A stretch of 64,000 nt of DNA, taken from assembly GCF_027622855.1 (NCBI RefSeq), contig NZ_JAPZVR010000006.1, positions 62,001 to 126,000 on the forward strand, given 5' to 3'. Source of the stretch: Glycomyces algeriensis. GTDB taxonomy: Bacteria; Actinomycetota; Actinomycetes; Mycobacteriales; Micromonosporaceae. Below are positions 1-64,000 of this stretch, piece after piece; within the stretch, counting starts at the first letter, position 1, and the number at the start of each line of letters is the position of its first letter. The notes beneath the pieces were generated by a model that saw nothing but the letters and a program-made list of their open reading frames with translations, searched no databases and was not told the origin of the DNA. The translations under genes and the position numbers were made by a program.

Positions 1-1036
1 CGGCGATCCGGTCGACGGCGAGCTGCGTGCGGACGAACACCATCGTCAGGCCCGGGCGGGCGGCGACGGCGGCGGTCATCGTGGCCTTGTCGCGCGGGCC
101 GATGAGCAGCAGGTGGTGGGTCATGGTGGTGACCGAGCCGGCCGACGGGTCGACCGAGTGGGTGACCGGGTCCTGCAGGTACTTGCGCACCAGGACGTCG
201 ATCTCCTTCTCCAGGGTGGCGGAGAAGAGCATGCGCTGGCCGCCGACGGGGAGCATGTCGAACAGCTCCTCGACCTCGGGCAGGAAGCCCATGTCGGCCA
301 TCTGGTCGGCCTCGTCGAGGATCGCGAGCTCGACGGAGTCGAGCGAGCACTCGCCGCGGCGGATCAGGTCGCGCAGGCGGCCCGGGGTGGCGACGAGCAT
401 GTCGACACCGGAGCGCAGCGCGTCGATCTGGCGGTTGAATGCCGTACCGCCGCAGACGACCTTCATGTCGATGCCCACGGCGTCGCCGAAGGTCTGGAGC
501 GACTCGGCGACCTGGATGGCCAGTTCGCGGGTCGGGGTCAGGATGATCGCGCGGGGCCGCTTGGCCTTCGTGCGACCGCCCGCGGCGAGGCGGGCCAGGG
601 TCGGCAGGCCGAAGGCCAGGGTCTTGCCCGAGCCGGTCTGGCCGCGGCCGAGGATGTCGCGCCCGGCGAGGGCGTCGGGGATCGTCGCGGCCTGGATCGG
701 GAAGGGCGTGATGATGCCCTGCTCGGCCAGTGCGGCGGTGATCTTCTCGGGCAGGCCGAGTTCCTCGAACGACGGGCCGGTGTAGGCCGGGACCTCGTCG
801 GCCTCGACGGTGAACTCCGCGGCGGGAGCCGTCTCGGCGGCCGCTTCGACCACCGCAGCGGTCTCGAGCTCGACGGCCTCGACGGTCTCGGCGGCGGCTG
901 CGACCACGGCGGGAGCCTCGGTCACGGCGGCGGCTTCGACGGCCTGGGCGTCGGTGGTTTCGGGGGTTTCAAGGGTTTCGAGCGCCATGTCGGATTCATT
1001 CATGGCAGCATCGGGCACAGTTTGGTCAAGAGTCAT
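1..1036 (-). CDS. DEAD-box ATP-dependent RNA helicase (N-terminal part, runs off the window)
   Basis: The reading frame starts at the ATG at 1036 and leaves the window at base 1, so only the first ~345 residues are seen. In order they show an Ala/Glu/Val-rich low-complexity extension (about residues 10-85), a Q-motif region, motif I GQTGSGKT, motif Ia PTRELA, motif Ib TPGR, motif II DEAD and motif III SAT. These are the ATP-binding and RNA-unwinding motifs of cold-shock/ribosome-assembly DEAD-box helicases (DeaD/RhlE type). The C-terminal RecA domain begins at the window edge. The acidic N-terminal extension is longer than in enteric RhlE. The leader between 1037 and ~1150 may be a sizeable 5' UTR. 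Family assignment is firm; the exact orthologue is not. Confidence 0.93.
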   Translation of the reverse strand, partial: MTLDQTVPDAAMNESDMALETLETPETTDAQAVEAAAVTEAPAVVAAAAETVEAVELETAAVVEAAAETAPAAEFTVEADEVPAYTGPSFEELGLPEKITAALAEQGIITPFPIQAATIPDALAGRDILGRGQTGSGKTLAFGLPTLARLAAGGRTKAKRPRAIILTPTRELAIQVAESLQTFGDAVGIDMKVVCGGTAFNRQIDALRSGVDMLVATPGRLRDLIRRGECSLDSVELAILDEADQMADMGFLPEVEELFDMLPVGGQRMLFSATLEKEIDVLVRKYLQDPVTHSVDPSAGSVTTMTHHLLLIGPRDKATMTAAVAARPGLTMVFVRTQLAVDRIA

Positions 1037-1153
1037 GGTTCGCCTTCCGCGAGAACGACTTCGTAAAGTGACGCACGTTCCGCGGAGTTTTGATTCACCA
1101 TGAGCCGACGGTGATGGGGCGGGACGCGCCTGATCGGGCCACTATGAGGGCCA

Positions 1154-1168
1154 GCTATTGACAATAGC
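1154..1168. promoter_or_regulatory. near-perfect 15-bp palindrome upstream of the helicase gene
   Basis: GCTATTG-A-CAATAGC, two perfect 7-bp arms around one base. On the helicase strand it contains TTGTCA, a possible -35, about 115 bp before the start codon. It could be an operator or part of the 3' end of the upstream acetyltransferase transcript. Confidence 0.4.
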
Positions 1169-1169
1169 G

Positions 1170-1201
1170 GACCGCGGAGGGGGCTCGCCACCTCCGCGGT
1201 C
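1170..1201 (-). terminator. hairpin after the last GNAT gene
   Basis: Perfect 11-bp arms GACCGCGGAGG / CCTCCGCGGTC around a 10-nt loop, lying between the stop of the GNAT gene (1259) and the start of the helicase gene. There is no good T-tract, so termination strength is uncertain. Confidence 0.55.
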
Positions 1202-1258
1202 GTCTTGTGCCTAGAGACACCATTTCGAGGCCGTATCTCCGGGCGGGTCCTACTCGGT

Positions 1259-2284
1259 TCAGGCCTCGAACTTGCGCGAGAACTCGCCGCCGGCGTCGAC
1301 GATCTCGTACCCGAGGGTCACGTTGATGTCGATCATCGGGGCGTTGACGTCGGCGTTGTCCGTCCAGATGGCACGGATGTGCGGGAAGTTCTCGCGCACG
1401 AGCCGCACGTTGACGATCTTCAGGAGGAGGCCGAGGCGGTGGCCGCGGTGGTCCTTGTCGACGATCGTGATGCCCTGGTAGGCGTCCGGGAACTCGCCGT
1501 CGTCGTGAATGAACACGCACGTGTTGGCGACGACCTCGCCGGTGCCGCGGTGGCGGGCGACGGTCTGGACGATCTTCATGCCCATGGCCTCGTTGCGGTC
1601 GGCCTTGGCGTTCTTCAGTTCCGCGTCGATGGTCTCCGGTTCGAGGCCGAGCTCGCCGAGCGGGACCTCCGCGAGGATCGTGGAGTCGATGCGGGCCATC
1701 GTCTCGACGAGTTCCTCGGGGGTGCGCCCGATCCACGAGATGACCTCGTACTCGTCGCCGGCGGCGGCTTCGGCCTTCTCGAGGAGGGCCTGCTCGGTGG
1801 CGGCGTCGAGGGCGTCGACGGCGCAGCGGCGGTTGATCCAGGTGAGCGCGAGCTTGAAGCCGTGGTGCTCGTTGAACAGCTGGCCGGCCTTGGAGCGCTC
1901 CAGGCCGCCTTCCCAGCTCATATGGGTGTCGAGGGTGAGCTCGGTGCGGCCGCGCCCGCGCGCGTAGGCGACGTACGTGTCGACCAGGGCCGAGCCGATG
2001 CCCTTGCGGCGGTGCTCGGGGTGGACGATGATCCAGGCCCAGGCGAAGTGCAGGTTGCCGCGGTTGGGCATGCCGATGCCGAGCAGGGCGCGGACCTGCC
2101 CGTCCTCGACGGCGACGAAGTGGGCCTCGTCCTCGTCCGGCGGCGGGTAGCTCAGGCCGGCGACGAAGGTGGCCCGGTGCGGGGCGGGGTTCTCGGGGTG
2201 GTCGACCGCGTGGGCCGCGGTCATGACGTCGAATGCGCCGGAGACGAGGTCGCCGTCAGCGGGGTCGAGTTCGATGATTTCCAT
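1259..2284 (-). CDS. double-GNAT acetyltransferase, paralogue 1
   Basis: 341-residue protein made of two GNAT folds. The N-terminal half carries the acetyl-CoA loop in HPEHRRKGIGSALVD; the C-terminal half has the matching DKDHRGHRLGLLLK and ends in a conserved block with NAPMI and LGYE. I chose ATG 2284 because it gives MEIIELDP, which matches the start of the fourth paralogue (MEIIEMDP); an in-frame start 36 bp upstream is less likely. Such two-domain GNAT proteins are common in actinobacteria and their substrates are mostly unknown. It is the last of four tandem paralogues and has its own upstream palindrome at 2319-2333. Confidence 0.85.
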   Translation of the reverse strand: MEIIELDPADGDLVSGAFDVMTAAHAVDHPENPAPHRATFVAGLSYPPPDEDEAHFVAVEDGQVRALLGIGMPNRGNLHFAWAWIIVHPEHRRKGIGSALVDTYVAYARGRGRTELTLDTHMSWEGGLERSKAGQLFNEHHGFKLALTWINRRCAVDALDAATEQALLEKAEAAAGDEYEVISWIGRTPEELVETMARIDSTILAEVPLGELGLEPETIDAELKNAKADRNEAMGMKIVQTVARHRGTGEVVANTCVFIHDDGEFPDAYQGITIVDKDHRGHRLGLLLKIVNVRLVRENFPHIRAIWTDNADVNAPMIDINVTLGYEIVDAGGEFSRKFEA

Positions 2285-2318
2285 TCCGTCAGTGTGGACA
2301 TCCGCGGTGACCTGCGGC

Positions 2319-2333
2319 AACCGAATATCGGTT
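2319..2333. promoter_or_regulatory. palindrome in front of GNAT paralogue 1
   Basis: AACCGA-ATA-TCGGTT lies 35 bp upstream of the ATG at 2284. The same core (ACCGAT/ATCGGT) lies 36 bp upstream of paralogue 4 (5545-5556). It is either a shared operator or a shared promoter element. Confidence 0.55.
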
Positions 2334-2344
2334 TCGGCGCCGGC

Positions 2345-3364
2345 TCAGGCGTCGACGGTCCGCTGGTGGATGCCGATGCGCTCGACCGGCTGGTAGCCGA
2401 GGCGCTCGTTGATGGCGATCATCGGGGCGTTGGAGGCGGCGTTCGCGGTCCACAGCTCGGTGACGTCAGGGTGGTGTTCGCGCAGGTGGTGGAGGTTGGC
2501 GAGCTTGACGCGGAGGCCGAGGCGGCGGCCGCGGTGGGCCGGGTCGACGAGGGTGATGAGGACGTGGGCGTGGCGGGCCTCGGGGACGTCGTACACGTCG
2601 CTGCGGGTGTGCGCGGCGACTTCGCCGGTGGCGCGGTGGACGGCGACGGTGTGGACGGGGGTCATGCGGTGGGCGGCCGTGGCGGCCTCCTTGGCCCGGA
2701 ACCGCGCGGGGTCGACCTGCTCCGGGGCTATGTCGAGGTCGCCCATCGGGACCTGCGCGAAGATCATGGCGTCCATGCGGCACATGGCGTCGAGGAGGTC
2801 GTCGGGGACGGGGCCGGTCCAGCTCCTGACCTCGTAGTCGCTGGATGCGGCCAGCGCCTCGTTCCGGAGGCGGGCTTCGGCGGCGTCGTCGGGGGTGTGG
2901 ACGGGGAGGCGGCGGCGCACGAGGTCGAGGGCGAGGGTGAAGCCGTGGTGTTCGAGGAAGCGGGTGCCGTCGCCGGAGCGCTGGGGGCCGTCGTCGAGGG
3001 CGCGGATGGCGCTGAAGGTGAGGGTGTCGCGGTCCTCGGCGCGGCAGATCGCGAGGGCGTGGTCGAGGAGGGCGGTGCCGTGGCCTTCGCCGCGGTGGGC
3101 GGGGTGGACGAGGAGTTCCCCGGAGGCGGTGCGCGGGTTGTCGGGGGCGACGTCGAGCCGCAGGTAGCCGATGACGCGGTCGTCGATGGCGGCGGTGAAG
3201 TGGCGGACGTTGTGGCCCGGCTCGGGATGGGCGATGGCGGCCGCGTACGCGGCGGCGATGATCGGCTGGCCGCCGGGGGCGTCGGCGGCTCTGACGGTGG
3301 CGGCGAGTCCCGCGGCCTCGGTCGTGCGGGCGTGGTCGTCAGGTCCGATCTCGGCGATGTCCAT
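2345..3364 (-). CDS. double-GNAT acetyltransferase, paralogue 2
   Basis: 339 residues with two GNAT domains. The N-terminal acetyl-CoA loop is HPAHRGEGHGTALLD; the C-terminal one is DPAHRGRRLGLRVK, followed by the family block ASNAPMIAINERLGY. The start is ATG 3364 (MDIAEIGPDDHA). It has no Shine-Dalgarno sequence and a TATACT box six bases upstream, which fits a leaderless mRNA. It is separated from paralogue 3 by a hairpin (3412-3439), so it is probably transcribed on its own. The substrate is unknown. Confidence 0.85.
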   Translation of the reverse strand: MDIAEIGPDDHARTTEAAGLAATVRAADAPGGQPIIAAAYAAAIAHPEPGHNVRHFTAAIDDRVIGYLRLDVAPDNPRTASGELLVHPAHRGEGHGTALLDHALAICRAEDRDTLTFSAIRALDDGPQRSGDGTRFLEHHGFTLALDLVRRRLPVHTPDDAAEARLRNEALAASSDYEVRSWTGPVPDDLLDAMCRMDAMIFAQVPMGDLDIAPEQVDPARFRAKEAATAAHRMTPVHTVAVHRATGEVAAHTRSDVYDVPEARHAHVLITLVDPAHRGRRLGLRVKLANLHHLREHHPDVTELWTANAASNAPMIAINERLGYQPVERIGIHQRTVDA

Positions 3365-3370
3365 CGGGCG

Positions 3371-3376
3371 AGTATA
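3371..3376 (-). promoter_or_regulatory. -10 box of a leaderless promoter for GNAT paralogue 2
   Basis: TATACT on the minus strand, six bases before the ATG at 3364, so transcription would start at or next to the A of the start codon. No convincing -35 is visible at 16-18 bp. Confidence 0.55.
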
Positions 3377-3384
3377 GGAGGAGC

Positions 3385-3411
3385 GGTGCACTCGATTGGG
3401 GTGCAATCGAT
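3385..3411. repeat. tandem GGTGCA(N)TCGAT repeat
   Basis: GGTGCACTCGAT at 3385-3396 and GGTGCAATCGAT at 3400-3411, 15 bp apart, just upstream of the -10 box of GNAT paralogue 2. This is the position of an activator or repressor site. Confidence 0.4.
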
Positions 3412-3439
3412 GTCGGGCCGGGCGGATGCCCGGCCCGAC
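3412..3439 (-). terminator. hairpin after GNAT paralogue 3
   Basis: Perfect 11-bp arms GTCGGGCCGGG / CCCGGCCCGAC with a 6-nt loop, 8 bp past the stop of paralogue 3. There is no T-tract. Confidence 0.6.
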
Positions 3440-3446
3440 GGGTCGG

Positions 3447-4484
3447 TCAGGTGAGCTTGCGCTGGTAGCAGACGCGGGCGTCGACGGGGCGGAAGCCGAG
3501 CAGGTCGTTGATGGCGACCATGTGGGCGTTGGTGTCGGCGTTGCCGGTCCAGACGGTGGTGACCTCCGGGCGGTGTTCGCGGAGCTGGCGGTGGTTGGCG
3601 AGTTTGGCGAGGAGTCCGAGGCGGTGGCCCCGGTGGGCCGGGTCGACGATGGTGATGGCCTGGCGGGCGTGCGGTTCGTCGCCGTGGAGGTAGATGACGG
3701 TGTTGGCGGCGATCTCGCCGGTCGGGCGGTGGACGGCGACGGTGCGGATCATCGTGTCGCCCTGGGCTTCCGCGCGGTCCTCGCGGGCGATGACGTACGC
3801 GGTGTCGATGACGCGGGGGCGGAGGTCGACCTCGCCCAGGGGGATCTCGGTGAAGATCTGGGAGTCGATGCGGCCGAGCCCTTCCAGGTACTGCTCGGGG
3901 GTGCGGCCGGTCCAGGACACGAGTTCGTAGTCGGCGGCGGCGCCGATCGACTCGTTCCAGAGGCGGGTCTCGGCGGCGGGGTCGACCGTGTCGAGGCGGA
4001 GGCTGCGGTCGATCTCGGTGAGGGCGGCGGTGAAGCCGCGCTGCTCGAGGAACCGCGGGCCGGTCTCGTCGCGGGCCGGGCCGTCCTCGACGGCGGTGCG
4101 GGCCAGGACGACCACCTCCGTGCGGGCCTCGTCGCGGGCGGTTTCGAGGAGGCGGTCGAGCAGTGCCGTGCCGACGCCGCGGCGGCGGTGGTCGGGGTGG
4201 ACGGCCAGCTCGGTCTCGGTGTAGTGCGCGTTCTCCTTGCCCAGCAGGTGCATGACGAGGACGCCGACCGCGGTGCCGGCGATCTCGGCGAGGTAGCAGT
4301 GGACCTGCGTGTCCTGCGGCGGTTGGGCGAGGAATCCGCCGAACCGGCGGCGGCCTTCGGGCGCCGTCTCGGGGTGGTCGAAGGCGCGCACGGCTTCCTG
4401 GAGGGCGTGGGCGCGGTCGACAGCGGGCTCGTCGGCCGGGTCGACGAGGCGGATCTGCAGGTCCGCCGGACCTTCCTGGTTCAC
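3447..4484 (-). CDS. double-GNAT acetyltransferase, paralogue 3
   Basis: 345 residues with two GNAT domains (HPDHRRRGVGTALLD near residue 90; DPAHRGHRLGLLAK in the C-terminal half; then ADTNAHMVAINDLLGF). The GTG start at 4484 overlaps the TGA stop of paralogue 4 (GTGA), so the two are translationally coupled in one operon. A longer upstream reading frame in the same phase is antisense-like and was rejected. It is the most diverged of the four (NAHM instead of NAPM), which suggests separate substrate specificities. Confidence 0.83.
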   Translation of the reverse strand: MNQEGPADLQIRLVDPADEPAVDRAHALQEAVRAFDHPETAPEGRRRFGGFLAQPPQDTQVHCYLAEIAGTAVGVLVMHLLGKENAHYTETELAVHPDHRRRGVGTALLDRLLETARDEARTEVVVLARTAVEDGPARDETGPRFLEQRGFTAALTEIDRSLRLDTVDPAAETRLWNESIGAAADYELVSWTGRTPEQYLEGLGRIDSQIFTEIPLGEVDLRPRVIDTAYVIAREDRAEAQGDTMIRTVAVHRPTGEIAANTVIYLHGDEPHARQAITIVDPAHRGHRLGLLAKLANHRQLREHRPEVTTVWTGNADTNAHMVAINDLLGFRPVDARVCYQRKLT

Positions 4485-5509
4485 CGCGCCTCCAGCTTGA
4501 GCTGGTACTCGGCGTTGGCGTCCATGGTGGTGTAGTTGAGGAGTTCGTTGATGGCGATCATGGGGGCGTTGACGTCGGCGTTGTCGGTCCAGATGTACTC
4601 GACGTGCGGGAAGCGGTCGCGGATCTGGCGGAGGTTCGCGAGTTTGAGGAGCAGGCCGAGGCGGTGGCCGCGGTGGCCGGGGTCGACGATGGTGATGGCC
4701 TGGTGGGCGTCGCGGTACTCGCCTTCGTCGACGGCGACCTCGGTCCACGCGACGATCTCGCCGGTGGCGCGCTCGATGGCGACGGCGTGGGAGATGACCC
4801 GGCCCTCGGCGGCGTAGACGGCTTCGCGGCCGCGGAGCTTCTCGGGGGTGACCTGTTCGACCTCCATCTCGATCTCCCCCAGGGGGATCTCGCTGATGAT
4901 CATGGTCTCCATGCGGCACATGGTGTCGAGGAGGTCGTCGGGGACGGGGCCGACCCATTGGCGCACTTCGTAGGCGTCACCGGCGGCGGCCAGCGCCTTC
5001 GCGTACTGCTCGGCCTCGCGTTCGGGCCCGAGGGGGTCGACGGGGCTGCGGCGGTTGACGGTGGTGAGGGCCTTGCCGTAGCCGCGGGATTCGAGGAGCC
5101 GCGCGAAGCCCTCGTCGCGGGCGGGGCCGTGCCCCCAGTACACGGGGGCGCTGGTGAGGACGGTGGTGCGGCCGTGCTCGGCGCTGAACCGCTCGGCGTG
5201 GTCGAGGAGGGCGGTGCCGATGCCGCGGCCGCGGTGGTCGGGGTGGACGGCGCTGAAGCGCAGCATCGCGAGTTCGCGGTTCTCGTCGGTGAAGAAGGTG
5301 AGGCGGGTGTGGCCGAGGAGGGCGCCGTCCTCGACGCAGGCGAACCAGTGGTTCTCGCGGCCGGGGAAGGCGTGGGTGAAGAGGGTCTTGAAGAAGCGCT
5401 CGACGGGGGCGGGGTTCTCGGGGGTGTCCGCGCCGTGGGCGGCGGTCAGGACGGCGAACGCCTGTGCCACGAGTCCGGGGGTTTCGGGGTCCATTTCGAT
5501 GATTTCCAC
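4481..5509 (-). CDS. double-GNAT acetyltransferase, paralogue 4
   Basis: 342 residues, first gene of the paralogue 4-3 operon. N-terminal GNAT loop HPDHRGRGIGTALLD, C-terminal DPGHRGHRLGLLLK, then VNAPMIAINELLNY. The start MEIIEMDPETPG is fixed by similarity to paralogue 1. A 12-bp palindrome lies 36 bp upstream (5545-5556). Gene-family expansion by tandem duplication is the simplest reading; the N-acetylated substrates cannot be told from sequence. Confidence 0.86.
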   Translation of the reverse strand: MEIIEMDPETPGLVAQAFAVLTAAHGADTPENPAPVERFFKTLFTHAFPGRENHWFACVEDGALLGHTRLTFFTDENRELAMLRFSAVHPDHRGRGIGTALLDHAERFSAEHGRTTVLTSAPVYWGHGPARDEGFARLLESRGYGKALTTVNRRSPVDPLGPEREAEQYAKALAAAGDAYEVRQWVGPVPDDLLDTMCRMETMIISEIPLGEIEMEVEQVTPEKLRGREAVYAAEGRVISHAVAIERATGEIVAWTEVAVDEGEYRDAHQAITIVDPGHRGHRLGLLLKLANLRQIRDRFPHVEYIWTDNADVNAPMIAINELLNYTTMDANAEYQLKLEAR

Positions 5510-5544
5510 TGGGACAGTGTGCCGGGTGGGGGCGATGGTCTCAA

Positions 5545-5556
5545 ACCGATATCGGT
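5545..5556. promoter_or_regulatory. palindrome in front of GNAT paralogue 4
   Basis: ACCGATATCGGT, a perfect 12-bp palindrome 36 bp before the ATG at 5509. It matches the core and spacing of the site at 2319-2333 in front of paralogue 1. It also lies about 125 bp upstream of the divergent sigma factor gene. Confidence 0.55.
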
Positions 5557-5681
5557 GGGTGCCGGCGACCTGTCCGTTCGGTCAGGTGGTGGTCGGCCGT
5601 TCGTACGATGCGGAGCCGTGGCGGTTTTCCCGTCTCTACAGGTATCTCCACCGTATTTCCCTTATAGAAACGGATTCGACC

Positions 5682-6293
5682 GTGACCGGATCGTCTGTCC
5701 CCGCAGGGGAGCCGCCGGGTCCCCCACCGCCTGGGGCGCCCACGAGGCAGAGCGAGTTCGAGGACTTCGTGCGGGCGCGCTCGGGGGCGCTGTGCGCCTC
5801 GGCGTACCTGCTCACCGGCGACCGGGGCCTCGCCGAGGACCTGGTGCAGGACGCGCTCGCCCGCACCTGGCGGTCGTGGAAGCGGCTGCACCGCACCGCG
5901 AACGCCGAGGCGTACACGCGGCGCACGATGTACCACCTGCATGTGAGCATCTGGCGGCGGTCGAAGGTCGCGGAGGTCGCGACCGAGGCCGTGCCGGAGC
6001 GGGCGGACGAGGAGCCCGACACGGCCCTGCGGCTGGCGGTGCACGCGGCGCTGCTGTCGCTGCCGGCGACCCAGCGGGCCGCGATCGTGCTGCGGTACTT
6101 CGAGGACCAGACCGAGGCGTCGGCCGCGGCGATCCTGGACTGCCCGGTGACGACGCTGCGCGCCCGCGTGCAGCGGGGACTGCGGCGGCTGCGCAACGGG
6201 TTCCCCGAACTGGTGATCGGCGGCGATCCGGGCACGCACCTGGCGCGCTGGGAGTCTGAATTCGCGAACGTGAGGGGAGAGGCCAATGCCTGA
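5682..6293 (+). CDS. ECF RNA polymerase sigma factor, SigE family
   Basis: 203 residues from the GTG at 5682. After a Pro-rich stretch the region-2 helices are visible (FEDFVRARSGAL, then GDRGLAEDLVQDALARTW), and region 4 has LPATQRAAIVLRYFEDQTE followed by a recognition helix (VTTLRARVQRGLRRL). The layout matches the actinobacterial SigE-family ECF group. Its last codons overlap the next gene (ATG 6286), so the two are cotranscribed and coupled. No Shine-Dalgarno sequence is obvious; TATAGA about 15 bp upstream may be a promoter element. The signal it answers to is unknown. Confidence 0.9.
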   Translation: MTGSSVPAGEPPGPPPPGAPTRQSEFEDFVRARSGALCASAYLLTGDRGLAEDLVQDALARTWRSWKRLHRTANAEAYTRRTMYHLHVSIWRRSKVAEVATEAVPERADEEPDTALRLAVHAALLSLPATQRAAIVLRYFEDQTEASAAAILDCPVTTLRARVQRGLRRLRNGFPELVIGGDPGTHLARWESEFANVRGEANA

Positions 6294-7449
6294 CTCGATC
6301 CGCGAAGTGCTGCAGGGCATCGCCGGCGACGAGGGTCCCTCCCGGGACCTGGCAGCCGGGGCGTACCGGCGGGCCCGGACGATCACGCGGCGGCGGCTCG
6401 CCGCGGTCGCGATCACCGTCGTCGCGGGACTGGCGATGGCGGGCGGGGCGACCGCCTCGATCATCGACCGCGACAGGGTCGAGACGCCCCCTGTGGACGA
6501 TGCCACCAGGGACGCGACCGGGGCGCCGACCGATCCGGCGACGACGCCCGAGGAGGTGGAGACCACTGCCGACGAGGCGTCCGGGTGCGGCGTACCCGAG
6601 GACTGGTCCGGTTGGGGGCCTTCGGATTCGATGGGTGGTCTCGACGCGCTGCCCGACGGGCTGGTGTTCGAGGTGCGCTCGGACGGCGCGGAGGCGGACC
6701 CGGTCTTCGTGCGCTTCGAAGGCGACGAGCCGGTGCAGGTCCTGCAGGACGGGGAGTACGCCGTGGCGCCCGACGGGCAGCGGTTCGCGGTCGGGGGCGA
6801 CGAGGCGTGCACCGGGACGCTGGCGACCCTCACCGGCGAGAAGCTCGACGGGCTGGAGATCTGGACGATGTATTGCACGCCCTCGTGGTCGCCTGATTCG
6901 GACCGGGTCGTGCTGAACCGCGCGGACCCCGAGAACACCGGCTACGTGCTCGATGTCGCCACCGGGGCCGTCTCGGCGGTTCCCGCGGAGGTCGGGTGCT
7001 CGCCGCGATGGACCGCGGACGGGGAGTTCCTGGTCAGCGTCGACGGAACGGTCGCGATGCGGCCCGACGGGAGCGGCCGGGTCGAGCTGGCGGGCTCCGA
7101 CGCGTGGATCACCGAGGAGGGGTTCGCCGGGCTGTCGTCGGTCTCCGCGGACCTGAGCCGAGCGTGCCTGCACTTCGAGGACTCTGAGGCGGGCGCCTCC
7201 GGGCACGTGGAGCCGACCCGCTGCGACCGGTACGTGGACACCGCCACGGGTGAGGAACTGGAACTGCCCGTGGACGCGGAGAACCCGAACGTGGCGTTCC
7301 TCGCCGACGGCTCGATGATCATCTGCGACGACCAGTACGGCCAGATCGTGCTGACCCTCATGGACGTGGACGGAAGCGTCGCGGACACGCTGACGCTGCC
7401 GGGCCAGAGTTCGGGCGGGACGATCCTGCGGGGCTACTACACCGGCTGA
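6286..7449 (+). CDS. membrane-anchored protein with beta-propeller-like ectodomain, probable sigma partner
   Basis: 387 residues. A cytoplasmic N-terminus of ~37 residues (start MPDSIREVLQGI) precedes one transmembrane helix (about residues 38-60). A Thr/Pro-rich acidic linker follows, then a long extracytoplasmic part with WD40/TolB-like blades (APDGQRFAV, SWSPDSDRVVLN, RWTADGEFLVSVDG). It overlaps the sigma gene by 8 bp, the usual place of an anti-sigma factor. There is no HxxxCxxC zinc anti-sigma motif and the cytoplasmic stub is very short. The regulatory role is inferred from position only. Confidence 0.7.
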   Translation: MPDSIREVLQGIAGDEGPSRDLAAGAYRRARTITRRRLAAVAITVVAGLAMAGGATASIIDRDRVETPPVDDATRDATGAPTDPATTPEEVETTADEASGCGVPEDWSGWGPSDSMGGLDALPDGLVFEVRSDGAEADPVFVRFEGDEPVQVLQDGEYAVAPDGQRFAVGGDEACTGTLATLTGEKLDGLEIWTMYCTPSWSPDSDRVVLNRADPENTGYVLDVATGAVSAVPAEVGCSPRWTADGEFLVSVDGTVAMRPDGSGRVELAGSDAWITEEGFAGLSSVSADLSRACLHFEDSEAGASGHVEPTRCDRYVDTATGEELELPVDAENPNVAFLADGSMIICDDQYGQIVLTLMDVDGSVADTLTLPGQSSGGTILRGYYTG

Positions 7450-7478
7450 CCCCGGCCGGTTGACCCCGCGCAGCAAAG

Positions 7479-7513
7479 AAGCCGCTGTCCTTCATGGTGA
7501 AGGGCAGCGGCTT
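7479..7513 (-). terminator. terminator between the sigma operon and csp
   Basis: 16-bp arms (7479-7494 and 7498-7513) with a 3-nt loop TGG, broken only by one G.T pair. On the minus strand it is followed by TTCTTT, so it fits as the csp terminator; it may also stop the convergent sigma operon. Confidence 0.85.
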
Positions 7514-7525
7514 CGGCCGATCGGC

Positions 7526-7729
7526 TTAGAGCGCGCGCAGGTTGGCGGCCTGCGGGCCCTTGTTGCCCTGCTCCACATCGAACTCGACCCGCTGGTTCTC
7601 TTCGAGCGAGCGGTAGCCGCTGCCGGAGATCGCGGAGAAGTGAACGAAGATGTCGGGTCCGTCGCCATCAGGAGCGATGAAGCCGAAGCCCTTTTCAGAG
7701 TTGAACCACTTGACAGTGCCTTGCGCCAT
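7526..7729 (-). CDS. cspA: cold-shock protein (CspA family)
   Basis: 67 residues, full family length, one S1-like beta-barrel. RNP1 is GFGFI, RNP2 is IFVHFSAI, and the start is [14 protein letters not shown]. It binds single-stranded RNA/DNA and melts mRNA structure. A Shine-Dalgarno sequence (AAGGAAA) precedes the ATG. About 150 bp separate it from the ABC exporter gene upstream, so it has its own leader, which contains a GC-rich hairpin as is usual for csp mRNAs. Confidence 0.97.
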
Positions 7730-7878
7730 TATTGCGTTTCCTTGCGATTCGATCGTCAGACCCGCGCTTCACCCGCGCCGCGAGAGCGGCGCGGCCTGCG
7801 GCGGCGAGGCCTGTGCGTGCTGCCATTGCTGGCCTTTCACCCATTCGGTGAGTAATACTCCGAACCGGCTGCTGCACT

Positions 7879-9762
7879 CTACAATACTCCGGCTCCCTCG
7901 AACTGGGTCTTGTACAGCTCGGCGTAGAGGCCGCCGCGGTCCACCAGCTGCTCGTGCGTTCCCGACTCGGCGACGCGCCCGTCCTCGAGGACGACGATCC
8001 TGTCGGCCCGCCGCACGGTGGAGAGGCGGTGGGCGATGACCAGGGAGGTGCGGCCTTCCAGGGCCGAGTCGAGGGCGCGCTGGACGGCCGCCTCGGACTC
8101 GGAGTCGAGGTGCGCGGTGGCCTCGTCGAGGATCACGATCGGCGGGGCCTTGAGCAGGACGCGCGCGATCGCGAGGCGCTGCTTCTCGCCGCCGGAGAAC
8201 CGGTAGCCGCGCTCGCCGACGACCGTGTCGAGCCCGGATTCGAGGCGGCGCACGGTGTCGCCGATCTGGGCCCGGTCGAGGGCCTCCCAGATCTGCTCGT
8301 CCTCGGCGTCGGGCCGGGCGTAGCGCAGGTTCTCGCGCACGGTGTCGTGGAACAGGTGCGCGTCCTGGGTGACCATGCCGATGTGCGCGGCGAGCGAGGC
8401 CGAGCTGAGGTCGCGCACGTCGATGCCGCCGACCTCGACCGCGCCCTCGGTGACGTCGTACAGGCGCGGCACCAGGGTCGCGGTGGTGGTCTTGCCGGCT
8501 CCGGAGTGGCCGACGAGCGCCACGAGCTCGCCGGGGGCGACCGCGAAGGAGACGCCGTCGAGGATCTGGCGGCCGTTGTCCGAGCGGTCCGGCCGGGCCA
8601 GGTCCTCCAGGCTCGCAAGGGAGACCTCGTCGGCGCCGGGGTAGCGGAAGCGCACGTCGCGGAAGTTGATCGAGGCGGCGCCGGCGGGGAGCTCGCGGGC
8701 GTCCTCCTTCTCGCGGATGAGCGGCTGGAGGTCGAGGACCTCGAAGACACGCTGGAAGCTCACGAGCGCGCTCATCACGTCGACGCGCACGTTCGACAGG
8801 GCGGTGAGCGGGCCGTACAGGCGCGTGAGCAGCAGCGCGAGGGTGACGACGGTGCCGGCGCTGAGCTGCCCGGCGAACACGAGCGCGCCGCCGAGGCCGT
8901 ACGCGAGGGCCTGCGAGAGGCCCGCGACGAGGGTGAGCGCGACGATGAAGGTGCGGGCGTACATCGCGGTGGTGATGCCGATGCCGCGCACCCGGTCGGC
9001 CTTGTCGGCGAATTCGGCGGACTCGGTCGCGGGGCGCCCGAAGAGCTTGACGAGCATCGCGCCGCCCACGTTGAACCGCTCGGCCATCTGCGTGTTCATG
9101 GCCGCGTTGAGGTCGAAGCCCTCCTTGGTGAGGGCCGCGAGCTTGCGGCCGACCCACTTGGCCGGGATGATGAAGACCGGGACGAGCACGAGCGAGAGCA
9201 GCGTGATCTGCCAGGACTGGAAGAACATGACGCCGATGATGAGCGCGACCGCGATGCCGTTCGAGACGAGCCCGGAGAGGGTGCTCGTGAACGCCCGCTG
9301 CGCGCCCATCACGTCGTTGTTCAGCCGCGACACCAGCGCACCGGTCTGCGAGCGGGTGAAGAACGCGACCGGCATCGACTGGACGTGGTCGAATACGACC
9401 CGCCGCAGGTCGAAGATGATGCCCTCGCCGAGCTTCGCGCCGTACCAGCGCATGGCGAGGTTGAGCACCCCTTCGACCGCGGCGAGCCCGGCGATGATGG
9501 CGGCGATCGTGACGACCCCGCGCTGGGTGCCGTTCGCGCCGGTCAGCTCGTTGACGATGTCGCCGGCGAGCACCGGGGTGGCGACGCCGATCGCGGCGAT
9601 GAGCGTCACGAGTCCGATGAAGAACCCGATGTCGCGCCGGTAGGGCCTCGCGAAGCGGAGGATGCGGCGCTTCACGCCGCGGGAGAGTTTGACGCCTTTG
9701 AGGTCGTCCGCGCGCCGCATGGAGCGCATGGCGTCCCATCCGGCAGGTCCCATCGATGACAC
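7879..9762 (-). CDS. ABC exporter, fused permease-ATPase (half-transporter)
   Basis: 627 residues. An N-terminal six-helix transmembrane domain (about residues 40-330) precedes a nucleotide-binding domain with Walker A GHSGAGKTTT, Q-loop (MVTQDAHLF), signature FSGGEKQRLAIARVLL, Walker B IVILDEATAHLD and the H-loop (IAHRLST). The layout is that of MsbA/multidrug-type exporters that work as homodimers or paired half-transporters. The start is GTG 9762, close behind AGGAGG; an in-frame ATG lies at 9753. No partner ABC gene is adjacent, so a homodimer is likely. The substrate is unknown. Confidence 0.9.
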   Translation of the reverse strand: MSSMGPAGWDAMRSMRRADDLKGVKLSRGVKRRILRFARPYRRDIGFFIGLVTLIAAIGVATPVLAGDIVNELTGANGTQRGVVTIAAIIAGLAAVEGVLNLAMRWYGAKLGEGIIFDLRRVVFDHVQSMPVAFFTRSQTGALVSRLNNDVMGAQRAFTSTLSGLVSNGIAVALIIGVMFFQSWQITLLSLVLVPVFIIPAKWVGRKLAALTKEGFDLNAAMNTQMAERFNVGGAMLVKLFGRPATESAEFADKADRVRGIGITTAMYARTFIVALTLVAGLSQALAYGLGGALVFAGQLSAGTVVTLALLLTRLYGPLTALSNVRVDVMSALVSFQRVFEVLDLQPLIREKEDARELPAGAASINFRDVRFRYPGADEVSLASLEDLARPDRSDNGRQILDGVSFAVAPGELVALVGHSGAGKTTTATLVPRLYDVTEGAVEVGGIDVRDLSSASLAAHIGMVTQDAHLFHDTVRENLRYARPDAEDEQIWEALDRAQIGDTVRRLESGLDTVVGERGYRFSGGEKQRLAIARVLLKAPPIVILDEATAHLDSESEAAVQRALDSALEGRTSLVIAHRLSTVRRADRIVVLEDGRVAESGTHEQLVDRGGLYAELYKTQFEGAGVL

Positions 9763-9897
9763 TGGGCCTCCTGTTGTTCAGGTGTGCCCAAGTGCGTTCG
9801 TCGGCCGCGCTCGTCGTCTGCCTGCAAGGCGGAGCGGGGGTGGGCTTGGGCTGGAGCTGATTTCTCGTCGACCCCTCAACGCCGTGCCCCGCCGGTT

Positions 9898-10164
9898 TTA
9901 TTTCCGCGGGCCCTTGCGGGCGCCTCCCCGGGTGCGCAGCTCGGTGCCGGACTCGGCGAGGAGCCGGTGCACGAAGCCGTAGGAGCGCCCTATGGTTGAG
10001 GCGATGTCCCGGATGCTCTGCCCTTTCTCGTACTCGACGCTCACGAACTCGGTGAGCTCGCGGCGCTCGACGCCCCGGACCTGCCGGTTCGGGTCGGTTC
10101 TGGTGGACTCGGCCGGGGGGAGGCCGGACGCACCACTGCTGCGGGGTGGAACCTCTGGTGCCAT
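9898..10164 (-). CDS. small helix-turn-helix DNA-binding protein
   Basis: 88 residues from ATG 10164, which follows a good AGGAAAGGA ribosome site. Residues ~30-80 form a helix-turn-helix of the type YEKGQSIRDIASTIGRSYGFVHRLLAESG, ending in an Arg/Gly/Lys-rich tail (TRGGARKGPRK). Short proteins of this kind (HTH_38/resolvase-like fold) are widespread in actinobacteria with unclear targets. It is divergent from the membrane protein gene at 10269 and may regulate that intergenic region. A longer reading frame upstream exists but lacks a ribosome site. Confidence 0.8.
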   Translation of the reverse strand: MAPEVPPRSSGASGLPPAESTRTDPNRQVRGVERRELTEFVSVEYEKGQSIRDIASTIGRSYGFVHRLLAESGTELRTRGGARKGPRK

Positions 10165-10268
10165 GTGTCCTTTCCTATGCACGGAGGGTAATGAAGGTGC
10201 GTTGTGAAGTTTGCCGGAGTTTTCTCGCCCGGCGGTCGCTTGTGTCGGATACCCGATAGTTTCGTAAC

Positions 10269-11525
10269 GTGACCGCACCGCAGACCTCCTTCACCGACCG
10301 GCTCGAGGCCCTCGCCCCGGCCCGGCACCGCCACGGCCGGGTGCGCGACATCGGCATCTGGATCACGCTGCTGGTGGCGACGCTGACCCTCGCGTCGGTC
10401 GCGGTCGAGACCTCCTCCGAAGTGGTCGGCCCCTCGACCCTCCCCTGGTGGCCCGCGCAGAACCTCCAGTTCCACGTCACCGCCGGCATGGTGGTCGCGC
10501 CCCTCACCGCGGCGGCCGTGCTCGCCGTGGCCTCGCGGCCCATGGCGGCGCGCATGTCCTGGAACACGCTGCTGGTGCTCGCCTACCTGGCCTCGATCAC
10601 CTGGTCGGCGGCGCTGCACACCAATGTGGACCCGACGACGATGACGACGGCCACCGCCGGCGCGCGGCGGGCGATCGCGCTCCTGGTCTCCTACACCGGT
10701 TCGCAGGCGGGCCTCGCGATCACGGTGATCGCGATCTCGTGCCTGGCGGTGCCGTTGACGCTCGTCGCGGTCAAGAGCGTGGCCGGACCCGTCGCGGCCC
10801 GGTCGCTCTCACCGATCCTCATCCTCGGCCCGTGGGCGGCCTGGACCACCCTCGGCATCGACGGGATCTCCGCGGCCGCCTGCGCGGCCGTGCTCGCGTG
10901 CGGCGCGGTCGTCTCGGAGCGGAAGGTCCGCGGCGCGGACGCGTTCTTCGGCGCGGCGGCCGCGGGCGGCATGCTCGGCATCGCGGCGCTGCTCTCCTAC
11001 GGCGCGGCCTGGTTCGCGGTCTCGCTGCTCTGCATCTTCTTCGCGCGGCGCCGGTCCGCGCAGATCCTCACCGCCGCGGCCTCGGCACTGACGGTGCTCG
11101 GACTGGCTGCGGCCCTGGGAAACTCGTGGCCGTACGGGCTCGTCGACACCTACAACGCGGCGATCGGCGAGATCGCGGCGCACCCGGGCCAGCTGTGGTG
11201 GCTCGCGCTCATGCCCGCGCTCGTGGGTGTGGCGTGCGGCCCGGCGATCATCGAGAGCCTGCGGCGCTTCGGGTCCAGCGCGGCCTGGCCGCTCATGATC
11301 GGGCCGCTGCTGGCGCTGATGATCGCGCCGCTCAGCGGATCGAACCCCGAGCAGCCCGAATACGGCTGGATCGCCTTGTGTCCCTGGCTGATCGTCGCCG
11401 CGACCGCCCCGCGCCTCAACGGCGCCGGAAAGCCCGGCGAGCCGCGCATGCGGTCCGTGCGCGTACCGCTCGTGACGGCTGGTGCAGGCGCCTGCGCGGC
11501 GATCGTGCTCATGTACTCCGGATGA
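10269..11525 (+). CDS. polytopic membrane protein of unknown function
   Basis: 418 residues with roughly 10-11 hydrophobic helices and no soluble domain. It starts at GTG 10269, right after a GATAGT box eight bases upstream, consistent with a leaderless transcript. The alternating long helices and short loops resemble GT-C-type glycosyltransferase or permease scaffolds, but I see no catalytic motif that proves either. It is convergent with the ABC-F gene and divergent from the small HTH gene. Confidence 0.7.
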   Translation: MTAPQTSFTDRLEALAPARHRHGRVRDIGIWITLLVATLTLASVAVETSSEVVGPSTLPWWPAQNLQFHVTAGMVVAPLTAAAVLAVASRPMAARMSWNTLLVLAYLASITWSAALHTNVDPTTMTTATAGARRAIALLVSYTGSQAGLAITVIAISCLAVPLTLVAVKSVAGPVAARSLSPILILGPWAAWTTLGIDGISAAACAAVLACGAVVSERKVRGADAFFGAAAAGGMLGIAALLSYGAAWFAVSLLCIFFARRRSAQILTAAASALTVLGLAAALGNSWPYGLVDTYNAAIGEIAAHPGQLWWLALMPALVGVACGPAIIESLRRFGSSAAWPLMIGPLLALMIAPLSGSNPEQPEYGWIALCPWLIVAATAPRLNGAGKPGEPRMRSVRVPLVTAGAGACAAIVLMYSG

Positions 11526-11676
11526 GCACGGCTTCAGGATGAACACGGCGTCCGGATGAGCCCGGGGTCCGGATGAACGGCTCGCGGCCGCGTACCGATA
11601 CCCCGTCCACTAGCCCCCACCCACCACTAGAGGGGAAAAGACTGTAGGCCCCAGCGTCCCGCCCGGGTACGACAAA

Positions 11677-11698
11677 ACGGGGGCCGCGCGGCCCCCGT
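11677..11698 (-). terminator. terminator of the ABC-F gene
   Basis: A perfect 22-bp palindrome (ACGGGGGCCGC and its complement), followed on the minus strand by TTTTGTC. It lies between convergent genes and probably serves the minus-strand ABC-F transcript, perhaps both. Confidence 0.85.
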
Positions 11699-11751
11699 GT
11701 CACTCGAAAGAGTCAGCCGGCGCCGTACTCGAGTCCGGCCGCAGTATTCGC

Positions 11752-13371
<1,620 letters not shown>

Positions 13372-13677
13372 GGGGCACTCCTTCAGGCGATGGCGGCCGA
13401 AATGACGGCGACCGGTGAGATGGCGGGCGTGGTCGTACGAGCGACACTGCCGCAGACCTACCAAGTTTAGGCGGCGTCGTACGTCACGGTCATGTCGATA
13501 TGGTCGGAGCCACCATGAGGAGGCGCACGCTCACACTCCGTGTTCAGCCTCCTCCTTTCGGATGAGGCGCGGCCGCCCCGGGGTGCCGACCTCTGCCGCA
13601 AGAGGACCAGTTCCGGCGTTGTATCGCCTGGTCGTGGGCTTGTTGTCCAAATCGGGTCTGTTAGGTTTCCCGGCGCT
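13372..13677. other. divergent intergenic region, ABC-F / M23
   Basis: 306 bp between divergent genes. It holds an 8-bp inverted repeat (GAGGAGGC at 13517-13524, GCCTCCTC at 13547-13554) that can form a 22-nt-loop hairpin. I looked for a c-di-AMP (ydaO) riboswitch, often found before cell-wall hydrolase genes in actinobacteria, and did not find its conserved elements. No clear promoter was recognised. Confidence 0.5.
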
Positions 13678-14535
13678 ATGGGCAAACATGACGACACCAG
13701 CGAATCCGCTGGCAGAGAAGTGACCAGCCGCCGGCTTCGGGCCGTACTCAGGCGACGCCGCATCCGTCGCGAACGTCACAGTTGGCGTTTCGTGAACGGT
13801 GGGCTCGCCGCCGCGATCCTCGTCGGCTCCGGACTAGCCGCCCTTTCGGGGCAGAACGCCGCTGCGCAGGCCGCCGAGGCCGAGGAGCAGCAGAACGACA
13901 CGGTCGTCCAATCCGAGTGGCAGGTCGATTCCGTCCTGGCCGGGATGGAGTCCGAGTGGGTGGCCGAGCAGGCGGCCCAGGAGAAGGCCGAGAAGGCCGC
14001 CGCCGCAGAGGCGAAGCGGCTGGCCGAGGAGCAGGCCGCGAAGGAGGCCGCCGAGCAGGCCGCCGCCGAGGAGGCCGCCCGCGTGGCAGCCGAGGAGGCC
14101 GAGCGCGTCGCTGCGGAGGAGGCTGCGGCCGCCGCTGAGGCGGCGAACCCGTGGACCGCCCCGTCGGACGCGCGCATCACCTCGTACTACGGGATGCGCG
14201 ACGGCCGCCTGCACGGCGGCACCGACTTCGGCAACTTCGAAGGCGACGAGATCAAGGTGGTCGGCGACGGCACCGTGACGTACGTCGGCTACGAGGCGGG
14301 CGGCTACGGCAACGTGGTCTACGTCGACCACGGCGACGGCATCGAGACCCGGTACGCCCACGCCTCCGAGGTCCCCGTCAGCGTCGGCGACAAGGTCTCC
14401 AAAGGCGACACGATCATCCTCTCCGGGAACACCGGCGGCTCGACCGGCCCGCACCTGCACTTCGAGGTGCTGATCGACGGCGAGAAGATCGACTCGCTCG
14501 CCTGGCTCGAGGAGCAGGGCCTCGACGTCGGCTGA
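13678..14535 (+). CDS. membrane-anchored M23 (LytM-type) endopeptidase
   Basis: 285 residues from ATG 13678. An Arg-rich N-terminus precedes one transmembrane/signal helix (about residues 35-60). A long Ala/Glu coiled coil (about 65-155) leads to a C-terminal M23 domain with the zinc ligands HGGTD and HLHFE and the conserved YAHASE. M23 enzymes cut peptidoglycan cross-bridges; the coiled coil would hold the domain away from the membrane or bind divisome partners, as in EnvC/LytM proteins. All visible zinc ligands are present, so it is probably active. Confidence 0.9.
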   Translation: MGKHDDTSESAGREVTSRRLRAVLRRRRIRRERHSWRFVNGGLAAAILVGSGLAALSGQNAAAQAAEAEEQQNDTVVQSEWQVDSVLAGMESEWVAEQAAQEKAEKAAAAEAKRLAEEQAAKEAAEQAAAEEAARVAAEEAERVAAEEAAAAAEAANPWTAPSDARITSYYGMRDGRLHGGTDFGNFEGDEIKVVGDGTVTYVGYEAGGYGNVVYVDHGDGIETRYAHASEVPVSVGDKVSKGDTIILSGNTGGSTGPHLHFEVLIDGEKIDSLAWLEEQGLDVG

Positions 14536-14579
14536 CCCCCCTGAGGACTTTTCTCCCTCCCTACAAGTGAATAGAGTGC

Positions 14580-14612
14580 GGCGGCCCTGGGGACATCTCC
14601 CCCAGGGCCGCC
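14580..14612 (+). terminator. terminator of the M23 gene
   Basis: 13-bp perfect arms GGCGGCCCTGGGG / CCCCAGGGCCGCC with a 7-nt loop, between the convergent M23 and lacI-type genes. The T-tract is poor (GTTCTC). Confidence 0.8.
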
Positions 14613-14624
14613 GTTCTCTCGCGT

Positions 14625-15611
14625 CTAGCGCAGTGTGAGCTGCGGTTCGATCAGCGTCGAGTCCGGGACCTCGAGCCCATCGAGCTTGCGCATGAGGTGG
14701 CGCACCGCGGTCTCGGCCAGGGTCTCGGCCGGGACGAGCACCGAGGGCAGCTGCGGGTGGGTGCGCTCGGCGACCTCGTCGGGGCCGATGACGACGACGT
14801 GGAAGTCCTCCCCCACGCGCTTGCCCGCGTCCGCCAAGGCGTGCATGACATGCCCGACGGCCGGCTCGTTGTGCACGGCGAGGCCGGTGAGCTCGGGCTT
14901 GGAGGTGAGCAGCTCCTTCACGGTGCGCTGCACGGAGACCGCGTCGTCCGGGCAGGGCCAGACCTCGGCGCGCGCGGCGCCCTGGCCGAGGAAGCCCTCG
15001 CGGACGCGCTCGGCGAAGCCTGTGCGGCGGGCGTAGACCGCTTCGGAGGCGCCGAGCAGGGCGATGTCGCCGCAGCCGCGCTCGACGAGGTACCGCGCGC
15101 ACACCCGCCCGGCCGCCTCGAAGTCGAGGTCGACGCAGGTGAGGCCTTCGGCGTCCGCCGGGAATCCGATGAGGACGCTCGGGAGCCCCAAGCGGCGCAA
15201 GGTCTCCACGCGCGGGTCGCGGACCTCCACGTCCATCAGGATGAGGCCGTCCACTATGGCCGAAGCGGCGACCCGGGCGAGTCCGGCCGGGCCCTCGTCG
15301 GCCGTCATGAGCAGCACGTCCTGGTCGTGGCGGCGCGCCTCGGTGACCGCGCCCGAGGCGAACTGCATCAGCACCGGCAGGTGCATGCCGTCGCGCAGCG
15401 GGAGCATCATCGCGACGACCCCGGCCCGCCGGGAGGCGAGCGAGCGCGCCCCGGCGTGCGGGTGGTAGCCGAGGTCGGCCACGGCCGCCATGACGCGGTC
15501 GGCGGTCTCCGGCGAGATCGACCGCTTCCCGCTCAGCACATACGAGACGGTGCTGGCCGCGACGCCGGCCCGCGCCGCGACGTCGGCGATCGTGACGCCC
15601 CGGCCGGCCAC
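14625..15611 (-). CDS. LacI family transcriptional repressor
   Basis: 328 residues. The N-terminal HTH is canonical (VTIADVAARAGVAASTVSYVLSG), followed by the hinge helix HAGARSLAS and a periplasmic-binding-protein-like effector domain ending in SVLVPAETLAETAVRHL. The GTG start at 15611 shares a base with the TAG stop of the GH3 gene, so it is the second gene of the GH3 operon. Two palindromes TCGAAGCGCTTCGA in front of GH3 are the obvious operators, making this an autoregulated, substrate-inducible glycosidase operon. The inducer is probably the sugar released by GH3. Confidence 0.93.
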   Translation of the reverse strand: MAGRGVTIADVAARAGVAASTVSYVLSGKRSISPETADRVMAAVADLGYHPHAGARSLASRRAGVVAMMLPLRDGMHLPVLMQFASGAVTEARRHDQDVLLMTADEGPAGLARVAASAIVDGLILMDVEVRDPRVETLRRLGLPSVLIGFPADAEGLTCVDLDFEAAGRVCARYLVERGCGDIALLGASEAVYARRTGFAERVREGFLGQGAARAEVWPCPDDAVSVQRTVKELLTSKPELTGLAVHNEPAVGHVMHALADAGKRVGEDFHVVVIGPDEVAERTHPQLPSVLVPAETLAETAVRHLMRKLDGLEVPDSTLIEPQLTLR

Positions 15612-18472
15612 TACGCCGCCCCGCCGTGCTCGGCGGCGAAGGACAGCGACGCGAGGCGCACGGGCCCGGACTCGAAGGCCACGTACAGGTCCTTGACCCC
15701 TTCGATGCGGCCCAGTTCGACCGTCACGTCGGTGTAGTCGTACACCCCGTTCGTGGCGGGCGTGTCGATCTTGGCGAGCACGTCCCCGTCGAGCGGGTCG
15801 TCCACCCGCAGGGTCAGCTGCGAGGCCTGGCCCGCGACGCGGGCGGTCACCGTCGGGTACTGCTCGGCGCTGCCGAAGTCGCAGTCGCCCAGCATGATCC
15901 AGCCGCCGGCCTCCTCGGCGGCGATCACGTCGCCGGAGGTGCGGTTCTCGTCGCGCCACAGGACGCCCTCGTAGAGGTCGTTCGCGGTGGCTTTCAAGGT
16001 CTGCGAGAGGTCGCGGGCGCCCACGGTCTCGCCGTCGACCCGCACCGAGGCGGAGAGGACGATGTCCGTGGCGGAGCGGCCGACCATGAGGCGCTGGCGG
16101 GACTTCTCCACGATCATCCGCCCGGTCACGTTGTCCCAGTGGGCGAGTTCGTCCACGGGCACGGTGAACGTCACGGTGCGGGTCTCGCCCGCGGCCAGGC
16201 GGACCTTCTCGAAGCGGCGAAGCTGGCGCAGCGGCTGCTTCACGCGGGAGCCACACTGGTGCGTGTAGAGCTGCACGGTCTCGACTCCGTCGCGGCCGCT
16301 GGTGTTGGTGACCTCGACGGTGACGGTGAGTTCGTCGCCGGGCTTGGCGTTCTCCTTGTCGGCCTTCAGGTTCGCGTACTTGAACTCCGCGTAGGAGAGG
16401 CCGTGGCCGAACGGGTAGAGCGGCTGGCCGAGGTAGTAGAGGTAGGTCGCGTCGGAGGCCACGATGTCGTAGTCGAGCATCGCGGGCAGCTCGGCCGCGT
16501 CGGTGTACCAGGTCTGTGGGAGGCGGCCCTCGGGGTCGCGGTCGCCGTAGAGGACGTCGGCGAGGGCGTTCCCCCACTCCTGGCCGCCGTGGCCCGACCA
16601 CGCCACGGCGCGGACGTGCTTCTCGGCCCAGTTCGCGGCGTAGGGGTAGGAGGAGGACATGACCAGGATCGTATTCGGGTTCGCCTCCTGCACGCGCTTC
16701 AGGAGCCACTCCTGGGCATTGGCCAGGCGCAGGTCCGTGCGGTCCTCGGTCTCGCGGCCGTTGACGAGCGGGTGGTCGCCGAGGACCACGATCGCCACGT
16801 CGGCGTCGCGGGCGAGCTCGGCGGCGGTGTCGTGGCCCTTGACGACGAGCTCGACGTCGAGTTCGACGGCGTCGGCGCGGTCGTCGCTGAGCACGATCCG
16901 GCCGTCCTCGAGGGCGTACCACTTGCCGCCCTCGGCGCCTTCGGCCACGTGGATCTGCTGCAGGGCGACCTTGCCGCCTTCGAGCTCCACGATGCGGAAG
17001 GTCTCGTGCACGTCGAACTCGTGCGGGCCGACCGAGTCGGCGCCCACGGTCCCGTCGAGGCGGCCGTCCACGTACAGGCCCGTGGCGGCGTTGCGGGCGG
17101 TGTAGGACCAGCCGCCCCAGTCGAACAGGTCGTACTGGGCCGCCGCGCCGGTGGCGTCGGTGATCTCGAGGGCCTTGCCGTCCTCGACGGCGGTCACGTA
17201 CCCGTTCCGGTGGCGCAGGCGGACGCGGTCGACGGCTTCGCTGTAGACGACCTCGGCGCGCTCGCCGAGGGCCTGGCGGGCGGTGACGGCGTACGGCAGG
17301 GTCCCGGAGTACCAGTCCTGCATCTGCGTGTCCGCGAACGGTCCGAGCACCGCGATCTTCTTGGGCGCCTGGCGGTCCGGGCCGGCGAGCGGGAGGATCC
17401 CGTCGTTCTTGAGGAGCGTGATCGACTGGGCCGCGGCCTCGCGGGCGAGGGCCTGGTGCTCGGGCGAGTTGACGGCCTCGTCGCCGATGTGCGCGTACGG
17501 GTCCTCGGGGTCGAACTCGCCGAGGCCGAAGCGCACGTGGAGGTTGCGGCGCACGGCCGTGTCAATGTCGCCCTCGTCGAGCAGGCCGCGCTCCAGGGCG
17601 GTCTCGACGTGGACGAGGACGTCGCGGGCGTTCTCGTCGTCCTGGGTGAAGGAGTCCAGGCCGGCCTTCACGGCCGCCGCGTACGCGGTCGGGAGGTCCT
17701 CGAAGTAGCCCTGGAGGTTCGCGAGGTTGTTGGGCGCGTAGGCGTCCGAGACGATGTACACCTCTTCGTCGGTCCAGGTGCGGAGCTCTGAGTTGACCAG
17801 GGGCGTGACGTGTGCCGGGCGGCCGTTGACGAGGTTGTACGAGAGCATGACCGCGACCGCGTCGCCGCTCGCCAGTGCCGGGCGGTGGGCGGCGAACTCG
17901 TATTCGCGGAGGACTCGCGGCGGCATGTTCGAAGAGGTGGTGCAGCGGTCGGCCTCGTTGCCGTACGCGAGGAAGTGCTTGACGGAAGGCGCGGTCTTCC
18001 ACACGGAGCCGTTGTCGCCCTTGAGTCCCCGCGCGTAGGCGGCGCCCATGAGGCCGGCCATGCCCGCGTCCTCGGAGTAGCCCTCCTCGTTGCGGCCCCA
18101 GCGCGGGTCGCGCAGCGGGTTCACGGTGGGGGCCCAGACGTTGCGGCCGACCTTGACCGGGTCGTTGTGGTTGAAGGCCAGCACCTCGTCGGCGACGGCC
18201 GCGCCGATCTGCTCCACGAGCTCGGGGTTCCAGGTCGCGCCCAAGGCGACCACCTGCGGGAAGACGGTGGCCTCGCCGAGCCACGCGAGACCGTGCAGCG
18301 CCTCGGTGCCGGTCTTGAAGGGGCCCATGCCGAGACGTTCGACGGGGCGGTGGTACTGGTGCAGGAGGCCGATCTTCTCGTCGAGCGTGAGGCGGGAGAG
18401 GAGATCGGCGACGCGCTCGGCGCGAGGCAGGTTCGGGTCGCGGAAGGCGGGACGCGGGTCGATGTCGCTCAT
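15611..18472 (-). CDS. GH3 beta-glycosidase (beta-glucosidase/beta-xylosidase) with inserted domain
   Basis: 953 residues with no signal peptide, so cytoplasmic. The (beta/alpha)8 domain has WGRNEEGYSED and KHFLAYGNE; the nucleophile is Asp243 in VSDAY. The second domain (with GHGLSYAEF) and a fibronectin-III-like domain (about 670-760) follow. Between the two catalytic domains (about residues 405-530) sits an insertion with repeats like NAATGLYVDG and GGKWYALEDG, reminiscent of a fascin/beta-trefoil fold where other GH3 enzymes carry PA14. A C-terminal ~190-residue beta-rich extension looks like a carbohydrate-binding fold. It hydrolyses beta-linked oligosaccharides; given the neighbours, xylo- or xyloglucan-oligosaccharides are likely. 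Confidence 0.92.
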   Translation of the reverse strand: MSDIDPRPAFRDPNLPRAERVADLLSRLTLDEKIGLLHQYHRPVERLGMGPFKTGTEALHGLAWLGEATVFPQVVALGATWNPELVEQIGAAVADEVLAFNHNDPVKVGRNVWAPTVNPLRDPRWGRNEEGYSEDAGMAGLMGAAYARGLKGDNGSVWKTAPSVKHFLAYGNEADRCTTSSNMPPRVLREYEFAAHRPALASGDAVAVMLSYNLVNGRPAHVTPLVNSELRTWTDEEVYIVSDAYAPNNLANLQGYFEDLPTAYAAAVKAGLDSFTQDDENARDVLVHVETALERGLLDEGDIDTAVRRNLHVRFGLGEFDPEDPYAHIGDEAVNSPEHQALAREAAAQSITLLKNDGILPLAGPDRQAPKKIAVLGPFADTQMQDWYSGTLPYAVTARQALGERAEVVYSEAVDRVRLRHRNGYVTAVEDGKALEITDATGAAAQYDLFDWGGWSYTARNAATGLYVDGRLDGTVGADSVGPHEFDVHETFRIVELEGGKVALQQIHVAEGAEGGKWYALEDGRIVLSDDRADAVELDVELVVKGHDTAAELARDADVAIVVLGDHPLVNGRETEDRTDLRLANAQEWLLKRVQEANPNTILVMSSSYPYAANWAEKHVRAVAWSGHGGQEWGNALADVLYGDRDPEGRLPQTWYTDAAELPAMLDYDIVASDATYLYYLGQPLYPFGHGLSYAEFKYANLKADKENAKPGDELTVTVEVTNTSGRDGVETVQLYTHQCGSRVKQPLRQLRRFEKVRLAAGETRTVTFTVPVDELAHWDNVTGRMIVEKSRQRLMVGRSATDIVLSASVRVDGETVGARDLSQTLKATANDLYEGVLWRDENRTSGDVIAAEEAGGWIMLGDCDFGSAEQYPTVTARVAGQASQLTLRVDDPLDGDVLAKIDTPATNGVYDYTDVTVELGRIEGVKDLYVAFESGPVRLASLSFAAEHGGAA

Positions 18473-18521
18473 GGGTGGACTTCCTTGCTTGGACGTCGCT
18501 GTCGTTGTGAGGGTCCGTCCG

Positions 18522-18535
18522 TCGAAGCGCTTCGA
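18522..18535. promoter_or_regulatory. LacI operator O1 (proximal) of the GH3 operon
   Basis: TCGAAGCGCTTCGA, a perfect 14-bp palindrome with the central CG-flanked symmetry typical of LacI-family operators. It lies 50 bp before the GH3 start codon, just downstream of the candidate -10. Confidence 0.85.
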
Positions 18536-18543
18536 TGATCAGG

Positions 18544-18572
18544 GCATTACGTCCGTGATCTGAAACTGGAAA
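18544..18572 (-). promoter_or_regulatory. candidate promoter of the GH3-lacI operon
   Basis: On the minus strand TTTCCA (18572-18567), 17 bp, TAATGC (18549-18544). It is flanked on both sides by the identical LacI operators, which supports it, but both hexamers are weak. Confidence 0.4.
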
Positions 18573-18580
18573 CTGTCTTG

Positions 18581-18594
18581 TCGAAGCGCTTCGA
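18581..18594. promoter_or_regulatory. LacI operator O2 (distal) of the GH3 operon
   Basis: A second perfect copy of TCGAAGCGCTTCGA, 59 bp centre to centre from O1. Two identical operators at this spacing would allow repression by looping or cooperative binding. Confidence 0.85.
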
Positions 18595-18683
18595 TTGAGG
18601 ATGCAAGATTTCTACACCTTGGCCGTGATCCAAGTCAAGCCAGGTGGAGTACGACAACGTACGGGATTGACGGGTTTCGCCCG

Positions 18684-18708
18684 TTCCGCAGGGGTTTAAC
18701 CTGCGGAA
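18684..18708. other. small hairpin in the GH3 upstream region
   Basis: TTCCGCAGG / CCTGCGGAA with a 7-nt loop GGTTTAA. A second hairpin (ACGGG-TTTCG-CCCGT) adjoins it at 18670-18684. Both lie downstream of the ROK gene and beyond repeat element A, so they may help end the ROK transcript. Confidence 0.4.
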
Positions 18709-18734
18709 ACAAGCGGGGTAACAATCGTGAAACA

Positions 18735-18911
18735 GGCGCTAGGGCCTGTCCTGTGCATCAGGGAGCGGCGGTATCCGAGTCCATTCGCTCGCTCGCAAGA
18801 CGGAGGGGCGGCTGCATACCGGTGTTGTATGCAGCGGCCCCGACAACGCAGCGAGCGGGCGAATGGGCCGGATAACGACCGGTCTGATGCACAGGACAGG
18901 CCCTAGGCGCC
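18735..18911. repeat. nested-hairpin element, copy A
   Basis: Long imperfect palindrome. The outer arms are 22 bp perfect (18739-18760 with 18885-18906), extended to 18735/18911 with one bulge. A middle stem pairs CCATTCGCTCGCTCGC (18781-18796) with its near complement (about 18851-18866). An inner hairpin has CTGCATAC / GTATGCAG around loop CGGTGTT. The core 18769-18874 is about 88% identical to that of copy B at 59025-59187. The right end covers the stop codon of the ROK gene. Confidence 0.85.
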
Positions 18912-20147
18912 CAGCGGCGTGGGCATGCGCCCGGCGTCGATGTCGTTGAGGATGCCGGTGGCCGCGCCCAGGGCAGGGGCCTCGTGCCCGAGGGCCGAGA
19001 CCACGATCTCGGCGCCTCCGGCCCCGGAGGCGTGCGTGCGGGCGGCGAGCTCGCGTTCGGCCGCAGGGCCGATCCAGGGGCTCAGCGCCTGGTAGTGGCC
19101 GCCGAGGACCACTGCTTCGGGGTTGAGCAGGTCGACGGCGAGCGCGATGCCGGCGCCGAGCGAGCGCCCGATGCGCTCCAGGGCCTCGAGCACGCGCGGC
19201 TCTTCGGCGCGGGCGCGGGTGACCACGTCCTCCACCTCGGCCTCGACCTCGGCCCCGGCGATGTCCTCCGATTCGGACAGCGTCTTGAGGACGGCGCTGA
19301 TGCCCGCGAGGTCCTCGACACGGCCGACACTGCCGTCCACGTCGATGAGGAGGTTGCCGATTTCGCCGGCGAAACCCGTTGCGCCCCTGCGCAGTTCACC
19401 GTCCACGATGAGGCCGGCGCCGAGGCCGATCTCACCGGTCAGGTAGATCATGTTGGACACCCCGGCCCAGGAGCCGAAGCGCTGCTCGGCCACGGCGCCG
19501 AGGTTGGCGTCGTTGTCGGCGGTCACGGCGTACTTGGGGTCGCGCATGGCCTGGCGCAGGCGGCCGGTGAGGTCGAAGTCCTCCCAGCCGAGCATCGGGG
19601 CGCGCTGGACGACGCCCCCGTTGTCGATCAGGCCCGGGACGGCGACGGCGAGCCCGAGGATCTGGCGGCCCTCGGCGTCCATCTTGTCGACGGCGCGCTT
19701 GGCGAGGCCCGCGAGGGCGGAGACGGAGCGCCCGGGGGTCGACCCGGCACCGTCGTGGGCGCGGCGCCAGGACAGGAGCCGGTTGCCCGCCAAGTCGACC
19801 GCGACGAGCGTCATGTAGTCCACATTGACTTCCACGCCGAGCGAGGCGTAGTAGCCGGTGTCGACGCTGAGCAGTACTGCGGGGCGGCCGATGTTGCCGA
19901 TGACCGAGCCCGACTCGCGCAGCACGCGCCGTTCGATGAGCTCGGCCACGAGCGAGGAGACCGTGGCCTTGTTGAGGCCGGTCTTCGCGGCGAGATCCGC
20001 ACGGGAGCAGCGCCCTTCGGCGCGCACCTGGCGCAGCACGAAGCCCAGGTTGTTGGCCCGCACGTCGGTGAAGTCGGCGCGCTTGGCCCGGCCCCGCGCC
20101 TCCTCGCCGACAGCCCCGGCCGACTTCGACGCTATGCGCATCGCCAT
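18903..20147 (-). CDS. ROK family (XylR-like) transcriptional repressor
   Basis: 414 residues. The N-terminal winged HTH (LRQVRAEGRCSRADLAAKTGL, then NKATVSSLVAELIE) is joined to a ROK sugar-kinase-like domain with GRPAVLLSVD, VAVPGLID and TADNDANLGA. The usual ROK zinc motif (CxCGxxGC) is absent; that position reads IDVDGSVGRVEDL. ATG 20147 follows AGGAGGAACAC. It is divergent from the sugar ABC operon, and a TTAGTT-N13-AACTAA operator lies between them, closely resembling known XylR-type operators. A matching site lies before GH31-xylB-xylA. Xylose or a xyloside is the likely inducer. Its stop codon lies within repeat element A. Confidence 0.92.
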   Translation of the reverse strand: MAMRIASKSAGAVGEEARGRAKRADFTDVRANNLGFVLRQVRAEGRCSRADLAAKTGLNKATVSSLVAELIERRVLRESGSVIGNIGRPAVLLSVDTGYYASLGVEVNVDYMTLVAVDLAGNRLLSWRRAHDGAGSTPGRSVSALAGLAKRAVDKMDAEGRQILGLAVAVPGLIDNGGVVQRAPMLGWEDFDLTGRLRQAMRDPKYAVTADNDANLGAVAEQRFGSWAGVSNMIYLTGEIGLGAGLIVDGELRRGATGFAGEIGNLLIDVDGSVGRVEDLAGISAVLKTLSESEDIAGAEVEAEVEDVVTRARAEEPRVLEALERIGRSLGAGIALAVDLLNPEAVVLGGHYQALSPWIGPAAERELAARTHASGAGGAEIVVSALGHEAPALGAATGILNDIDAGRMPTPLGA

Positions 20148-20297
20148 GTGTTCCTCCTGTGCATGTCCCGGCTCATTCTGATAGATCGCGACAACCGGTC
20201 CTCGGGCGGTCCCTGACCGTTGCGCAGCGAAGCGTTTCACCACAAGGGCCGTTCCCGAATCGTGATCAATCCGCGCCCGTATCGCCTGACCCCCGGC

Positions 20298-20326
20298 TTG
20301 TGTCGGGTGCCACCGTGCGCTACTTT
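20298..20326 (+). promoter_or_regulatory. promoter of the sugar ABC operon
   Basis: TTGTGT (20298-20303), 17 bp, TACTTT (20321-20326). The predicted start site falls inside the ROK operator, the geometry of direct repression. Confidence 0.65.
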
Positions 20327-20349
20327 AGTTTATCGAATAGCCGAACTAA
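20325..20349. promoter_or_regulatory. ROK/XylR-type operator of the ABC operon
   Basis: TTAGTT-N13-AACTAA, with TATCGAATAGCCG between the arms. It overlaps the -10 and start site of the importer promoter and lies in the ROK/ABC divergent region. The site at 36581-36605 shares its left arm, most of its centre and part of its right arm. Confidence 0.8.
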
Positions 20350-20409
20350 TTATCGGCCAGACCCCCCGCAAGACCCTCACATGTGCAGTACGACCGAAAG
20401 GACAGCATC

Positions 20410-22095
20410 GTGGCTACTCCCTCAGACGGGTCGATCTTCCGGCGCCGCTCCCTGTTCAAGGCAGCCGGCCTCGGCGCGGCTGGTGCCGCGGGCCTTCCCT
20501 TCATCGCCGCGTGCAGCGACATCGAATCGGGCGGAGGCACCTCGCAGACGACCGAGGGCTTCGACTTCCTCCCCGAGTACAAGGAATGGCCCCTCCCGGT
20601 CGAGCCCGACCTGGTCGGCGAGCCGCCGAACCACCCCTCCGGCTTCACCACCTACCCCGAGCCCGTGCCGGCCATCGAGAACCTCCCCTCCAACAGCGGG
20701 ACCTTCGAGATCACCGTGCCGATGTGGGGCGAGGCCCCCTCGAACGACGACCCGTACTTCCAGGCGATCGCCGAGGCCAGCGGCGGCACCACGGTGAACC
20801 TGCGCCAGGCCGACGGCAACACCTTCGCCGAGACCTCCGTGCAGTGGCTGAACGCCAACGAGTTCGGCGACGGCATCATGTTCTTCGCCTGGATGCTCTT
20901 CGCCCACCCGAACTTCCAGGAGACGGTGGTCAACTCCTTCTACGACCTGACGGACATCGTCAAGGGCGACATCTCCGAGCGCTGGCCGCTGCTCGCCGGC
21001 CTCCCGACCGCCTCCTGGGGCCAGTCGGTCTGGTCCACGGACCCCAACGACCCCGAGACCGCCCGCGTCTTCGCCATCCCCGGCTCCTTCTCGGGCGGCT
21101 CGAACAACGCGATGTTCGCCCGCACCGACCTGCTCGAGGAGAAGGGCCAAGCCCTCCCGACCTCGGTCGAGGAGCTCATCGAGGTCGCCCGCGCCGTCAG
21201 CGACGACGCCAACGGCCGCTGGGCATTCGGCGGGCTCGACTACCTCACCCCGTCCTGGTTCGGCCTCGCCGGCGGCGACGGCTGGGCGTACATCGACGGC
21301 AAGCTCGTCCACAACTGCGAGCGCCCCGAGTACACCGAGTGGCTCGAGTTCCGCCGCCTCCTGTGGGACGAGAAGCTGGTCCACCCGGACATCCCCTCGG
21401 GCACCCTCGACGGCCAGGCCCTGCACAAGGCCGGGACGATCGTCTTCCAGCTCGACGGCATCTCCTGGTGGCAGGGGTTCATCGACCAGTCCACCGCCGA
21501 GGGCACCGGCGGCACCATCGCCCCGCTCGGCGCGCTGGCCGCGAAGGGCCGCAAGCCCCTCGTGCACGTCAACACCAGCGTCGACTCCTGGACGTTCCTC
21601 AACAAGGACCTCTCCCAGGAGCAGGTCGAGGAGTTCCTCGACTTCTGCAACTTCGCCTCGGCGCCTTACGGCACCACCGAGTACGAGCTCATCAACTACG
21701 GCGTCGAGGGCACGCACTTCACCTACGGCCCCGACGGCGTCCCGGTCTTCAACGAGGTCGGCACCACCGTCGTCCAGGCCCCGGTGAACCACAAGACCAT
21801 GTCCGGCCACGTGCAGCAGTTCCTGTCCGGCGCGCCCGACATGGTCCAGGCCCGCTTCGAGTACAACGCCTCCTTGAAGGAGTTCGCCGAGGTCAACATC
21901 TTCGAGGGCATGCGCGTCGAGGGCCCGGCCGACTTCAAGTCCGCGGGCCAGGTGCTCACCGACCAGCAGAACGACATCGCGTTCGGCCGCGCCGAGCTCT
22001 CGTCGATCCCGGACATGGTCGAGACCTGGAAGACCAACGGCGGCGAGACCGGCCGCGAGCACTACACCGCCGCTTACGACAAGCTGCACGGCTAA
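20410..22095 (+). CDS. ABC importer substrate-binding lipoprotein (sugar/oligosaccharide)
   Basis: 561 residues from GTG 20410 (GAAAGGA ribosome site). The N-terminus has a twin-arginine motif (RRRSLFKAAG) and a lipobox (IAAC, Cys ~38), so it is a Tat-exported lipoprotein anchored outside the membrane. The mature part is a long cluster-B-like binding protein, about 130 residues longer than typical maltose-binding proteins, as in LplA/aldouronate-type binding proteins that pair with LplB/LplC permeases. It is first in the importer operon under the ROK operator. The ligand is probably xylose-containing oligosaccharides. Confidence 0.9.
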   Translation: MATPSDGSIFRRRSLFKAAGLGAAGAAGLPFIAACSDIESGGGTSQTTEGFDFLPEYKEWPLPVEPDLVGEPPNHPSGFTTYPEPVPAIENLPSNSGTFEITVPMWGEAPSNDDPYFQAIAEASGGTTVNLRQADGNTFAETSVQWLNANEFGDGIMFFAWMLFAHPNFQETVVNSFYDLTDIVKGDISERWPLLAGLPTASWGQSVWSTDPNDPETARVFAIPGSFSGGSNNAMFARTDLLEEKGQALPTSVEELIEVARAVSDDANGRWAFGGLDYLTPSWFGLAGGDGWAYIDGKLVHNCERPEYTEWLEFRRLLWDEKLVHPDIPSGTLDGQALHKAGTIVFQLDGISWWQGFIDQSTAEGTGGTIAPLGALAAKGRKPLVHVNTSVDSWTFLNKDLSQEQVEEFLDFCNFASAPYGTTEYELINYGVEGTHFTYGPDGVPVFNEVGTTVVQAPVNHKTMSGHVQQFLSGAPDMVQARFEYNASLKEFAEVNIFEGMRVEGPADFKSAGQVLTDQQNDIAFGRAELSSIPDMVETWKTNGGETGREHYTAAYDKLHG

Positions 22096-22102
22096 GACGC
22101 CC

Positions 22103-22133
22103 GGCCGGGGCGCGACGCGCGTCGCCCCCGGCC
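22103..22133 (+). other. intercistronic hairpin after the binding-protein gene
   Basis: GGCCGGGG...CCCCCGGCC with GCGAC/GTCGC inner pairing, a strong stem 8 bp past the stop codon. Such hairpins often raise binding-protein mRNA over permease mRNA by partial termination or 3' protection. Confidence 0.6.
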
Positions 22134-22179
22134 TCCCCGTCCCCGCACAGGTACTCACTGACTGGATTTCACACAAGCG

Positions 22180-23163
22180 ATGGCAGCTCTCCAGACCTCA
22201 GCGCCCCCGGCTCCCTCCGGGCAGGAACGCCGCACCATTGTCAAGCGGAAGCGGACCGTGGCCCAGCGGTTCCGGCACGACTGGCCGCTCCTGCTCATGA
22301 CGCTCCCGGCGATGGCCCAGCTCGCGGTGTTCTTCTACTGGCCCTCGGCCTGGAACATCATCGCGTTCATGGACTACAGCCCGCACCGCCCGTTCTGGGA
22401 GAACCCCCTGGTGGGCTTCGCCTGGTTCGAGCGGCTGTTCAACAACCCGTACTTCCTCCCGGCGCTGCTCAACACGCTGAAGTACTCGTTCGCGAACCTG
22501 CTGTTCCTGTTCCCGCTGTCGATCGTCCTGGCCCTGGTCATGCACAGCGTGGTCTCCACCAAGGTGCGCAGCGTCTTCCAGTCGATCGTGTACCTGCCGT
22601 ACTTCTTCTCCTGGGTCCTGGTCGTCACCGTGTTCGTCCAGACGCTCGGCTCCGACGGCCTGGTCTCGAACTGGCTGCTCGGCTTCGGCGGCGACCGGTT
22701 GTCGTTCATGTCGAACCCGGACACGTTCATGTTCCTGGCCTGGCTGCAGTGGGCCTGGAAGGACGCCGGCTGGGGCATGATCATCTTCCTGGCCGCGCTC
22801 GCCTCGATCAACCCGAGCCTGTACGAGGCCGCGGCCGTGGACGGCGCCAGCCGCTGGCGGCGCATGTGGCACATCACCCTGCCGGGCATCCGGCCCGTGA
22901 TCGTGCTGCTGCTCATCCTCCACATCGGCGGCATCCTCACCGTCGGCTTCGAGCAGTACCAGCTGCAGCGCGACGCCATCGGCTACCAGACCACGGAAGT
23001 GCTCGACACCTTCATCTACTACCGCAGCGTCATCGGCACCGAAGGAGCCTCCTTCGGCACCGCGGCCGGCCTGTTCAAGGGCGTGATCGGGCTGATCCTG
23101 GTCCTCATCGCCAACAACGTCGCGCACCGCCTCGGAGAGCAAGGGATCTACCAGAAGTCATGA
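22180..23163 (+). CDS. ABC importer permease (LplB family)
   Basis: 327 residues, six predicted membrane helices, with the EAA loop near residue 220 (YEAAAVDGASRWRRMWHITLPG) that docks on the ATPase. It starts at ATG 22180 without a strong ribosome site. Its stop overlaps the start of the second permease (ATGA). LplB-type permeases import oligosaccharides. No ATPase gene is in the operon, so a shared MsiK/MsmK-type ATPase elsewhere is expected. Confidence 0.92.
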   Translation: MAALQTSAPPAPSGQERRTIVKRKRTVAQRFRHDWPLLLMTLPAMAQLAVFFYWPSAWNIIAFMDYSPHRPFWENPLVGFAWFERLFNNPYFLPALLNTLKYSFANLLFLFPLSIVLALVMHSVVSTKVRSVFQSIVYLPYFFSWVLVVTVFVQTLGSDGLVSNWLLGFGGDRLSFMSNPDTFMFLAWLQWAWKDAGWGMIIFLAALASINPSLYEAAAVDGASRWRRMWHITLPGIRPVIVLLLILHIGGILTVGFEQYQLQRDAIGYQTTEVLDTFIYYRSVIGTEGASFGTAAGLFKGVIGLILVLIANNVAHRLGEQGIYQKS

Positions 23164-24092
23164 CCGCCATCGACATCAAGCTCAAGCCCCGCAAGAGTGC
23201 GCGCCCCGTCTGGGACGAGGAGCCCTCGTGGTTCGGGAAGTTCGTCAAGGCGCTCTTCCTGATCGCCTACGGCGCGGCCATCGTCCTGCCGATCTGGGCG
23301 GTCGTGGCCACCAGCTTCGCCAGCGAGGAGTCGCTCGCCTCGGCGGGCGGGAACCTGCTGCTGATCCCGACCGACTTCAGCATCGCGGCGTACCAGGAGA
23401 TCTTCGACGGCGGCGCGCTCACGAAGTCGCTGATCCTCACGATCGGCCTGACCGCGGGCGGCACCGCGCTGAGCATGGTCCTGACCATCGGCGCGGCGTA
23501 CGGCCTCTCGCGGACCGGCTCGCTGCTGCACCGGCCGCTGCTCATGCTCGTGCTCTTCACGTTCCTGTTCGCGCCGGGCCTGTACCCGAGCTTCCTGGTC
23601 GTGCAGAAGCTGGGCCTGTTCAACAACTACCTGTCGATCATCCTGCCGATGGCGCTGAGCGCCTTCAACCTCATCGTGCTCCGGGCGTTCTTCATGAACA
23701 GCGTCCCGACCGAGCTGCTCGACGCGGCCCGGATGGACGGCGCGGGCGAGTTCCGCACCCTGTTCAAGATCGTGCTGCCGATGTCGAAGGCGATCCTGGC
23801 GGTCATCGCGCTGTTCTACGCGGTCGGCTACTGGAACATCTACTTCTCGGCGGTGCTGTACATCCCGGGTCTGGAGACGCAGCCGATCCAGGTCGTGCTG
23901 CAGCGGATGCTCATGTCCACGCAGGGCCTGCCGGGCGCCGCGGCGAACGTGAGCCAGTACCAGTCCGCCGCGCCCGACGCGGCGCTGAAGATGGCCGTGG
24001 TCGTCTGCACGATCATCCCGATCGTCATCATGTACCCGTTCATCCAGAAGCACTTCACGAAGGCCGTCATCACCGGCGCGATCAAGGGCTGA
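23160..24092 (+). CDS. ABC importer permease (LplC/YtcP family)
   Basis: 310 residues, six predicted helices, EAA loop LLDAARMDGAGEFRTLFKIVLP near residue 185. The start ATG 23160 overlaps the preceding TGA by 4 bp. It is the last gene of the importer operon, followed by a strong terminator at 24108. Together with the LplB-like protein it forms the heterodimeric pore for the sugar bound by the lipoprotein at 20410. Confidence 0.92.
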   Translation: MTAIDIKLKPRKSARPVWDEEPSWFGKFVKALFLIAYGAAIVLPIWAVVATSFASEESLASAGGNLLLIPTDFSIAAYQEIFDGGALTKSLILTIGLTAGGTALSMVLTIGAAYGLSRTGSLLHRPLLMLVLFTFLFAPGLYPSFLVVQKLGLFNNYLSIILPMALSAFNLIVLRAFFMNSVPTELLDAARMDGAGEFRTLFKIVLPMSKAILAVIALFYAVGYWNIYFSAVLYIPGLETQPIQVVLQRMLMSTQGLPGAAANVSQYQSAAPDAALKMAVVVCTIIPIVIMYPFIQKHFTKAVITGAIKG

Positions 24093-24107
24093 CCCCCTGG
24101 TGCAAGG

Positions 24108-24137
24108 GGCCGCCTCCGCATTGCGGAGGCGGCCTTT
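24108..24137 (+). terminator. intrinsic terminator of the importer operon
   Basis: 13-bp perfect arms GGCCGCCTCCGCA / TGCGGAGGCGGCC separated by a single base, followed by TTT. Confidence 0.9.
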
Positions 24138-24259
24138 CGCGTCGCTCCGGGTCCGCCTCCCCGCCACATCGAAGGTCCTGTCCGGACATTCCCGGGCCGC
24201 GGATTGCTAGACTCCGAGACCCCTGACGGCTCACCCCCACAACGGATTCGGATTCCGAC

Positions 24260-25144
24260 ATGCCCCCTTGGATCAATGCCGCCGCCGGACGGTTCCGCGT
24301 CGCGGTCGGCCGCAGACCGGGCAGTTGGGCCCTGCTCGCCGTGGTCGCAGTCGGATCGCTCATGATCGGGGCGCTCGTCGCGATCCCCGAACCGGAGGGT
24401 CGGATCCGGTTCCTGCCGGAGCCGCCGCCCACCACAGCGGAACCGGACCCCGAGACGGCCGCCGCGTCGATCATCCAGGAGTCCGGTCTCGCCGGCGAGT
24501 TCAGCTTCGTGCTCTACGACTCGGTCGAGCAGCGGTATCTGCTCAGCCACCGAGCCGACGAGACCCACAACACGATGTCCGTCTCCAAGATCATCATCGG
24601 CATCGGCGCGCTCGAACACGGGGTCGAACCGTCCCGAGTGGCCGAGATGATCTCCCGGAGCCACGACCCGATCGCCAATGAGCTGTGGGGCGTCGTGGGA
24701 GGCCCCGCGGTCATCGAGGAGCAGGCGGCGCTGATGGGGCTCGAGCACACCGTGCCCGCCGAGGACTGGGGACGCTGGGGCGATGTGCAGATCTCCGCCT
24801 CGGACGTGGTGCGCATGTACGAGTACGTCCTCAATGAACTGCCCGAGGACGACCGCGCCGTCATCGTCGACGCGATGGAGGCGACCACCGAGCTGGGCGC
24901 CGACGGCTACGACCAGACCTTCGGCATCCCTGACGCCGCCGGCGGCCTCGACTGGGCCGTCAAGCAGGGCTGGGGCTGCTGCAAGCCCGACCGCTTCCTC
25001 GTCTCGACCGGCACCGTCGGCGCCGACCACCGCTACATCCTGGCGGTCTTCGGCGCGTTCGACGAGACCCTGATCGACGAGGCGCAGTCCGGCGAGGAGA
25101 TGACCACCGTGGCCGAGGCGGTCATCGCGGCCATCCCGGCCTGA
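24260..25144 (+). CDS. membrane-anchored beta-lactamase-like serine hydrolase
   Basis: 294 residues. One N-terminal transmembrane helix (about 22-42) and a Pro-rich linker precede a class-A-beta-lactamase-like domain. The SxxK motif is SVSK (in NTMSVSKIIIG), an SDN-like position reads SHD, and a KTG-like motif reads STGTVG. The folds of class A beta-lactamases, DD-peptidases and esterases share these motifs. The KTG Lys is not conserved, so true beta-lactamase activity is doubtful and a cell-wall or esterase role is more likely. It stands alone between two operons. Confidence 0.7.
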   Translation: MPPWINAAAGRFRVAVGRRPGSWALLAVVAVGSLMIGALVAIPEPEGRIRFLPEPPPTTAEPDPETAAASIIQESGLAGEFSFVLYDSVEQRYLLSHRADETHNTMSVSKIIIGIGALEHGVEPSRVAEMISRSHDPIANELWGVVGGPAVIEEQAALMGLEHTVPAEDWGRWGDVQISASDVVRMYEYVLNELPEDDRAVIVDAMEATTELGADGYDQTFGIPDAAGGLDWAVKQGWGCCKPDRFLVSTGTVGADHRYILAVFGAFDETLIDEAQSGEEMTTVAEAVIAAIPA

Positions 25145-25168
25145 CCCCTTTCACGGACCCGGCTGCGG

Positions 25169-25210
25169 TGAAAGCGGGGCGTGAAAGCCGGGTGAGACCC
25201 ATCTGAAAGC
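25169..25210 (+). promoter_or_regulatory. SARP-type direct repeats upstream of the DrrAB-like exporter
   Basis: Heptamers TGAAAGC (25182), TGAGACC (25193) and TGAAAGC (25204) sit exactly 11 bp apart with 4-bp spacers; another TGAAAGC lies at 25169. Direct heptamers on one face of the helix are the binding pattern of SARP/AfsR regulators, and such a regulator is encoded next door at 27064-29964. The -10 is not obvious. Confidence 0.6.
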
Positions 25211-25268
25211 AGGGGCGCGCACGCTGGCGGCACAGGAAGCGAACCAGTGCAGCAGAGAGGCGCACCCC

Positions 25269-26231
25269 ATGAGATACGCCATCGAAGTCCGGGGGCTGAA
25301 GAAGTCCTTCGGGGAGGTCCAGGCCCTCAGCGGCGTCGACTTCGCCGCGGCCCCCGGCACCGTGCTCGGGGTCCTCGGCCCCAACGGGGCCGGGAAGACC
25401 ACCGCCGTCCGGGTCCTGTCCACGCTCACCAGGCCCGACGCCGGGACCGCCCGCGTGCTCGGCCTCGACGTGACCGCGCAGGCCGCCCAGGTGCGCGAGC
25501 GAATCGGCCTCACCGGGCAGTACGCCGGGCTCGACCCGAACCTCTCGGGCGAGCAGAACCTCGTGCTCGTGGCCCGGCTGCTCGGCGCGTCCCGCCGCCA
25601 GGCGAAGGCCCGCGCGAACGAGCTCATCGAGCGGTTCGACCTCGCCCACGCCGCGACGCGCGCCGCGAGCAAGTACTCCGGCGGCATGCGCCGCCGGCTC
25701 GACCTCGCCGCCTCGATCGTGCGGCGGCCCGAGGTCCTGTTCCTCGACGAGCCGACGACGGGCCTCGACCCCAAGAGCCGCAACGGGCTCTGGGAGGTCG
25801 TGCGCGACCTCGTGGCCTCCGGCACCACGGTCCTGCTCACCACCCAGTACCTGGAGGAGGCCGACCAGCTCGCCGACTCGATCGCCGTGATCGACACCGG
25901 GCGCGTCATCGCCTCGGGCACGCCATCGCAGCTCAAGCAGGCCGTGGGCGGCCAGGTCCTGCGCCTGTCCCCCACCCGCCCCGACGCGTCCGACCAGCTG
26001 GTCCAGCTCGCCGAATGGGCCGTGGGCGCGCAGGCCCGCGCCGAGGGCGGGGACGTCCTCGTCCCCGTCGCCCATGCGGGCGAGGCGCAGGCCGTGATGG
26101 CCCGCGTCTCCCAGGCCGGGGTCGACCTGGCCGGGTTCGGGCTCCACGAGCCGACCCTCGACGAGGTCTTCCTGCAGCTCACCGGGCACCGCACCCGCAC
26201 CGACGAGACCACGAAGGAGCCGGTGGCATGA
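25269..26231 (+). CDS. ABC exporter ATPase, DrrA family
   Basis: 320 residues. Walker A GPNGAGKTTA, signature YSGGMRRRLDLAASIV, Walker B VLFLDEPTTGLDP, H-loop TTQYLEEAD, and the C-terminal domain typical of DrrA (ending FGLHEPTLDEVFLQLTG). DrrA-type ATPases power drug or natural-product efflux with a DrrB partner. The stop overlaps the start of the permease gene (ATGA), so the two are coupled. SARP-like repeats lie 58 bp upstream. Confidence 0.93.
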   Translation: MRYAIEVRGLKKSFGEVQALSGVDFAAAPGTVLGVLGPNGAGKTTAVRVLSTLTRPDAGTARVLGLDVTAQAAQVRERIGLTGQYAGLDPNLSGEQNLVLVARLLGASRRQAKARANELIERFDLAHAATRAASKYSGGMRRRLDLAASIVRRPEVLFLDEPTTGLDPKSRNGLWEVVRDLVASGTTVLLTTQYLEEADQLADSIAVIDTGRVIASGTPSQLKQAVGGQVLRLSPTRPDASDQLVQLAEWAVGAQARAEGGDVLVPVAHAGEAQAVMARVSQAGVDLAGFGLHEPTLDEVFLQLTGHRTRTDETTKEPVA

Positions 26232-27067
26232 GCACCGACATGAACACTGCCGCAACCGAGACGCCGAGGCGCGCCGCGGGCGCCGAGACGACCTGGACGA
26301 CCCGGCGCGGGGCGCTCGCGCAGTCCGCCACGATGGCGGCCCGCTCGCTCGCCTCGATCAAGCACGCGCCCGCCCAGCTCGTCGAGTTCTTCATGATCCC
26401 GCTGATGATCCTGCTGTCCGTCACGTTCTTCATGGGCGGCCAGATGATGGGCTCCTGGCAGGACTTCCTGCAGTACGCGGGGCCGACCATCATCGCGATG
26501 GGCCTGTTCTTCGCCATCACCTCGACCGGCCTGGGCCTGTTCGGCGACATCAAGGAAGGCGTGTTCGACCGCCTCACCGCCATGCCCGTGTCGCGGTTCG
26601 CGCTGCTCGCCGGGCGGGTCGCCGCCGACATGGTGAAGTACGCGTGGGCGCTGCTGGTCGTCGGCGGGGTCGCGTTCGCCATCGGCTACCGCTCCGGAGG
26701 CGGGGTCCTCGGCACGGCCGCCGCCGCCGGCGTCCTGCTCCTGTTCCTGTTCGCCGCCTCGTGGTCGATGGTCCTCGTGGGCCTCACCGCCAAGAGCGAG
26801 GAGCAGATCCAGACCTGGATGATCAGCCTGCTCATGCCGCTGGCCTACACCTCGACGGTGTTCGTGGAGCTCGACACGCTCCCCGGCGCGGTCCAGTGGT
26901 GGGCCGAGCTCAACCCGCTGACGGCCCTCGCCGACTCGATGCGGGTCTTCCTCGACGGCGGCGACCCGGGCGGCGAGGTGCTCGCGCTCCTAGGCTGGTG
27001 CGCGGCGCTCATCGCCGTGTTCGTGCCGCTGTCACTGCGGGCCTACCGCCGCAAGCTCACCGATTAG
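26228..27067 (+). CDS. ABC exporter permease, DrrB/ABC-2 family
   Basis: 279 residues with six predicted helices and the ABC-2 pattern (KEGVFDRLTAMPVSR at the coupling loop, then ELNPLTALADSMR). With the DrrA-like ATPase it forms an efflux pump for an unknown hydrophobic compound. Its 3' end overlaps the convergent AfsR-like gene by 4 bp, leaving no room for a terminator between them. Confidence 0.92.
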   Translation: MSTDMNTAATETPRRAAGAETTWTTRRGALAQSATMAARSLASIKHAPAQLVEFFMIPLMILLSVTFFMGGQMMGSWQDFLQYAGPTIIAMGLFFAITSTGLGLFGDIKEGVFDRLTAMPVSRFALLAGRVAADMVKYAWALLVVGGVAFAIGYRSGGGVLGTAAAAGVLLLFLFAASWSMVLVGLTAKSEEQIQTWMISLLMPLAYTSTVFVELDTLPGAVQWWAELNPLTALADSMRVFLDGGDPGGEVLALLGWCAALIAVFVPLSLRAYRRKLTD

Positions 27068-29964
27068 CTGCTGAACGGCCAGGTGCTCTGCTCGAGCATC
27101 GAGGCGGCCCGGGCCTCCAGGTCCGGGTCGCCCTGCTCCCGTGCGATGGACGCGAGCTGGCGGTACAGCTGCATGGTGACCTCCGAGAAGCTCTGGAACC
27201 GCGGCAGGTCCTGCTCGGCGTCGAGCAGTTCGCGCAGCGCCTCGTCTCCCTTCCCCATGCGGCGCAGGCAGATCGCCGCGGCGTTGCGGGCGGCGAGCGC
27301 GTTCTCGGCGTTGCCGATCCGCTCCGCCCGCTCCTGCTGCGCCCGCATCCGCTCGAGCATCGTCTCGGGGTCGTCCCCGTGCTCGGCGTCGATCCGCCAC
27401 AGCTGGTCGGCGATCACCGAGTCGGACAGGTCCGCCCCGAACTCGGCTTCGGCCGCGATCGCCCGCACCAGCAGCTCGCGCGCGCCCGGGTAGTCCCCTG
27501 CCGCCATGCGGTCGGCCGCGAGGCCCTGCCAGGAGAGGATGAGCCCGAACCGGTCGCCCATCGACGCGAAGATCGCGTTCGACTCGGCCAGTTCGGCCGC
27601 CGCCGCGTCGGGCCGCCCGGACCGGTACGAGAACTCGGAGACGAACAGCAGGCCGATCCCCCGCACCCACGCGTGCTCCTCGGTGGTCAGCCTGTCCAGG
27701 ATCTCGCGCATGCGCCCCCCGTCCCCGGCGATCATCGCCCGGATCATCGGGATCATCTGCAGCAGCGGTTCGACCGCGAAGAGCCCGTGCTCCTCACTGA
27801 TGCGCTGCGCGGCCGCGAACTCGGCGTCGATCTCGACCGGGTCGATCCGGCCCGACCACAGGCCCCAGCTGCCGGCCATCGACACTTTCGCGCGATGCAG
27901 CGGGTCCGCGTCATCAGCGTCTACAGAGTCGGCCGAGTCGGCAGAGCCGAGCGGGATCGCCCGGACCTGCCGGGCCAGCTCCATGCCCTCCTCGCGGAAG
28001 CCGCGCATCCACCAGTACCAGGAGAGCGGCGCGATCGCGCGGTAGGCGACGCGGGCGTTCCCGGCCGCGACCATGCGGCGGATCGCCGCGAAGAGGTTCG
28101 CGTGCTCGGCCCCGAGCCGGTCGAGCCACTCGACCTGTTCGGCGCGCATGAGGTGCGGCTCGGCCTCCTCGGCGAGGGCCGCGTAGTGCTCGGCGTGCCG
28201 CTCGAAGCGCTCGGCGGTCTCCCCCGCCTCGGCGAGCCGCGCGGCGGCGTACTCGCGCACGGTCTCCAGCAGCCGGTACCGGCCGCCGGGCAGGCGCTGC
28301 ACCAGCGACTTCTCGACCAGGCCCGTGATGTCGTCCGCGCTCGCGGAGCAGACCGCGCACGCGGCGGCGAGGTCGGCGCTGCCGCTGAAGACGGACATGC
28401 GGGCGAGCACGAGCCGCTCCCGCGGATCGAGGAGGTCCCAGCTCCAGTCGACCACCGCGCGCAGCGTCCGCTGGCGCGGCTCGGCCGTGCGCGGGCCCCG
28501 CCCGAGCAGGCCGAACCGGTCGTCGAGGCGCGCGGAGAGGTCCTCGATGCTCATGGCCCGCAGGCGGGCCGCCGCGAGCTCGATCGCGAGCGGCAGGCCG
28601 TCGAGCGCGGCGCAGACCTGCAGCACCGCGTCGGCGTTCGCCGCGTCGACCGCGAATCCCGGATCGCTCTGGCGGGCCCGCTCCTCGAACAGCGCGATGG
28701 CCGCGTGCGAGCGCAGGTCCGCGACCGAACCGGCGCGCTCGGGCAGCGGCAGAGGCCCGACGCCGAGCACGGCCTCCCCGGTGATGCCGAGCGCCTCGCG
28801 GCTCGTGGCGAGCACCCGCAGGCCCGGCACGCGGCCGAGCAGGTGCGCCAGCAGCTCGGCGGCGTCCTCGATCAGGTGCTCGCAGTTGTCCACCGCGAGC
28901 AGGAGGTCCCGGCCCCACAGGGCGTCGGTCAGGCGCGTCCGCGGGTCCTCGCTGCGGCGGGCGAGGATCGACTCGCCGAGGCCGATCGCATCGCCGAACA
29001 CCTCGGGCAGGCGGCTCGGGTCGGCGACGGGCGCGAGCTCCACCAGGCGCACCTCGCGACCCTCGGCGACCAGCCGGTTCGCGGTCTCCACCGCGAGGCG
29101 GGTCTTGCCGGTACCGCCTGGGCCGGTCAAGGTCACGAGCCGGTTCGCTTCGAGCAGACCGGTCACCGCCGCGATCTCGGACTCGCGCCCGATGCACGCG
29201 GTGAGCGGCTCGGGCAGGCGGTGCTGCTTGGGCCGGGCCGCCTGCGGTGGCGCTTCGCGCAGCACGTCGAGGTGCGCTTCGCGGAGCACCGCGGAGGGGT
29301 CGACGCCGAGCTCGTCGGCGAGGCGCTCCCGCACGGCGCCGAAGACGGCGAGGGCTTCGGCGCGGCGGCCCGCGGCGGCCAGCGCCCGCATGTACCGGGC
29401 GGCGTCGGGTTCGTTGAGCACGTCCGCGCCGTGGCGGGCGGCGAGTTCGGCGAGGACCGCGTCGGCGCCTTCGAGGCGCAGCCGGGCGTCGAGGTGCAGG
29501 GCGGCGACGGTGTCGCGGCGCATGGCGAGCCGAGTGCGGGCGGTCTCGGCGAAGGCGTACCCGTCGAGGTCGGCGAGCGCGGTGCCGCGCCAGAGCGCGA
29601 GGGCGGCTTCGGCGCTGTCGCGGGCGGCGGCGGGCCGGTCCTCTCTGGAGGCCGCTTCGGTGCCGGCGGCGAATCGCTCGAAGGCGTCGATGTCGGTGTC
29701 GGCGGCGAGCCGGTAGCCGCCGGGGCCGCTTTCGAGGCGGTCGCCGAGGAGGCCGCGCAGTCGCGACAGCTGGGTGTGGAGGGCGCCGCCGGCGTTGGCG
29801 GGCGGGTCCTCGGGCCAGACGGCGCCGATGAGTGCGGCGGCGGTGACGGCGCCGCCTTCGAGTGCGAGGCGGGCGAGGAGGGCGCGCTGGCGTCCGGCGG
29901 GGACCGGGACCTCGGTCCCGTCCTCGCCGAGCACTCGCAGCGGTCCCAGCAGCTCCACTCGCAT
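27064..29964 (-). CDS. AfsR-type SARP regulator (BTAD + NTPase + TPR)
   Basis: 966 residues. A winged-helix DNA-binding domain (start MRVELLGPLRVL) and a BTAD domain (to ~250) precede an NB-ARC/STAND NTPase with P-loop TGPGGTGKTRLA and Walker B LLLAVDNCEH. A helical TPR-like half follows. This is the AfsR/SARP-with-NTPase layout that activates secondary-metabolism and transport genes by binding 11-bp direct repeats. The convergent DrrAB-like operon carries such repeats and is the natural target. GATAGA lies 4 nt before the ATG, so the mRNA may be nearly leaderless. Confidence 0.92.
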   Translation of the reverse strand: MRVELLGPLRVLGEDGTEVPVPAGRQRALLARLALEGGAVTAAALIGAVWPEDPPANAGGALHTQLSRLRGLLGDRLESGPGGYRLAADTDIDAFERFAAGTEAASREDRPAAARDSAEAALALWRGTALADLDGYAFAETARTRLAMRRDTVAALHLDARLRLEGADAVLAELAARHGADVLNEPDAARYMRALAAAGRRAEALAVFGAVRERLADELGVDPSAVLREAHLDVLREAPPQAARPKQHRLPEPLTACIGRESEIAAVTGLLEANRLVTLTGPGGTGKTRLAVETANRLVAEGREVRLVELAPVADPSRLPEVFGDAIGLGESILARRSEDPRTRLTDALWGRDLLLAVDNCEHLIEDAAELLAHLLGRVPGLRVLATSREALGITGEAVLGVGPLPLPERAGSVADLRSHAAIALFEERARQSDPGFAVDAANADAVLQVCAALDGLPLAIELAAARLRAMSIEDLSARLDDRFGLLGRGPRTAEPRQRTLRAVVDWSWDLLDPRERLVLARMSVFSGSADLAAACAVCSASADDITGLVEKSLVQRLPGGRYRLLETVREYAAARLAEAGETAERFERHAEHYAALAEEAEPHLMRAEQVEWLDRLGAEHANLFAAIRRMVAAGNARVAYRAIAPLSWYWWMRGFREEGMELARQVRAIPLGSADSADSVDADDADPLHRAKVSMAGSWGLWSGRIDPVEIDAEFAAAQRISEEHGLFAVEPLLQMIPMIRAMIAGDGGRMREILDRLTTEEHAWVRGIGLLFVSEFSYRSGRPDAAAAELAESNAIFASMGDRFGLILSWQGLAADRMAAGDYPGARELLVRAIAAEAEFGADLSDSVIADQLWRIDAEHGDDPETMLERMRAQQERAERIGNAENALAARNAAAICLRRMGKGDEALRELLDAEQDLPRFQSFSEVTMQLYRQLASIAREQGDPDLEARAASMLEQSTWPFSS

Positions 29965-30265
29965 GCGGTCTATCTTGCCGCCCTGGCGGGGGCGCGGGCG
30001 ACCCGGTCGGCAATGGGCCGCGTGGACTCCCTAATGGAATCTGCTACTTGCATGAACAGGTTGTCACGGCATATCAGTGCTTTTCTGTCAAGTTCCCGAC
30101 TGATCGAACATACGGCGCGATCGCGCACGTACTGTCGTTCCCAAAACCCCGAAACGGTACGACCCCATGTGAGGTGCGGTGTCCGCCATGGCGATCAGTC
30201 TCGATCACAAACACGATGCTCTGCCCCGCACTGCCGAGTCTCGCGACCCGGAAGGAGAGCCCCCC
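29965..30265. other. intergenic region, AfsR-like / unknown gene
   Basis: 301 bp, lower in G+C than the surroundings, between divergent genes. It holds the palindrome GCGCGATCGCGC (30115-30126). Apart from the GATAGA box at the AfsR-like start I see no clear promoter, RNA or repeat. Confidence 0.4.
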
Positions 30266-30754
30266 ATGAGCCCTGGCCCCGCCGGCGCGCACATCGCCGG
30301 CTACTGCGTCGAGTTCCGGCTCGAGACCCGGGACAACGGGACCCGGGTCCTCCTCGCCCACGACCCCGACGGCGTGGCCGCCGCCGTCGCCACGATCGTG
30401 GCGGCCGACCTGCTCCAGGTCGCGACCGCGATCGTGCGCGACCGGCCCGGCTACGAGCCCGGCGGTCGGCCCGACCACGGCCTCAAGATCATCGCGGACA
30501 GCACTGCGGAGGTCGGGGCGCTGGCCTACTTCGGTCCGGGCGGCGAGGACTACGGTCCGGGCGCCTGGGTCACCTACTCGAGCGAGCTGCAGGCCCCGCA
30601 CCTGCGGCTCTACCGGGACATGGACGCGGCGAGCACGTTCCCGCCCGATGCGCACATCGCGTTGAGCACGCTGGCGCGCGCGGTGGAGGACTTCCGGGCG
30701 ACGGGCGGCCTGCGCCCGTCCGGCTGCATGTGGCGGCCCAGCACGGTGTGGTGA
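30266..30754 (+). CDS. small soluble protein of unknown function
   Basis: 162 residues from ATG 30266, which has a strong GGAAGGAGAG ribosome site. No signal peptide or membrane segment. The centre has AAAVATIVAADLLQVATAIV, then a beta-rich stretch (GALAYFGPGGEDYG, WVTYSSELQ). I do not recognise the family. The fold pattern is loosely like Imm1-type immunity proteins, but no toxin gene is adjacent, so I do not claim this. Confidence 0.6.
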   Translation: MSPGPAGAHIAGYCVEFRLETRDNGTRVLLAHDPDGVAAAVATIVAADLLQVATAIVRDRPGYEPGGRPDHGLKIIADSTAEVGALAYFGPGGEDYGPGAWVTYSSELQAPHLRLYRDMDAASTFPPDAHIALSTLARAVEDFRATGGLRPSGCMWRPSTVW

Positions 30755-30843
30755 CGCCGGTGTGGCGAGGGCCCTTGTGGCATTGACCGCCTGGCGGGAA
30801 CGCGGCCCGGTACCGAGCCCGCCTCTGGATAGTCTTTGCTGTC

Positions 30844-31392
30844 ATGAGCACCAGTGACGCCGTGACCGTGCGTTTCGCACGGGTCGGGGACGCGCCTGCG
30901 GCCAGCGCGATCCTCGACCACTACATCGCCGAGTCGACCAGCAACTTCCGCACGGAGCCGTACGCGCCCGGGGAGTGGGCGGAGCAGTTCGCGGCGAATG
31001 CGGACCGCTTCCCCTACCTCGTCGCGGAGTCCGGCGGGGCCGTGGCCGGGCTGGCGTACGCGAGCACGTGGCGGCCGAAGCAGGCGTACGCGTGGACCGC
31101 CGAGTCGACGGTGTACGTCTCGCCCGACCACCAGGGTCGGGGCGTCGGCTCGCTCCTGTACGGGGAGCTGCTCAAACAGCTTGAGCAGCAAGGGTTCCGC
31201 AGTGTGATGGCACAGATCTCGCAGCCGAACCCGGGCAGCGAGGCGCTGCACGCCCGCTTCGGTTTCGAGCTGCTGGGCAGCATCCGCGATGCCGGGTTCA
31301 AGCACGGTTCCTGGGTCGGCGTCGGCATCTGGCAGAAGATCCTGGCCGAGCCGGAGCACCCGCCCGCGCCGACGGCGCCGACGGCCCGCTGA
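30844..31392 (+). CDS. GNAT acetyltransferase, phosphinothricin/methionine-sulfone type
   Basis: 182 residues, single GNAT domain. VRFARVGDAPAASAILDHYI, then STVYVSPDHQGRGVGSLLYGELL (acetyl-CoA loop) and GFELLGSIRDAGFKHGSWVGVGIWQK are the hallmarks of the Pat/Bar/MddA group, which N-acetylates phosphinothricin, methionine sulfoximine or related amino acids. GATAGT lies 12 nt before the ATG and there is no ribosome site, so it is near-leaderless. It could protect against a self-made or environmental glutamate analogue. Confidence 0.88.
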   Translation: MSTSDAVTVRFARVGDAPAASAILDHYIAESTSNFRTEPYAPGEWAEQFAANADRFPYLVAESGGAVAGLAYASTWRPKQAYAWTAESTVYVSPDHQGRGVGSLLYGELLKQLEQQGFRSVMAQISQPNPGSEALHARFGFELLGSIRDAGFKHGSWVGVGIWQKILAEPEHPPAPTAPTAR

Positions 31393-31561
31393 TCCCCTGT
31401 CCGGCGAGTGGCGCTGCGGTTCCAATGAACCTCTAATCGTTCTCGCGTGGAATACAGAGGCCCCGTCCCTAATCTTTGGCGCAGGGGAAAGAAGAAGAAA
31501 CCTCCTGAGGGGTGACGAGCCGCAAGGCGAGTCGAATCCAATTGATGGGTGTGGGGTAGTG

Positions 31562-31593
31562 ATCGGGCCCGGAGCGAAAGCTCCGGGCCCGAT
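31562..31593. terminator. bidirectional terminator between the Pat-like gene and xylA
   Basis: 14-bp perfect arms (ATCGGGCCCGGAGC and complement) closed by a GAAA tetraloop, between convergent genes. The T-rich tract is weak. Confidence 0.85.
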
Positions 31594-31620
31594 TGCATTG
31601 CCTTGCTTTAATACTTGCGC

Positions 31621-32793
31621 TTAGCGAACGCCGTAGAGGTGCTCGAGGGCGAGCTGGTCGAGGTGCTCGAAGGCCATGCCCTTAGCGGCGAGGCCTTCGA
31701 CGTCGACCTTGACGTCCTTGAGGTCGGCCCAGGTCTCGCCTTCGGCGAGGGTGGGGGTCGCGAGCTCGGCGACGCGGGCGGCCGCGAGGGCCTCCTGCAC
31801 CTCGGGGTCGGCGCGGAAGGCGCGGACCTTGGCCTGCAGGATCTTGTAGTTGCGCATGCAGGCGGCGGCCGAGACCCACACGCCGTTGTCGTCTTCGACG
31901 CGCGGGGGCTTGTAGTCGAAGTGGATCGGGCCGGTGTACTGGCCCTTGGCGATGCCCTCTTCGACGGCGTCGACGACCCAGAAGGCCCCGCCGACGTTGC
32001 CGGCGCCGAAGCGCAGGTCCTGGTCGAAGCGCGGACCGGTCTGGCCGTTGAGGTCGATGTGGTAGAGCTTGCCGTGCCACAGGGCCTGGCGGATGCCGGC
32101 GGCGAAGTCGAGGCCGGCCATCTCCTCGTGCCCGATCTCGGGGTTGATGCCGACCAGTTCGGGGCGCTCGAGCTCGTTGATGAACGCGAGGGCGTGGCCG
32201 AGGGTCGGCAGCAGGATGTTGCCGCGGGGCTCGTTCGGCTTGGGCTCGATGGCGAAGCGCAGGTCGTAGCCCTGCTCGGTGACGTAGTCGCCGAGGGTGT
32301 CGAAGGCTTCCTTCATACGGGCCATGGCGGACTGGACGTCCTTGGAGCCGCCGAACTCGGCGCCTTCGCGGCCGCCCCAGGCGACGTAGATCTCGGCGCC
32401 GAGTTCGGCGGCGAGGTCGATGTTGCGCATGACCTTGCTGATGGCGAAGCGGCGCACGTCGCGGTCGTTGTGGGTGAAGCCGCCGTCTTTGAAGATCGGG
32501 TGGCTGAAGAGGTTGGTGGTCGCGGTGGTGACCTTGAGGCCGGTCTCGTCGAGGGCCTTGCGGAACGCGCCGACCTTGGCGTCGCGCTCGGCTTCGGAGT
32601 CGTCGAAGCCGAACACGTCGTTGTCGTGGAAGTTGACGCCGTAGGCGCCGAGCTCGGCGAGCTTGCGCACGGCGCGGTCGGCGGCCATGGCGTCGCGGGT
32701 GGCCGAGCCGAAGACGTCCTGAGCCGCCCAGCCGACCGTCCAGATGCCGAAGGAGAACTTGTCCTCAGGCACCGGTGCGTATTTGTCGGTCAT
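31621..32793 (-). CDS. xylA: xylose isomerase
   Basis: 390 residues, the length of class I (actinobacterial) enzymes. Hallmarks are [11 protein letters not shown] with the catalytic His, EPKPNEPRG with the metal ligand Glu, and [15 protein letters not shown]. It converts D-xylose to D-xylulose in the cytosol. ATG 32793 follows AAAAGGAT. It is the third gene of GH31-xylB-xylA, 14 bp after xylB, so xylose freed from xylosides goes straight into the pentose phosphate pathway. Confidence 0.97.
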
Positions 32794-32807
32794 GATCGAT
32801 CCTTTTC

Positions 32808-34217
32808 TCATTGGTGTGCGGCCCAGGACGAGGTCTCGTCCCGGAGGCTCGCGTACTGCTCGACGATGTTTCTGAACGACCCGGGCGTGGCGGCGTCGCC
32901 GGTCAACCGCGCGGTGTCGCCTGTCTTCCACTGCGGCGGGGTCTGGGCGCCGCTGAGGGCCCATGCCGCCTGCTTGGCGGCCCCGAGGGCCACGTACTCG
33001 GCCGAGGGCGGGACCTCGACGTCGACGCCGAAGACGCTCGGGGCGATGCGGCGCACGGCCTCGGAGGCGGACGCGCCGCCGATGAGGAGGACGCGCTTCG
33101 CCGTCAGCCCTTGGGCGGCCATGGCGGCGAGGCCGTCGGCCTGGGCCGAGAGCATGCCTTCGACGGCGGCGCGGGCGAGGTCCTCGCGGGTCGCGCCCGT
33201 CGTGAGCCCGTTGATGACCCCGGTCGCGTTGGGGCGCTTGGGGGTCCGTTCGCCGTCGAGGTACGGCAGGAGGGTGAGGCCTCCGGCGCCGGGCTCGGCG
33301 GCGAGCGCGAGAGCGTCGAACTCCTCGTGGGTCACACCGAGGAGGGTACGGAAGGTGTCGAGGACGCGGGCGGCGTTCAGGGTGCAGACGAGCGGCAGGA
33401 ACCGGCCGGTGGCGTCGCTGAAGCCGGCCACGAGCCCGGAGGCGTCGGCGGCGGGGACGTCGGAGACGCCGAAGACGGTGCCCGAGGTGCCGAGCGAAAC
33501 GGCCACGTCGCCGGGGCCGAGGCCCAGGCCGAGGGCGGCGCCGGCGTTGTCGCCGGTGCCGGGTGCGACCGCGGCGCCGGAGGCGGTGCGGCCGACGACC
33601 TCGTTCGGGGCGGCGACGCGCGGGAGCGCGAGGTCGCGGCCGAAGGCCTGGACGAGCCGGTCCCGCACGTAGCCGCCCGTGGCGGGCGACCAGTAGCCGG
33701 TGCCGGAGGCGTCCGAGCGGTCGGTGGTCGCGTCGGCGGCGGTGGCCCCGCGGAGCTTCATGGTGAGCCAGTCGTGCGGCAGCATCACCGAAACAGTTTT
33801 CGCCGCGTTTTCAGGCTCGTTCTCGGCGAGCCAGGCGAGTTTCGTGGCGGTGAAGGAGGCCGCGAGGACGAGTCCGGTGTCGCCGGCCCAGGCCTCGGGG
33901 CCGCCGTGCTCGGCGGTGAGCCGCTCGGCCTGCGGGGCCGAGCGGGTGTCGTTCCACAGCAGCGCCGGGCGCACGACCTGGTCGTTCGCGTCGAGGACGA
34001 CCATGCCGTGCTGCTGCCCGGCGACGGCCACGGCCTCGGCGCGGTCCAGCAGGCCCTTTCCGGCCTCCTGGAGCGCCTCCCACCAGGCTTCGGGCGGGCA
34101 CTCGGTCCCATCCGGGTGGGAGGCGCGACCGGAGTCGACGATCTCGCCGGTCTCGGCTTCGACCAACAACACTTTCGTCGACTGCGTCGATGAGTCGACT
34201 CCGGCCACCAGGGTCAT
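32808..34217 (-). CDS. xylB: xylulokinase
   Basis: 469 residues, FGGY-family kinase. N-terminal [14 protein letters not shown] (phosphate loop), [12 protein letters not shown] (substrate loop typical of xylulokinase), and C-terminal [13 protein letters not shown] (ATP site). It phosphorylates D-xylulose to xylulose 5-phosphate. Its ATG directly abuts the TAG of the GH31 gene, and xylA follows 14 bp downstream, so the three form one operon. Confidence 0.96.
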
Positions 34218-36515
34218 CTAGGTACGCTCCAGCTCCACGTTCGCGGGCTTGCCCGCAACATCTACGACACTCACATTAGCGATATCGGCCGGCCCTGTCG
34301 ACACCAGGGTCACAACAGTTTCTGAAACTGTTTCAATCTCAACCGTGGTGTCGCCGTCGACGTCGCTGATCACGATGCCGCGGTCGGGGGTGCCCCACAC
34401 CTCGAGCGTGATGTCCGCGAACGCGCCGTCGGCGATCTGCACGTCGGCGGCGATGCGCGGGATGATCGCGCCGTAGCGCACGAACACCGGGAAGGTCTCC
34501 AGGGTGTGCTTCGTGTCGATGTAGCGACCGCCCTCGTGGACCTCCTTGGTCCAGAAGTCGATCCACCGGCCCTCGGGCAGGTACACCTTGCGCTCGCCCG
34601 ACGGGTCGTTCACCGGCGCGACGAGGAGGTCCTTGCCGAAGCGGTACTCCTGGTCGGCGTTCCACGCCACCGGGTCCGAGGGGTTGTCCACATTGAGCGC
34701 GCGCAGCACCGGCTCGCCGGTGCGCGAGGCGTGCACGGCCGCCGAGTAGATGTACGGCATGAGCGAGTACCGCAGCCGCAGCGACTCCACCGCGAGGCGC
34801 TCGGCCTCCGCGGAGAACTCCCACAGCTCGCGGGTCGTGGTGCCGTGGTAGCGCAGCAGCGGCGAGAGCGCGCCGAACTGGGCCCAGCGGATGTACAGAT
34901 CGTCGTGGGGCGTGCCGTTGAAGCCGCCGGTGTCGTGCGACCAGAACGGGACGCCTGACAGGCCGTGCGAGAGGCCGCCGCGGATGGTGCCGCCCAGGCC
35001 CGCCCAGGTGGTCTGGACGTCGCCCGACCACTGCGCGGAGTGGCGCTGCCCGCCGAGGAACGACGAACGCGCCCACACCAGCTCGTGGCCGTTGACCTCG
35101 CGGGTCACCTCGACCACCGCGTCGTTGTAGAGCAGGGTGTACACGTTGTGCAGCTCGGTGCCGCTCATGCCGTTGTGCGCCACCGCGTCAGCGGGCACGC
35201 CCTCCGCGAAGTCCGTCTTGTACAGGGCAGCGCCGGCCTGCAGCGGGCCGCGCAGCAGGTCCTTCCACCACGCGACCGCGTCGGGGTTGGTGAAGTCGAC
35301 GATGCCGCTGGCCTGGTGCGAGCCGTGCCAGACGTCCGCCACGTAGGTCTCGCCCTTGGCGTTCTTCAGGAAGTAGCCGCGCTCGTCGCCCTCGGCGAAG
35401 ACCGGTGACAGGGCCGAGATGTAGGAGTTCATCCACAGGCAGACCTTGAAGCCCTGCTCGGCCAGCTCGGCGAGCATCCGCTCCGGGTTCGGGAAGTTCT
35501 CGCGGTCCCACTGCATGTCGGACCAGTGCGGCTCGTGCTGCCAGAACGTGTCCAGGTGGAGCACGTCGCACGGGATGCCGCGCTCGCGGATCTTCTTGGC
35601 CCGCTCCATGACCCGCTCCTCGGAGTCCACGAAGAAGCCCGAGGAGATCCAGGTGCCGAAGGCCCACTTCGGGGGCAGCGACGGGCGGGAGGTGAGGCCG
35701 TCGAACCGGTCGAGGACCTCGACCGGGGTCCCGCCGAGCACGAAGTACTCGAGGGCGTCGTCGGGCACGATGAACTCGACGGCCGCGTGGGTCTGCTGGG
35801 CCATGTCGAACTCGACGGGCGCGCCGGAGTTGACGACGATCCCGTAGCCGCGGTCCGAGACGTAGATCGGGGCGTTCTTGTACATGCGGATCGACTCGGA
35901 GCCGAACGCGTCGAAGTTCCACATCAGCGGGCGCTGGCCGCGGGCGTTCAGCGGCGCGAACCGCTCGCCGAACCCGGCGAAGGCCTCGTCGGGCGCGGCG
36001 GTGAACGACTCGTGGAACGCGACCGGCTGGCCGTCCACGAGGGACCGGCCGAACGGCAGCGTGCGCAGGCGCCCGGAGATGTCCTCCTCGCCCGCGTTCT
36101 GGGCCACGAGGGTCTTCCCGGCGGCGTCGGTGTACCGCAGCGACCAGGTCTCCAGGGTGGCGACGGCGCGGACGGAGCCGGCGTCGACGACCACGGTGCC
36201 GTCCTCGACCGAGACCTTCGCGTCGGCGTAGGCGCCGGCGTGGACCAGCTCGATGATCTTCTCGACGGAGGGGCGGGCGGCCGGGTCGGCCGAGAGGCGG
36301 GCGCGCACGACGCCCTCGGCGACGGCGCTGATGCCGATGTACAGCTCCTCCCCCGCGCTCGTCTGGGCCTTCAGGAGCACGGAGGCGGGGCCGGTCTCGG
36401 CGACTTCGGCGCTCGTGACGGCCGACAGACCCTGCTCGCCGTTGGCTCGCTGGGGAAGCTCCGGGGGGTCGGCGACGAAGAACTCGCGGGCGACCAGCGG
36501 CGGGCGATAAGGCAT
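34218..36515 (-). CDS. GH31 alpha-xylosidase
   Basis: 765 residues from ATG 36515 (CAGGAG ribosome site). GH31 layout: N-terminal beta-sandwich, catalytic barrel with nucleophile Asp435 in YKTDFAEG, acid/base Asp in FWSHDTGGF, then C-terminal beta domains. KTDF at the nucleophile is typical of YicI-type alpha-xylosidases rather than alpha-glucosidases. There is no signal peptide, so it acts inside the cell on imported alpha-xylosides such as isoprimeverose. It leads the xylBA operon and has a ROK operator 66 bp upstream. Confidence 0.92.
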   Translation of the reverse strand: MPYRPPLVAREFFVADPPELPQRANGEQGLSAVTSAEVAETGPASVLLKAQTSAGEELYIGISAVAEGVVRARLSADPAARPSVEKIIELVHAGAYADAKVSVEDGTVVVDAGSVRAVATLETWSLRYTDAAGKTLVAQNAGEEDISGRLRTLPFGRSLVDGQPVAFHESFTAAPDEAFAGFGERFAPLNARGQRPLMWNFDAFGSESIRMYKNAPIYVSDRGYGIVVNSGAPVEFDMAQQTHAAVEFIVPDDALEYFVLGGTPVEVLDRFDGLTSRPSLPPKWAFGTWISSGFFVDSEERVMERAKKIRERGIPCDVLHLDTFWQHEPHWSDMQWDRENFPNPERMLAELAEQGFKVCLWMNSYISALSPVFAEGDERGYFLKNAKGETYVADVWHGSHQASGIVDFTNPDAVAWWKDLLRGPLQAGAALYKTDFAEGVPADAVAHNGMSGTELHNVYTLLYNDAVVEVTREVNGHELVWARSSFLGGQRHSAQWSGDVQTTWAGLGGTIRGGLSHGLSGVPFWSHDTGGFNGTPHDDLYIRWAQFGALSPLLRYHGTTTRELWEFSAEAERLAVESLRLRYSLMPYIYSAAVHASRTGEPVLRALNVDNPSDPVAWNADQEYRFGKDLLVAPVNDPSGERKVYLPEGRWIDFWTKEVHEGGRYIDTKHTLETFPVFVRYGAIIPRIAADVQIADGAFADITLEVWGTPDRGIVISDVDGDTTVEIETVSETVVTLVSTGPADIANVSVVDVAGKPANVELERT

Positions 36516-36580
36516 TCGATGCTCCTGCCTGTTGAGGGTATGTACGACAGTGCGAGCCGGGTGGGGCGGCACGACGTTCA

Positions 36581-36605
36581 TTAGTTTATCGACTATCCGA
36601 ACAAA
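36581..36605. promoter_or_regulatory. ROK/XylR-type operator of the GH31-xylB-xylA operon
   Basis: TTAGTTTATCGA, then CTATCCGAACAAA. It matches the importer-operon site (20325-20349) at most positions, with a weaker right arm (AACAAA for AACTAA). The shared ATCGAnTAnCCGAA centre suggests that the ROK protein at 18903-20147 binds both. Confidence 0.75.
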
Positions 36606-36717
36606 TTGCGACCGGGGGCGTCGAGATTCCGCGGGACGCTTTCGCCAGGCGCCCTGAGCGCCCCGCGGCGCACCCGGCGCCGCCCGGTGCGCCGAGTCGC
36701 CCACACCGCGGGCGCGG

Positions 36718-36754
36718 GAAAGCTACCCTGGGCGGTGCGACCGCCCGAAAGCTA
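36718..36754. repeat. GAAAGCTA direct repeat flanking an inverted repeat, dps upstream region
   Basis: GAAAGCTA at 36718-36725 and 36747-36754 (29 bp apart) flank GGGCGGT-GCG-ACCGCCC (36730-36746), 48-84 bp before dps. This is a likely regulatory module for dps; the factor is unknown. Confidence 0.4.
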
Positions 36755-36801
36755 ACGTCGCGCACCGCGTTCCAGAGCCCAGTCCGATGCGAGGTACCGA
36801 G

Positions 36802-37272
36802 ATGTCCACCGTCCGCTCCAGCCTTTCCGACGAGAACCGCGAGACCACCGCGAAAGCCCTCCAGGGGGCGCTCGTCGACCTCATCGACCTCTCACTCATC
36901 GGCAAGCAGGCGCACTGGAACGTCTACGGCAAGAACTTCCGCTCGCTCCACCTGCAGCTCGACGAGATCGTCGTGTCGGCCCGCAACGCCACCGACCTCG
37001 TCGCCGAACGCGCCATCGCCATCGGCGTCAGCGCCGACGGGCGAGCGGCCACGGTCGCTGAGACCTCCTCCGTGCCCAAGATCCACGACGGCCAGATCAG
37101 CGACAACGAGGTCGTCTCGCTGTTCATCGAGGCCTACACCGCGATCATCGCCAATATGCGCGAGCGCATCGAGGTCACCGAGTCCGCCGACCCGGTCACC
37201 CAGGACCTCCTCATCGGCGTCACCGCCGAACTCGAGAAGCAGAGCTGGATGTTCCAGGCCGAACTCGGCTGA
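36802..37272 (+). CDS. dps: Dps family DNA-protection ferritin
   Basis: 156 residues, family length. The intersubunit ferroxidase site is seen in KQAHWNVYGKNFRSLHLQLDEI (His, Asp and Glu ligands). Dps forms 12-mers that oxidise and store Fe(II) and shield DNA during stress. I prefer ATG 36802 (GAGG 8 bp upstream) to an in-frame ATG 15 bp earlier. The N-terminal tail is short with few Lys/Arg, so DNA binding is not certain. Direct repeats upstream may carry its regulation. Confidence 0.93.
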   Translation: MSTVRSSLSDENRETTAKALQGALVDLIDLSLIGKQAHWNVYGKNFRSLHLQLDEIVVSARNATDLVAERAIAIGVSADGRAATVAETSSVPKIHDGQISDNEVVSLFIEAYTAIIANMRERIEVTESADPVTQDLLIGVTAELEKQSWMFQAELG

Positions 37273-37290
37273 AAGGCACCGCCGACGCGC

Positions 37291-37367
37291 GGCCGGGGCC
37301 GGGCGGAGCGACTGGTGAGCACGGCTTCGTCGCGCTCACAGATCAGCCGCTCCACCCGGCCCCGGCC
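37291..37367. terminator. long imperfect hairpin between dps and the xylanase gene
   Basis: Left arm 37291-37320 and right arm 37334-37367 pair over about 27 bp with a bulge of four bases and a 13-nt loop. Outer arms are GGCCGGGGCCGGG / CCCGGCCCCGGCC with one mismatch near the centre. It lies between convergent genes and probably terminates both; it is far longer than a normal terminator. Confidence 0.7.
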
Positions 37368-37384
37368 TGTGCGAAGCGATCGGT

Positions 37385-38806
37385 CTAGGCGGGTGTGCAG
37401 GTCACCGTGGGCACCGACGCGGTCGAGCCGTCGGCCTTGGTGATGTTGAACCCGAACGTGGTCGACTGGCCCGCCGCGAGCGTCCCGTTGTAGGGCGCGT
37501 TCGCGCCGCTCACGCTCGCACCCGTCAGCGTCCCGGTCACGCTCCAGGCGTTGGAGATCCGCTCCGAGCCCGGCCAGGTCCAGGTCACCTTCCAGCCGCT
37601 CAGTGCCTGGTTGGCCTTGACGGTGGCCGAGTACGTCGCGCCGGTGTTCCACGGACTCGAGACGCTCAGGGTCGCGGTGCATCCCGAGCCGGTGGGCGGC
37701 GGCGAGGTGGTGGTCGCCGGGTCCGAGGTGGCCGGGGTGGTGGTCGGATTGCCGGTGCCGTCGCCGCCGAGGGCGTTCAGCACCGCGGTGTAGGCGGGCT
37801 TCTTGGAGTAGTCGTCGGCGTAGAGCAGCGGCGCGCCGGTGCCGGGGAAGGTGCCGGGCACCCACGAGTCGGCGTCGCGCAGGCCCCACACGGTGACGCC
37901 GGAGCAGTCGGCGAGCTCGGCGCAGATCTCGACCACGCGCTGATAGTCGTTCGCCTGCTGCTGCAGCTCGGCGCTGTCGGCCGGCAGGTTGATGCGGATG
38001 TCGAGCTCGGTGATGCGGACCTTCAGGCCGAGGTCCACGAAGCGCTGGAGGTTCGCCTCCATGGTGGAGGGCACCTGGCCGAGGATGAGGTGCGCCTGGA
38101 AGCCGACGCCGTCCAGGATGTTCTGCGACTTCAGGCCCTGGGCGATCCGGTAGACCGTGTCGGACTTGGCGTTGATGCCGTCGATCGAGTAGTCGTTGAT
38201 GTAGAGGTCGGCGTTCGGGTCGGCCGCGCGGGCGGTCTGGAAGGCGGTGGTGATGTACCCCTCGCCCATGGTGCGCAGCCAGAACGAGTCGCGCATGGCG
38301 CCGTTGTTGTCGCTGACGACCTCGTTCACGACGTCCCAGGAGTCGACCCGGCCCTCGTAGCGGTTCGCCACCGTGTTGATGTGGTCGACCATGGCGGTGC
38401 GCATGGACGTCGCGTTCAGGCTCTGCACCCAGGACGGGGTCTGCTGGTGCCAGACGAAGGTGTGCCCGTGCACGGTCTGGTTGTTGTCCTCGGCGAAGTC
38501 CACGATCGAGTCGGCCTGGGAGAACGTGTAGTTGCCGTCCGACGGCTCCGTGGCGTCCCACTTCATGGCGTTCTCGGCGGTCAGGGAGTTGAACTCGCTG
38601 GCCACGATGTCGCGGTACTGCGCGTTGCTCTGGAGCCGGTTGGCGTCCACCGCGACGCCGATGTCCTTGCCGATGGCGTCGGCGGCGCCGCGCAGCGTGG
38701 TCTGGGCGCTCGCGAACTGGGTCGAGAGCCCGATGCCGAGGGCCGCGGTCGCGACGGTGACGGCCCCCGCGATCACCGCCCGACGGCGTTGACGGGTAAG
38801 CAGCAC
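37385..38806 (-). CDS. secreted GH10 endo-1,4-beta-xylanase with CBM2
   Basis: 473 residues from GTG 38806 (GAGGAG ribosome site). A signal peptide with RQRRR and cleavage near ASA-Q34 precedes the GH10 barrel (about 38-345), with acid/base Glu162 in WDVVNEVV and nucleophile Glu267 in ITELDI. A Thr/Pro/Ser linker (about 350-370) leads to a C-terminal CBM2 with the surface Trp residues and paired Cys. It cuts xylan outside the cell into xylo-oligosaccharides, which feed the importer at 20.4-24.1 kb and the GH3/GH31/xylAB enzymes. Confidence 0.96.
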   Translation of the reverse strand: MLLTRQRRRAVIAGAVTVATAALGIGLSTQFASAQTTLRGAADAIGKDIGVAVDANRLQSNAQYRDIVASEFNSLTAENAMKWDATEPSDGNYTFSQADSIVDFAEDNNQTVHGHTFVWHQQTPSWVQSLNATSMRTAMVDHINTVANRYEGRVDSWDVVNEVVSDNNGAMRDSFWLRTMGEGYITTAFQTARAADPNADLYINDYSIDGINAKSDTVYRIAQGLKSQNILDGVGFQAHLILGQVPSTMEANLQRFVDLGLKVRITELDIRINLPADSAELQQQANDYQRVVEICAELADCSGVTVWGLRDADSWVPGTFPGTGAPLLYADDYSKKPAYTAVLNALGGDGTGNPTTTPATSDPATTTSPPPTGSGCTATLSVSSPWNTGATYSATVKANQALSGWKVTWTWPGSERISNAWSVTGTLTGASVSGANAPYNGTLAAGQSTTFGFNITKADGSTASVPTVTCTPA

Positions 38807-38871
38807 AGATATCTCCTCAAGGTGGTGCCGCGCCGTGAGGGAACGAGGCTGTTCAAAGGGTGGTCCGCGCC

Positions 38872-38886
38872 GGAGCGAAGCGCTCC
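38872..38886. promoter_or_regulatory. LacI/CebR-like operator of the xylanase gene
   Basis: GGAGCG-AAG-CGCTCC, perfect 6-bp arms, just downstream of the predicted start site. Read on the coding strand it begins TGGGAGCGCT, identical to the first ten bases of the cellulose-repressor (CebR) box known from Streptomyces, and then diverges. Confidence 0.6.
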
Positions 38887-38902
38887 CAGCGGGGTGAGGC
38901 CC

Positions 38903-38931
38903 AGCCTAGCGAATGCATAGATGTTGGTCAA
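38903..38931 (-). promoter_or_regulatory. sigma-70-type promoter of the xylanase gene
   Basis: TTGACC (38931-38926), 17 bp, TAGGCT (38908-38903). This is the best promoter in the window; transcription would start near 38896, about 90 bp before the GTG. Confidence 0.75.
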
Positions 38932-39066
38932 TGCTCGAGCGGCCGTTTCAACGCCGCCCGCCGCGCGAGGGCCCCACCGGCGGCGCACCGGCGGAACACC
39001 GGCGGGAGTCGGGCGACGGCCGCGCGAGGGAACCCGCGAGAACGCGAGGAGCCATACCATTCCAAG

Positions 39067-39459
39067 ATGGAAACCACCCCCTCGAAACCCGTCTACCAGC
39101 GCCCGATGCCGTGGCAGATCACCGTCGCACTCGTGCTCATCGGCCTCGACGTTCTGTTCACCGCCGCGACGGCGGTGCTGGCGTTCTCACCTTTGGCAGC
39201 ACTGTGGACTCTCATCTGGGTCGCACTCGGCGTATGCATCGCCGCACGCCTGAACAGGGCCCGGAACCTCGCGCTGGCGTTCAACCTCCTCAGCATCGTG
39301 ATCGCCATCATGCTCACCGTGGTACTCGCCGCCGTCGGGACGATCGCCGTGCTGACGGCCGCGAGCGGCGCGTTCTCGCTCGGCATGATCTTCCTGCTCG
39401 GCAGCGAGGCGTCCAAGGCCTACACCTACAAGGTCGGCCCGAGGTCGTACCAGGACTGA
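39067..39459 (+). CDS. small membrane protein of unknown function
   Basis: 130 residues with three to four hydrophobic helices (about 20-42, 45-60, 72-105). It starts METTPSKPVYQRPMPWQ; the helices are LDVLFTAATAVLAF, LWTLIWVALGVCIAA and IVIAIMLTVVLAAVG. It may be shared with many actinobacteria as a DUF but I cannot name it. It is divergent from the xylanase gene and convergent with leuS. Confidence 0.65.
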   Translation: METTPSKPVYQRPMPWQITVALVLIGLDVLFTAATAVLAFSPLAALWTLIWVALGVCIAARLNRARNLALAFNLLSIVIAIMLTVVLAAVGTIAVLTAASGAFSLGMIFLLGSEASKAYTYKVGPRSYQD

Positions 39460-39463
39460 CGAA

Positions 39464-39491
39464 GGGCGAGCCGGATCGCTCCGGCCCGCCC
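39464..39491. terminator. hairpin between the small membrane protein gene and leuS
   Basis: GGGCGAGCCGGA / TCCGGCCCGCCC, 12-bp arms with one mismatch and a TCGC loop. Confidence 0.65.
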
Positions 39492-39500
39492 TCGCAAAAT

Positions 39501-39522
39501 CCTATAGGATATATCCTATAGG
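39501..39522. repeat. perfect 22-bp A+T-rich palindrome next to the leuS stop
   Basis: CCTATAGGATA and its exact complement; each end is itself the palindrome CCTATAGG. It is 2 bp past the leuS stop codon and strikingly A+T-rich for this genome. Confidence 0.75.
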
Positions 39523-39523
39523 G

Positions 39524-42334
39524 CTACTTGGCGACGATCGAGACCATCTTGCCCGCCACCACGATGACCTTCTTGACGTCCTTGCCCGCCAGGTTCGCGG
39601 CGACCTTCTCCTCGGCCAGCGCGGCGGCCTTCACGGCCTCCTCGTCGGCGCCCGCGGCGACCTCGATGCGGCCGCGCACCTTGCCGTTGATCTGCACCGG
39701 GTAGGTGACGGTGTCCTCGACCAGGTGGCGCTCGTCCGCGACCGGGAAGTCCACATAGGCGATGCCGCCCTCGTGGCCCAGGCGCTCCCACAGCTCCTCG
39801 GCGATGTGCGGGGCGACCGGCGCGACCATGGCGACCAGGGCCTCGGCGGCCTCGCGCGGGACCGGGTTCAGGCCGGTCAGGTGGTTGTTCAGCGTGATCA
39901 GCTTGGCGACGGCGGTGTTCATGCGCAGGTGCTCGTAGTCCTCGCGGACGCCGGCGATGGCCTTGTGCAGTTCCCGCATCGTGGCCGGTTCGGGCGCCTC
40001 GTCGCCGACGGTGACCTCGCCGGTCTCCTCGTCGACGATGTTGCGCCACAGGCGCTGCAGGAACCGCTGGGAGCCGACGATGGCGCGGGTCTCCCAGGGC
40101 TTGGACTCGGCCAGCGGGCCCATGGACATCTCGTAGACGCGGAAGGTGTCCGCGCCGTACTCGGCGCAGATGCCGTCGGGGGTGACGACGTTCTTCAGGG
40201 ACTTGCCGATCTTGCCGTACTCGCGGTTGACCTTCTGCCCGTTGTGGAAGTACTCGCCGTCGACCTCTTCGACCTCTTCGGCCGGGACGTAGACGCCGCG
40301 GTCGTCGGTGTAGGCGTAGGCCTGGATGTAGCCCTGGTTGAACAGGCGGCGGAACGGCTCGCGGCTGGAGACGTGGCCCAGGTCGAACAGGACCTTCTGC
40401 CAGAAGCGGGCGTACAGCAGGTGCAGGACGGCGTGCTCGACGCCGCCGATGTACAGGTCGACGCCGCCGACGTCCTCGGCGTCCTGCGGGCCCATCCAGT
40501 AGGACTCGTTGGCGGGCTCGGTCAGCTTCGCGGCCGACTTGGGGTCGGTGTAGCGCAGCTCGTACCAGGAGGACCCGGCCCAGTTGGGCATGGTGTTCAG
40601 TTCGCGGGTGTAGGTCTTGGGCCCGTCGCCCAGGTCCAGTTCGACCTCGACCCAGTCCTTGGCGCGGCCCAGGGGCGGCTCGGGGGCGGAGTCGGCGTCC
40701 TCGGGGTCGAAGGTCTTGGGCGAGAAGTCGTCCAGTTGGGGCAGTTCGACCGGCAGGTGCTCCTCGCTCAGGGCGACGGGCAGGCCGGTCTCGTCGTAGA
40801 CGATCGGGAAGGGCTCGCCCCAGTAGCGCTGGCGGCTGAACAGCCAGTCGCGCAGGCGGAACGTGGTGGCGCCTTCGCCGCGGCCGTGCTCGGCCAGCCA
40901 TTCGATCATGCGGGCCTTGGCCTCGGCGACGCGCAGGCCGTCCAGGAAGCCGGAGTTGACGGCGGTGCCGTCGGCGGTGAAGGCGCTCTCGCGGTCCCAC
41001 GCTCCCTCGCCGGCGACGACCTGGACGATCGGGATGCCGAAGGCCTGGGCGAACGCGAAGTCGCGCTCGTCGTGGGCGGGCACGGCCATGATCGCGCCGG
41101 TGCCGTAGCCGGCCAGCACGTAGTCGGCGATGAAGACGGGCACGTTCTCGCCGTTGACGGGGTTCGTGGCGTAGCCGCCGGTGAAGACGCCGGTCTTCTC
41201 CTTGGCGTCGGCCTGGCGCTCCACGTCGGTCTTGGCGGCGGCCTGGGCGCGGTAGGCGGCGATCGCCCCGGCCGGGGTGTCGTGGCCGCCGGTCCAGGAG
41301 TCGGGGACGCCGGCGGGCCAGGACTCGGCGGTCAGGGACTCGACCAGGGGGTGCTCGGGGGCCAGGACCATGTAGGTGGCGCCGAACAGGGTGTCGGGGC
41401 GGGTGGTGAAGACGCGGATGTCCCCGGCGTAGGTGCCGAAGTCCACGTAGGCGCCGATCGACTTGCCGATCCAGTTGCGCTGCATCGACTTCAGGGACTC
41501 GGTCCAGTCCAGTCCGTCCAGGTCGCCCAGCAGCCGGTCGGCGTAGGCGGTGATGCGCATCATCCACTGCTTCAGGGTGCGCGTGTAGACCGGGAAGTTG
41601 CCGCGCTCAGAGCGGCCCTCGGAGGTGACCTCCTCGTTGGACAGCACGGTGCCCAGGCCGGGGCACCAGTTCACGGGGGCCTCGGTGACGTAGGCCAGGC
41701 GGTGGCCGTCGATGACGGCGCGTCGCTCGACCGCGCCCAGTTCGGACCACGGGCGGCCGTCGGGGGTCTCGCGCTCACCGGACTCGAACGCGGCGACCAG
41801 CTCGTCGATCGGGCGGGCCCGGTCGGCCTCGGTGTCGTACCAGGAGTTGAAGATCTGCAGGAAGATCCACTGCGTCCACTTGAAGTAGTCCGGGTCGGTG
41901 GTGGCGAACTCGCGGCGCTTGTCGTAGCCCATGCCCAGGATGCGCAGCTGCTCGCGGTACCGCTCGATGTTCTCGGCGGTGATCTCGGCGGGCTGGCGGC
42001 CGGTGGCGATCGCGTACTGCTCGGTGGGCAGGCCGAACGCGTCGAAGCCCAGCGGGTGCAGCACGTTGTACCCGGCCATGCGCAGGTAGCGCGAGTACGC
42101 GTCGGTGGCGATGTAGCCCAGCGGGTGGCCCACGTGCAGCCCCGCCCCGGAGGGGTAGGGGAACATGTCCATCACGAACTTCTTGGGCGCCCCGGCGCGC
42201 GGGTGGCCCGGCTCGGCCAGGTCCCCGGTCGGGTTGGGGGCGCGGAAGGTCTGCTCGGCGTCCCAGCGCTCCTGCCAGCGCGGTTCGATCCGGTTGGCCA
42301 GTTCGGCGTCGTAGCGGTGTGCGGGTTCGGTCAT
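39524..42334 (-). CDS. leuS: leucyl-tRNA synthetase
   Basis: 936 residues, the long actinobacterial form. The HIGH-type motif is HVGH in [14 protein letters not shown], the KMSKS loop reads KIGKS in [11 protein letters not shown], and a CP1 editing domain with [11 protein letters not shown] lies between. It charges tRNA-Leu in the cytosol. ATG 42334 ([12 protein letters not shown]) was chosen over a longer in-frame extension that would run through the leader terminator. Expression is probably set by the attenuator at 42433-42512. Confidence 0.97.
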
Positions 42335-42432
42335 GACTCGTCCTGTGGTCCTGTGGTGGCTCTGGGTTCGGGCTGCGGGTTCCGGTAGACCCGTCTCGGC
42401 GGGTTCGCGGGCCGTAAATTTGCGCAGACAGC

Positions 42433-42455
42433 AAAAAACCCCTGGCATGCAGGGG
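42433..42455 (-). terminator. intrinsic terminator in the leuS leader (attenuator)
   Basis: On the minus strand CCCCTG-CATGC-CAGGGG followed by six T residues, about 100 bp before the leuS start codon and 27 bp after the leader-peptide stop. A terminator ahead of its gene marks transcription attenuation. Confidence 0.85.
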
Positions 42456-42457
42456 TG

Positions 42458-42483
42458 GCCGTGTCGGTTCTCTCCAACACGGC
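42458..42483 (-). promoter_or_regulatory. leader hairpin between the leader peptide and attenuator
   Basis: GCCGTGTTGG-AGAGAA-CCGACACGGC, a 10-bp stem with one G.U pair. It starts at the leader-peptide stop codon and ends two bases before the terminator stem, where a stalled ribosome would disturb it. Confidence 0.75.
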
Positions 42484-42512
42484 TATCTAAGGAGCGCGAA
42501 TCGCCGGGACAT
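42483..42512 (-). CDS. leuS leader peptide MSRRFALLR
   Basis: Nine codons plus TAG, starting at ATG 42512. Two adjacent Leu codons (CTC CTT) are the seventh and eighth, immediately before the hairpin. A TACACT -10 box lies six bases before the ATG, so the transcript begins at the leader peptide's own start codon. When charged tRNA-Leu is short, stalling at the Leu codons should alter folding of the two downstream hairpins and allow read-through into leuS. The mechanism is inferred from layout. Confidence 0.75.
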
Positions 42513-42518
42513 GCGTTC

Positions 42519-42524
42519 AGTGTA
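42519..42524 (-). promoter_or_regulatory. -10 box of the leuS leader transcript
   Basis: TACACT six bases before the leader-peptide ATG. No strong -35. Confidence 0.55.
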
Positions 42525-42653
42525 GCGGAGGGCCCCTGGGGCGGCGCGTGACATTGGTGCTGGGCGCGTCCGAGTAGGATGGCGGACAGGCGACCGTAAC
42601 GCGGAACGGTGTGTCAGGCCGCCCTTTCCACAGACTTTGTCCCGGGAGGACCA

Positions 42654-43658
42654 TTGACCTTCGAGTCGTCCCCAGGCCAGCCTCCTCAGGCCCCGGCGCC
42701 GCTCTCTCCCCAGGAGTTCAAGGCGACGGCCGAGGGCATCCTGACGAACGTCGAGTGGGTGATCGAGGGCAAGTCCCACACGATCAAGCTCGCGATCGCG
42801 GTGATGCTCGCGGAGGGCCACCTGCTGCTGGAGGACGTGCCGGGGGTGGGCAAGACCCAGTTGGCGAAGGCCCTGGCCCGTTCGGTCGACTGCTCGGTGC
42901 GGCGCATCCAGTTCACGCCGGACCTGCTGCCCTCCGACGTCACTGGCGTGAGCATCTTCGACCCGGAGAAGCGCGACTTCGTGTTCAAGCCGGGCGCGAT
43001 CTTCGGGAACCTGATCCTCGGCGACGAGATCAACCGCGCCAGCCCCAAGACGCAGGCCGCGCTCCTGGAGTGCATGGAGGAGCGGCAGGTCACCGTCGAC
43101 GGGAACACGTACAAGCTGCGCAGTCCGTTCATGGTCATCGCCACCCAGAACCCGGTGGAGATGGAGGGCACGTACCCGCTGCCCGAGGCGCAGCGCGACC
43201 GGTTCGCCGCGCGCCTGGCCATCGGGTACCCGGACATCAACGCGGAGCTGGCGCTGCTGGACCGCCGCGAGGAGTACAACCCGCTCGACGCGCTCCGCCC
43301 GGTGGCGGACGCGGAGATGATCGTGCGGATGATCGCCGCGGCCCGCGCGGTGCACCTGGCCCCGGAATTGAAGCGGTACGTGGTCGACCTGGTGACCGCC
43401 ACGCGGTCGAACGCGCAGGTCCGGCTGGGTGCGAGCCCGCGTGCGACGCTGCAGCTGCTGCGGTGCACGCAGGTGCTCGCGGCGATGGACGGGCGCGACT
43501 TCGCCCTGCCCGACGACGTGCAGCAGCTGGCCGTGCCGGTGCTCGCGCACCGGTTGATCCCGACGACGGAGACGACGATGGGCGGGGGCGACACGAAGGC
43601 GATCGTCTCCGACATCCTTCGGCACGTCCCGGTGGTGTCCCACCCGGGGAGGTACTAG
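42654..43658 (+). CDS. MoxR-type AAA+ ATPase
   Basis: 334 residues. Walker A EDVPGVGKTQLA, Walker B LILGDEINRA, sensor IATQNPVEMEGTYPLPEAQ (MoxR signature). The start is TTG 42654, directly after GGGAGGACCA; an in-frame ATG 45 bp upstream lacks a ribosome site. MoxR ATPases act as chaperones for metal-cofactor or VWA/DUF58 partner proteins. The next two genes (DUF58, transglutaminase) are the standard partners, and the three form an operon of poorly understood envelope function. Confidence 0.93.
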   Translation: MTFESSPGQPPQAPAPLSPQEFKATAEGILTNVEWVIEGKSHTIKLAIAVMLAEGHLLLEDVPGVGKTQLAKALARSVDCSVRRIQFTPDLLPSDVTGVSIFDPEKRDFVFKPGAIFGNLILGDEINRASPKTQAALLECMEERQVTVDGNTYKLRSPFMVIATQNPVEMEGTYPLPEAQRDRFAARLAIGYPDINAELALLDRREEYNPLDALRPVADAEMIVRMIAAARAVHLAPELKRYVVDLVTATRSNAQVRLGASPRATLQLLRCTQVLAAMDGRDFALPDDVQQLAVPVLAHRLIPTTETTMGGGDTKAIVSDILRHVPVVSHPGRY

Positions 43659-43660
43659 GC

Positions 43661-44905
43661 GTGGAGCTCACCGGACGCGGCAAGACGCTGCTGGCGGTGA
43701 GCGTGGTCGTCGGCCTCGTCGCCCTGGCGGTGGGCGAGGGCGACCTCCTGCGCGCGGCGCTGCTGGCGCTCATCGCGCCGCTGGGCGGGCTGGTCCTGCT
43801 GCGGTGGTCGCGGCCCTCGCTCGAGTCGAACCGGGTGCTCAACCCGCCGCAGGTGGAGGCGGGGCAGCCCACGCAGGTGCGGCTGGGCATCCAGAACACC
43901 GGCCGGGGGCGCCCGCCGGCGCTGATGCTGGAGGACCGCATCCCCTACCGGCTCGGGAACCGCCCGCGCCTGGTCCTGGAGCGGCTCGCGCCCGGGGCGC
44001 GCAGCGTCGTGAACTACACGATCACGCCGGGCACGCGCGGCGCGTACGAGCTGGGGCCGCTGACGGTGCGGACCTCGGACCCGTTCGGGCTGGCCGTCTC
44101 GGTGCAGGAGTTCCCGCTGACGACCGAGCTGATCGTGACCCCGCGCATCCAGCCGCTGCGGAGCCTGCTGCTGCCGGGGGGCGCCGGGATGTCCTCAGGG
44201 GAGTCCGCGGCGCACGCGGTCGCGATCACCGGCAACGACGACATCGCGGTGCGCGAGTACCGCCACGGCGACGACATGCGGCGCGTGCACTGGAAGGCCA
44301 GCGCGCACCGCGGCCAGCTCATGGTGCGCCGCGAGGAGCAGCCGTGGGAGAACAACGCGGCGCTCCTGCTCGACGTGCGACGCGGCGCGCACCGCGGGGA
44401 GCTCTCGAGCTTCGAGTGGATGGTGGACGCGGCCGCGTCGGCGACGGTGCGGCTCTCGCGCGACGGGATCGACCCGTGGCTGATCACCGCGCACCGCGAC
44501 TTCGAATGCCGCCAAGGCGATTACAGCCAGGCGATGCGGTACCTCGCGACGGTGGCCGCGGCCCCCGAGGCGCCCATCTCGCATCTGGTCGAGAAGGCGC
44601 AGCGGTCGCGGTCGGTCTCCGGGATCGTCGCGTTCCTGGGCCATCTGAGCGCTGAGGAGGCCGCCTCGCTGGGGCGGCTCGCCAAGCGCGGCGGGGCGTG
44701 CACGGCACTCGTGGTCGACCCGGTGCGGTGGATCCCGAAGGCGCCCTCGAGCCGCCCCGACCCGCGCGAGCGGGCGTTCGCGGAGCAGCACGTCGCGGCG
44801 GTCTCAGCGCTGTCGAACGCGGGCTGGCAGGTGATCCCGGTGGTCGCCGGGACCGAGTTGCGCCGGGTGTGGACCCGCCTGGGCGCGTGGAGGACTCTCG
44901 CATGA
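43661..44905 (+). CDS. DUF58 (VWA-like) protein
   Basis: 414 residues from GTG 43661, two bases after the MoxR stop. Two N-terminal transmembrane helices (about 9-45) are followed by a beta domain and the DUF58 core (AVREYRHGDDMRRVHWKASAHRGQLMVRREEQ) with a VWA-like fold. It is the usual partner of MoxR. The stop overlaps the start of the transglutaminase gene (ATGA). Confidence 0.92.
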   Translation: MELTGRGKTLLAVSVVVGLVALAVGEGDLLRAALLALIAPLGGLVLLRWSRPSLESNRVLNPPQVEAGQPTQVRLGIQNTGRGRPPALMLEDRIPYRLGNRPRLVLERLAPGARSVVNYTITPGTRGAYELGPLTVRTSDPFGLAVSVQEFPLTTELIVTPRIQPLRSLLLPGGAGMSSGESAAHAVAITGNDDIAVREYRHGDDMRRVHWKASAHRGQLMVRREEQPWENNAALLLDVRRGAHRGELSSFEWMVDAAASATVRLSRDGIDPWLITAHRDFECRQGDYSQAMRYLATVAAAPEAPISHLVEKAQRSRSVSGIVAFLGHLSAEEAASLGRLAKRGGACTALVVDPVRWIPKAPSSRPDPRERAFAEQHVAAVSALSNAGWQVIPVVAGTELRRVWTRLGAWRTLA

Positions 44906-47256
44906 GCGGACAGCGGCACGCCACGATGGTCGCGGCGGCCACCCTGGCCTTGACGCTGACGCCGCTCATCGGCATCTTCGACGGCGTCGGGTGGGCGTTC
45001 CCGGTGCTGCTCACCATTACGGTGATCGCGACCTGCGGGTCGCTCATGCGCGCGGCCGGGCGCGGGCAGGGCCTCCAGACCGTCGCGATGTGCGCGGGCC
45101 TCCTGGTCGTGCTCACCGCCGGTTTCGGCGACGGCACCGCGTTCCTGTTCATCGTGCCGCTGCCGGCCACGTTCGAGCACTTCGGCTACCTCGCGAACGA
45201 GGGCGTCTCGGGGATCGTCACGAACGCCCCGCCGGTGCCCGCCGAGGGCGGCATCCTGTTCCTCACCCTCCTCGGGATCGGGCTCGTGGCGATCCTCCAC
45301 GACATGTTCGTGGTCGGCCTGCGCACCCCGGCGCTCGCTGGGCTCACGCTCCTCACCATGTACCTGGTGCCGGTGTCGGTCGCGCCCGACGCGACGGCCT
45401 GGTTCTGGTTCATCCTCCCCGCGGTCTCGTACCTGTGGCTCCTCGCCGACGACAACCTGCGCCGCGTCTCCGCGTTCGGGCACCGCTTCACCGGGGCGGG
45501 CCAGCTCGTCTCGCAGCGGTTCCCGTCCCCGATGGCGCGCAGCGCGCGCTGGTCGGCGCTCGCGTTCATCGTGGTCACGCTCGTGTCGCTGACCGTGGTG
45601 CCCACCAACACGTCCGGGTTCATCGACCGCGTCGCCGAGGACTTCGAGGGCGGGGGCGACGTCGGACTCGGCGACGTCAACCCGTGGGCGCAGCTGTCCG
45701 GGTCGCTCAACCGGCCCGAGGAGGTCGACGTCCTCCGCGTCTCCACCGACGACCCGAACCCGCGCTACCTGCGGATGCACGTGCTCGACGAGCTCACCTC
45801 GGACGGCTTCGGCCCCAACGACTACGAGGAGGGCGGCTCCCTCGACGACCTCGTCGCCGAGGGCGACGAGGTGTACACCGCCGAGGTCGAGAACCTCGAA
45901 CTGGAGGCGTCGGTCCTGCCCGTCTACGGCGACCCGGCCGACATCGAGATCGACGGCGACTGGGCCGTCGACGACGACACCGGCGTCATCATCGGCGACG
46001 GCACCGACATGGGCGACATCGACTCGTACTCGTTCTCCTACACCGACCCGGCGCCGAACGCGGAGACGCTCGCGGCCGCCGGCGGAATGGACCCCGGCGA
46101 CGGGCGGTGGGAGGACAACACCCGGCACCCGGACGTGCCCGAGATGACCGAGATCGTCGACCGCGAGGTCGGCGGCGCGTCCACGGTCCACGAGAAGGTC
46201 CTCGCCGTCCTGGAGTACCTGTCGGCCTCCAACGGCTTCCGGTACTCCCTCACCACCAGCGAGGCGGGCAACGACGAGGCCATCCTCGACTTCCTGGCGA
46301 CCCAGGAGGGGTACTGCCAGCAGTACGCGGCCGCGATGGCGTGGATGCTGCGCGAGGCCGACGTCGCCGCGCGCGTCGTCATCGGCATGTCCCAGGGCCG
46401 CCGCGACGGCACCGACTGGGTCCTCTCCAACCACGACTACCACGCGTGGGTCGAGGTCTACTACGAAGGACCCGGCTGGGTCACCTTCGACCCGACGCCG
46501 GCCTCGGGCGTGCCCGGCGCGGTCTCGTTCCCGTGGGCGACCGAGCCCGCGCCCGAGGACCTGCCGTCCCAGGACCCCGGCGCCACGGCCGACCCGACCG
46601 CCGGCCCCGGCGAAGAGCCCACCGGCGCCGCCCCCGACCCGTCGGCCGGCGCCGAGACGCCCACCGGCGGCCCCACCCCGCAGGCCGGCGACGGCGGCTC
46701 CGGCGGCGGCGCCGCCTTCGACCCGGTCTGGCTGCTGCTCGTGCCGCTCCTGGCCCTCCCGTTCGTCCCGGCCGTGTGGCGCGGGCTCCTGCGCCGCTCC
46801 CGGCTGCACCCGGCGAAGCTCACGGCGAAGACCGCGTGGGACGAGGTGCTCGACCTCGCCATGGACTACGGGGTGGGCCTCACCGATTCGCTCACCCCCC
46901 GGCAGGCCGCCGGGGTCCTCGGCCAGGCCGCCCCCGCGGCCCGCGAGGCGGCGACGGTCCTCGGCTCCGCGATGGCCCGCCACCGCTACTCCGCGCAGGG
47001 GGCCGACCCGACCGGGCTCGCCGACGCCGTGCGCGACCTCCACTCCGAACTGGACAAGCGCGCCGAGCCGCGCCGCCGCTACCGGGCCATGTTCTGGCCC
47101 GCGTCGCTCCTGGCGAAGATCGCCTCCAAGCAGGCGGAGGAGAGCGCCCGCCTCGCGCGCCGCTCCGCCCGCGCCTCCGACCGGGTCCGGTCGGCGGTGC
47201 GGCGCCCGCGACGTTCGAACAGCCGCAAGGACCGGTCTGTCACAGGTCGCCCTTAA
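44902..47256 (+). CDS. TgpA-like membrane transglutaminase
   Basis: 784 residues. Six or so N-terminal helices (DUF3488, to ~225) and an extracytoplasmic transglutaminase domain carrying the triad Cys in EGYCQQYAAAMAWML, His in YHAWVEV and Asp in FDPTPA. An Ala/Pro/Gly-rich linker, one more helix (about 610-630) and a cytoplasmic DUF4129-like tail follow. It is third in the moxR-DUF58 operon. Such proteins are essential in some bacteria and may cross-link or cut envelope peptides; the substrate is unknown. Confidence 0.92.
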   Translation: MSGQRHATMVAAATLALTLTPLIGIFDGVGWAFPVLLTITVIATCGSLMRAAGRGQGLQTVAMCAGLLVVLTAGFGDGTAFLFIVPLPATFEHFGYLANEGVSGIVTNAPPVPAEGGILFLTLLGIGLVAILHDMFVVGLRTPALAGLTLLTMYLVPVSVAPDATAWFWFILPAVSYLWLLADDNLRRVSAFGHRFTGAGQLVSQRFPSPMARSARWSALAFIVVTLVSLTVVPTNTSGFIDRVAEDFEGGGDVGLGDVNPWAQLSGSLNRPEEVDVLRVSTDDPNPRYLRMHVLDELTSDGFGPNDYEEGGSLDDLVAEGDEVYTAEVENLELEASVLPVYGDPADIEIDGDWAVDDDTGVIIGDGTDMGDIDSYSFSYTDPAPNAETLAAAGGMDPGDGRWEDNTRHPDVPEMTEIVDREVGGASTVHEKVLAVLEYLSASNGFRYSLTTSEAGNDEAILDFLATQEGYCQQYAAAMAWMLREADVAARVVIGMSQGRRDGTDWVLSNHDYHAWVEVYYEGPGWVTFDPTPASGVPGAVSFPWATEPAPEDLPSQDPGATADPTAGPGEEPTGAAPDPSAGAETPTGGPTPQAGDGGSGGGAAFDPVWLLLVPLLALPFVPAVWRGLLRRSRLHPAKLTAKTAWDEVLDLAMDYGVGLTDSLTPRQAAGVLGQAAPAAREAATVLGSAMARHRYSAQGADPTGLADAVRDLHSELDKRAEPRRRYRAMFWPASLLAKIASKQAEESARLARRSARASDRVRSAVRRPRRSNSRKDRSVTGRP

Positions 47257-47266
47257 GGTGGCCCAC

Positions 47267-49033
47267 ATGTACAGAAGCGGCGCTGCGAGCGACGGTGCAC
47301 TCACCGATGGTGCACCGAACGCCGAAGGCTTCACCCAGCCGACCCTCGACAGCCTGGGGACCCCGCTCGCCGAGGTGACCTTCTGCGTCGTCGACCTCGA
47401 GACCACCGGCCTCGCCGCGGACGCGTGCGGCATCACCGAGATCGGCGCGGTCAAGGTCAAGGGCGGCGAGGTCATCGGCGAGTTCGGGACCCTCGTCAAC
47501 CCCGGCGAGTCCATCGACCCGCGCGTCACCCGCCTCACGGGCATCACCGACGCGATGGTCGCCGACGCCCCCGGCATCGAGGCGGTACTCCCCTCGTTCC
47601 TGGAGTTCGCGCGCGGCGCGACCCTCGTCGCCCACAACGCGGGCTTCGACATCGGGTTCCTGCGCCACGCCTGCGAGCTCACCGACACGCGCTGGCCCCG
47701 CCCGCCCGTGGTCGACACCGTGGTCCTGGCCCGGCGCCTCACCGAGAAGAGCGAGGTCCCCAACCGGCGCCTCGCCACCCTGGCGCGGCTCTTCGGCTCG
47801 CCGGTGACCCCGAACCACCGGGCCCTGGACGACGCCCGCGCCACGGTCGCGGTGCTGCACGGCCTCATCGAGCGCGCCTCCGGGCACGGGGTGACCACGG
47901 ACGCCGAACTCGCCGAGTTCTGCCGCGCCATCCCCTCGGAGCTGCAGCGGCGCAAGCGCCACCTCGCCGACGGCCTCCCGCACGGCCCCGGCGTCTACAT
48001 CTTCCGCGACGCGGACGACCGGGCGCTGTACATCGGTGTCTCCGTTGACGTCGCCGCCCGCGTCCGCAGCTACTTCTCGGCGGCCGAGCAGCGCCGCCGC
48101 CTGCGCGACATGCTCGCCTCCGCCGAACGCGTCGAGGTCATCGAATGCGCGCACCGGCTCGAGGCCGGCATCGCCGAACTGCGGCTCATCTCCGGCGGCA
48201 AGCCGCCCTACAACCGGGCCGCGAAATTCCCCGAGCACCGCTCCTGGGTGCGCCTGTCCGACGAGCCCTACCCGCGCCTCCAGATCTCCCGCAACCCGCC
48301 CGGCCCGGGCACCCCGCGGCTCGGCCCGACCTCGGGCACGCAGGCGCAGGCGGCGATCGGCGCGATCGAGGCGGCCCTGCCGATCCGCTCGTGCCGCACC
48401 CGCTTGTCCCCCAAGCGGATGTCGCCCTCGTGCGTGCTCGGCGAGATCGGCAGGTGCGTCGAGCCGTGCCGCCACACCGTGAGCGTCGAGGAGTACGCGG
48501 CCGTCGCCGAGCGCGCGGCCCGCGCCATGGACGGCGACCCGGCCCCCGTCGCCGCCGCCGTCACCGAGCGCCTCGCCGAGCTCGCGGCCGCCGAGCGGTT
48601 CGAGACCGCCGCCGAGCGCCGCGACGAACTCGGCGCCTACCTCCAGCTCGCCGCCGCCACCCACCGCACCAGGAGCCTCGTCGCGGCCGGAGAGGTCGTG
48701 GCCGCGGGCCGTGCCAAGGGCGGCGGCTGGGAGATCGCCGTGATCCGCCACGGCCTGCTCGCCGGGGCCGTCCGCACCCCGCCCCGGGTCGACCCCATGC
48801 CGCACATCGCGAAACTGCGCGAGACCTCCCGGGTCGTCGACCCGCTCGACGACGTCGCCGACGCCGCCCACGCCGCCGAGACCCGGCTCCTCCTCGAATG
48901 GCTCGCCCGCCCCGACGTCCGCCTCGTCATGGTCGAGCACCCCTGGGCCAGCCGCCTCGACGGCGCCGAGCGCTGGAGCGGCGCGGTGCCCCACGACCCG
49001 TCCGCGTGGCGCCGCTCCAACGGCGAACGCTGA
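47267..49033 (+). CDS. DEDDh exonuclease fused to a GIY-YIG (UvrC-like) domain
   Basis: 588 residues from ATG 47267 (AAGGTGG ribosome site). The N-terminal DnaQ-like exonuclease has VVDLETTGL, HNAGFDIGFL and HRALDDARAT (all four acidic ligands plus His). A GIY-YIG domain follows (GPGVYIFRDADDRALYIGVS), then a UvrC-like middle with CxxxxGRCxxPC-like Cys. It lacks the UvrC C-terminal RNase H/HhH region. It is probably a repair nuclease that nicks and trims 3' ends. It follows the transglutaminase gene by 10 bp and may be cotranscribed. Confidence 0.93.
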   Translation: MYRSGAASDGALTDGAPNAEGFTQPTLDSLGTPLAEVTFCVVDLETTGLAADACGITEIGAVKVKGGEVIGEFGTLVNPGESIDPRVTRLTGITDAMVADAPGIEAVLPSFLEFARGATLVAHNAGFDIGFLRHACELTDTRWPRPPVVDTVVLARRLTEKSEVPNRRLATLARLFGSPVTPNHRALDDARATVAVLHGLIERASGHGVTTDAELAEFCRAIPSELQRRKRHLADGLPHGPGVYIFRDADDRALYIGVSVDVAARVRSYFSAAEQRRRLRDMLASAERVEVIECAHRLEAGIAELRLISGGKPPYNRAAKFPEHRSWVRLSDEPYPRLQISRNPPGPGTPRLGPTSGTQAQAAIGAIEAALPIRSCRTRLSPKRMSPSCVLGEIGRCVEPCRHTVSVEEYAAVAERAARAMDGDPAPVAAAVTERLAELAAAERFETAAERRDELGAYLQLAAATHRTRSLVAAGEVVAAGRAKGGGWEIAVIRHGLLAGAVRTPPRVDPMPHIAKLRETSRVVDPLDDVADAAHAAETRLLLEWLARPDVRLVMVEHPWASRLDGAERWSGAVPHDPSAWRRSNGER

Positions 49034-49242
49034 CCACATACTGGGACGGGACTGCGAACCCTCCGCTGTCCCAACGAAACCCACCGTGCCATTGCCCGAG
49101 ACCGGCGCAACCCGGCGAATCGGACGTGAGTCGTCTCGCATTCATTTGCGGCGCTTCGGGTTTCCACGGCACGGCCCGCACGGGTACTGTGTGTCATCCG
49201 CCGATGGCGGCGGCCCCGCCGAAATCCGACAGTGTCTAGTGT

Positions 49243-49276
49243 CGATTCTCTCCAAGAATCGTTGTACATCTAGAAT
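49243..49276 (+). promoter_or_regulatory. promoter region of the RSH gene
   Basis: TAGAAT (49271-49276) as -10, 30 bp before the ATG. Just upstream is a 7-bp inverted repeat CGATTCT-CTCCA-AGAATCG (49243-49261) covering the -35 position, a likely operator. Confidence 0.5.
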
Positions 49277-49305
49277 GCGGTCAACCTTGGGCATCGGAGG
49301 CTTTC

Positions 49306-51033
49306 ATGTTGCGCGCATTGCTTTCGGCTACTCGCTCTGCCAAACCCGACGATCCGTGGGACCTCGCCGGGAAGGTCGCGGAGCTCGAAGCGGCCCACCG
49401 TGCGCACTACGAGCAGCCCGACATGCTCCTGGTCCGCCGCGCCTACCGCATCGCCGAACAGATGCACCGCGGGCAGGCCCGCCGCTCCGGCGAGCCCTAC
49501 ATCACCCACCCCATCGCGGTCTCCACCATCCTCGCCGGGCTCGGCGTCGACACCGCCACCATCGCGGCCGGGCTCCTCCACGACACCGTCGAGGACACCA
49601 GCTACTCCCTCGAGGCGCTCCGCGGCGACTTCGGCGACGAGATCGCCGTGATGGTCGACGGCGTCACCAAGCTCGACAAGATCCACCTCGGCTCCGCCGC
49701 CGAGGCCGAGACGTTCCGCAAGCTCGTGCTCACCGCCGGGCGCGACATCCGCGTCATGGTCATCAAGCTCGCTGACCGCCTCCACAACATGCGGACGATC
49801 AAGTTCAAGAAGCGCCCCAGCCAGATCCGCATCGCCGAGGCCACCAAGGACGTCCTCATCCCCCTCGCCGACCGGCTCGGCCTCTACGTCATCAAGCGCG
49901 AGCTCGAGGACATCGTCCTGGAGACCCTCGAACCCGACGTCTTCCAGCGCATCCACGAGCACCTCGGCTCCGACACCGACCGCAGGCGCCAGGTCGCCGT
50001 CATCGTCCCGCAGGTGCGCAAGGCCCTGCGCGAGTTCAAGGTGGCCGCGACCCTCCACGACCGGCCCCGGCACCCGTACTCGATCTACCGCGAGATGCAG
50101 AAGCACCCCGGCACCGGCCCGGCCGACCCGCCGCGCCTGGTCATCGTCGTCGACGGCCCGCCCACCGACTGCTACGCCGCGCTCGGCGCGATCCACAAGC
50201 TCTGGAAGCCCGTGGGCGGCAAGTTCCGCGACCTCATCGCCGCCAAGAAGTTCAACTTCTACCAGTCGATCCACACCGCCGTGGCCGGTCCCGGCGGCAC
50301 CCCCATCGAGTTCCTCATCCGCACCAGGGAGATGCACGAGACCGCCGAGGTCGGCATCGTCGCCGGCATGCGCCAGTCCGGCGCGAACCCGGTCGAGATC
50401 CAGCTCCCCTGGCTCCAGCGGCTCCTCGAGTGGCAGAACGAGGTCGCCGACTCCGGCCAGTTCCTCGACTCCCTCCGCTGCGACCTCGCCGACCAGGACA
50501 TCATCGTCTTCACCCGCGAGGGCGAGCGGCTCATGGTCCCCAAGGCCTCCACCCCCGTCGACGTCGCCTACTGCTCCGGCCCCTCCAAGGGCCACCGACT
50601 CATCGCCGCCTACGTCAACGGCGAGATCGCCCCGCTCGCGCAGAGCCTGCGCGACGGCGACACCGTCGAGCTCGTCCTCACCAACGAGCAGCCCTACGGC
50701 CCCTCGAAGCAGTGGCTCGACCACGCCAAGACCCCCGAGGCCCAGCTCCACATCAACGACTGGTTCGGGTCGATGGAGGACGTCGACTCCACCGGCGAAC
50801 TCCCGATCATCCCGATGCAGCGCTTCGAAGACGAGCTGAAGGCCGGAAAGAACCGCCTGTGGCGCTCCCTGATCGCCCGCGGGCGCGGACTCTCAGGCGA
50901 GCAACCACTCCACGGCGTCGCGTCGTCTCTGGGCTTCCCAGACCTCGATTCGCTCTACCTCGCCCTCGCCCGCGAGAAGCTCGACCCGGACGAGCTCGCC
51001 GAGAAGCTCATCACCACCGTCGACCGCTTCTGA
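49306..51033 (+). CDS. short RelA/SpoT homologue, probable (p)ppGpp hydrolase
   Basis: 575 residues against ~750 for long RSH enzymes. The HD hydrolase domain is intact: His68, His92-Asp93 in LLHDTVEDT and Asp157 in LADRLHNMR. The synthetase-like domain (about 235-345) is eroded. The usual DLxGxR segment reads PPRLVIVVDG, and the GRFKDYIAxPKxNGYQS block reads GGKFRDLIAAKKFNFYQS; Glu335 in PIEFLIRT remains. A TGS domain (about 420-480) follows, with no ACT domain. It probably degrades alarmone only, alongside a bifunctional Rel elsewhere. ATG 49306 has a GGAGG site. Confidence 0.88.
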   Translation: MLRALLSATRSAKPDDPWDLAGKVAELEAAHRAHYEQPDMLLVRRAYRIAEQMHRGQARRSGEPYITHPIAVSTILAGLGVDTATIAAGLLHDTVEDTSYSLEALRGDFGDEIAVMVDGVTKLDKIHLGSAAEAETFRKLVLTAGRDIRVMVIKLADRLHNMRTIKFKKRPSQIRIAEATKDVLIPLADRLGLYVIKRELEDIVLETLEPDVFQRIHEHLGSDTDRRRQVAVIVPQVRKALREFKVAATLHDRPRHPYSIYREMQKHPGTGPADPPRLVIVVDGPPTDCYAALGAIHKLWKPVGGKFRDLIAAKKFNFYQSIHTAVAGPGGTPIEFLIRTREMHETAEVGIVAGMRQSGANPVEIQLPWLQRLLEWQNEVADSGQFLDSLRCDLADQDIIVFTREGERLMVPKASTPVDVAYCSGPSKGHRLIAAYVNGEIAPLAQSLRDGDTVELVLTNEQPYGPSKQWLDHAKTPEAQLHINDWFGSMEDVDSTGELPIIPMQRFEDELKAGKNRLWRSLIARGRGLSGEQPLHGVASSLGFPDLDSLYLALAREKLDPDELAEKLITTVDRF

Positions 51034-51070
51034 CCCGAACGCCGCGAACCGGCGGGAGCACCGGCGGCAC

Positions 51071-51116
51071 AACGAGAAGCGGAGCCGCACCTTCCGGTGC
51101 GGCCCCGCTTCTCGTT
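51071..51116. terminator. bidirectional terminator between the RSH gene and qcrB
   Basis: 21-bp arms (51071-51091, 51096-51116) with one mismatch and a TTCC tetraloop, between convergent genes; T-rich flanks on both sides. Confidence 0.9.
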
Positions 51117-51123
51117 CACTCGC

Positions 51124-52710
51124 CTAGTGCTTGCCCGACTCGATCTCGTCGCGCCGCTCGGTGCGGCCGTCCTCGGACGGCTCCTCGATCGACTTGAAGA
51201 AGCCCTTGTCGGCGGGCGGCAGCGCGCCGATGCGGTTCATCTTCTTCGGGACCACCCAGCCGTTGTACTCCAGCTCGGTGTGGCCGTGCTCGTCCGGCTC
51301 GGCCAGCGGCTGGTGCACCTCGTAGAAGCGGCCGTTCGGGTCGCGCATGAGGATGCCCGTCTCCAGGCCGTGCGCGAGGACCTCGCGGTCGTGCTGCTGC
51401 AGGCCCAGGCAGATCCGGTACGTCACGTAGTACGCGATGATCGGCAGGACCACGAGTCCGATGCGGCCCGCCCAGGTCATGGCGTTCAGGCTGATGTCGA
51501 ACTTCTCGGCGAACACGTCGTTGCCGCCGGAGATCACGCCGATGATCCAGAAGACCACGACCATGACGCCGAGGCTGGTGCGGCCCGCGTTGTCGCGGGG
51601 ACGCTGCAGCAGGTTGTGGTGCCCGCGGTCCTTCGTGAACCGCCGCTCCAGCGCCGGGTACAGCAGCGGCAGCACGACGGACAGGCCCATGCCCACGATG
51701 CCCGGCCAGAACACCGGCGGCAGCGTGAAGTACGGCGGGATGCGCAGTTCCCACGCGGGGAACAGGCGGATCAGGCCGTCCAGGTACATGACGTAGAAGT
51801 CGGGCTGCGAGGCCGAGGACACGACCGAGACCTCGTAGGGGCCGAAGAGCCAGATCGGGTTGATCTGGAACAGGCCCGCCATCGCGCCGAGGACGCCCCA
51901 GATGAACAGCATGAAGCCGATCTGCTTCATGACGTAGTTCGGGAACATCCGGAAGCCGACCACGTTGTGCTCGGTGCGGCCCGGGCCGGGCCACTGGGTG
52001 TGCTTCTGCGCGAACACGAGTCCGATGTGCACCGTGATGAGCGCCAGCAGGAGCAGCGGGAACACGAACACGTGGATGATGTAGAGCATCGAGATCACGC
52101 TCGTGCCCGGGAACTGGCCGCCGAAGAGCGCCGCCGAGGCCCAGGGCCCGATGAACGGGATCGAGACGGTCATGCCCTCCATGATGCGCAGGCCCGTGCC
52201 CGAGAGGCCGTCGTCCGGCAGCGAGTAGCCGAAGAAGCCCTCGAAGAAGCCGAGCCAGAACAGCAGAATGCCGATCATCCAGTTCGTCTCGCGCGGCGCG
52301 CGGAACGCGCCGGTGAAGAAGATCCGGAGCATGTGGATCAGGATCGACGCCATGAACAGCAGGGTCGACCAGTGGTGCATCTGGCGCATGAACAGGCCGC
52401 CGCGCACCTCGAACGAGAGGTCGAGGGCCGAGGCGTACGCCTGCGACATCTCCACGCCCTGCAGCGGCACGTACGCGCCGTGGTAGGTCACCTCGACCAT
52501 GGACGGCTCGAAGAACAGCGCCAGGAAGGTGCCCGAGAGCAGCAGCAGGATGAACGAGAACAGCGCGATCTCGCCCAGGAGGAAGGACCAGTGGTCCGGG
52601 AACACCTTGTTGAACAGCACCCGGGCCGGGCCCGCGAGCTTGAAGCGGTCGTCGAGCTCGCCGCCCGCCTTGGTCAGCAGGCTGTCACTCGTGCCTTTGC
52701 GGCGTTTCAC
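51124..52710 (-). CDS. qcrB: cytochrome bc complex cytochrome b subunit
   Basis: 528 residues, eight or more helices, actinobacterial long form. It has QMHHWSTLLFMASILIHMLR with the paired b-haem His residues, and PDDGLSGTGLR before the quinol site. The C-terminal cytoplasmic extension ends in Lys/Glu-rich sequence. It forms the quinol-oxidising core of the III2-IV2 supercomplex. The GTG start overlaps the qcrA stop (GTGA). It is the last gene of qcrCAB, next to a strong terminator. Confidence 0.97.
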   Translation of the reverse strand: MKRRKGTSDSLLTKAGGELDDRFKLAGPARVLFNKVFPDHWSFLLGEIALFSFILLLLSGTFLALFFEPSMVEVTYHGAYVPLQGVEMSQAYASALDLSFEVRGGLFMRQMHHWSTLLFMASILIHMLRIFFTGAFRAPRETNWMIGILLFWLGFFEGFFGYSLPDDGLSGTGLRIMEGMTVSIPFIGPWASAALFGGQFPGTSVISMLYIIHVFVFPLLLLALITVHIGLVFAQKHTQWPGPGRTEHNVVGFRMFPNYVMKQIGFMLFIWGVLGAMAGLFQINPIWLFGPYEVSVVSSASQPDFYVMYLDGLIRLFPAWELRIPPYFTLPPVFWPGIVGMGLSVVLPLLYPALERRFTKDRGHHNLLQRPRDNAGRTSLGVMVVVFWIIGVISGGNDVFAEKFDISLNAMTWAGRIGLVVLPIIAYYVTYRICLGLQQHDREVLAHGLETGILMRDPNGRFYEVHQPLAEPDEHGHTELEYNGWVVPKKMNRIGALPPADKGFFKSIEEPSEDGRTERRDEIESGKH

Positions 52711-53822
52711 TTCTCATCCTCCTCGGGGAGGGACGGGCGGTTCCAGAACGCCGGCCCCGGGGGCACCAGGAAGTCCGACTTCGCGATGAAGAAGCCTTCT
52801 TCGTCAACCGTGAACGGCAGCATGGGCAGGTGCCGGGTCGCCGGTCCGAAGACCGGGGCGGCGTTGTCCACCACGTTGAACTGCGACTGGTGGCACGGGC
52901 ACAGCAGGCGCTGGCTCTGCTGCTCGTAGAGGCTGGTCGGGCAGCCGACGTGGGTGCAGATCTTCGAGTAGGCCACGAAGTTGCCCCACAGCGCGTCGAC
53001 GTCCTGGTACATCGGGTACAGGTTCTTGCGCAGGATCTCGGCGTCCGCGTCGCGCAGGTGGATCAGCAGGACGGGCGAGGTCGGGTACTGGTTCGTCGCG
53101 CCGTGGTCGATGGCCGGGTAGACGGTGATCTGACCGCCGACCGAGACCATGTCCGGGCGCACCATGGCGCCGTCCCGCATCATGAAGCGGATCGGCTCGC
53201 CGTCGTTGTGCCGCTCGGCGTTCCACCCGGTGACGGTGAGCATGTCGCCCGGGTCCTTGATGAGCGCGCCCAGCGGGGCGATCGCGGCCAGGCCCAGCGG
53301 TGCGGCGCCCAGGAGGGCGGCCTTCACCAGGAACGGCCGGCGCTTGAGGCCGATGTCCTCGACCATGTTGTCCACCGTGGCCTCGGCGATCTTGCGGTCG
53401 TCCGAAGAGGACCCGCCGTCGTGGCGGTCCTGCACGAGCTCCTCGACCGGCAAGAGCTTCTTCGCCCAGGTGAGCACGCCCACGGCGAAGAAGAGCAGCG
53501 AGAGGCCCAGGCAGGTGCCGAGCACCGGCGTGTACCAGGTCTGGAGGTCGCGCCAGGTGGCGGCGCCCTCGTACTCCCAGGGCCACCAGATGTACGCCAC
53601 CACGAACGCGGTCGCGAACAGGCCAGAGAACAGGAACAGGCCGCCGACGATGCGCTCCATGCGCTTCTCGGCCTTCGTCCCCGGCTTGGCGAAGCGCGGC
53701 TCGTAGTGAATGATCTCGATGTCGTCGCGACGCAGGCCCTCGGTGTAGACCTCGAAGCGGCTGAGCTTCGGGTTGCTCAGGTCGACCGGTTCGGGCGGGT
53801 TGCTGTCGTTGTGGGCACTCAC
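52707..53822 (-). CDS. qcrA: cytochrome bc complex Rieske iron-sulfur subunit
   Basis: 371 residues. Three transmembrane helices (two near 65-125, one near 180) in place of the single helix of proteobacterial Rieske proteins, typical of actinobacteria. The 2Fe-2S ligands are in CTHVGC and CPCHQS. It carries electrons from quinol to the cytochrome cc subunit. The GTG start overlaps the qcrC stop (GTGA). Confidence 0.97.
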   Translation of the reverse strand: MSAHNDSNPPEPVDLSNPKLSRFEVYTEGLRRDDIEIIHYEPRFAKPGTKAEKRMERIVGGLFLFSGLFATAFVVAYIWWPWEYEGAATWRDLQTWYTPVLGTCLGLSLLFFAVGVLTWAKKLLPVEELVQDRHDGGSSSDDRKIAEATVDNMVEDIGLKRRPFLVKAALLGAAPLGLAAIAPLGALIKDPGDMLTVTGWNAERHNDGEPIRFMMRDGAMVRPDMVSVGGQITVYPAIDHGATNQYPTSPVLLIHLRDADAEILRKNLYPMYQDVDALWGNFVAYSKICTHVGCPTSLYEQQSQRLLCPCHQSQFNVVDNAAPVFGPATRHLPMLPFTVDEEGFFIAKSDFLVPPGPAFWNRPSLPEEDEK

Positions 53823-54628
53823 GATTTACCTGCAATCCAGAGCGTGGTCAGCAGGAGCGCGGTCATGCCGACCAGGAAGATGGCCAGTCCTTCGGTGGCC
53901 GGTCCGAAACGGCCGAGAGTGAACACCCCGCCCGGGTCCTTGTCGTCGTTCACCAGGTACTGGGCGTACGCGATGAGCTCGGCCTTCTGCTCCGGCGTGA
54001 GCTCGTTGTCGGCGAAGACCGGCATGTTCTGCGGACCGGTGAGCATCGCCTGGTAGATCTCCTCGTTGCTGACGCCTTCCAGGGACGGCGCGTGCGCGCC
54101 CGAGGAGAGGGCGCCGCCGCCGCCGGCGTAGCCGTGGCAGGAGGAGCAGTTCACGCGGTAGAGCTCGCCGCCCGCGGCCACGTCGGCCTCTTCGACCATC
54201 GCGTCGAGGTCGTCGGGAGTGCCGGCACCGCCGCCGAGGTACTCGATGTAGGCACCGAGCCACTCGGCCTCTTCCTCGGTGAAGACCGGGTACTCCGTGC
54301 TGGGGGCCTGCGCGCCCTGCGCGGCCATCGGCATGCGGCCGGTGTTCACCTGGAACTCGACGGCTGCGGAGCCGACGCCGATGAGGCTCGGTCCGCGCCC
54401 TTCGACGCCCTCGCCGTTATCGCCGTGGCAGGAGATGCAGCTGGTGTCGTAGAGCTCCTGGCCCTTGACGGCCTCGGAGTCGATCGCGTTGGACTCGGCC
54501 TCCTGCGCGTACAGGCTCGGGGAGAACGCCGAGTAGAGCCCTCCGACGATGACCAGTGCGCCGGTGAACCTGGCCAGCGCGCCGAGGCGCTTGCGCCAGC
54601 CTCGCCGGCGTTTCGCTGATGCAGCCAC
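53819..54628 (-). CDS. qcrC: di-haem cytochrome c subunit of the bc complex
   Basis: 269 residues from GTG 54628 (GGTGAGG site); an upstream in-frame ATG would add a Pro/Gly-rich tail and is unlikely. An N-terminal anchor helix (about 20-40), two c-haem motifs (CISCH near residue 63 and CSSCH near 165) and a C-terminal helix. The two haems replace a soluble cytochrome c and wire complex III directly to the aa3 oxidase. First gene of qcrCAB. Confidence 0.97.
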   Translation of the reverse strand: MAASAKRRRGWRKRLGALARFTGALVIVGGLYSAFSPSLYAQEAESNAIDSEAVKGQELYDTSCISCHGDNGEGVEGRGPSLIGVGSAAVEFQVNTGRMPMAAQGAQAPSTEYPVFTEEEAEWLGAYIEYLGGGAGTPDDLDAMVEEADVAAGGELYRVNCSSCHGYAGGGGALSSGAHAPSLEGVSNEEIYQAMLTGPQNMPVFADNELTPEQKAELIAYAQYLVNDDKDPGGVFTLGRFGPATEGLAIFLVGMTALLLTTLWIAGKS

Positions 54629-54695
54629 GGTTGTTGCCTCACCTTTATCTAGCTCTCGGACCGGACCGGGCCCGTTGTGGTCCCGGTTCGGCCGG

Positions 54696-54718
54696 CGGCC
54701 GCCTCCGGGGGGCGGCCG
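54696..54718 (-). terminator. hairpin between ctaE and qcrC
   Basis: CGGCCGCC / GGCGGCCG with a 7-nt loop, in the 197-bp gap between ctaE and qcrC on the same strand. No T-tract; it may be a weak terminator or processing site that sets the subunit ratio. Confidence 0.45.
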
Positions 54719-54825
54719 TCGCATTTCTCGGATGCGGCTCCGGTAGGACCGGAGCCTGACTTGCCTTGGGTCGGTTCAAATGCCGCTTTTGTTCGCGGGA
54801 GTGAACCGGCCGGAGTGTTTCAGTT

Positions 54826-55440
54826 TCAGTACTGGGCCATCGGAAGGAAGTAGATCACGGCGAACAGCGCGATCCAGACCACGTCGACGAAGTGCCAGTA
54901 GTAGGACACCACGATGGACGCGGTGGCCTGGGCGGGGCTGAAGCGTCCCATCGTCGTGCGGATCAGGTAGACGATGAACGCGATGAGGCCGCCGGTCACG
55001 TGGAGTCCGTGGAAGCCGGTGGTCAGGAAGAACATCGTCCAGTAGCCGTCGGCCGAGATCGAGTGGCCTTCGGTGACCAGGTTCCGGTACTCGTTCACCT
55101 GGCCGAGGACGAAGACGAGTCCCATCACGAACGTGACCGCGAACCAGAGTCGCAGCTTGTAGACGTCGCCCCGCTCAGCGGCGAAGACGCCCAGCTGGCA
55201 GGTGACCGACGAGGCCACGAGGATCACGGTGAACACCAGCGCGTACGGGATCTCGAGGTGGTGGTAGCCCTCCTCGTACATCGCGGGCGCGGCGGCCTGG
55301 ATGGAGAAGTACATCGCGAACAGGCCCGCAAAGAACATCAGTTCGCTGCTCAACCACACGATGGTGCCGACACTGACGACGTTGGGCCGCGTCAGTGAGT
55401 GGATACGGCTGGGGTCGATAGTTGCTTCGGCGGCAGTCAC
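54826..55440 (-). CDS. ctaE: cytochrome c oxidase subunit III
   Basis: 204 residues, five predicted helices as in other actinobacterial CtaE. It has [32 protein letters not shown] and [14 protein letters not shown] with the conserved Glu and His residues. It stabilises the aa3 oxidase core; subunits I and II are not in the window. I chose GTG 55440, which has no ribosome site but sits six to seven bases after a TAATAAT box, so the mRNA is probably leaderless. GTG 55446 is an alternative. Confidence 0.95.
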
Positions 55441-55446
55441 GCGCAC

Positions 55447-55453
55447 ATTATTA
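55447..55453 (-). promoter_or_regulatory. -10 box of the leaderless ctaE promoter
   Basis: TAATAAT on the minus strand, six bases before GTG 55440. The receiver-like gene is divergent, with its own -10 at 55626. Confidence 0.55.
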
Positions 55454-55625
55454 CGGTCCGGCGGGCCCAAGCTGCGCATGGGGTGTGTTTTTCGCGCGTG
55501 TCGCGCGGTTGTAGGCTCCCAGCCTTCTCACACCGTGTGCCCAGGTCATTCGCGGTTGGGCCAATGTGGGCACTCGCTTCAGGGGAAGTGGCCGCGCCGC
55601 TCTTCCCATTTCAGTGTGGCCGGTT

Positions 55626-55631
55626 TAATAT
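55626..55631 (+). promoter_or_regulatory. -10 box of the receiver-like gene
   Basis: TAATAT, seven bases before GTG 55639, again the leaderless geometry. Confidence 0.5.
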
Positions 55632-55638
55632 GCGAGGC

Positions 55639-56064
55639 GTGACTACCTCAACGTCTGAGTACGCGGTCCTGCTGTACAGCCATCGACCCGCGGTCATCGA
55701 GCAGATGCGCTCGGCGATCGGCGAGGAGCCGGTGGAGGGGGTGAAGATCGAGTACGCCGTCGCGGGCGAGTACGACGAGGCGGTGGCGCTGATCGACAAG
55801 TTCGCCGTGGACCTGGTGCTGCTCGACGGCGAGGCGCAGCCCGCGGGGGGGCTGGGGATCGCCCGGCAGCTGCGGGACGAGTTCGACGAGCCGCCGACGC
55901 TGGCGGTCGTGGTGGCGCGGGCCGCGGACCGGTGGCTGGCGGCGTGGTCGCGGGCGGATGCGGTGCTCATGCACCCCCTCAACCCCGTGACGACAGGGCA
56001 GACGGTAGTAGACTTGCTGGTCAGCCGCGCAGCAGGCGTGGCACCGGCGCAGCGCGCCGCCTGA
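55639..56064 (+). CDS. degenerate response-regulator receiver-like protein
   Basis: 141 residues from GTG 55639; an in-frame ATG at 55630 overlaps the -10 box. It has a CheY-like alternation (YAVLLYSHRPAVIEQM, VDLVLLDGEAQPAGGLGIARQLRDE, LAVVVARAADRWLAAW). The phosphoacceptor-like Asp is kept, but the acidic pair at the first strand reads YS and the Lys of the last strand is replaced (LMHPLNP). Phosphorylation is therefore doubtful. No output domain follows. It lies between ctaE (divergent) and trpD (21 bp downstream), so it may be cotranscribed with trpD. Function unknown. Confidence 0.7.
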   Translation: MTTSTSEYAVLLYSHRPAVIEQMRSAIGEEPVEGVKIEYAVAGEYDEAVALIDKFAVDLVLLDGEAQPAGGLGIARQLRDEFDEPPTLAVVVARAADRWLAAWSRADAVLMHPLNPVTTGQTVVDLLVSRAAGVAPAQRAA

Positions 56065-56085
56065 CCTCCCTCTCCTGGAGTCCTT

Positions 56086-57147
56086 ATGTCTAGTGCGACC
56101 TGGCCTGACGTCCTCGGGCGCCTTTCCAACGGCGACCACCTCGATGAGGCCAGCGCGGACTGGGCGATGGCCGAGATCATGGCGGGCAACGCCGATCCGG
56201 CCCAGTTGGCGGCGTTCGCGGTGCTCCTGCGCTCAAAGGGTGAGACGCCCGAGGAGATCGGGGCCATTGCGGGCCGGATGCTGGCGGAGACGACCCGGCT
56301 GGACCTCTCGGACCTGGGCGTGGCGGTCGACATCGTGGGCACCGGCGGCGACGGCTCGAACTCGGTGAACATCTCGACGATGGCGGCGATCGTGGTCGCG
56401 GCCGCGGGTGTGCCCGTGATCAAGCACGGGAACCGCTCGGCGTCGTCGAACGTGGGTTCGGCGGATCTGCTCGAGGCGCTGGGCGTGGACCTGGAGGCGA
56501 CGGCCGAGCGGGTCGAGGCCTCGGTGCGGGAGATCGGGATCGGGTTCGCCTTCGCGCGGACCTTCCACCCCGGGATGCGGCACGCGGGACCGGTGCGCGC
56601 GGCGCTAGGCATTCCCACGGTGTTCAACCTGCTGGGGCCGCTGACGAACCCGGGCCAGCCGGCGGCGGGCCTGATCGGCTGCGCGGACCCGGTGAAGGCG
56701 CCGCTCATGGCGCAGGTGTTCGCGGCGCGGGGCGCTTCGGTGTTCGTGGTGCGCGGGGACGACGGCCTGGACGAGATCTCGACGTCGGCGACGACCTCGG
56801 AGTGGATCGTGTCGGGCGGGCGGGTCTCGCAGGGTTCGATCGACATCGAGGAGTTCGGTCTGGTGCAGGCCGGGCCGGAGGCGCTGCGCGGCGGCGACAT
56901 CGTGTTCAACACGGCGGTGGCGCGCGAGGTGTTCGCGGGCGGGAACCGGCCGGTGCGCGACGCGGTGCTCATCAACGCGGCGGCGGCCTTGGCGTCGCGG
57001 CAGGGTTTGATCGACGGCGTCGACCTGCACGACATCAAGACCCGCAAGGGCCTCCTGGAGTCGAACCTCGTCCTGGCCGCGAAGGCCATCGACGAGGGCA
57101 AGGCGACCGAGCTGATCGAGCGCTGGGCCGAGTTCAGCAAGTCGTGA
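56086..57147 (+). CDS. trpD: anthranilate phosphoribosyltransferase
   Basis: 353 residues, family length. Hallmarks are VGTGGDGSNSVNIST (PRPP loop), KHGNRSASSNVGSADLLEALG (anthranilate site) and RGDDGLDEIS (Mg site). It transfers anthranilate to PRPP, the second dedicated step of tryptophan synthesis. The other trp genes are not nearby. ATG 56086 lies 21 bp after the receiver-like gene (CTCCTGGAG region). Confidence 0.97.
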   Translation: MSSATWPDVLGRLSNGDHLDEASADWAMAEIMAGNADPAQLAAFAVLLRSKGETPEEIGAIAGRMLAETTRLDLSDLGVAVDIVGTGGDGSNSVNISTMAAIVVAAAGVPVIKHGNRSASSNVGSADLLEALGVDLEATAERVEASVREIGIGFAFARTFHPGMRHAGPVRAALGIPTVFNLLGPLTNPGQPAAGLIGCADPVKAPLMAQVFAARGASVFVVRGDDGLDEISTSATTSEWIVSGGRVSQGSIDIEEFGLVQAGPEALRGGDIVFNTAVAREVFAGGNRPVRDAVLINAAAALASRQGLIDGVDLHDIKTRKGLLESNLVLAAKAIDEGKATELIERWAEFSKS

Positions 57148-57281
57148 TGTGAACAGGTTCCCTCTGAAGGCGTGAGCCGGGAGGGGCTTGTTCTGTCGGA
57201 CCCGTTGCGTAGGTTCAAGACAAGGGGTCCCCCTGGGGGGACATATCGGTTATTTCCGAAATGTAGTGAATTGCAAACGTC

Positions 57282-57314
57282 AAGGGCGGGAGGCGCATTG
57301 CGCCTCCCGCCCTT
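57282..57314. terminator. bidirectional terminator between trpD and the DUF164 gene
   Basis: 16-bp perfect arms AAGGGCGGGAGGCGCA and complement, separated by one base, ending in CTTT. It lies between convergent genes. Confidence 0.9.
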
Positions 57315-57328
57315 TCGCATGCCTGGGG

Positions 57329-58111
57329 CTACGTGTACTTCTTGAGCTCTTCCTCGGAGCCGAGGGTGGTCGGCTTCGATTGGGGCAGTTCGGTTCTGAT
57401 GAGGATGCAGTTGCACTCCTCGCAGCGGATGACCTCGTCGATCGGGGCGGACTTGATCGGGATCATGTCCGCCGGCGACTTCTCGAGCCGGCAGGAGCCG
57501 CAGCGGCGGCCGACGAGTTCGGCGGCCGCGATCGGCTGCTTGGCGTGGATGCGCTCGTAGAGCTCCACGAGCCGGTCGGGGATGTTGATCGCGAGGGCCT
57601 CGCGCGTGGAGGTCGCGTCCGCGGTCTCGGCGTCGATCTCGCCGAGCTGGCGTCCGCGGTCGGCCTCGGCGTCGGCGAGGACCTGGCGCGACTCCTCGAC
57701 CTGGCGGCGGACCTCGCCGAGTTCGGATTCGAGGACCTCGCGGCGCTCCATGAGCTCGAGCTGGTCGTCCTCGAGGGTCCCCTGGCGCCGGGCCAGCGAC
57801 TCGAGTTCGCTCTGCAGCCCTTCGAGCTCCTTGGACGTGGCGGCCCCGGAGGCCATGCGGGTGCGGTCGGAGTCGGCGCGCTTGGTCACGAGCTCGACTT
57901 CGCGTTCGACGCGCTCGATGTCGCGGTCGAGGTCGGCGAGGTCGCCCGTCAGGTTCGCGGCCTTGTCGGCGAGGGCGCGCTGGCGCTGCACGGCGGTCGC
58001 GTAGACCGGGTCGGCGTCGAGCTTCTTGCGGCGCTGGCCCAGCTGGGTGAGCTGGGTGTCGACCGCCTGGAGTTCGAGCAGTCGGCGCTGATCGAAAAGG
58101 TCGGCTTTCAA
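57329..58111 (-). CDS. DUF164 coiled-coil/C4 zinc-ribbon protein
   Basis: 260 residues. A long antiparallel coiled coil (about 5-175) leads to a C-terminal zinc ribbon with CGSC and CEEC. It starts at TTG 58111, one base past the stop of the Nif3-like gene, so translation is probably coupled. The two genes are neighbours in many actinobacteria. Coiled-coil/zinc-ribbon proteins of this family may bind nucleic acid or ribosomal factors; the function is not settled. Confidence 0.9.
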   Translation of the reverse strand: MKADLFDQRRLLELQAVDTQLTQLGQRRKKLDADPVYATAVQRQRALADKAANLTGDLADLDRDIERVEREVELVTKRADSDRTRMASGAATSKELEGLQSELESLARRQGTLEDDQLELMERREVLESELGEVRRQVEESRQVLADAEADRGRQLGEIDAETADATSTREALAINIPDRLVELYERIHAKQPIAAAELVGRRCGSCRLEKSPADMIPIKSAPIDEVIRCEECNCILIRTELPQSKPTTLGSEEELKKYT

Positions 58112-58112
58112 C

Positions 58113-58937
58113 CTAGTTCACCCCGGTTTTCTGGTGGATGGTCCACGGATCGGTGTCGAGGTCGGAGACGAGGACGTCGTCGACCAGACGGGACAGTTGC
58201 TCGGCAACGATATCGAGCCACGGTCGCTCGGTGGCCCAGTGGGCGGCGTCGATGAGTGCCGGGCCGCTCCGGGCGAGGTGCTCGCTGGCCGGATGGTGGC
58301 GCAGATCGGCGGTCAGGTAGGCGTTCGCGCCGGCCGCGGCGGCGTCCGCGAGGTACGAGTCGCCCGCGCCGCCGCAGACGGCGACGGTGCTGATGAGCTG
58401 CCCGCCCTCCCCTGCGGCGCGGACCCCGCTGACAGTGGGCGGCAGGGTCTTCGCGGCGTGCGCGACCAGCGCGTCGAGGGTGAGCGGTGCGGGCAGGCGG
58501 CCGATGCGGCCGATGCCGCGGCCGGAGCCCTCGTGCTCGGCGGCGGTGAGGGCGCGGAGGGGCCTGAGGTCGACGAGGCCGAGCCGGTCGGCGAGGGCGT
58601 CCGAGACCCCGGGGTTGGCGACGTCCGCGTTCGTGTGGGCCACGTAGAGGCCCATGCCGGATTCGATGAGGGTGTGGACGAGGTCGCCCTTGTAGTCGGC
58701 GGCGGGGTCGAGGCTGGAGACGCCGCGCAGGAGGAGGGGGTGGTGGGCGACGATGAGGTCGCAGTCGTTCTCGATGGCCTCGATGACGGTGGCGGGCACG
58801 ACGTCCACGACGCACAGGATCCGGCGGACAGAGTTGCCGCCGCGGCCGCAGACGAGTCCCACCCGGTCCCAGTCCTCGGCCCAGCGGCGCGGGTACAGGT
58901 CGTCGAGTGCAGCGGTGATCTCGCTGAGCGTGCGCAT
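58113..58937 (-). CDS. Nif3-like dinuclear metal-centre protein
   Basis: 274 residues from ATG 58937. Nif3/YbgI fold: WAEDWDRVGLVCG, the metal site DLIVAHHPLLLRG, YVAHTNADVANPGVSDALA and, near the end, ALIDAAHWATERP with the second half of the metal site. These proteins form hexameric toroids; GTP cyclohydrolase-like activity has been proposed for some. It lies 88 bp downstream of repeat element B and is coupled to the zinc-ribbon gene. Confidence 0.93.
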   Translation of the reverse strand: MRTLSEITAALDDLYPRRWAEDWDRVGLVCGRGGNSVRRILCVVDVVPATVIEAIENDCDLIVAHHPLLLRGVSSLDPAADYKGDLVHTLIESGMGLYVAHTNADVANPGVSDALADRLGLVDLRPLRALTAAEHEGSGRGIGRIGRLPAPLTLDALVAHAAKTLPPTVSGVRAAGEGGQLISTVAVCGGAGDSYLADAAAAGANAYLTADLRHHPASEHLARSGPALIDAAHWATERPWLDIVAEQLSRLVDDVLVSDLDTDPWTIHQKTGVN

Positions 58938-59024
58938 CTTTGGAGTTTAGGACGGTGTCCGGAGCTCGAGCAGCGTGGCTCCGGACACCGCCTCAACACA
59001 CCTTTCGGGTGCGGCCGATAGCGG

Positions 59025-59187
59025 AGGGGGTGTTGGCGGGCCCCGGGCGAGTCGGTATCCGAGTCCGTTCGCTTGCTCGCAAGGCGGAAGGGGCTCTGAA
59101 TACCGGTGTTGTATTCAGAGGTCCGACAACGCAGCGAGCGGGCGAACGGGCCGGATAGCGGCCGCCTGGGGCCCGCCAGGGCCCCCT
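59025..59187. repeat. nested-hairpin element, copy B
   Basis: Outer arms TGGCGGGCCCC... pair with ...GGGGCCCGCCA over ~15 bp plus AGGGGG/CCCCCT. The middle stem CCGTTCGCTTGCTCGC pairs with its wobble complement. The inner hairpin is CTCTGAATAC / GTATTCAGAG around loop CGGTGTT. The core 59053-59157 is about 88% identical to the core of copy A at 18769-18874, with compensatory changes in the stems. Its right half encodes the last ~24 residues of the XRE regulator. Confidence 0.85.
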
Positions 59188-60425
59188 AAGTTGAGGGCGC
59201 CGACCTCCTCCGCGAGGCGGCGCAGGTCCTGGGCGGGTTCGCCCTTCGTGCGGTGCAGGATCTGGTCGATGAGCTCGATCGCGACCGGGCGGCACCGGAC
59301 CTCGGCCGGGGCGTGGCGGTCGGCCGTCACCAGGTGGCGGCTCGCCCGTTCCATGTCCCCCACCTGGACGCACGCCCGCGTCATGTCGAGGTGGTGGTGC
59401 GCGCGCCGCTCGGCCACGAGGTCGGCCAGCGCGGCGGGCGGGATGCGGTCGTGGACGGCGAGGGCGTCGCTGCCTTCGCCGAGTTCGACGAACGCGGCGG
59501 CGCGGTGGAGCAGGACGTTGGTCGGTCCGAAGGACGTGTAGTAGTAGTTGGCGTCGCGGCCGAGGATGTTGGCGGCGCGGGAGGCGCTGTCGAGCAGGTC
59601 CTCGCTGGTGGTGCTGTCGCCGGCGAGTGCGGCGGCCATGGCGCCTTGGAGCAGGAGCGCGCCGTAGACGCTGATCTGCGCGGGTGTGGAGTTCTCGCCG
59701 CCGGTCTCGGAGATGAGGCCGTGGGCGACTTGGACGTTGAGGTCGAGTGCGGCCTGGTGGCGTCCGAGTGCCCTGAGCGCGTTGGAGACCCGGGTCGTGG
59801 CGATGCCGGCGAGGAGCGGGTCGTTGCCGCGGTTGGCGGCGGAGATGGCGCGGTCGGCGGCGAGCCAGGCGAGCTGGGCCTCCCCGAGTTTGCGCAGGAC
59901 GGTGGAGGCGATCTGGTAGACCTGCGTCATGAGTTCGGCGGCGTCGGCGCTGGTGCCGCCGACGGGCCGGTCCTCGGCGACGGGCGTGTCGCGCAGGAGC
60001 TGGATGAGGGAGCGGGCGACGACCGGGTAGTGGCCTTTCTCGAAGGCGAGCCAGCAGTAGTTGACGGATCCGCGGAGTTCGGGGATCGGGGTGGATTCGA
60101 TCGGGGCGGCTTCGAGGAAGCGGCCGAGTCGTTCGTAGCGTTCGAGGGACTGGCGGATGGATTCGACCTCGACCTGGTCGAGGCAGCCGCCGAGTCCGGG
60201 CCGGCGTTTGGGTTCGCGGCCGAGCAGCTGCCCGGCATCGATGCTGAGGGCTTCGGCGAGTTCGGTGATGACCGAGTACTTGTCGAGGCGGCGGACGCCG
60301 CGTTCGATCTTGTCGACCCAGCTCTTGGACTTGCCGATGCGGTCGGCGAAGACCTGCTGGGACATGCCTCGGCGTTGTCGCCAGTAGGCGACGCGCCGCC
60401 CCATGGGTTGCGTTTCGGACTCCAT
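59115..60425 (-). CDS. XRE-family regulator with TPR-like C-terminus
   Basis: 436 residues from ATG 60425; a TATAGA box lies 14 bp upstream. The N-terminal Cro/C1-type HTH (WRQRRGMSQQVFADRIGKSKSWVDKIERG, about 10-60) is followed by helical repeats to ~400. The last ~24 residues (from GGPGGPQAAAI to the stop) are encoded by repeat element B and look unlike family sequence, so the element has replaced or extended the original end, which probably lay near VGALNL. It is divergent from the small membrane protein gene, whose start is covered by a palindrome it may bind. Confidence 0.85.
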   Translation of the reverse strand: MESETQPMGRRVAYWRQRRGMSQQVFADRIGKSKSWVDKIERGVRRLDKYSVITELAEALSIDAGQLLGREPKRRPGLGGCLDQVEVESIRQSLERYERLGRFLEAAPIESTPIPELRGSVNYCWLAFEKGHYPVVARSLIQLLRDTPVAEDRPVGGTSADAAELMTQVYQIASTVLRKLGEAQLAWLAADRAISAANRGNDPLLAGIATTRVSNALRALGRHQAALDLNVQVAHGLISETGGENSTPAQISVYGALLLQGAMAAALAGDSTTSEDLLDSASRAANILGRDANYYYTSFGPTNVLLHRAAAFVELGEGSDALAVHDRIPPAALADLVAERRAHHHLDMTRACVQVGDMERASRHLVTADRHAPAEVRCRPVAIELIDQILHRTKGEPAQDLRRLAEEVGALNLGGPGGPQAAAIRPVRPLAALSDL

Positions 60426-60847
60426 GTCAGACCCCACCGTCTATAGGAGTTGGTGTGCGGATTGTCGTGTCGTGCGGTGCAATGCGGTTGTGGCGGCCGT
60501 TCCTCCGGCCATGAGTCACGGCCGCCGTGTCGGAGCGCTGCGGGCGGTCGTCAGCTGTGCTCGGTTGTCTTGACCCCGCACGTCCGGTCCTCTTGGAGCG
60601 GTGCTCTGTGGAGGCTCGGGTTTGTCGCCTTTGGCGTTCCGACACTAACTGTTTACCGTCTTTTCCCTTCCGGCACAACGGCCGCCAGCTGCCAAGATGA
60701 CGCTGCGCTTGAAGCCGCTTACAGTCTTGCTCGGTCGCGGCGGTCACTAGCCGGTTATCTGGGGTTATGCCGGGTTTCGGTCGCCCGAACGCGGGAAATC
60801 TGCACATGCAACGTGTCGATTCAAGGGCCTGCATCGTTGTGTCAGAT
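60426..60847. other. divergent intergenic region, XRE gene / small membrane protein gene
   Basis: 422 bp, less G+C-rich than the surroundings. It holds TATAGA (60440-60445, minus strand) as the -10 for the XRE gene and, at its far end, the 8-bp-arm palindrome at 60836-60859. The remaining ~350 bp show no conserved RNA, repeat or convincing ORF, so the stretch could hide an unrecognised small RNA or unseen promoter. Confidence 0.4.
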
Positions 60848-60859
60848 ATGAGACACAAC
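60836..60859. promoter_or_regulatory. palindromic operator over the start codon of the small membrane protein gene
   Basis: GTTGTGTC-N8-GACACAAC, perfect 8-bp arms centred on the ATG at 60848. This is a likely binding site for the divergently encoded XRE regulator. Confidence 0.6.
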
Positions 60860-61093
60860 CGAGTCATCGCGCGCCGCGAACATCGGCGCGCCTTCCGCAG
60901 GGCATTCCTGACGGCCGCCTTCGCCACCGCGGCGGCGGCCGCACTGGGGTACGCGATCGCCTTCTCACCGCTCGCCGGGTGGGTGACGATGGGCCTCGCG
61001 GCCGCCGTCGCCGCGACCCTCTGGGCGGAGTCGCGCGCCGGCCGGGCCGCCACGGCCCCGCCGGTCACTCCCATCTACTTCATCAAGGAATAG
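60848..61093 (+). CDS. small two-helix membrane protein
   Basis: 81 residues from ATG 60848. A basic N-terminus (MRHNRVIARREHRRAFRRAF) precedes two hydrophobic helices (FLTAAFATAAAAALGYAIAF and GWVTMGLAAAVAATLW) and a short tail. An upstream ATG in frame would add 27 residues but ignores the operator. Orientation by the positive-inside rule puts the N-terminus in the cytosol. Function unknown; probably controlled by the XRE regulator. Confidence 0.6.
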   Translation: MRHNRVIARREHRRAFRRAFLTAAFATAAAAALGYAIAFSPLAGWVTMGLAAAVAATLWAESRAGRAATAPPVTPIYFIKE

Positions 61094-61110
61094 GCCGGGC
61101 GCACGGGCAG

Positions 61111-61138
61111 CGGCGGCCGCACCACCAGGCGGCCGCCG
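61111..61138. terminator. hairpin between convergent small membrane protein and phosphoesterase genes
   Basis: CGGCGGCCGC / GCGGCCGCCG, 10-bp perfect arms with an 8-nt loop. Confidence 0.7.
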
Positions 61139-61154
61139 CGTCCCGGTCCATGCA

Positions 61155-61949
61155 CTAGTTGAGCCGGACCACCAGGCACTTGCCGCCCTGGTAGACGCCG
61201 CCGTCGACGTTGAGCACCAGCCCGTCGCAGTAGCGGCGGGCCTGCGTCACCTGGCTGGGCGCGAGATCGGTCGTGTCGGGGATCGTCGAATGGCCGTGCA
61301 CGAGCTCCTCGCCGCCGAACGAGCGGAGCATCCCGCGCACCCGCGCGGGCCCGTCGGGGCCCATGAACTCGTGGCGGCGGGTCAGCTCCCGGAACAGCTG
61401 CCACCACTCCTCGGGCTCGTCGGCGGCCATGATCGCGCGGACGGCCGCGTTCACCGCCTCCTCGCTGCGGCCGTAGCCCAGGTACGACTCGGTGTCGGCG
61501 TGCACGAGGAGCACGTTCCCGGCGACGTGGACGACGCGCCGCGTCTCGAGCCACTTCACCTCGTCGTCGGTGAGGTCGCCCAGCTCGTCCTCGAAGCCGC
61601 CGTTGAGGACCCACCAGTGGAGGAACTGGCGGTCCTGGCCGTCCACGTCGGTGAAGGCGACGTCGCCGAAGCGGCGCGAGCCGAGCAGCAGCACCTCGTG
61701 GTTGCCTATGAGGGTGTCCACGTGGCCGCCCTCGGCGGCCGCCTGCCCGGCGAGCCGGCGCAGCAGCCGCACGACCGCCACGCCCTCCTCACCGCGGTCG
61801 AAGAGGTCGCCGAGTATCCACAGGCGAGCATCGCCGCCGGTCCACTTGGCGTCCTCGTCCACCAGTCCCCGGCCTCGCAGCGACTCGACGAGCGCGTCGT
61901 AATGGCCGTGGATGTCGCTGGCCACGTATAGCGGACTGGTTTCAGACAT
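61155..61949 (-). CDS. calcineurin-like metallophosphoesterase
   Basis: 264 residues from ATG 61949. Metal-site motifs in order are SDIHGHYDAL (DxH), LGDLFDRGEEG (GDxxDRG), IGNHEVLLLG (GNHE), then LLVHADTESY and LVHGHSTIP (His ligands). The set matches the PPP-type protein-phosphatase/diadenosine-tetraphosphatase group. A TAATAT box lies seven bases before the ATG and there is no ribosome site, so it is leaderless. A 58-residue in-frame extension upstream was rejected. Substrate unknown. Confidence 0.92.
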   Translation of the reverse strand: MSETSPLYVASDIHGHYDALVESLRGRGLVDEDAKWTGGDARLWILGDLFDRGEEGVAVVRLLRRLAGQAAAEGGHVDTLIGNHEVLLLGSRRFGDVAFTDVDGQDRQFLHWWVLNGGFEDELGDLTDDEVKWLETRRVVHVAGNVLLVHADTESYLGYGRSEEAVNAAVRAIMAADEPEEWWQLFRELTRRHEFMGPDGPARVRGMLRSFGGEELVHGHSTIPDTTDLAPSQVTQARRYCDGLVLNVDGGVYQGGKCLVVRLN

Positions 61950-61956
61950 GGGCTCG

Positions 61957-61962
61957 ATATTA
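61957..61962 (-). promoter_or_regulatory. -10 box of the leaderless phosphoesterase promoter
   Basis: TAATAT seven bases before ATG 61949. Confidence 0.55.
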
Positions 61963-62171
61963 ATCCTGCGGGGGGACGTTCGGTGAAGTTGCGGGCCGCT
62001 CTGTTCGCGGAACTCCGCCGCCCGGCGGGCCGCCGGCCCTATCGCGCTTGCCGGACGGCTAGTGCCCGGAATAGGATTCGGCCACCGCCATTCGTTCGGC
62101 GGCACCGCCGGTGCGCCCGCCAACGGGCGCGCCGTCCGCCGCTACACCCAGCGCCGCAGCGAGGAGCCTCA

Positions 62172-64000
62172 GTGACCGAGAACCCGTTCCTGTCCCCATC
62201 CGACCTCCCCTACCAGCTCCCGCCGTTCGCGGCGGTCGCGAACGAGCACTACCTGCCCGCGTTCGAGCAGGGCATGGCCGAGCAGCTCGAGGCCGTCGAC
62301 GCCATCGCCAACGACGCGGAGGCGCCGACCTTCGCGAACACCGTGGTGGCCCTGGAGCGGTCCGGCCTCGGCACGCTCAAGCGGGTCGCCCTCGTGTTCT
62401 TCAACAAGAACTCCTCGGACACCGACGACGACCTGAACGCGATCGAGTCCGAGATCAGCCCGAAGCTCGCCGCGCACGCGGACAAGATCCTGCTGAACCC
62501 GGCGCTGTTCGCGCGCATCGAGGCGGTCTGGGAGCAGCGCGGGCAGCTCGGCCTGGACGAGCAGGACGAGCGGCTGCTGGAGCGGTACAGGACCGAGTTC
62601 GTGCGCGGCGGCGCCGCGCTCGACGCCGACGGGAAGGCGCGGCTCTCGGCGATCAACACCGAACTGGCCGAACTCGCCTCCAAGTTCAACCAGCAGATCC
62701 TCAGCGACATCAACGACGCGGCCGTGCACGTCACCGACCGTGCGGAGCTCGACGGGCTCGGCGAGGACCAGATCGGGGCCGCCGCGTCGGCCGCGAAGGA
62801 GCGCGGCATCGAGGGCTGGCTCATCACGCAGTCGAACTTCTCGCGCCACCCGCTCCTGGAGGACCTCAAGGACCGGGGCCTGCGCGAGCGGCTGTACAAG
62901 GCCACGATCGGGCGCGGCGCCGGGAACGCCGAGACGCTGCTGCGGATGGTGCGCCTGCGCGCCGAGAAGGCGCAGCTGCTCGGCTTCGAGCACTTCGCCG
63001 CGTACATCGCCGCGGACCAGACCGCCGGGAACGCCGGGATCATCGCCGAGCGCCTCGCCGGGCTCGCCGAGGCCTCGGTGCGCAACGCGCGCCGCGAGGC
63101 CGCGGAGCTGCAGGAGGTCATCGACGCCGACGGCGGCGGCTTCGAGCTGGCCGCGTGGGACTGGTCGTTCTATGCGAAGCAGGTGCGCCAGGCCAAGTTC
63201 GGCTTCGACGCCGAAGCGCTGAAGCCGTACCTCGAACTCGACCGGGTCCTCGTCGACGGCGTCTTCCACGCCGCCGAGAAGGAGTTCGGGCTGACCTTCG
63301 AGGAGCGGAAGGACCTGGAGGGCTACCACCCCGAGGCCCGTGTCTGGGAGGTCTTCGACAGCGGAGAACCGCTCGGCCTGTTCGTGGGCGACTTCTTCAC
63401 CCGCGACTCGAAGAAGGGCGGCGCGTGGATGAACCCGCTCGTCGTCCAGTCCGAGCTCACCGGCGACAAGCCCGTGGTGGTCAACAACCTCAACATCGTC
63501 AAGCCCTCCGAAGGGCAGCCCGCGCTGGTCACCGTCGACAACGTGACGACGCTGTTCCACGAGTTCGGGCACGCCCTCCACGGCCTGCTCTCGGCCTGCC
63601 GCTACCCGAAGACCTCGATGACCTCGACGCCGCGCGACTTCGTGGAGTACCCGTCGCAGGTCAACGAGATGTGGGAGGACTGGCCGGAGGTCACCGCGAA
63701 CTACATGCGCCACTACGAGACCGGTGAGGCCGCCCCGGCCGAGCTGATCGCGCAGTGGAAGGCCGCCGGGAAGTTCGGCGAGGGCTTCGCGTCGACCGAG
63801 TACCTGGGCGCGGCCCTGCTCGACCAGGCCTGGCACCGGCTCACTCCCGATGAGGTGCCGGACGGCGGCGACGACCCGTTCGCGGTCGTGGAGGCGTTCG
63901 AGCGCAAGGCGCTCGAGGACGCCGGGATCTACATGCCCGAGATCGCCCCGCGCTACCGCTCGGGCTACTTCGCGCACATCTCGATCGGCTACGCCGCCGG
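62172..64000 (+). CDS. M3 family oligopeptidase / peptidyl-dipeptidase (3' end outside the window)
   Basis: 609 residues are seen before the window ends; the family is about 680. Start GTG 62172 follows GAGGAG. A helical N-terminal half (FFNKNSSDTDDDLNAIESEISP) leads to the zinc motif HEFGH in TLFHEFGHALHGLLS, then PRDFVEYPSQVNEMWE and YMPEIAPRYRSGYFAHI near the edge. It cuts short peptides in the cytosol (Dcp/oligopeptidase A group). No signal peptide. Confidence 0.95.
   Translation, partial: MTENPFLSPSDLPYQLPPFAAVANEHYLPAFEQGMAEQLEAVDAIANDAEAPTFANTVVALERSGLGTLKRVALVFFNKNSSDTDDDLNAIESEISPKLAAHADKILLNPALFARIEAVWEQRGQLGLDEQDERLLERYRTEFVRGGAALDADGKARLSAINTELAELASKFNQQILSDINDAAVHVTDRAELDGLGEDQIGAAASAAKERGIEGWLITQSNFSRHPLLEDLKDRGLRERLYKATIGRGAGNAETLLRMVRLRAEKAQLLGFEHFAAYIAADQTAGNAGIIAERLAGLAEASVRNARREAAELQEVIDADGGGFELAAWDWSFYAKQVRQAKFGFDAEALKPYLELDRVLVDGVFHAAEKEFGLTFEERKDLEGYHPEARVWEVFDSGEPLGLFVGDFFTRDSKKGGAWMNPLVVQSELTGDKPVVVNNLNIVKPSEGQPALVTVDNVTTLFHEFGHALHGLLSACRYPKTSMTSTPRDFVEYPSQVNEMWEDWPEVTANYMRHYETGEAAPAELIAQWKAAGKFGEGFASTEYLGAALLDQAWHRLTPDEVPDGGDDPFAVVEAFERKALEDAGIYMPEIAPRYRSGYFAHISIGYAA

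Follow-up and report, generated by a model that had tools for sequence, protein, structure and literature searches.

We examined a window of 64,000 nucleotides from Glycomyces algeriensis (the whole stretch of DNA analysed), in which a first-pass annotation had reported two nested-hairpin elements, here copies A and B. Both lie where it had placed them, and their ends were refined to the exact limits of Table 1, which were set from the TA duplication and the arms. On its right side copy A meets a ROK-family gene (18903-20243, minus strand): the right terminal inverted repeat (TIR) and the next base together read CTAG, which supplies the TAG stop of that gene. Copy B adjoins an HTH gene (59115-60437, minus strand) that extends about 25 codons into the element, and in a relative (L155) the same HTH frame stops with a TAG at the insertion site. 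A separate hairpin (GGTGTCCGGAGC..GCTCCGGACACC, 58954-58989) was also found upstream of copy B; in two relatives (L157 in G007 and L158 in G005) an element stands instead at the TTTAG just before this hairpin.

The two copies share a core, as the first-pass annotation had stated, and its size, estimated there at about 105 bp with about 13 differences, was measured as 113 alignment columns with 14 substitutions and one gap. The compensated changes that it had described are present as well: a C-G pair becomes A-T and a G-C pair becomes T-A in the inner hairpin, and an A-T pair becomes G-C in the middle stem. The predicted fold of copy A had a free energy of -131.1 kcal/mol (z = -16.1 against 200 dinucleotide shuffles), and that of copy B, computed on the segment 59026-59190, two bases off the element, -137.5 kcal/mol (z = -14.2).

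Table 1. Limits and parts of the two element copies in the window.
Feature	Position	Strand	Remarks
Copy A, whole element	18740..18905	+	166 bp with both copies of the duplicated TA; CTAG site
Copy A, left TIR	18740..18761	+	TAGGGCCTGTCCTGTGCATCAG; 22/22 complementary to right end
Copy A, core common to copy B	18769..18881	+	113 columns
Copy A, internal loop, left strand	18795..18804	+	GCAAGACGGA; family consensus GCAAGGCGGA
Copy A, inner hairpin	18805..18841	+	stem 18805-18819, loop CGGTGTT 18820-18826, stem 18827-18841
Copy A, internal loop, right strand	18842..18849	+	GACAACGC
Copy A, right TIR	18884..18905	+	pairs with left end
Copy B, whole element	59024..59188	+	165 bp; right TA intact, left TA decayed to GA
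Copy B, left TIR	59024..59045	+	GAGGGGGTGTTGGCGGGCCCCG; 17/22 complementary to right end
Copy B, core	59053..59164	+	
Copy B, internal loop, left strand	59079..59088	+	GCAAGGCGGA
Copy B, inner hairpin	59090..59122	+	loop CGGTGTT 59104-59110
Copy B, internal loop, right strand	59125..59132	+	GACAACGC
Copy B, right TIR	59167..59188	+	

The core of copy A had at least 54 matches in its own genome, which were grouped at E <= 0.002 (40 of 55 candidates scored) as at least 36 loci, two of them in the window. Among 61 genomes, comprising relatives and its own, 25 contained a match, in 5 of 38 genera. According to blastn, 109 of the 120 loci that we examined contain the core and 11 do not. Ends were delimited for 75 copies with a full-length core; these were 159-190 bp long, with 70 of them at 163-169 bp, and their 22-base arms paired at 13-22 positions (at least 19 in 63 of the 75 copies). 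The layout of the element was TA-(G...C)-TA. Comparison of the flanks of 109 copies returned four pairs with shared flanks, apart from a duplicate locus and a partial match of 98 bp. The elements thus combine the traits by which MITEs are recognised, namely TIRs, a TA target-site duplication and multiple copies at unrelated places, and the outer arms are MITE TIRs. Copies A and B are very probably MITEs, gene-less, TA-duplicating and bounded by TIRs, with a folded core under selection, and would belong to a superfamily of the Actinomycetes.

Several loci carried other versions of the element. One that is longer by about 32 bases (..TGCCGATTGACGGCTCGCAAGCTTCGCCGAGACCGC..) at the left side of the internal loop was found at L015, L018, L020, L021-L024, L131 and L157, and a still longer one at L058 (251 bp). 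A perfect palindrome of 52 bp, built only from type 1 ends plus GGGAGC and lacking the core, occupies positions 282-333 of L040 (G000:C31:308281-308332, outside the window), and similar core-less palindromes are present in L054, L056 and L057. Finally, L012, L049 and L052 have runs of G/C beside or inside the elements, with N in two of them, which look like assembly damage at strong hairpins.

For eight sites the two flanks were joined through a single TA and searched for in 22 genomes of the genus; among the matches listed, many run on without a break and so represent empty sites. The junctions were aligned for L005 in four species and for L006 in two. For copy A, base-by-base alignment showed that G015 and G005 lack the element and read ..GCTAGG.. 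without interruption, and the empty site of copy B was aligned in G015 with a junction differing by one base. CTAG is present in the empty sites of copy A, L005 and copy B, while the L006 site has diverged. In the 40 of 75 elements with TA at both ends, the target sites were CTAG (24), TTAA (7), CTAA (7) and others (2). CTAG is itself rare in the window (23 observed, 174 expected from base composition); 7 of the 23 lie at stops of the 33 called genes, and the edges of copy A are among the 23.

The search for DUF4096 transposases in the genus led to 30 loci, which were read for TIRs. One of them, L061 from a congener, is a 910-bp insertion sequence of IS5-like type with TAGGGCCTGTCCTGTGAAT at both ends, and 18 of the first 19 bases of the left TIR of copy A are identical to its TIR. 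The exact 19 bases of the L061 ends start 6 of the 75 delimited copies, and 21 of the 53 ends listed for the genus under a looser pattern. L062 is a relative of L061. The right end of L073 is TAGGGCGTGTTTGAGAA, its left TA being decayed, and the end of L077 is TAGGGCGCGTTTGAGAA; both closely resemble another frequent arm type (TAGGGGGTGTTTGAGAAGTCC), with which, as with these two insertion sequences, the left TIR of copy B agrees at the tip only. Against NCBIfam IS5_3 (NF033580, cut-off 110 bits) the L073 transposase scored 251.7 bits and the L062 frame 166.9 bits, and both match Pfam DUF4096 and DDE_Tnp_1 (L062 just below the DDE_Tnp_1 cut-off), while the L061 transposase was assigned by its DUF4096 match only. 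It counts against the partner link that 26 of the 30 DUF4096 loci had other TIRs or none detectable.

In the own genome we found no pair of type 1 ends at the distance of an insertion sequence with one pattern, TAGGGSSTGTYY, whose 34 matches there were ends of copies or of the 52-bp mini-palindrome (31) or single (3); as judged by this one pattern, the partner may be lost there or may deviate from the pattern. The first-pass annotation had noticed no transposase nearby, and tblastn with two IS5 transposases as the queries agreed, with no IS5-type transposase beside the elements in 186 loci (0.61 Mb, a set without the DUF4096 loci L061-L090 and the empty-site loci L151-L162). Nor was the core seen by eye inside a full-length insertion sequence among those examined. 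In Streptomyces-like genomes, the ends of the element (AAGGGCTGTCCCGTAA) turn up again next to transposases whose closest model is NCBIfam IS5_4 (NF033581): two loci start with TAAGGGCTGTCCCGTAAATGATC and a third with TAAGGGCTGTCCCGTAACTGC, and a transposase frame follows. The proteins of L268 and L267 were nearest to IS5_4 at 127.9 and 94.1, thus below the cut-off of 140, and match DDE_Tnp_4 and HTH_Tnp_4. By their sequences, these candidate partners, for which just one insertion sequence end was found, are of a different subgroup from the Glycomyces partners. The outer arms had initially been described as self-complementary and left anonymous; the former holds in both copies, and the latter no longer does, as they are TIRs of a MITE, of IS5-family type in copy A.

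The arms change far more than the core. Arm positions 12-21 were 90% paired within a copy and 41% paired when the left arm was set against the right arm of another copy. Mean identity between copies was 0.40 in the arm and 0.81 in the core (all 2346 pairs), and eight pairs of copies had cores 94-96% identical with arms 0-50% identical. This turnover is not complete: near-identical cores keep mostly shared arms, and 6 pairs with cores at least 0.97 identical, each within one genome, share 0.83 of their arm bases. Four sites were occupied in two species (the L114/L128 pair, with offset flanks, was excluded from this comparison), with flanks 82-96%, inner parts 80-88% and arms 59-86% identical. 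Two of these four, L021/L037 and L030/L125, carry the elements in opposite orientation at the same site, which suggests that the palindrome was inverted or that one TA was hit more than once. At such shared sites the arms may have changed in place or through re-insertion of an element.

We then considered the pairing over the whole set of copies. Alignment A2, made with MAFFT without using the structure, contained 69 copies; the other six of the 75 were dropped because of their odd limits. RNAalifold predicted 56 pairs on it, 38 of which were changed on both sides. In this structure 97.0% of the cells were paired and 673 were doubly changed, with a covariation score of 0.482, compared with 79.8%, 189 (sd 15) and 0.155 in shuffled alignments, none of which scored as high (0 of 500). 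The further copies and their covariation strongly support the selection on structure that the first-pass annotation had proposed. Sliding the partner by 1-3 columns left at most 125 doubly changed cells. Relatedness of the copies inflates the A2 counts and is retained in the slid control, which a structure derived from the same alignment nevertheless tends to beat.

Covariance-model searches, of the kind that had been proposed, gave matches in the family, the order and the class. Model R1, built on the inner 73 positions of 35 sequences, matched 111 of 300 family genomes (19 of 44 genera). Model R2, rebuilt with 41 matches, matched 72 of 397 order genomes (27 of 85 genera) and 66 of 394 class genomes (24 of 138 genera). 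All these counts are at E <= 1e-4, with rough E-values, the best 16 or 12 candidates scored per genome and overlapping family, order and class samples. Named matches included Glycomyces, Stackebrandtia and one metagenome-assembled Mycobacteriaceae bin. A Streptomyces-type core was recovered by blastn at 75 places in 39 Streptomyces plasmid records, most of them without an annotated feature at that position in a gene table that is incomplete; a large Streptomyces plasmid (NZ_CP108509.1) repeats the core at 10 places. Chromosomes of Micromonospora and Streptomyces are probably among the hosts. One exact pattern had no match in viral contigs, and one Streptomyces-type core had none in phage records.

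In the core that is found over this range, covarying stems flank an asymmetric internal loop (GCAAGGCGGAGG / CGACAACGC) that is nearly invariant. When 57 cores were aligned to R2, the strands GCAAGG-CGGAGG and CGACAACGC proved almost invariant, and the helices outside and inside the loop varied with compensation (score 0.512, compared with 0.149 in shuffles, 0 of 500 as high). This alignment was fitted to the R2 model and leans towards it. Alignments A4, in which the weak row L144:109-180 was retained, and A5 follow the structure of the model. One genus has the variants GCAAGGCCGAGG with CTCGAACGC, which, from their sequence, look like a further compensated change from G-C to C-G within the motif. 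The first-pass annotation had read the elements as selected for structure and not for sequence: the covariation bears out the first half, and the second fails at the internal loop, where sequence is nearly invariant while the stems vary. A pseudoknot between the apical and the internal loop (GTTG with CAAC) was rejected on inspection by eye, as almost no linker would have to span the inner stem of about 12 bp and the pairing is lost in L059. Readings as a kink-turn or as attC were also rejected, since the conserved bases do not fit the consensus sequences known for them.

The stems also differ between the strands. Among the stem cells that are not Watson-Crick pairs, G.T outnumbered A.C by 94 to 32; the ratio was 57:19 in 30 copies under 85% identity (binomial p 1.5e-5) and 40:11 in a wide set. 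Counted as distinct pair types it was 34:22 (p = 0.14); related copies therefore account for part of the polarity signal. Three further pairs were almost always T.G (187 of 207 cells). The plus strand folded better than the minus strand in 68 of 69 copies with RNA parameters (by 18.1 kcal/mol on average) and in 69 of 69 with DNA parameters (by 8.8 kcal/mol). We infer selection on the folded plus strand, because a DNA palindrome perfected by repair shows no such difference between its strands. What is selected seems to be a single strand, always the same one, in its folded form, and the G.U excess and the strand-specific stability of the modelled folds make RNA likelier than single-stranded DNA.

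The pairing might arise without any function of the fold if the arms match as transposase sites and the inner palindrome is perfected by template switching (quasi-palindrome correction). As TIRs the outer arms must match anyway, and they stay paired within each copy despite their variation between copies. L059 (G010:C16) has its inner hairpin turned round compared with the other copies, with the apical loop reading the other way, and this may show palindrome-mediated rearrangement, as may the two inverted species pairs. Correction, however, would erase the near-fixed T.G pairs and the asymmetric invariant loop, and between arms it explains neither the excess of G.T over A.C nor the strand preference; we regard this account as unlikely.

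Alternatively, the strand that folds could be DNA: it would arise during replication or transfer and serve as a protein recognition site, like the ends of IS200/IS605 or the attC sites of integrons. The plus strand does fold better with DNA parameters too, and conservation of a structure with bulges resembles single-stranded DNA sites. The TIRs, the TA duplication and the IS5-family partners instead point to double-strand transposition of the DDE type, which leaves a DNA strand with a low probability, similar to that of pairing without function.

The order and class searches added 36 loci, two of them in Glycomyces. At 29 of the 34 distant loci (27 of 31, and 2 of 3 for L256, L263 and L264) at least 15 of 18 arm pairs were formed at a length of 160-175 bp, in arms that lie outside the covariance model, and shifted positions in the same loci passed in 1 of 124 cases (3 of 124 without the length condition). 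L231, L252, L254, L258 and L264 failed this test; L256 and L263 have TIRs. The distant ends differ widely (e.g. TAAGGGCTGTCCCGTAAT, TAGTGCTGTGGCCGGAAAGG, TAGTGCTCCGTAATACCGG and TAGGGCGTGTCTGATGGAT), and near-constant length goes with very different TIRs. In a further account the hairpin would be a small-RNA gene or regulatory hairpin of the host and not mobile at all. Some genomes have a single match, the loop between the covarying stems is deeply conserved, and L252, L254, L258 and L264 have no clear TIR, none being found in L264 on inspection. Shared flanks were found for one pair among 19 loci, mostly from genomes with few matches, in a test that sees sites within a genus only. Together with the unrelated sites, TA duplications and empty sites of the Glycomyces copies, this makes a host RNA gene very improbable.

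The elements are found preferentially at the 3' ends of genes, with 28 copies between convergent and 10 between divergent genes, counts that rest on gene calls from a simple codon model. Between codirectional neighbours 24 copies were in plus and 37 in minus sense; there was thus no plus-strand bias relative to the flanking genes, and neighbours do not preferentially transcribe the plus strand. At their edge, 34 of 108 copies supply a flanking gene with its TAG stop. Just inside the TA the element begins with G in 51 of 53 cases, which is why insertion into a TAG stop restores the stop. That the elements are long intrinsic terminators of the neighbouring genes, as their clustering at gene 3' ends would allow, is refuted as their origin by the empty sites, which lack the entire hairpin between otherwise the same flanks, and is further opposed by the rarity of the CTAG target, so that we give it next to no credence, while a terminator effect may follow insertion.

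Under the preferred reading, in which the copies are MITEs with a selected folded core, each element of about 166 bp would fold end to end as one nested hairpin, and its TIR tips could be used in trans by resident IS5-family transposases. The limits, the duplication, the empty sites and the site preference indicate insertion at TA, mostly within CTAG, with duplication of the TA, and the leading G together with the preference for CTAG would render insertion at TAG stops nearly harmless. The arms appear to turn over, the two ends of a copy matching each other and often not those of other copies, and their matched change would fit borrowing from different IS5-family elements over time. Our best guess is that the folded plus strand, more likely RNA than single-stranded DNA, binds a conserved factor that aids persistence or movement; a binding site for such a factor fits best because the internal loop is invariant.

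We tentatively extend this to a structured RNA module no younger than its spread over the Actinomycete families, which may keep its length of about 166 bp while its IS5-family TIRs are replaceable, and whose mobility or maintenance may depend on the RNA; we find this possible, though we would not count on it. Lineages, and even single copies, would then be re-dressed in the TIRs of different IS5-family transposases, and the invariant internal loop of the plus strand would recruit a conserved factor from the host or from the transposase side.

Structured MITEs are already a known kind. PMC2229807 describes ERIC, Correia/NEMIS and RUP as such elements of enterobacteria, Neisseria and S. pneumoniae, which at 100-200 bp lack a transposase, have TIRs and TA ends and give transcripts folding as one long stem-loop. 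The present elements are set apart from these descriptions by a class-wide core, TIRs that differ in matched pairs and a nearly invariant internal loop. With IS5-family insertion sequences, the likely source of transposase, they have the TIR tips and the TA target in common; unlike these they carry no transposase, and their core was not seen in the insertion sequences examined. REP sequences of the REP/RAYT system are also hairpin repeats, with a proposed role in termination, and differ in being 20-40 bp long with a tag at one end (PMC3733652), whereas the window copies are of 165-166 bp with TIRs and a TA duplication. The main text of PMC3733652 does not name Streptomyces, Frankia, Micromonospora, Salinispora, Actinobacteria or Stackebrandtia. 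Rfam 15 had no match at the gathering score in the window and two far below it around copy A, and the open-access full-text literature, with subscription papers and ISfinder outside its scope, yielded no description of the family; the earlier remark that no known family fits holds so far. What is new here is the class-wide core, the nearly invariant loop, the polarity of one strand and the ends that change in matched pairs.

Small structured MITEs are usually known as repeats that occur in a few genera and have one pair of ends. In the present family one folded core can be traced over much of a bacterial class, including Streptomyces and probably Micromonospora, while its ends change in matched pairs. 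Annotators would gain a name for hairpins that mostly lack a listed feature in the plasmid records examined. If the core acts as RNA, the success of a DNA transposon would be tied to a structured RNA, and the family would add a new RNA motif together with a system in which to test it.
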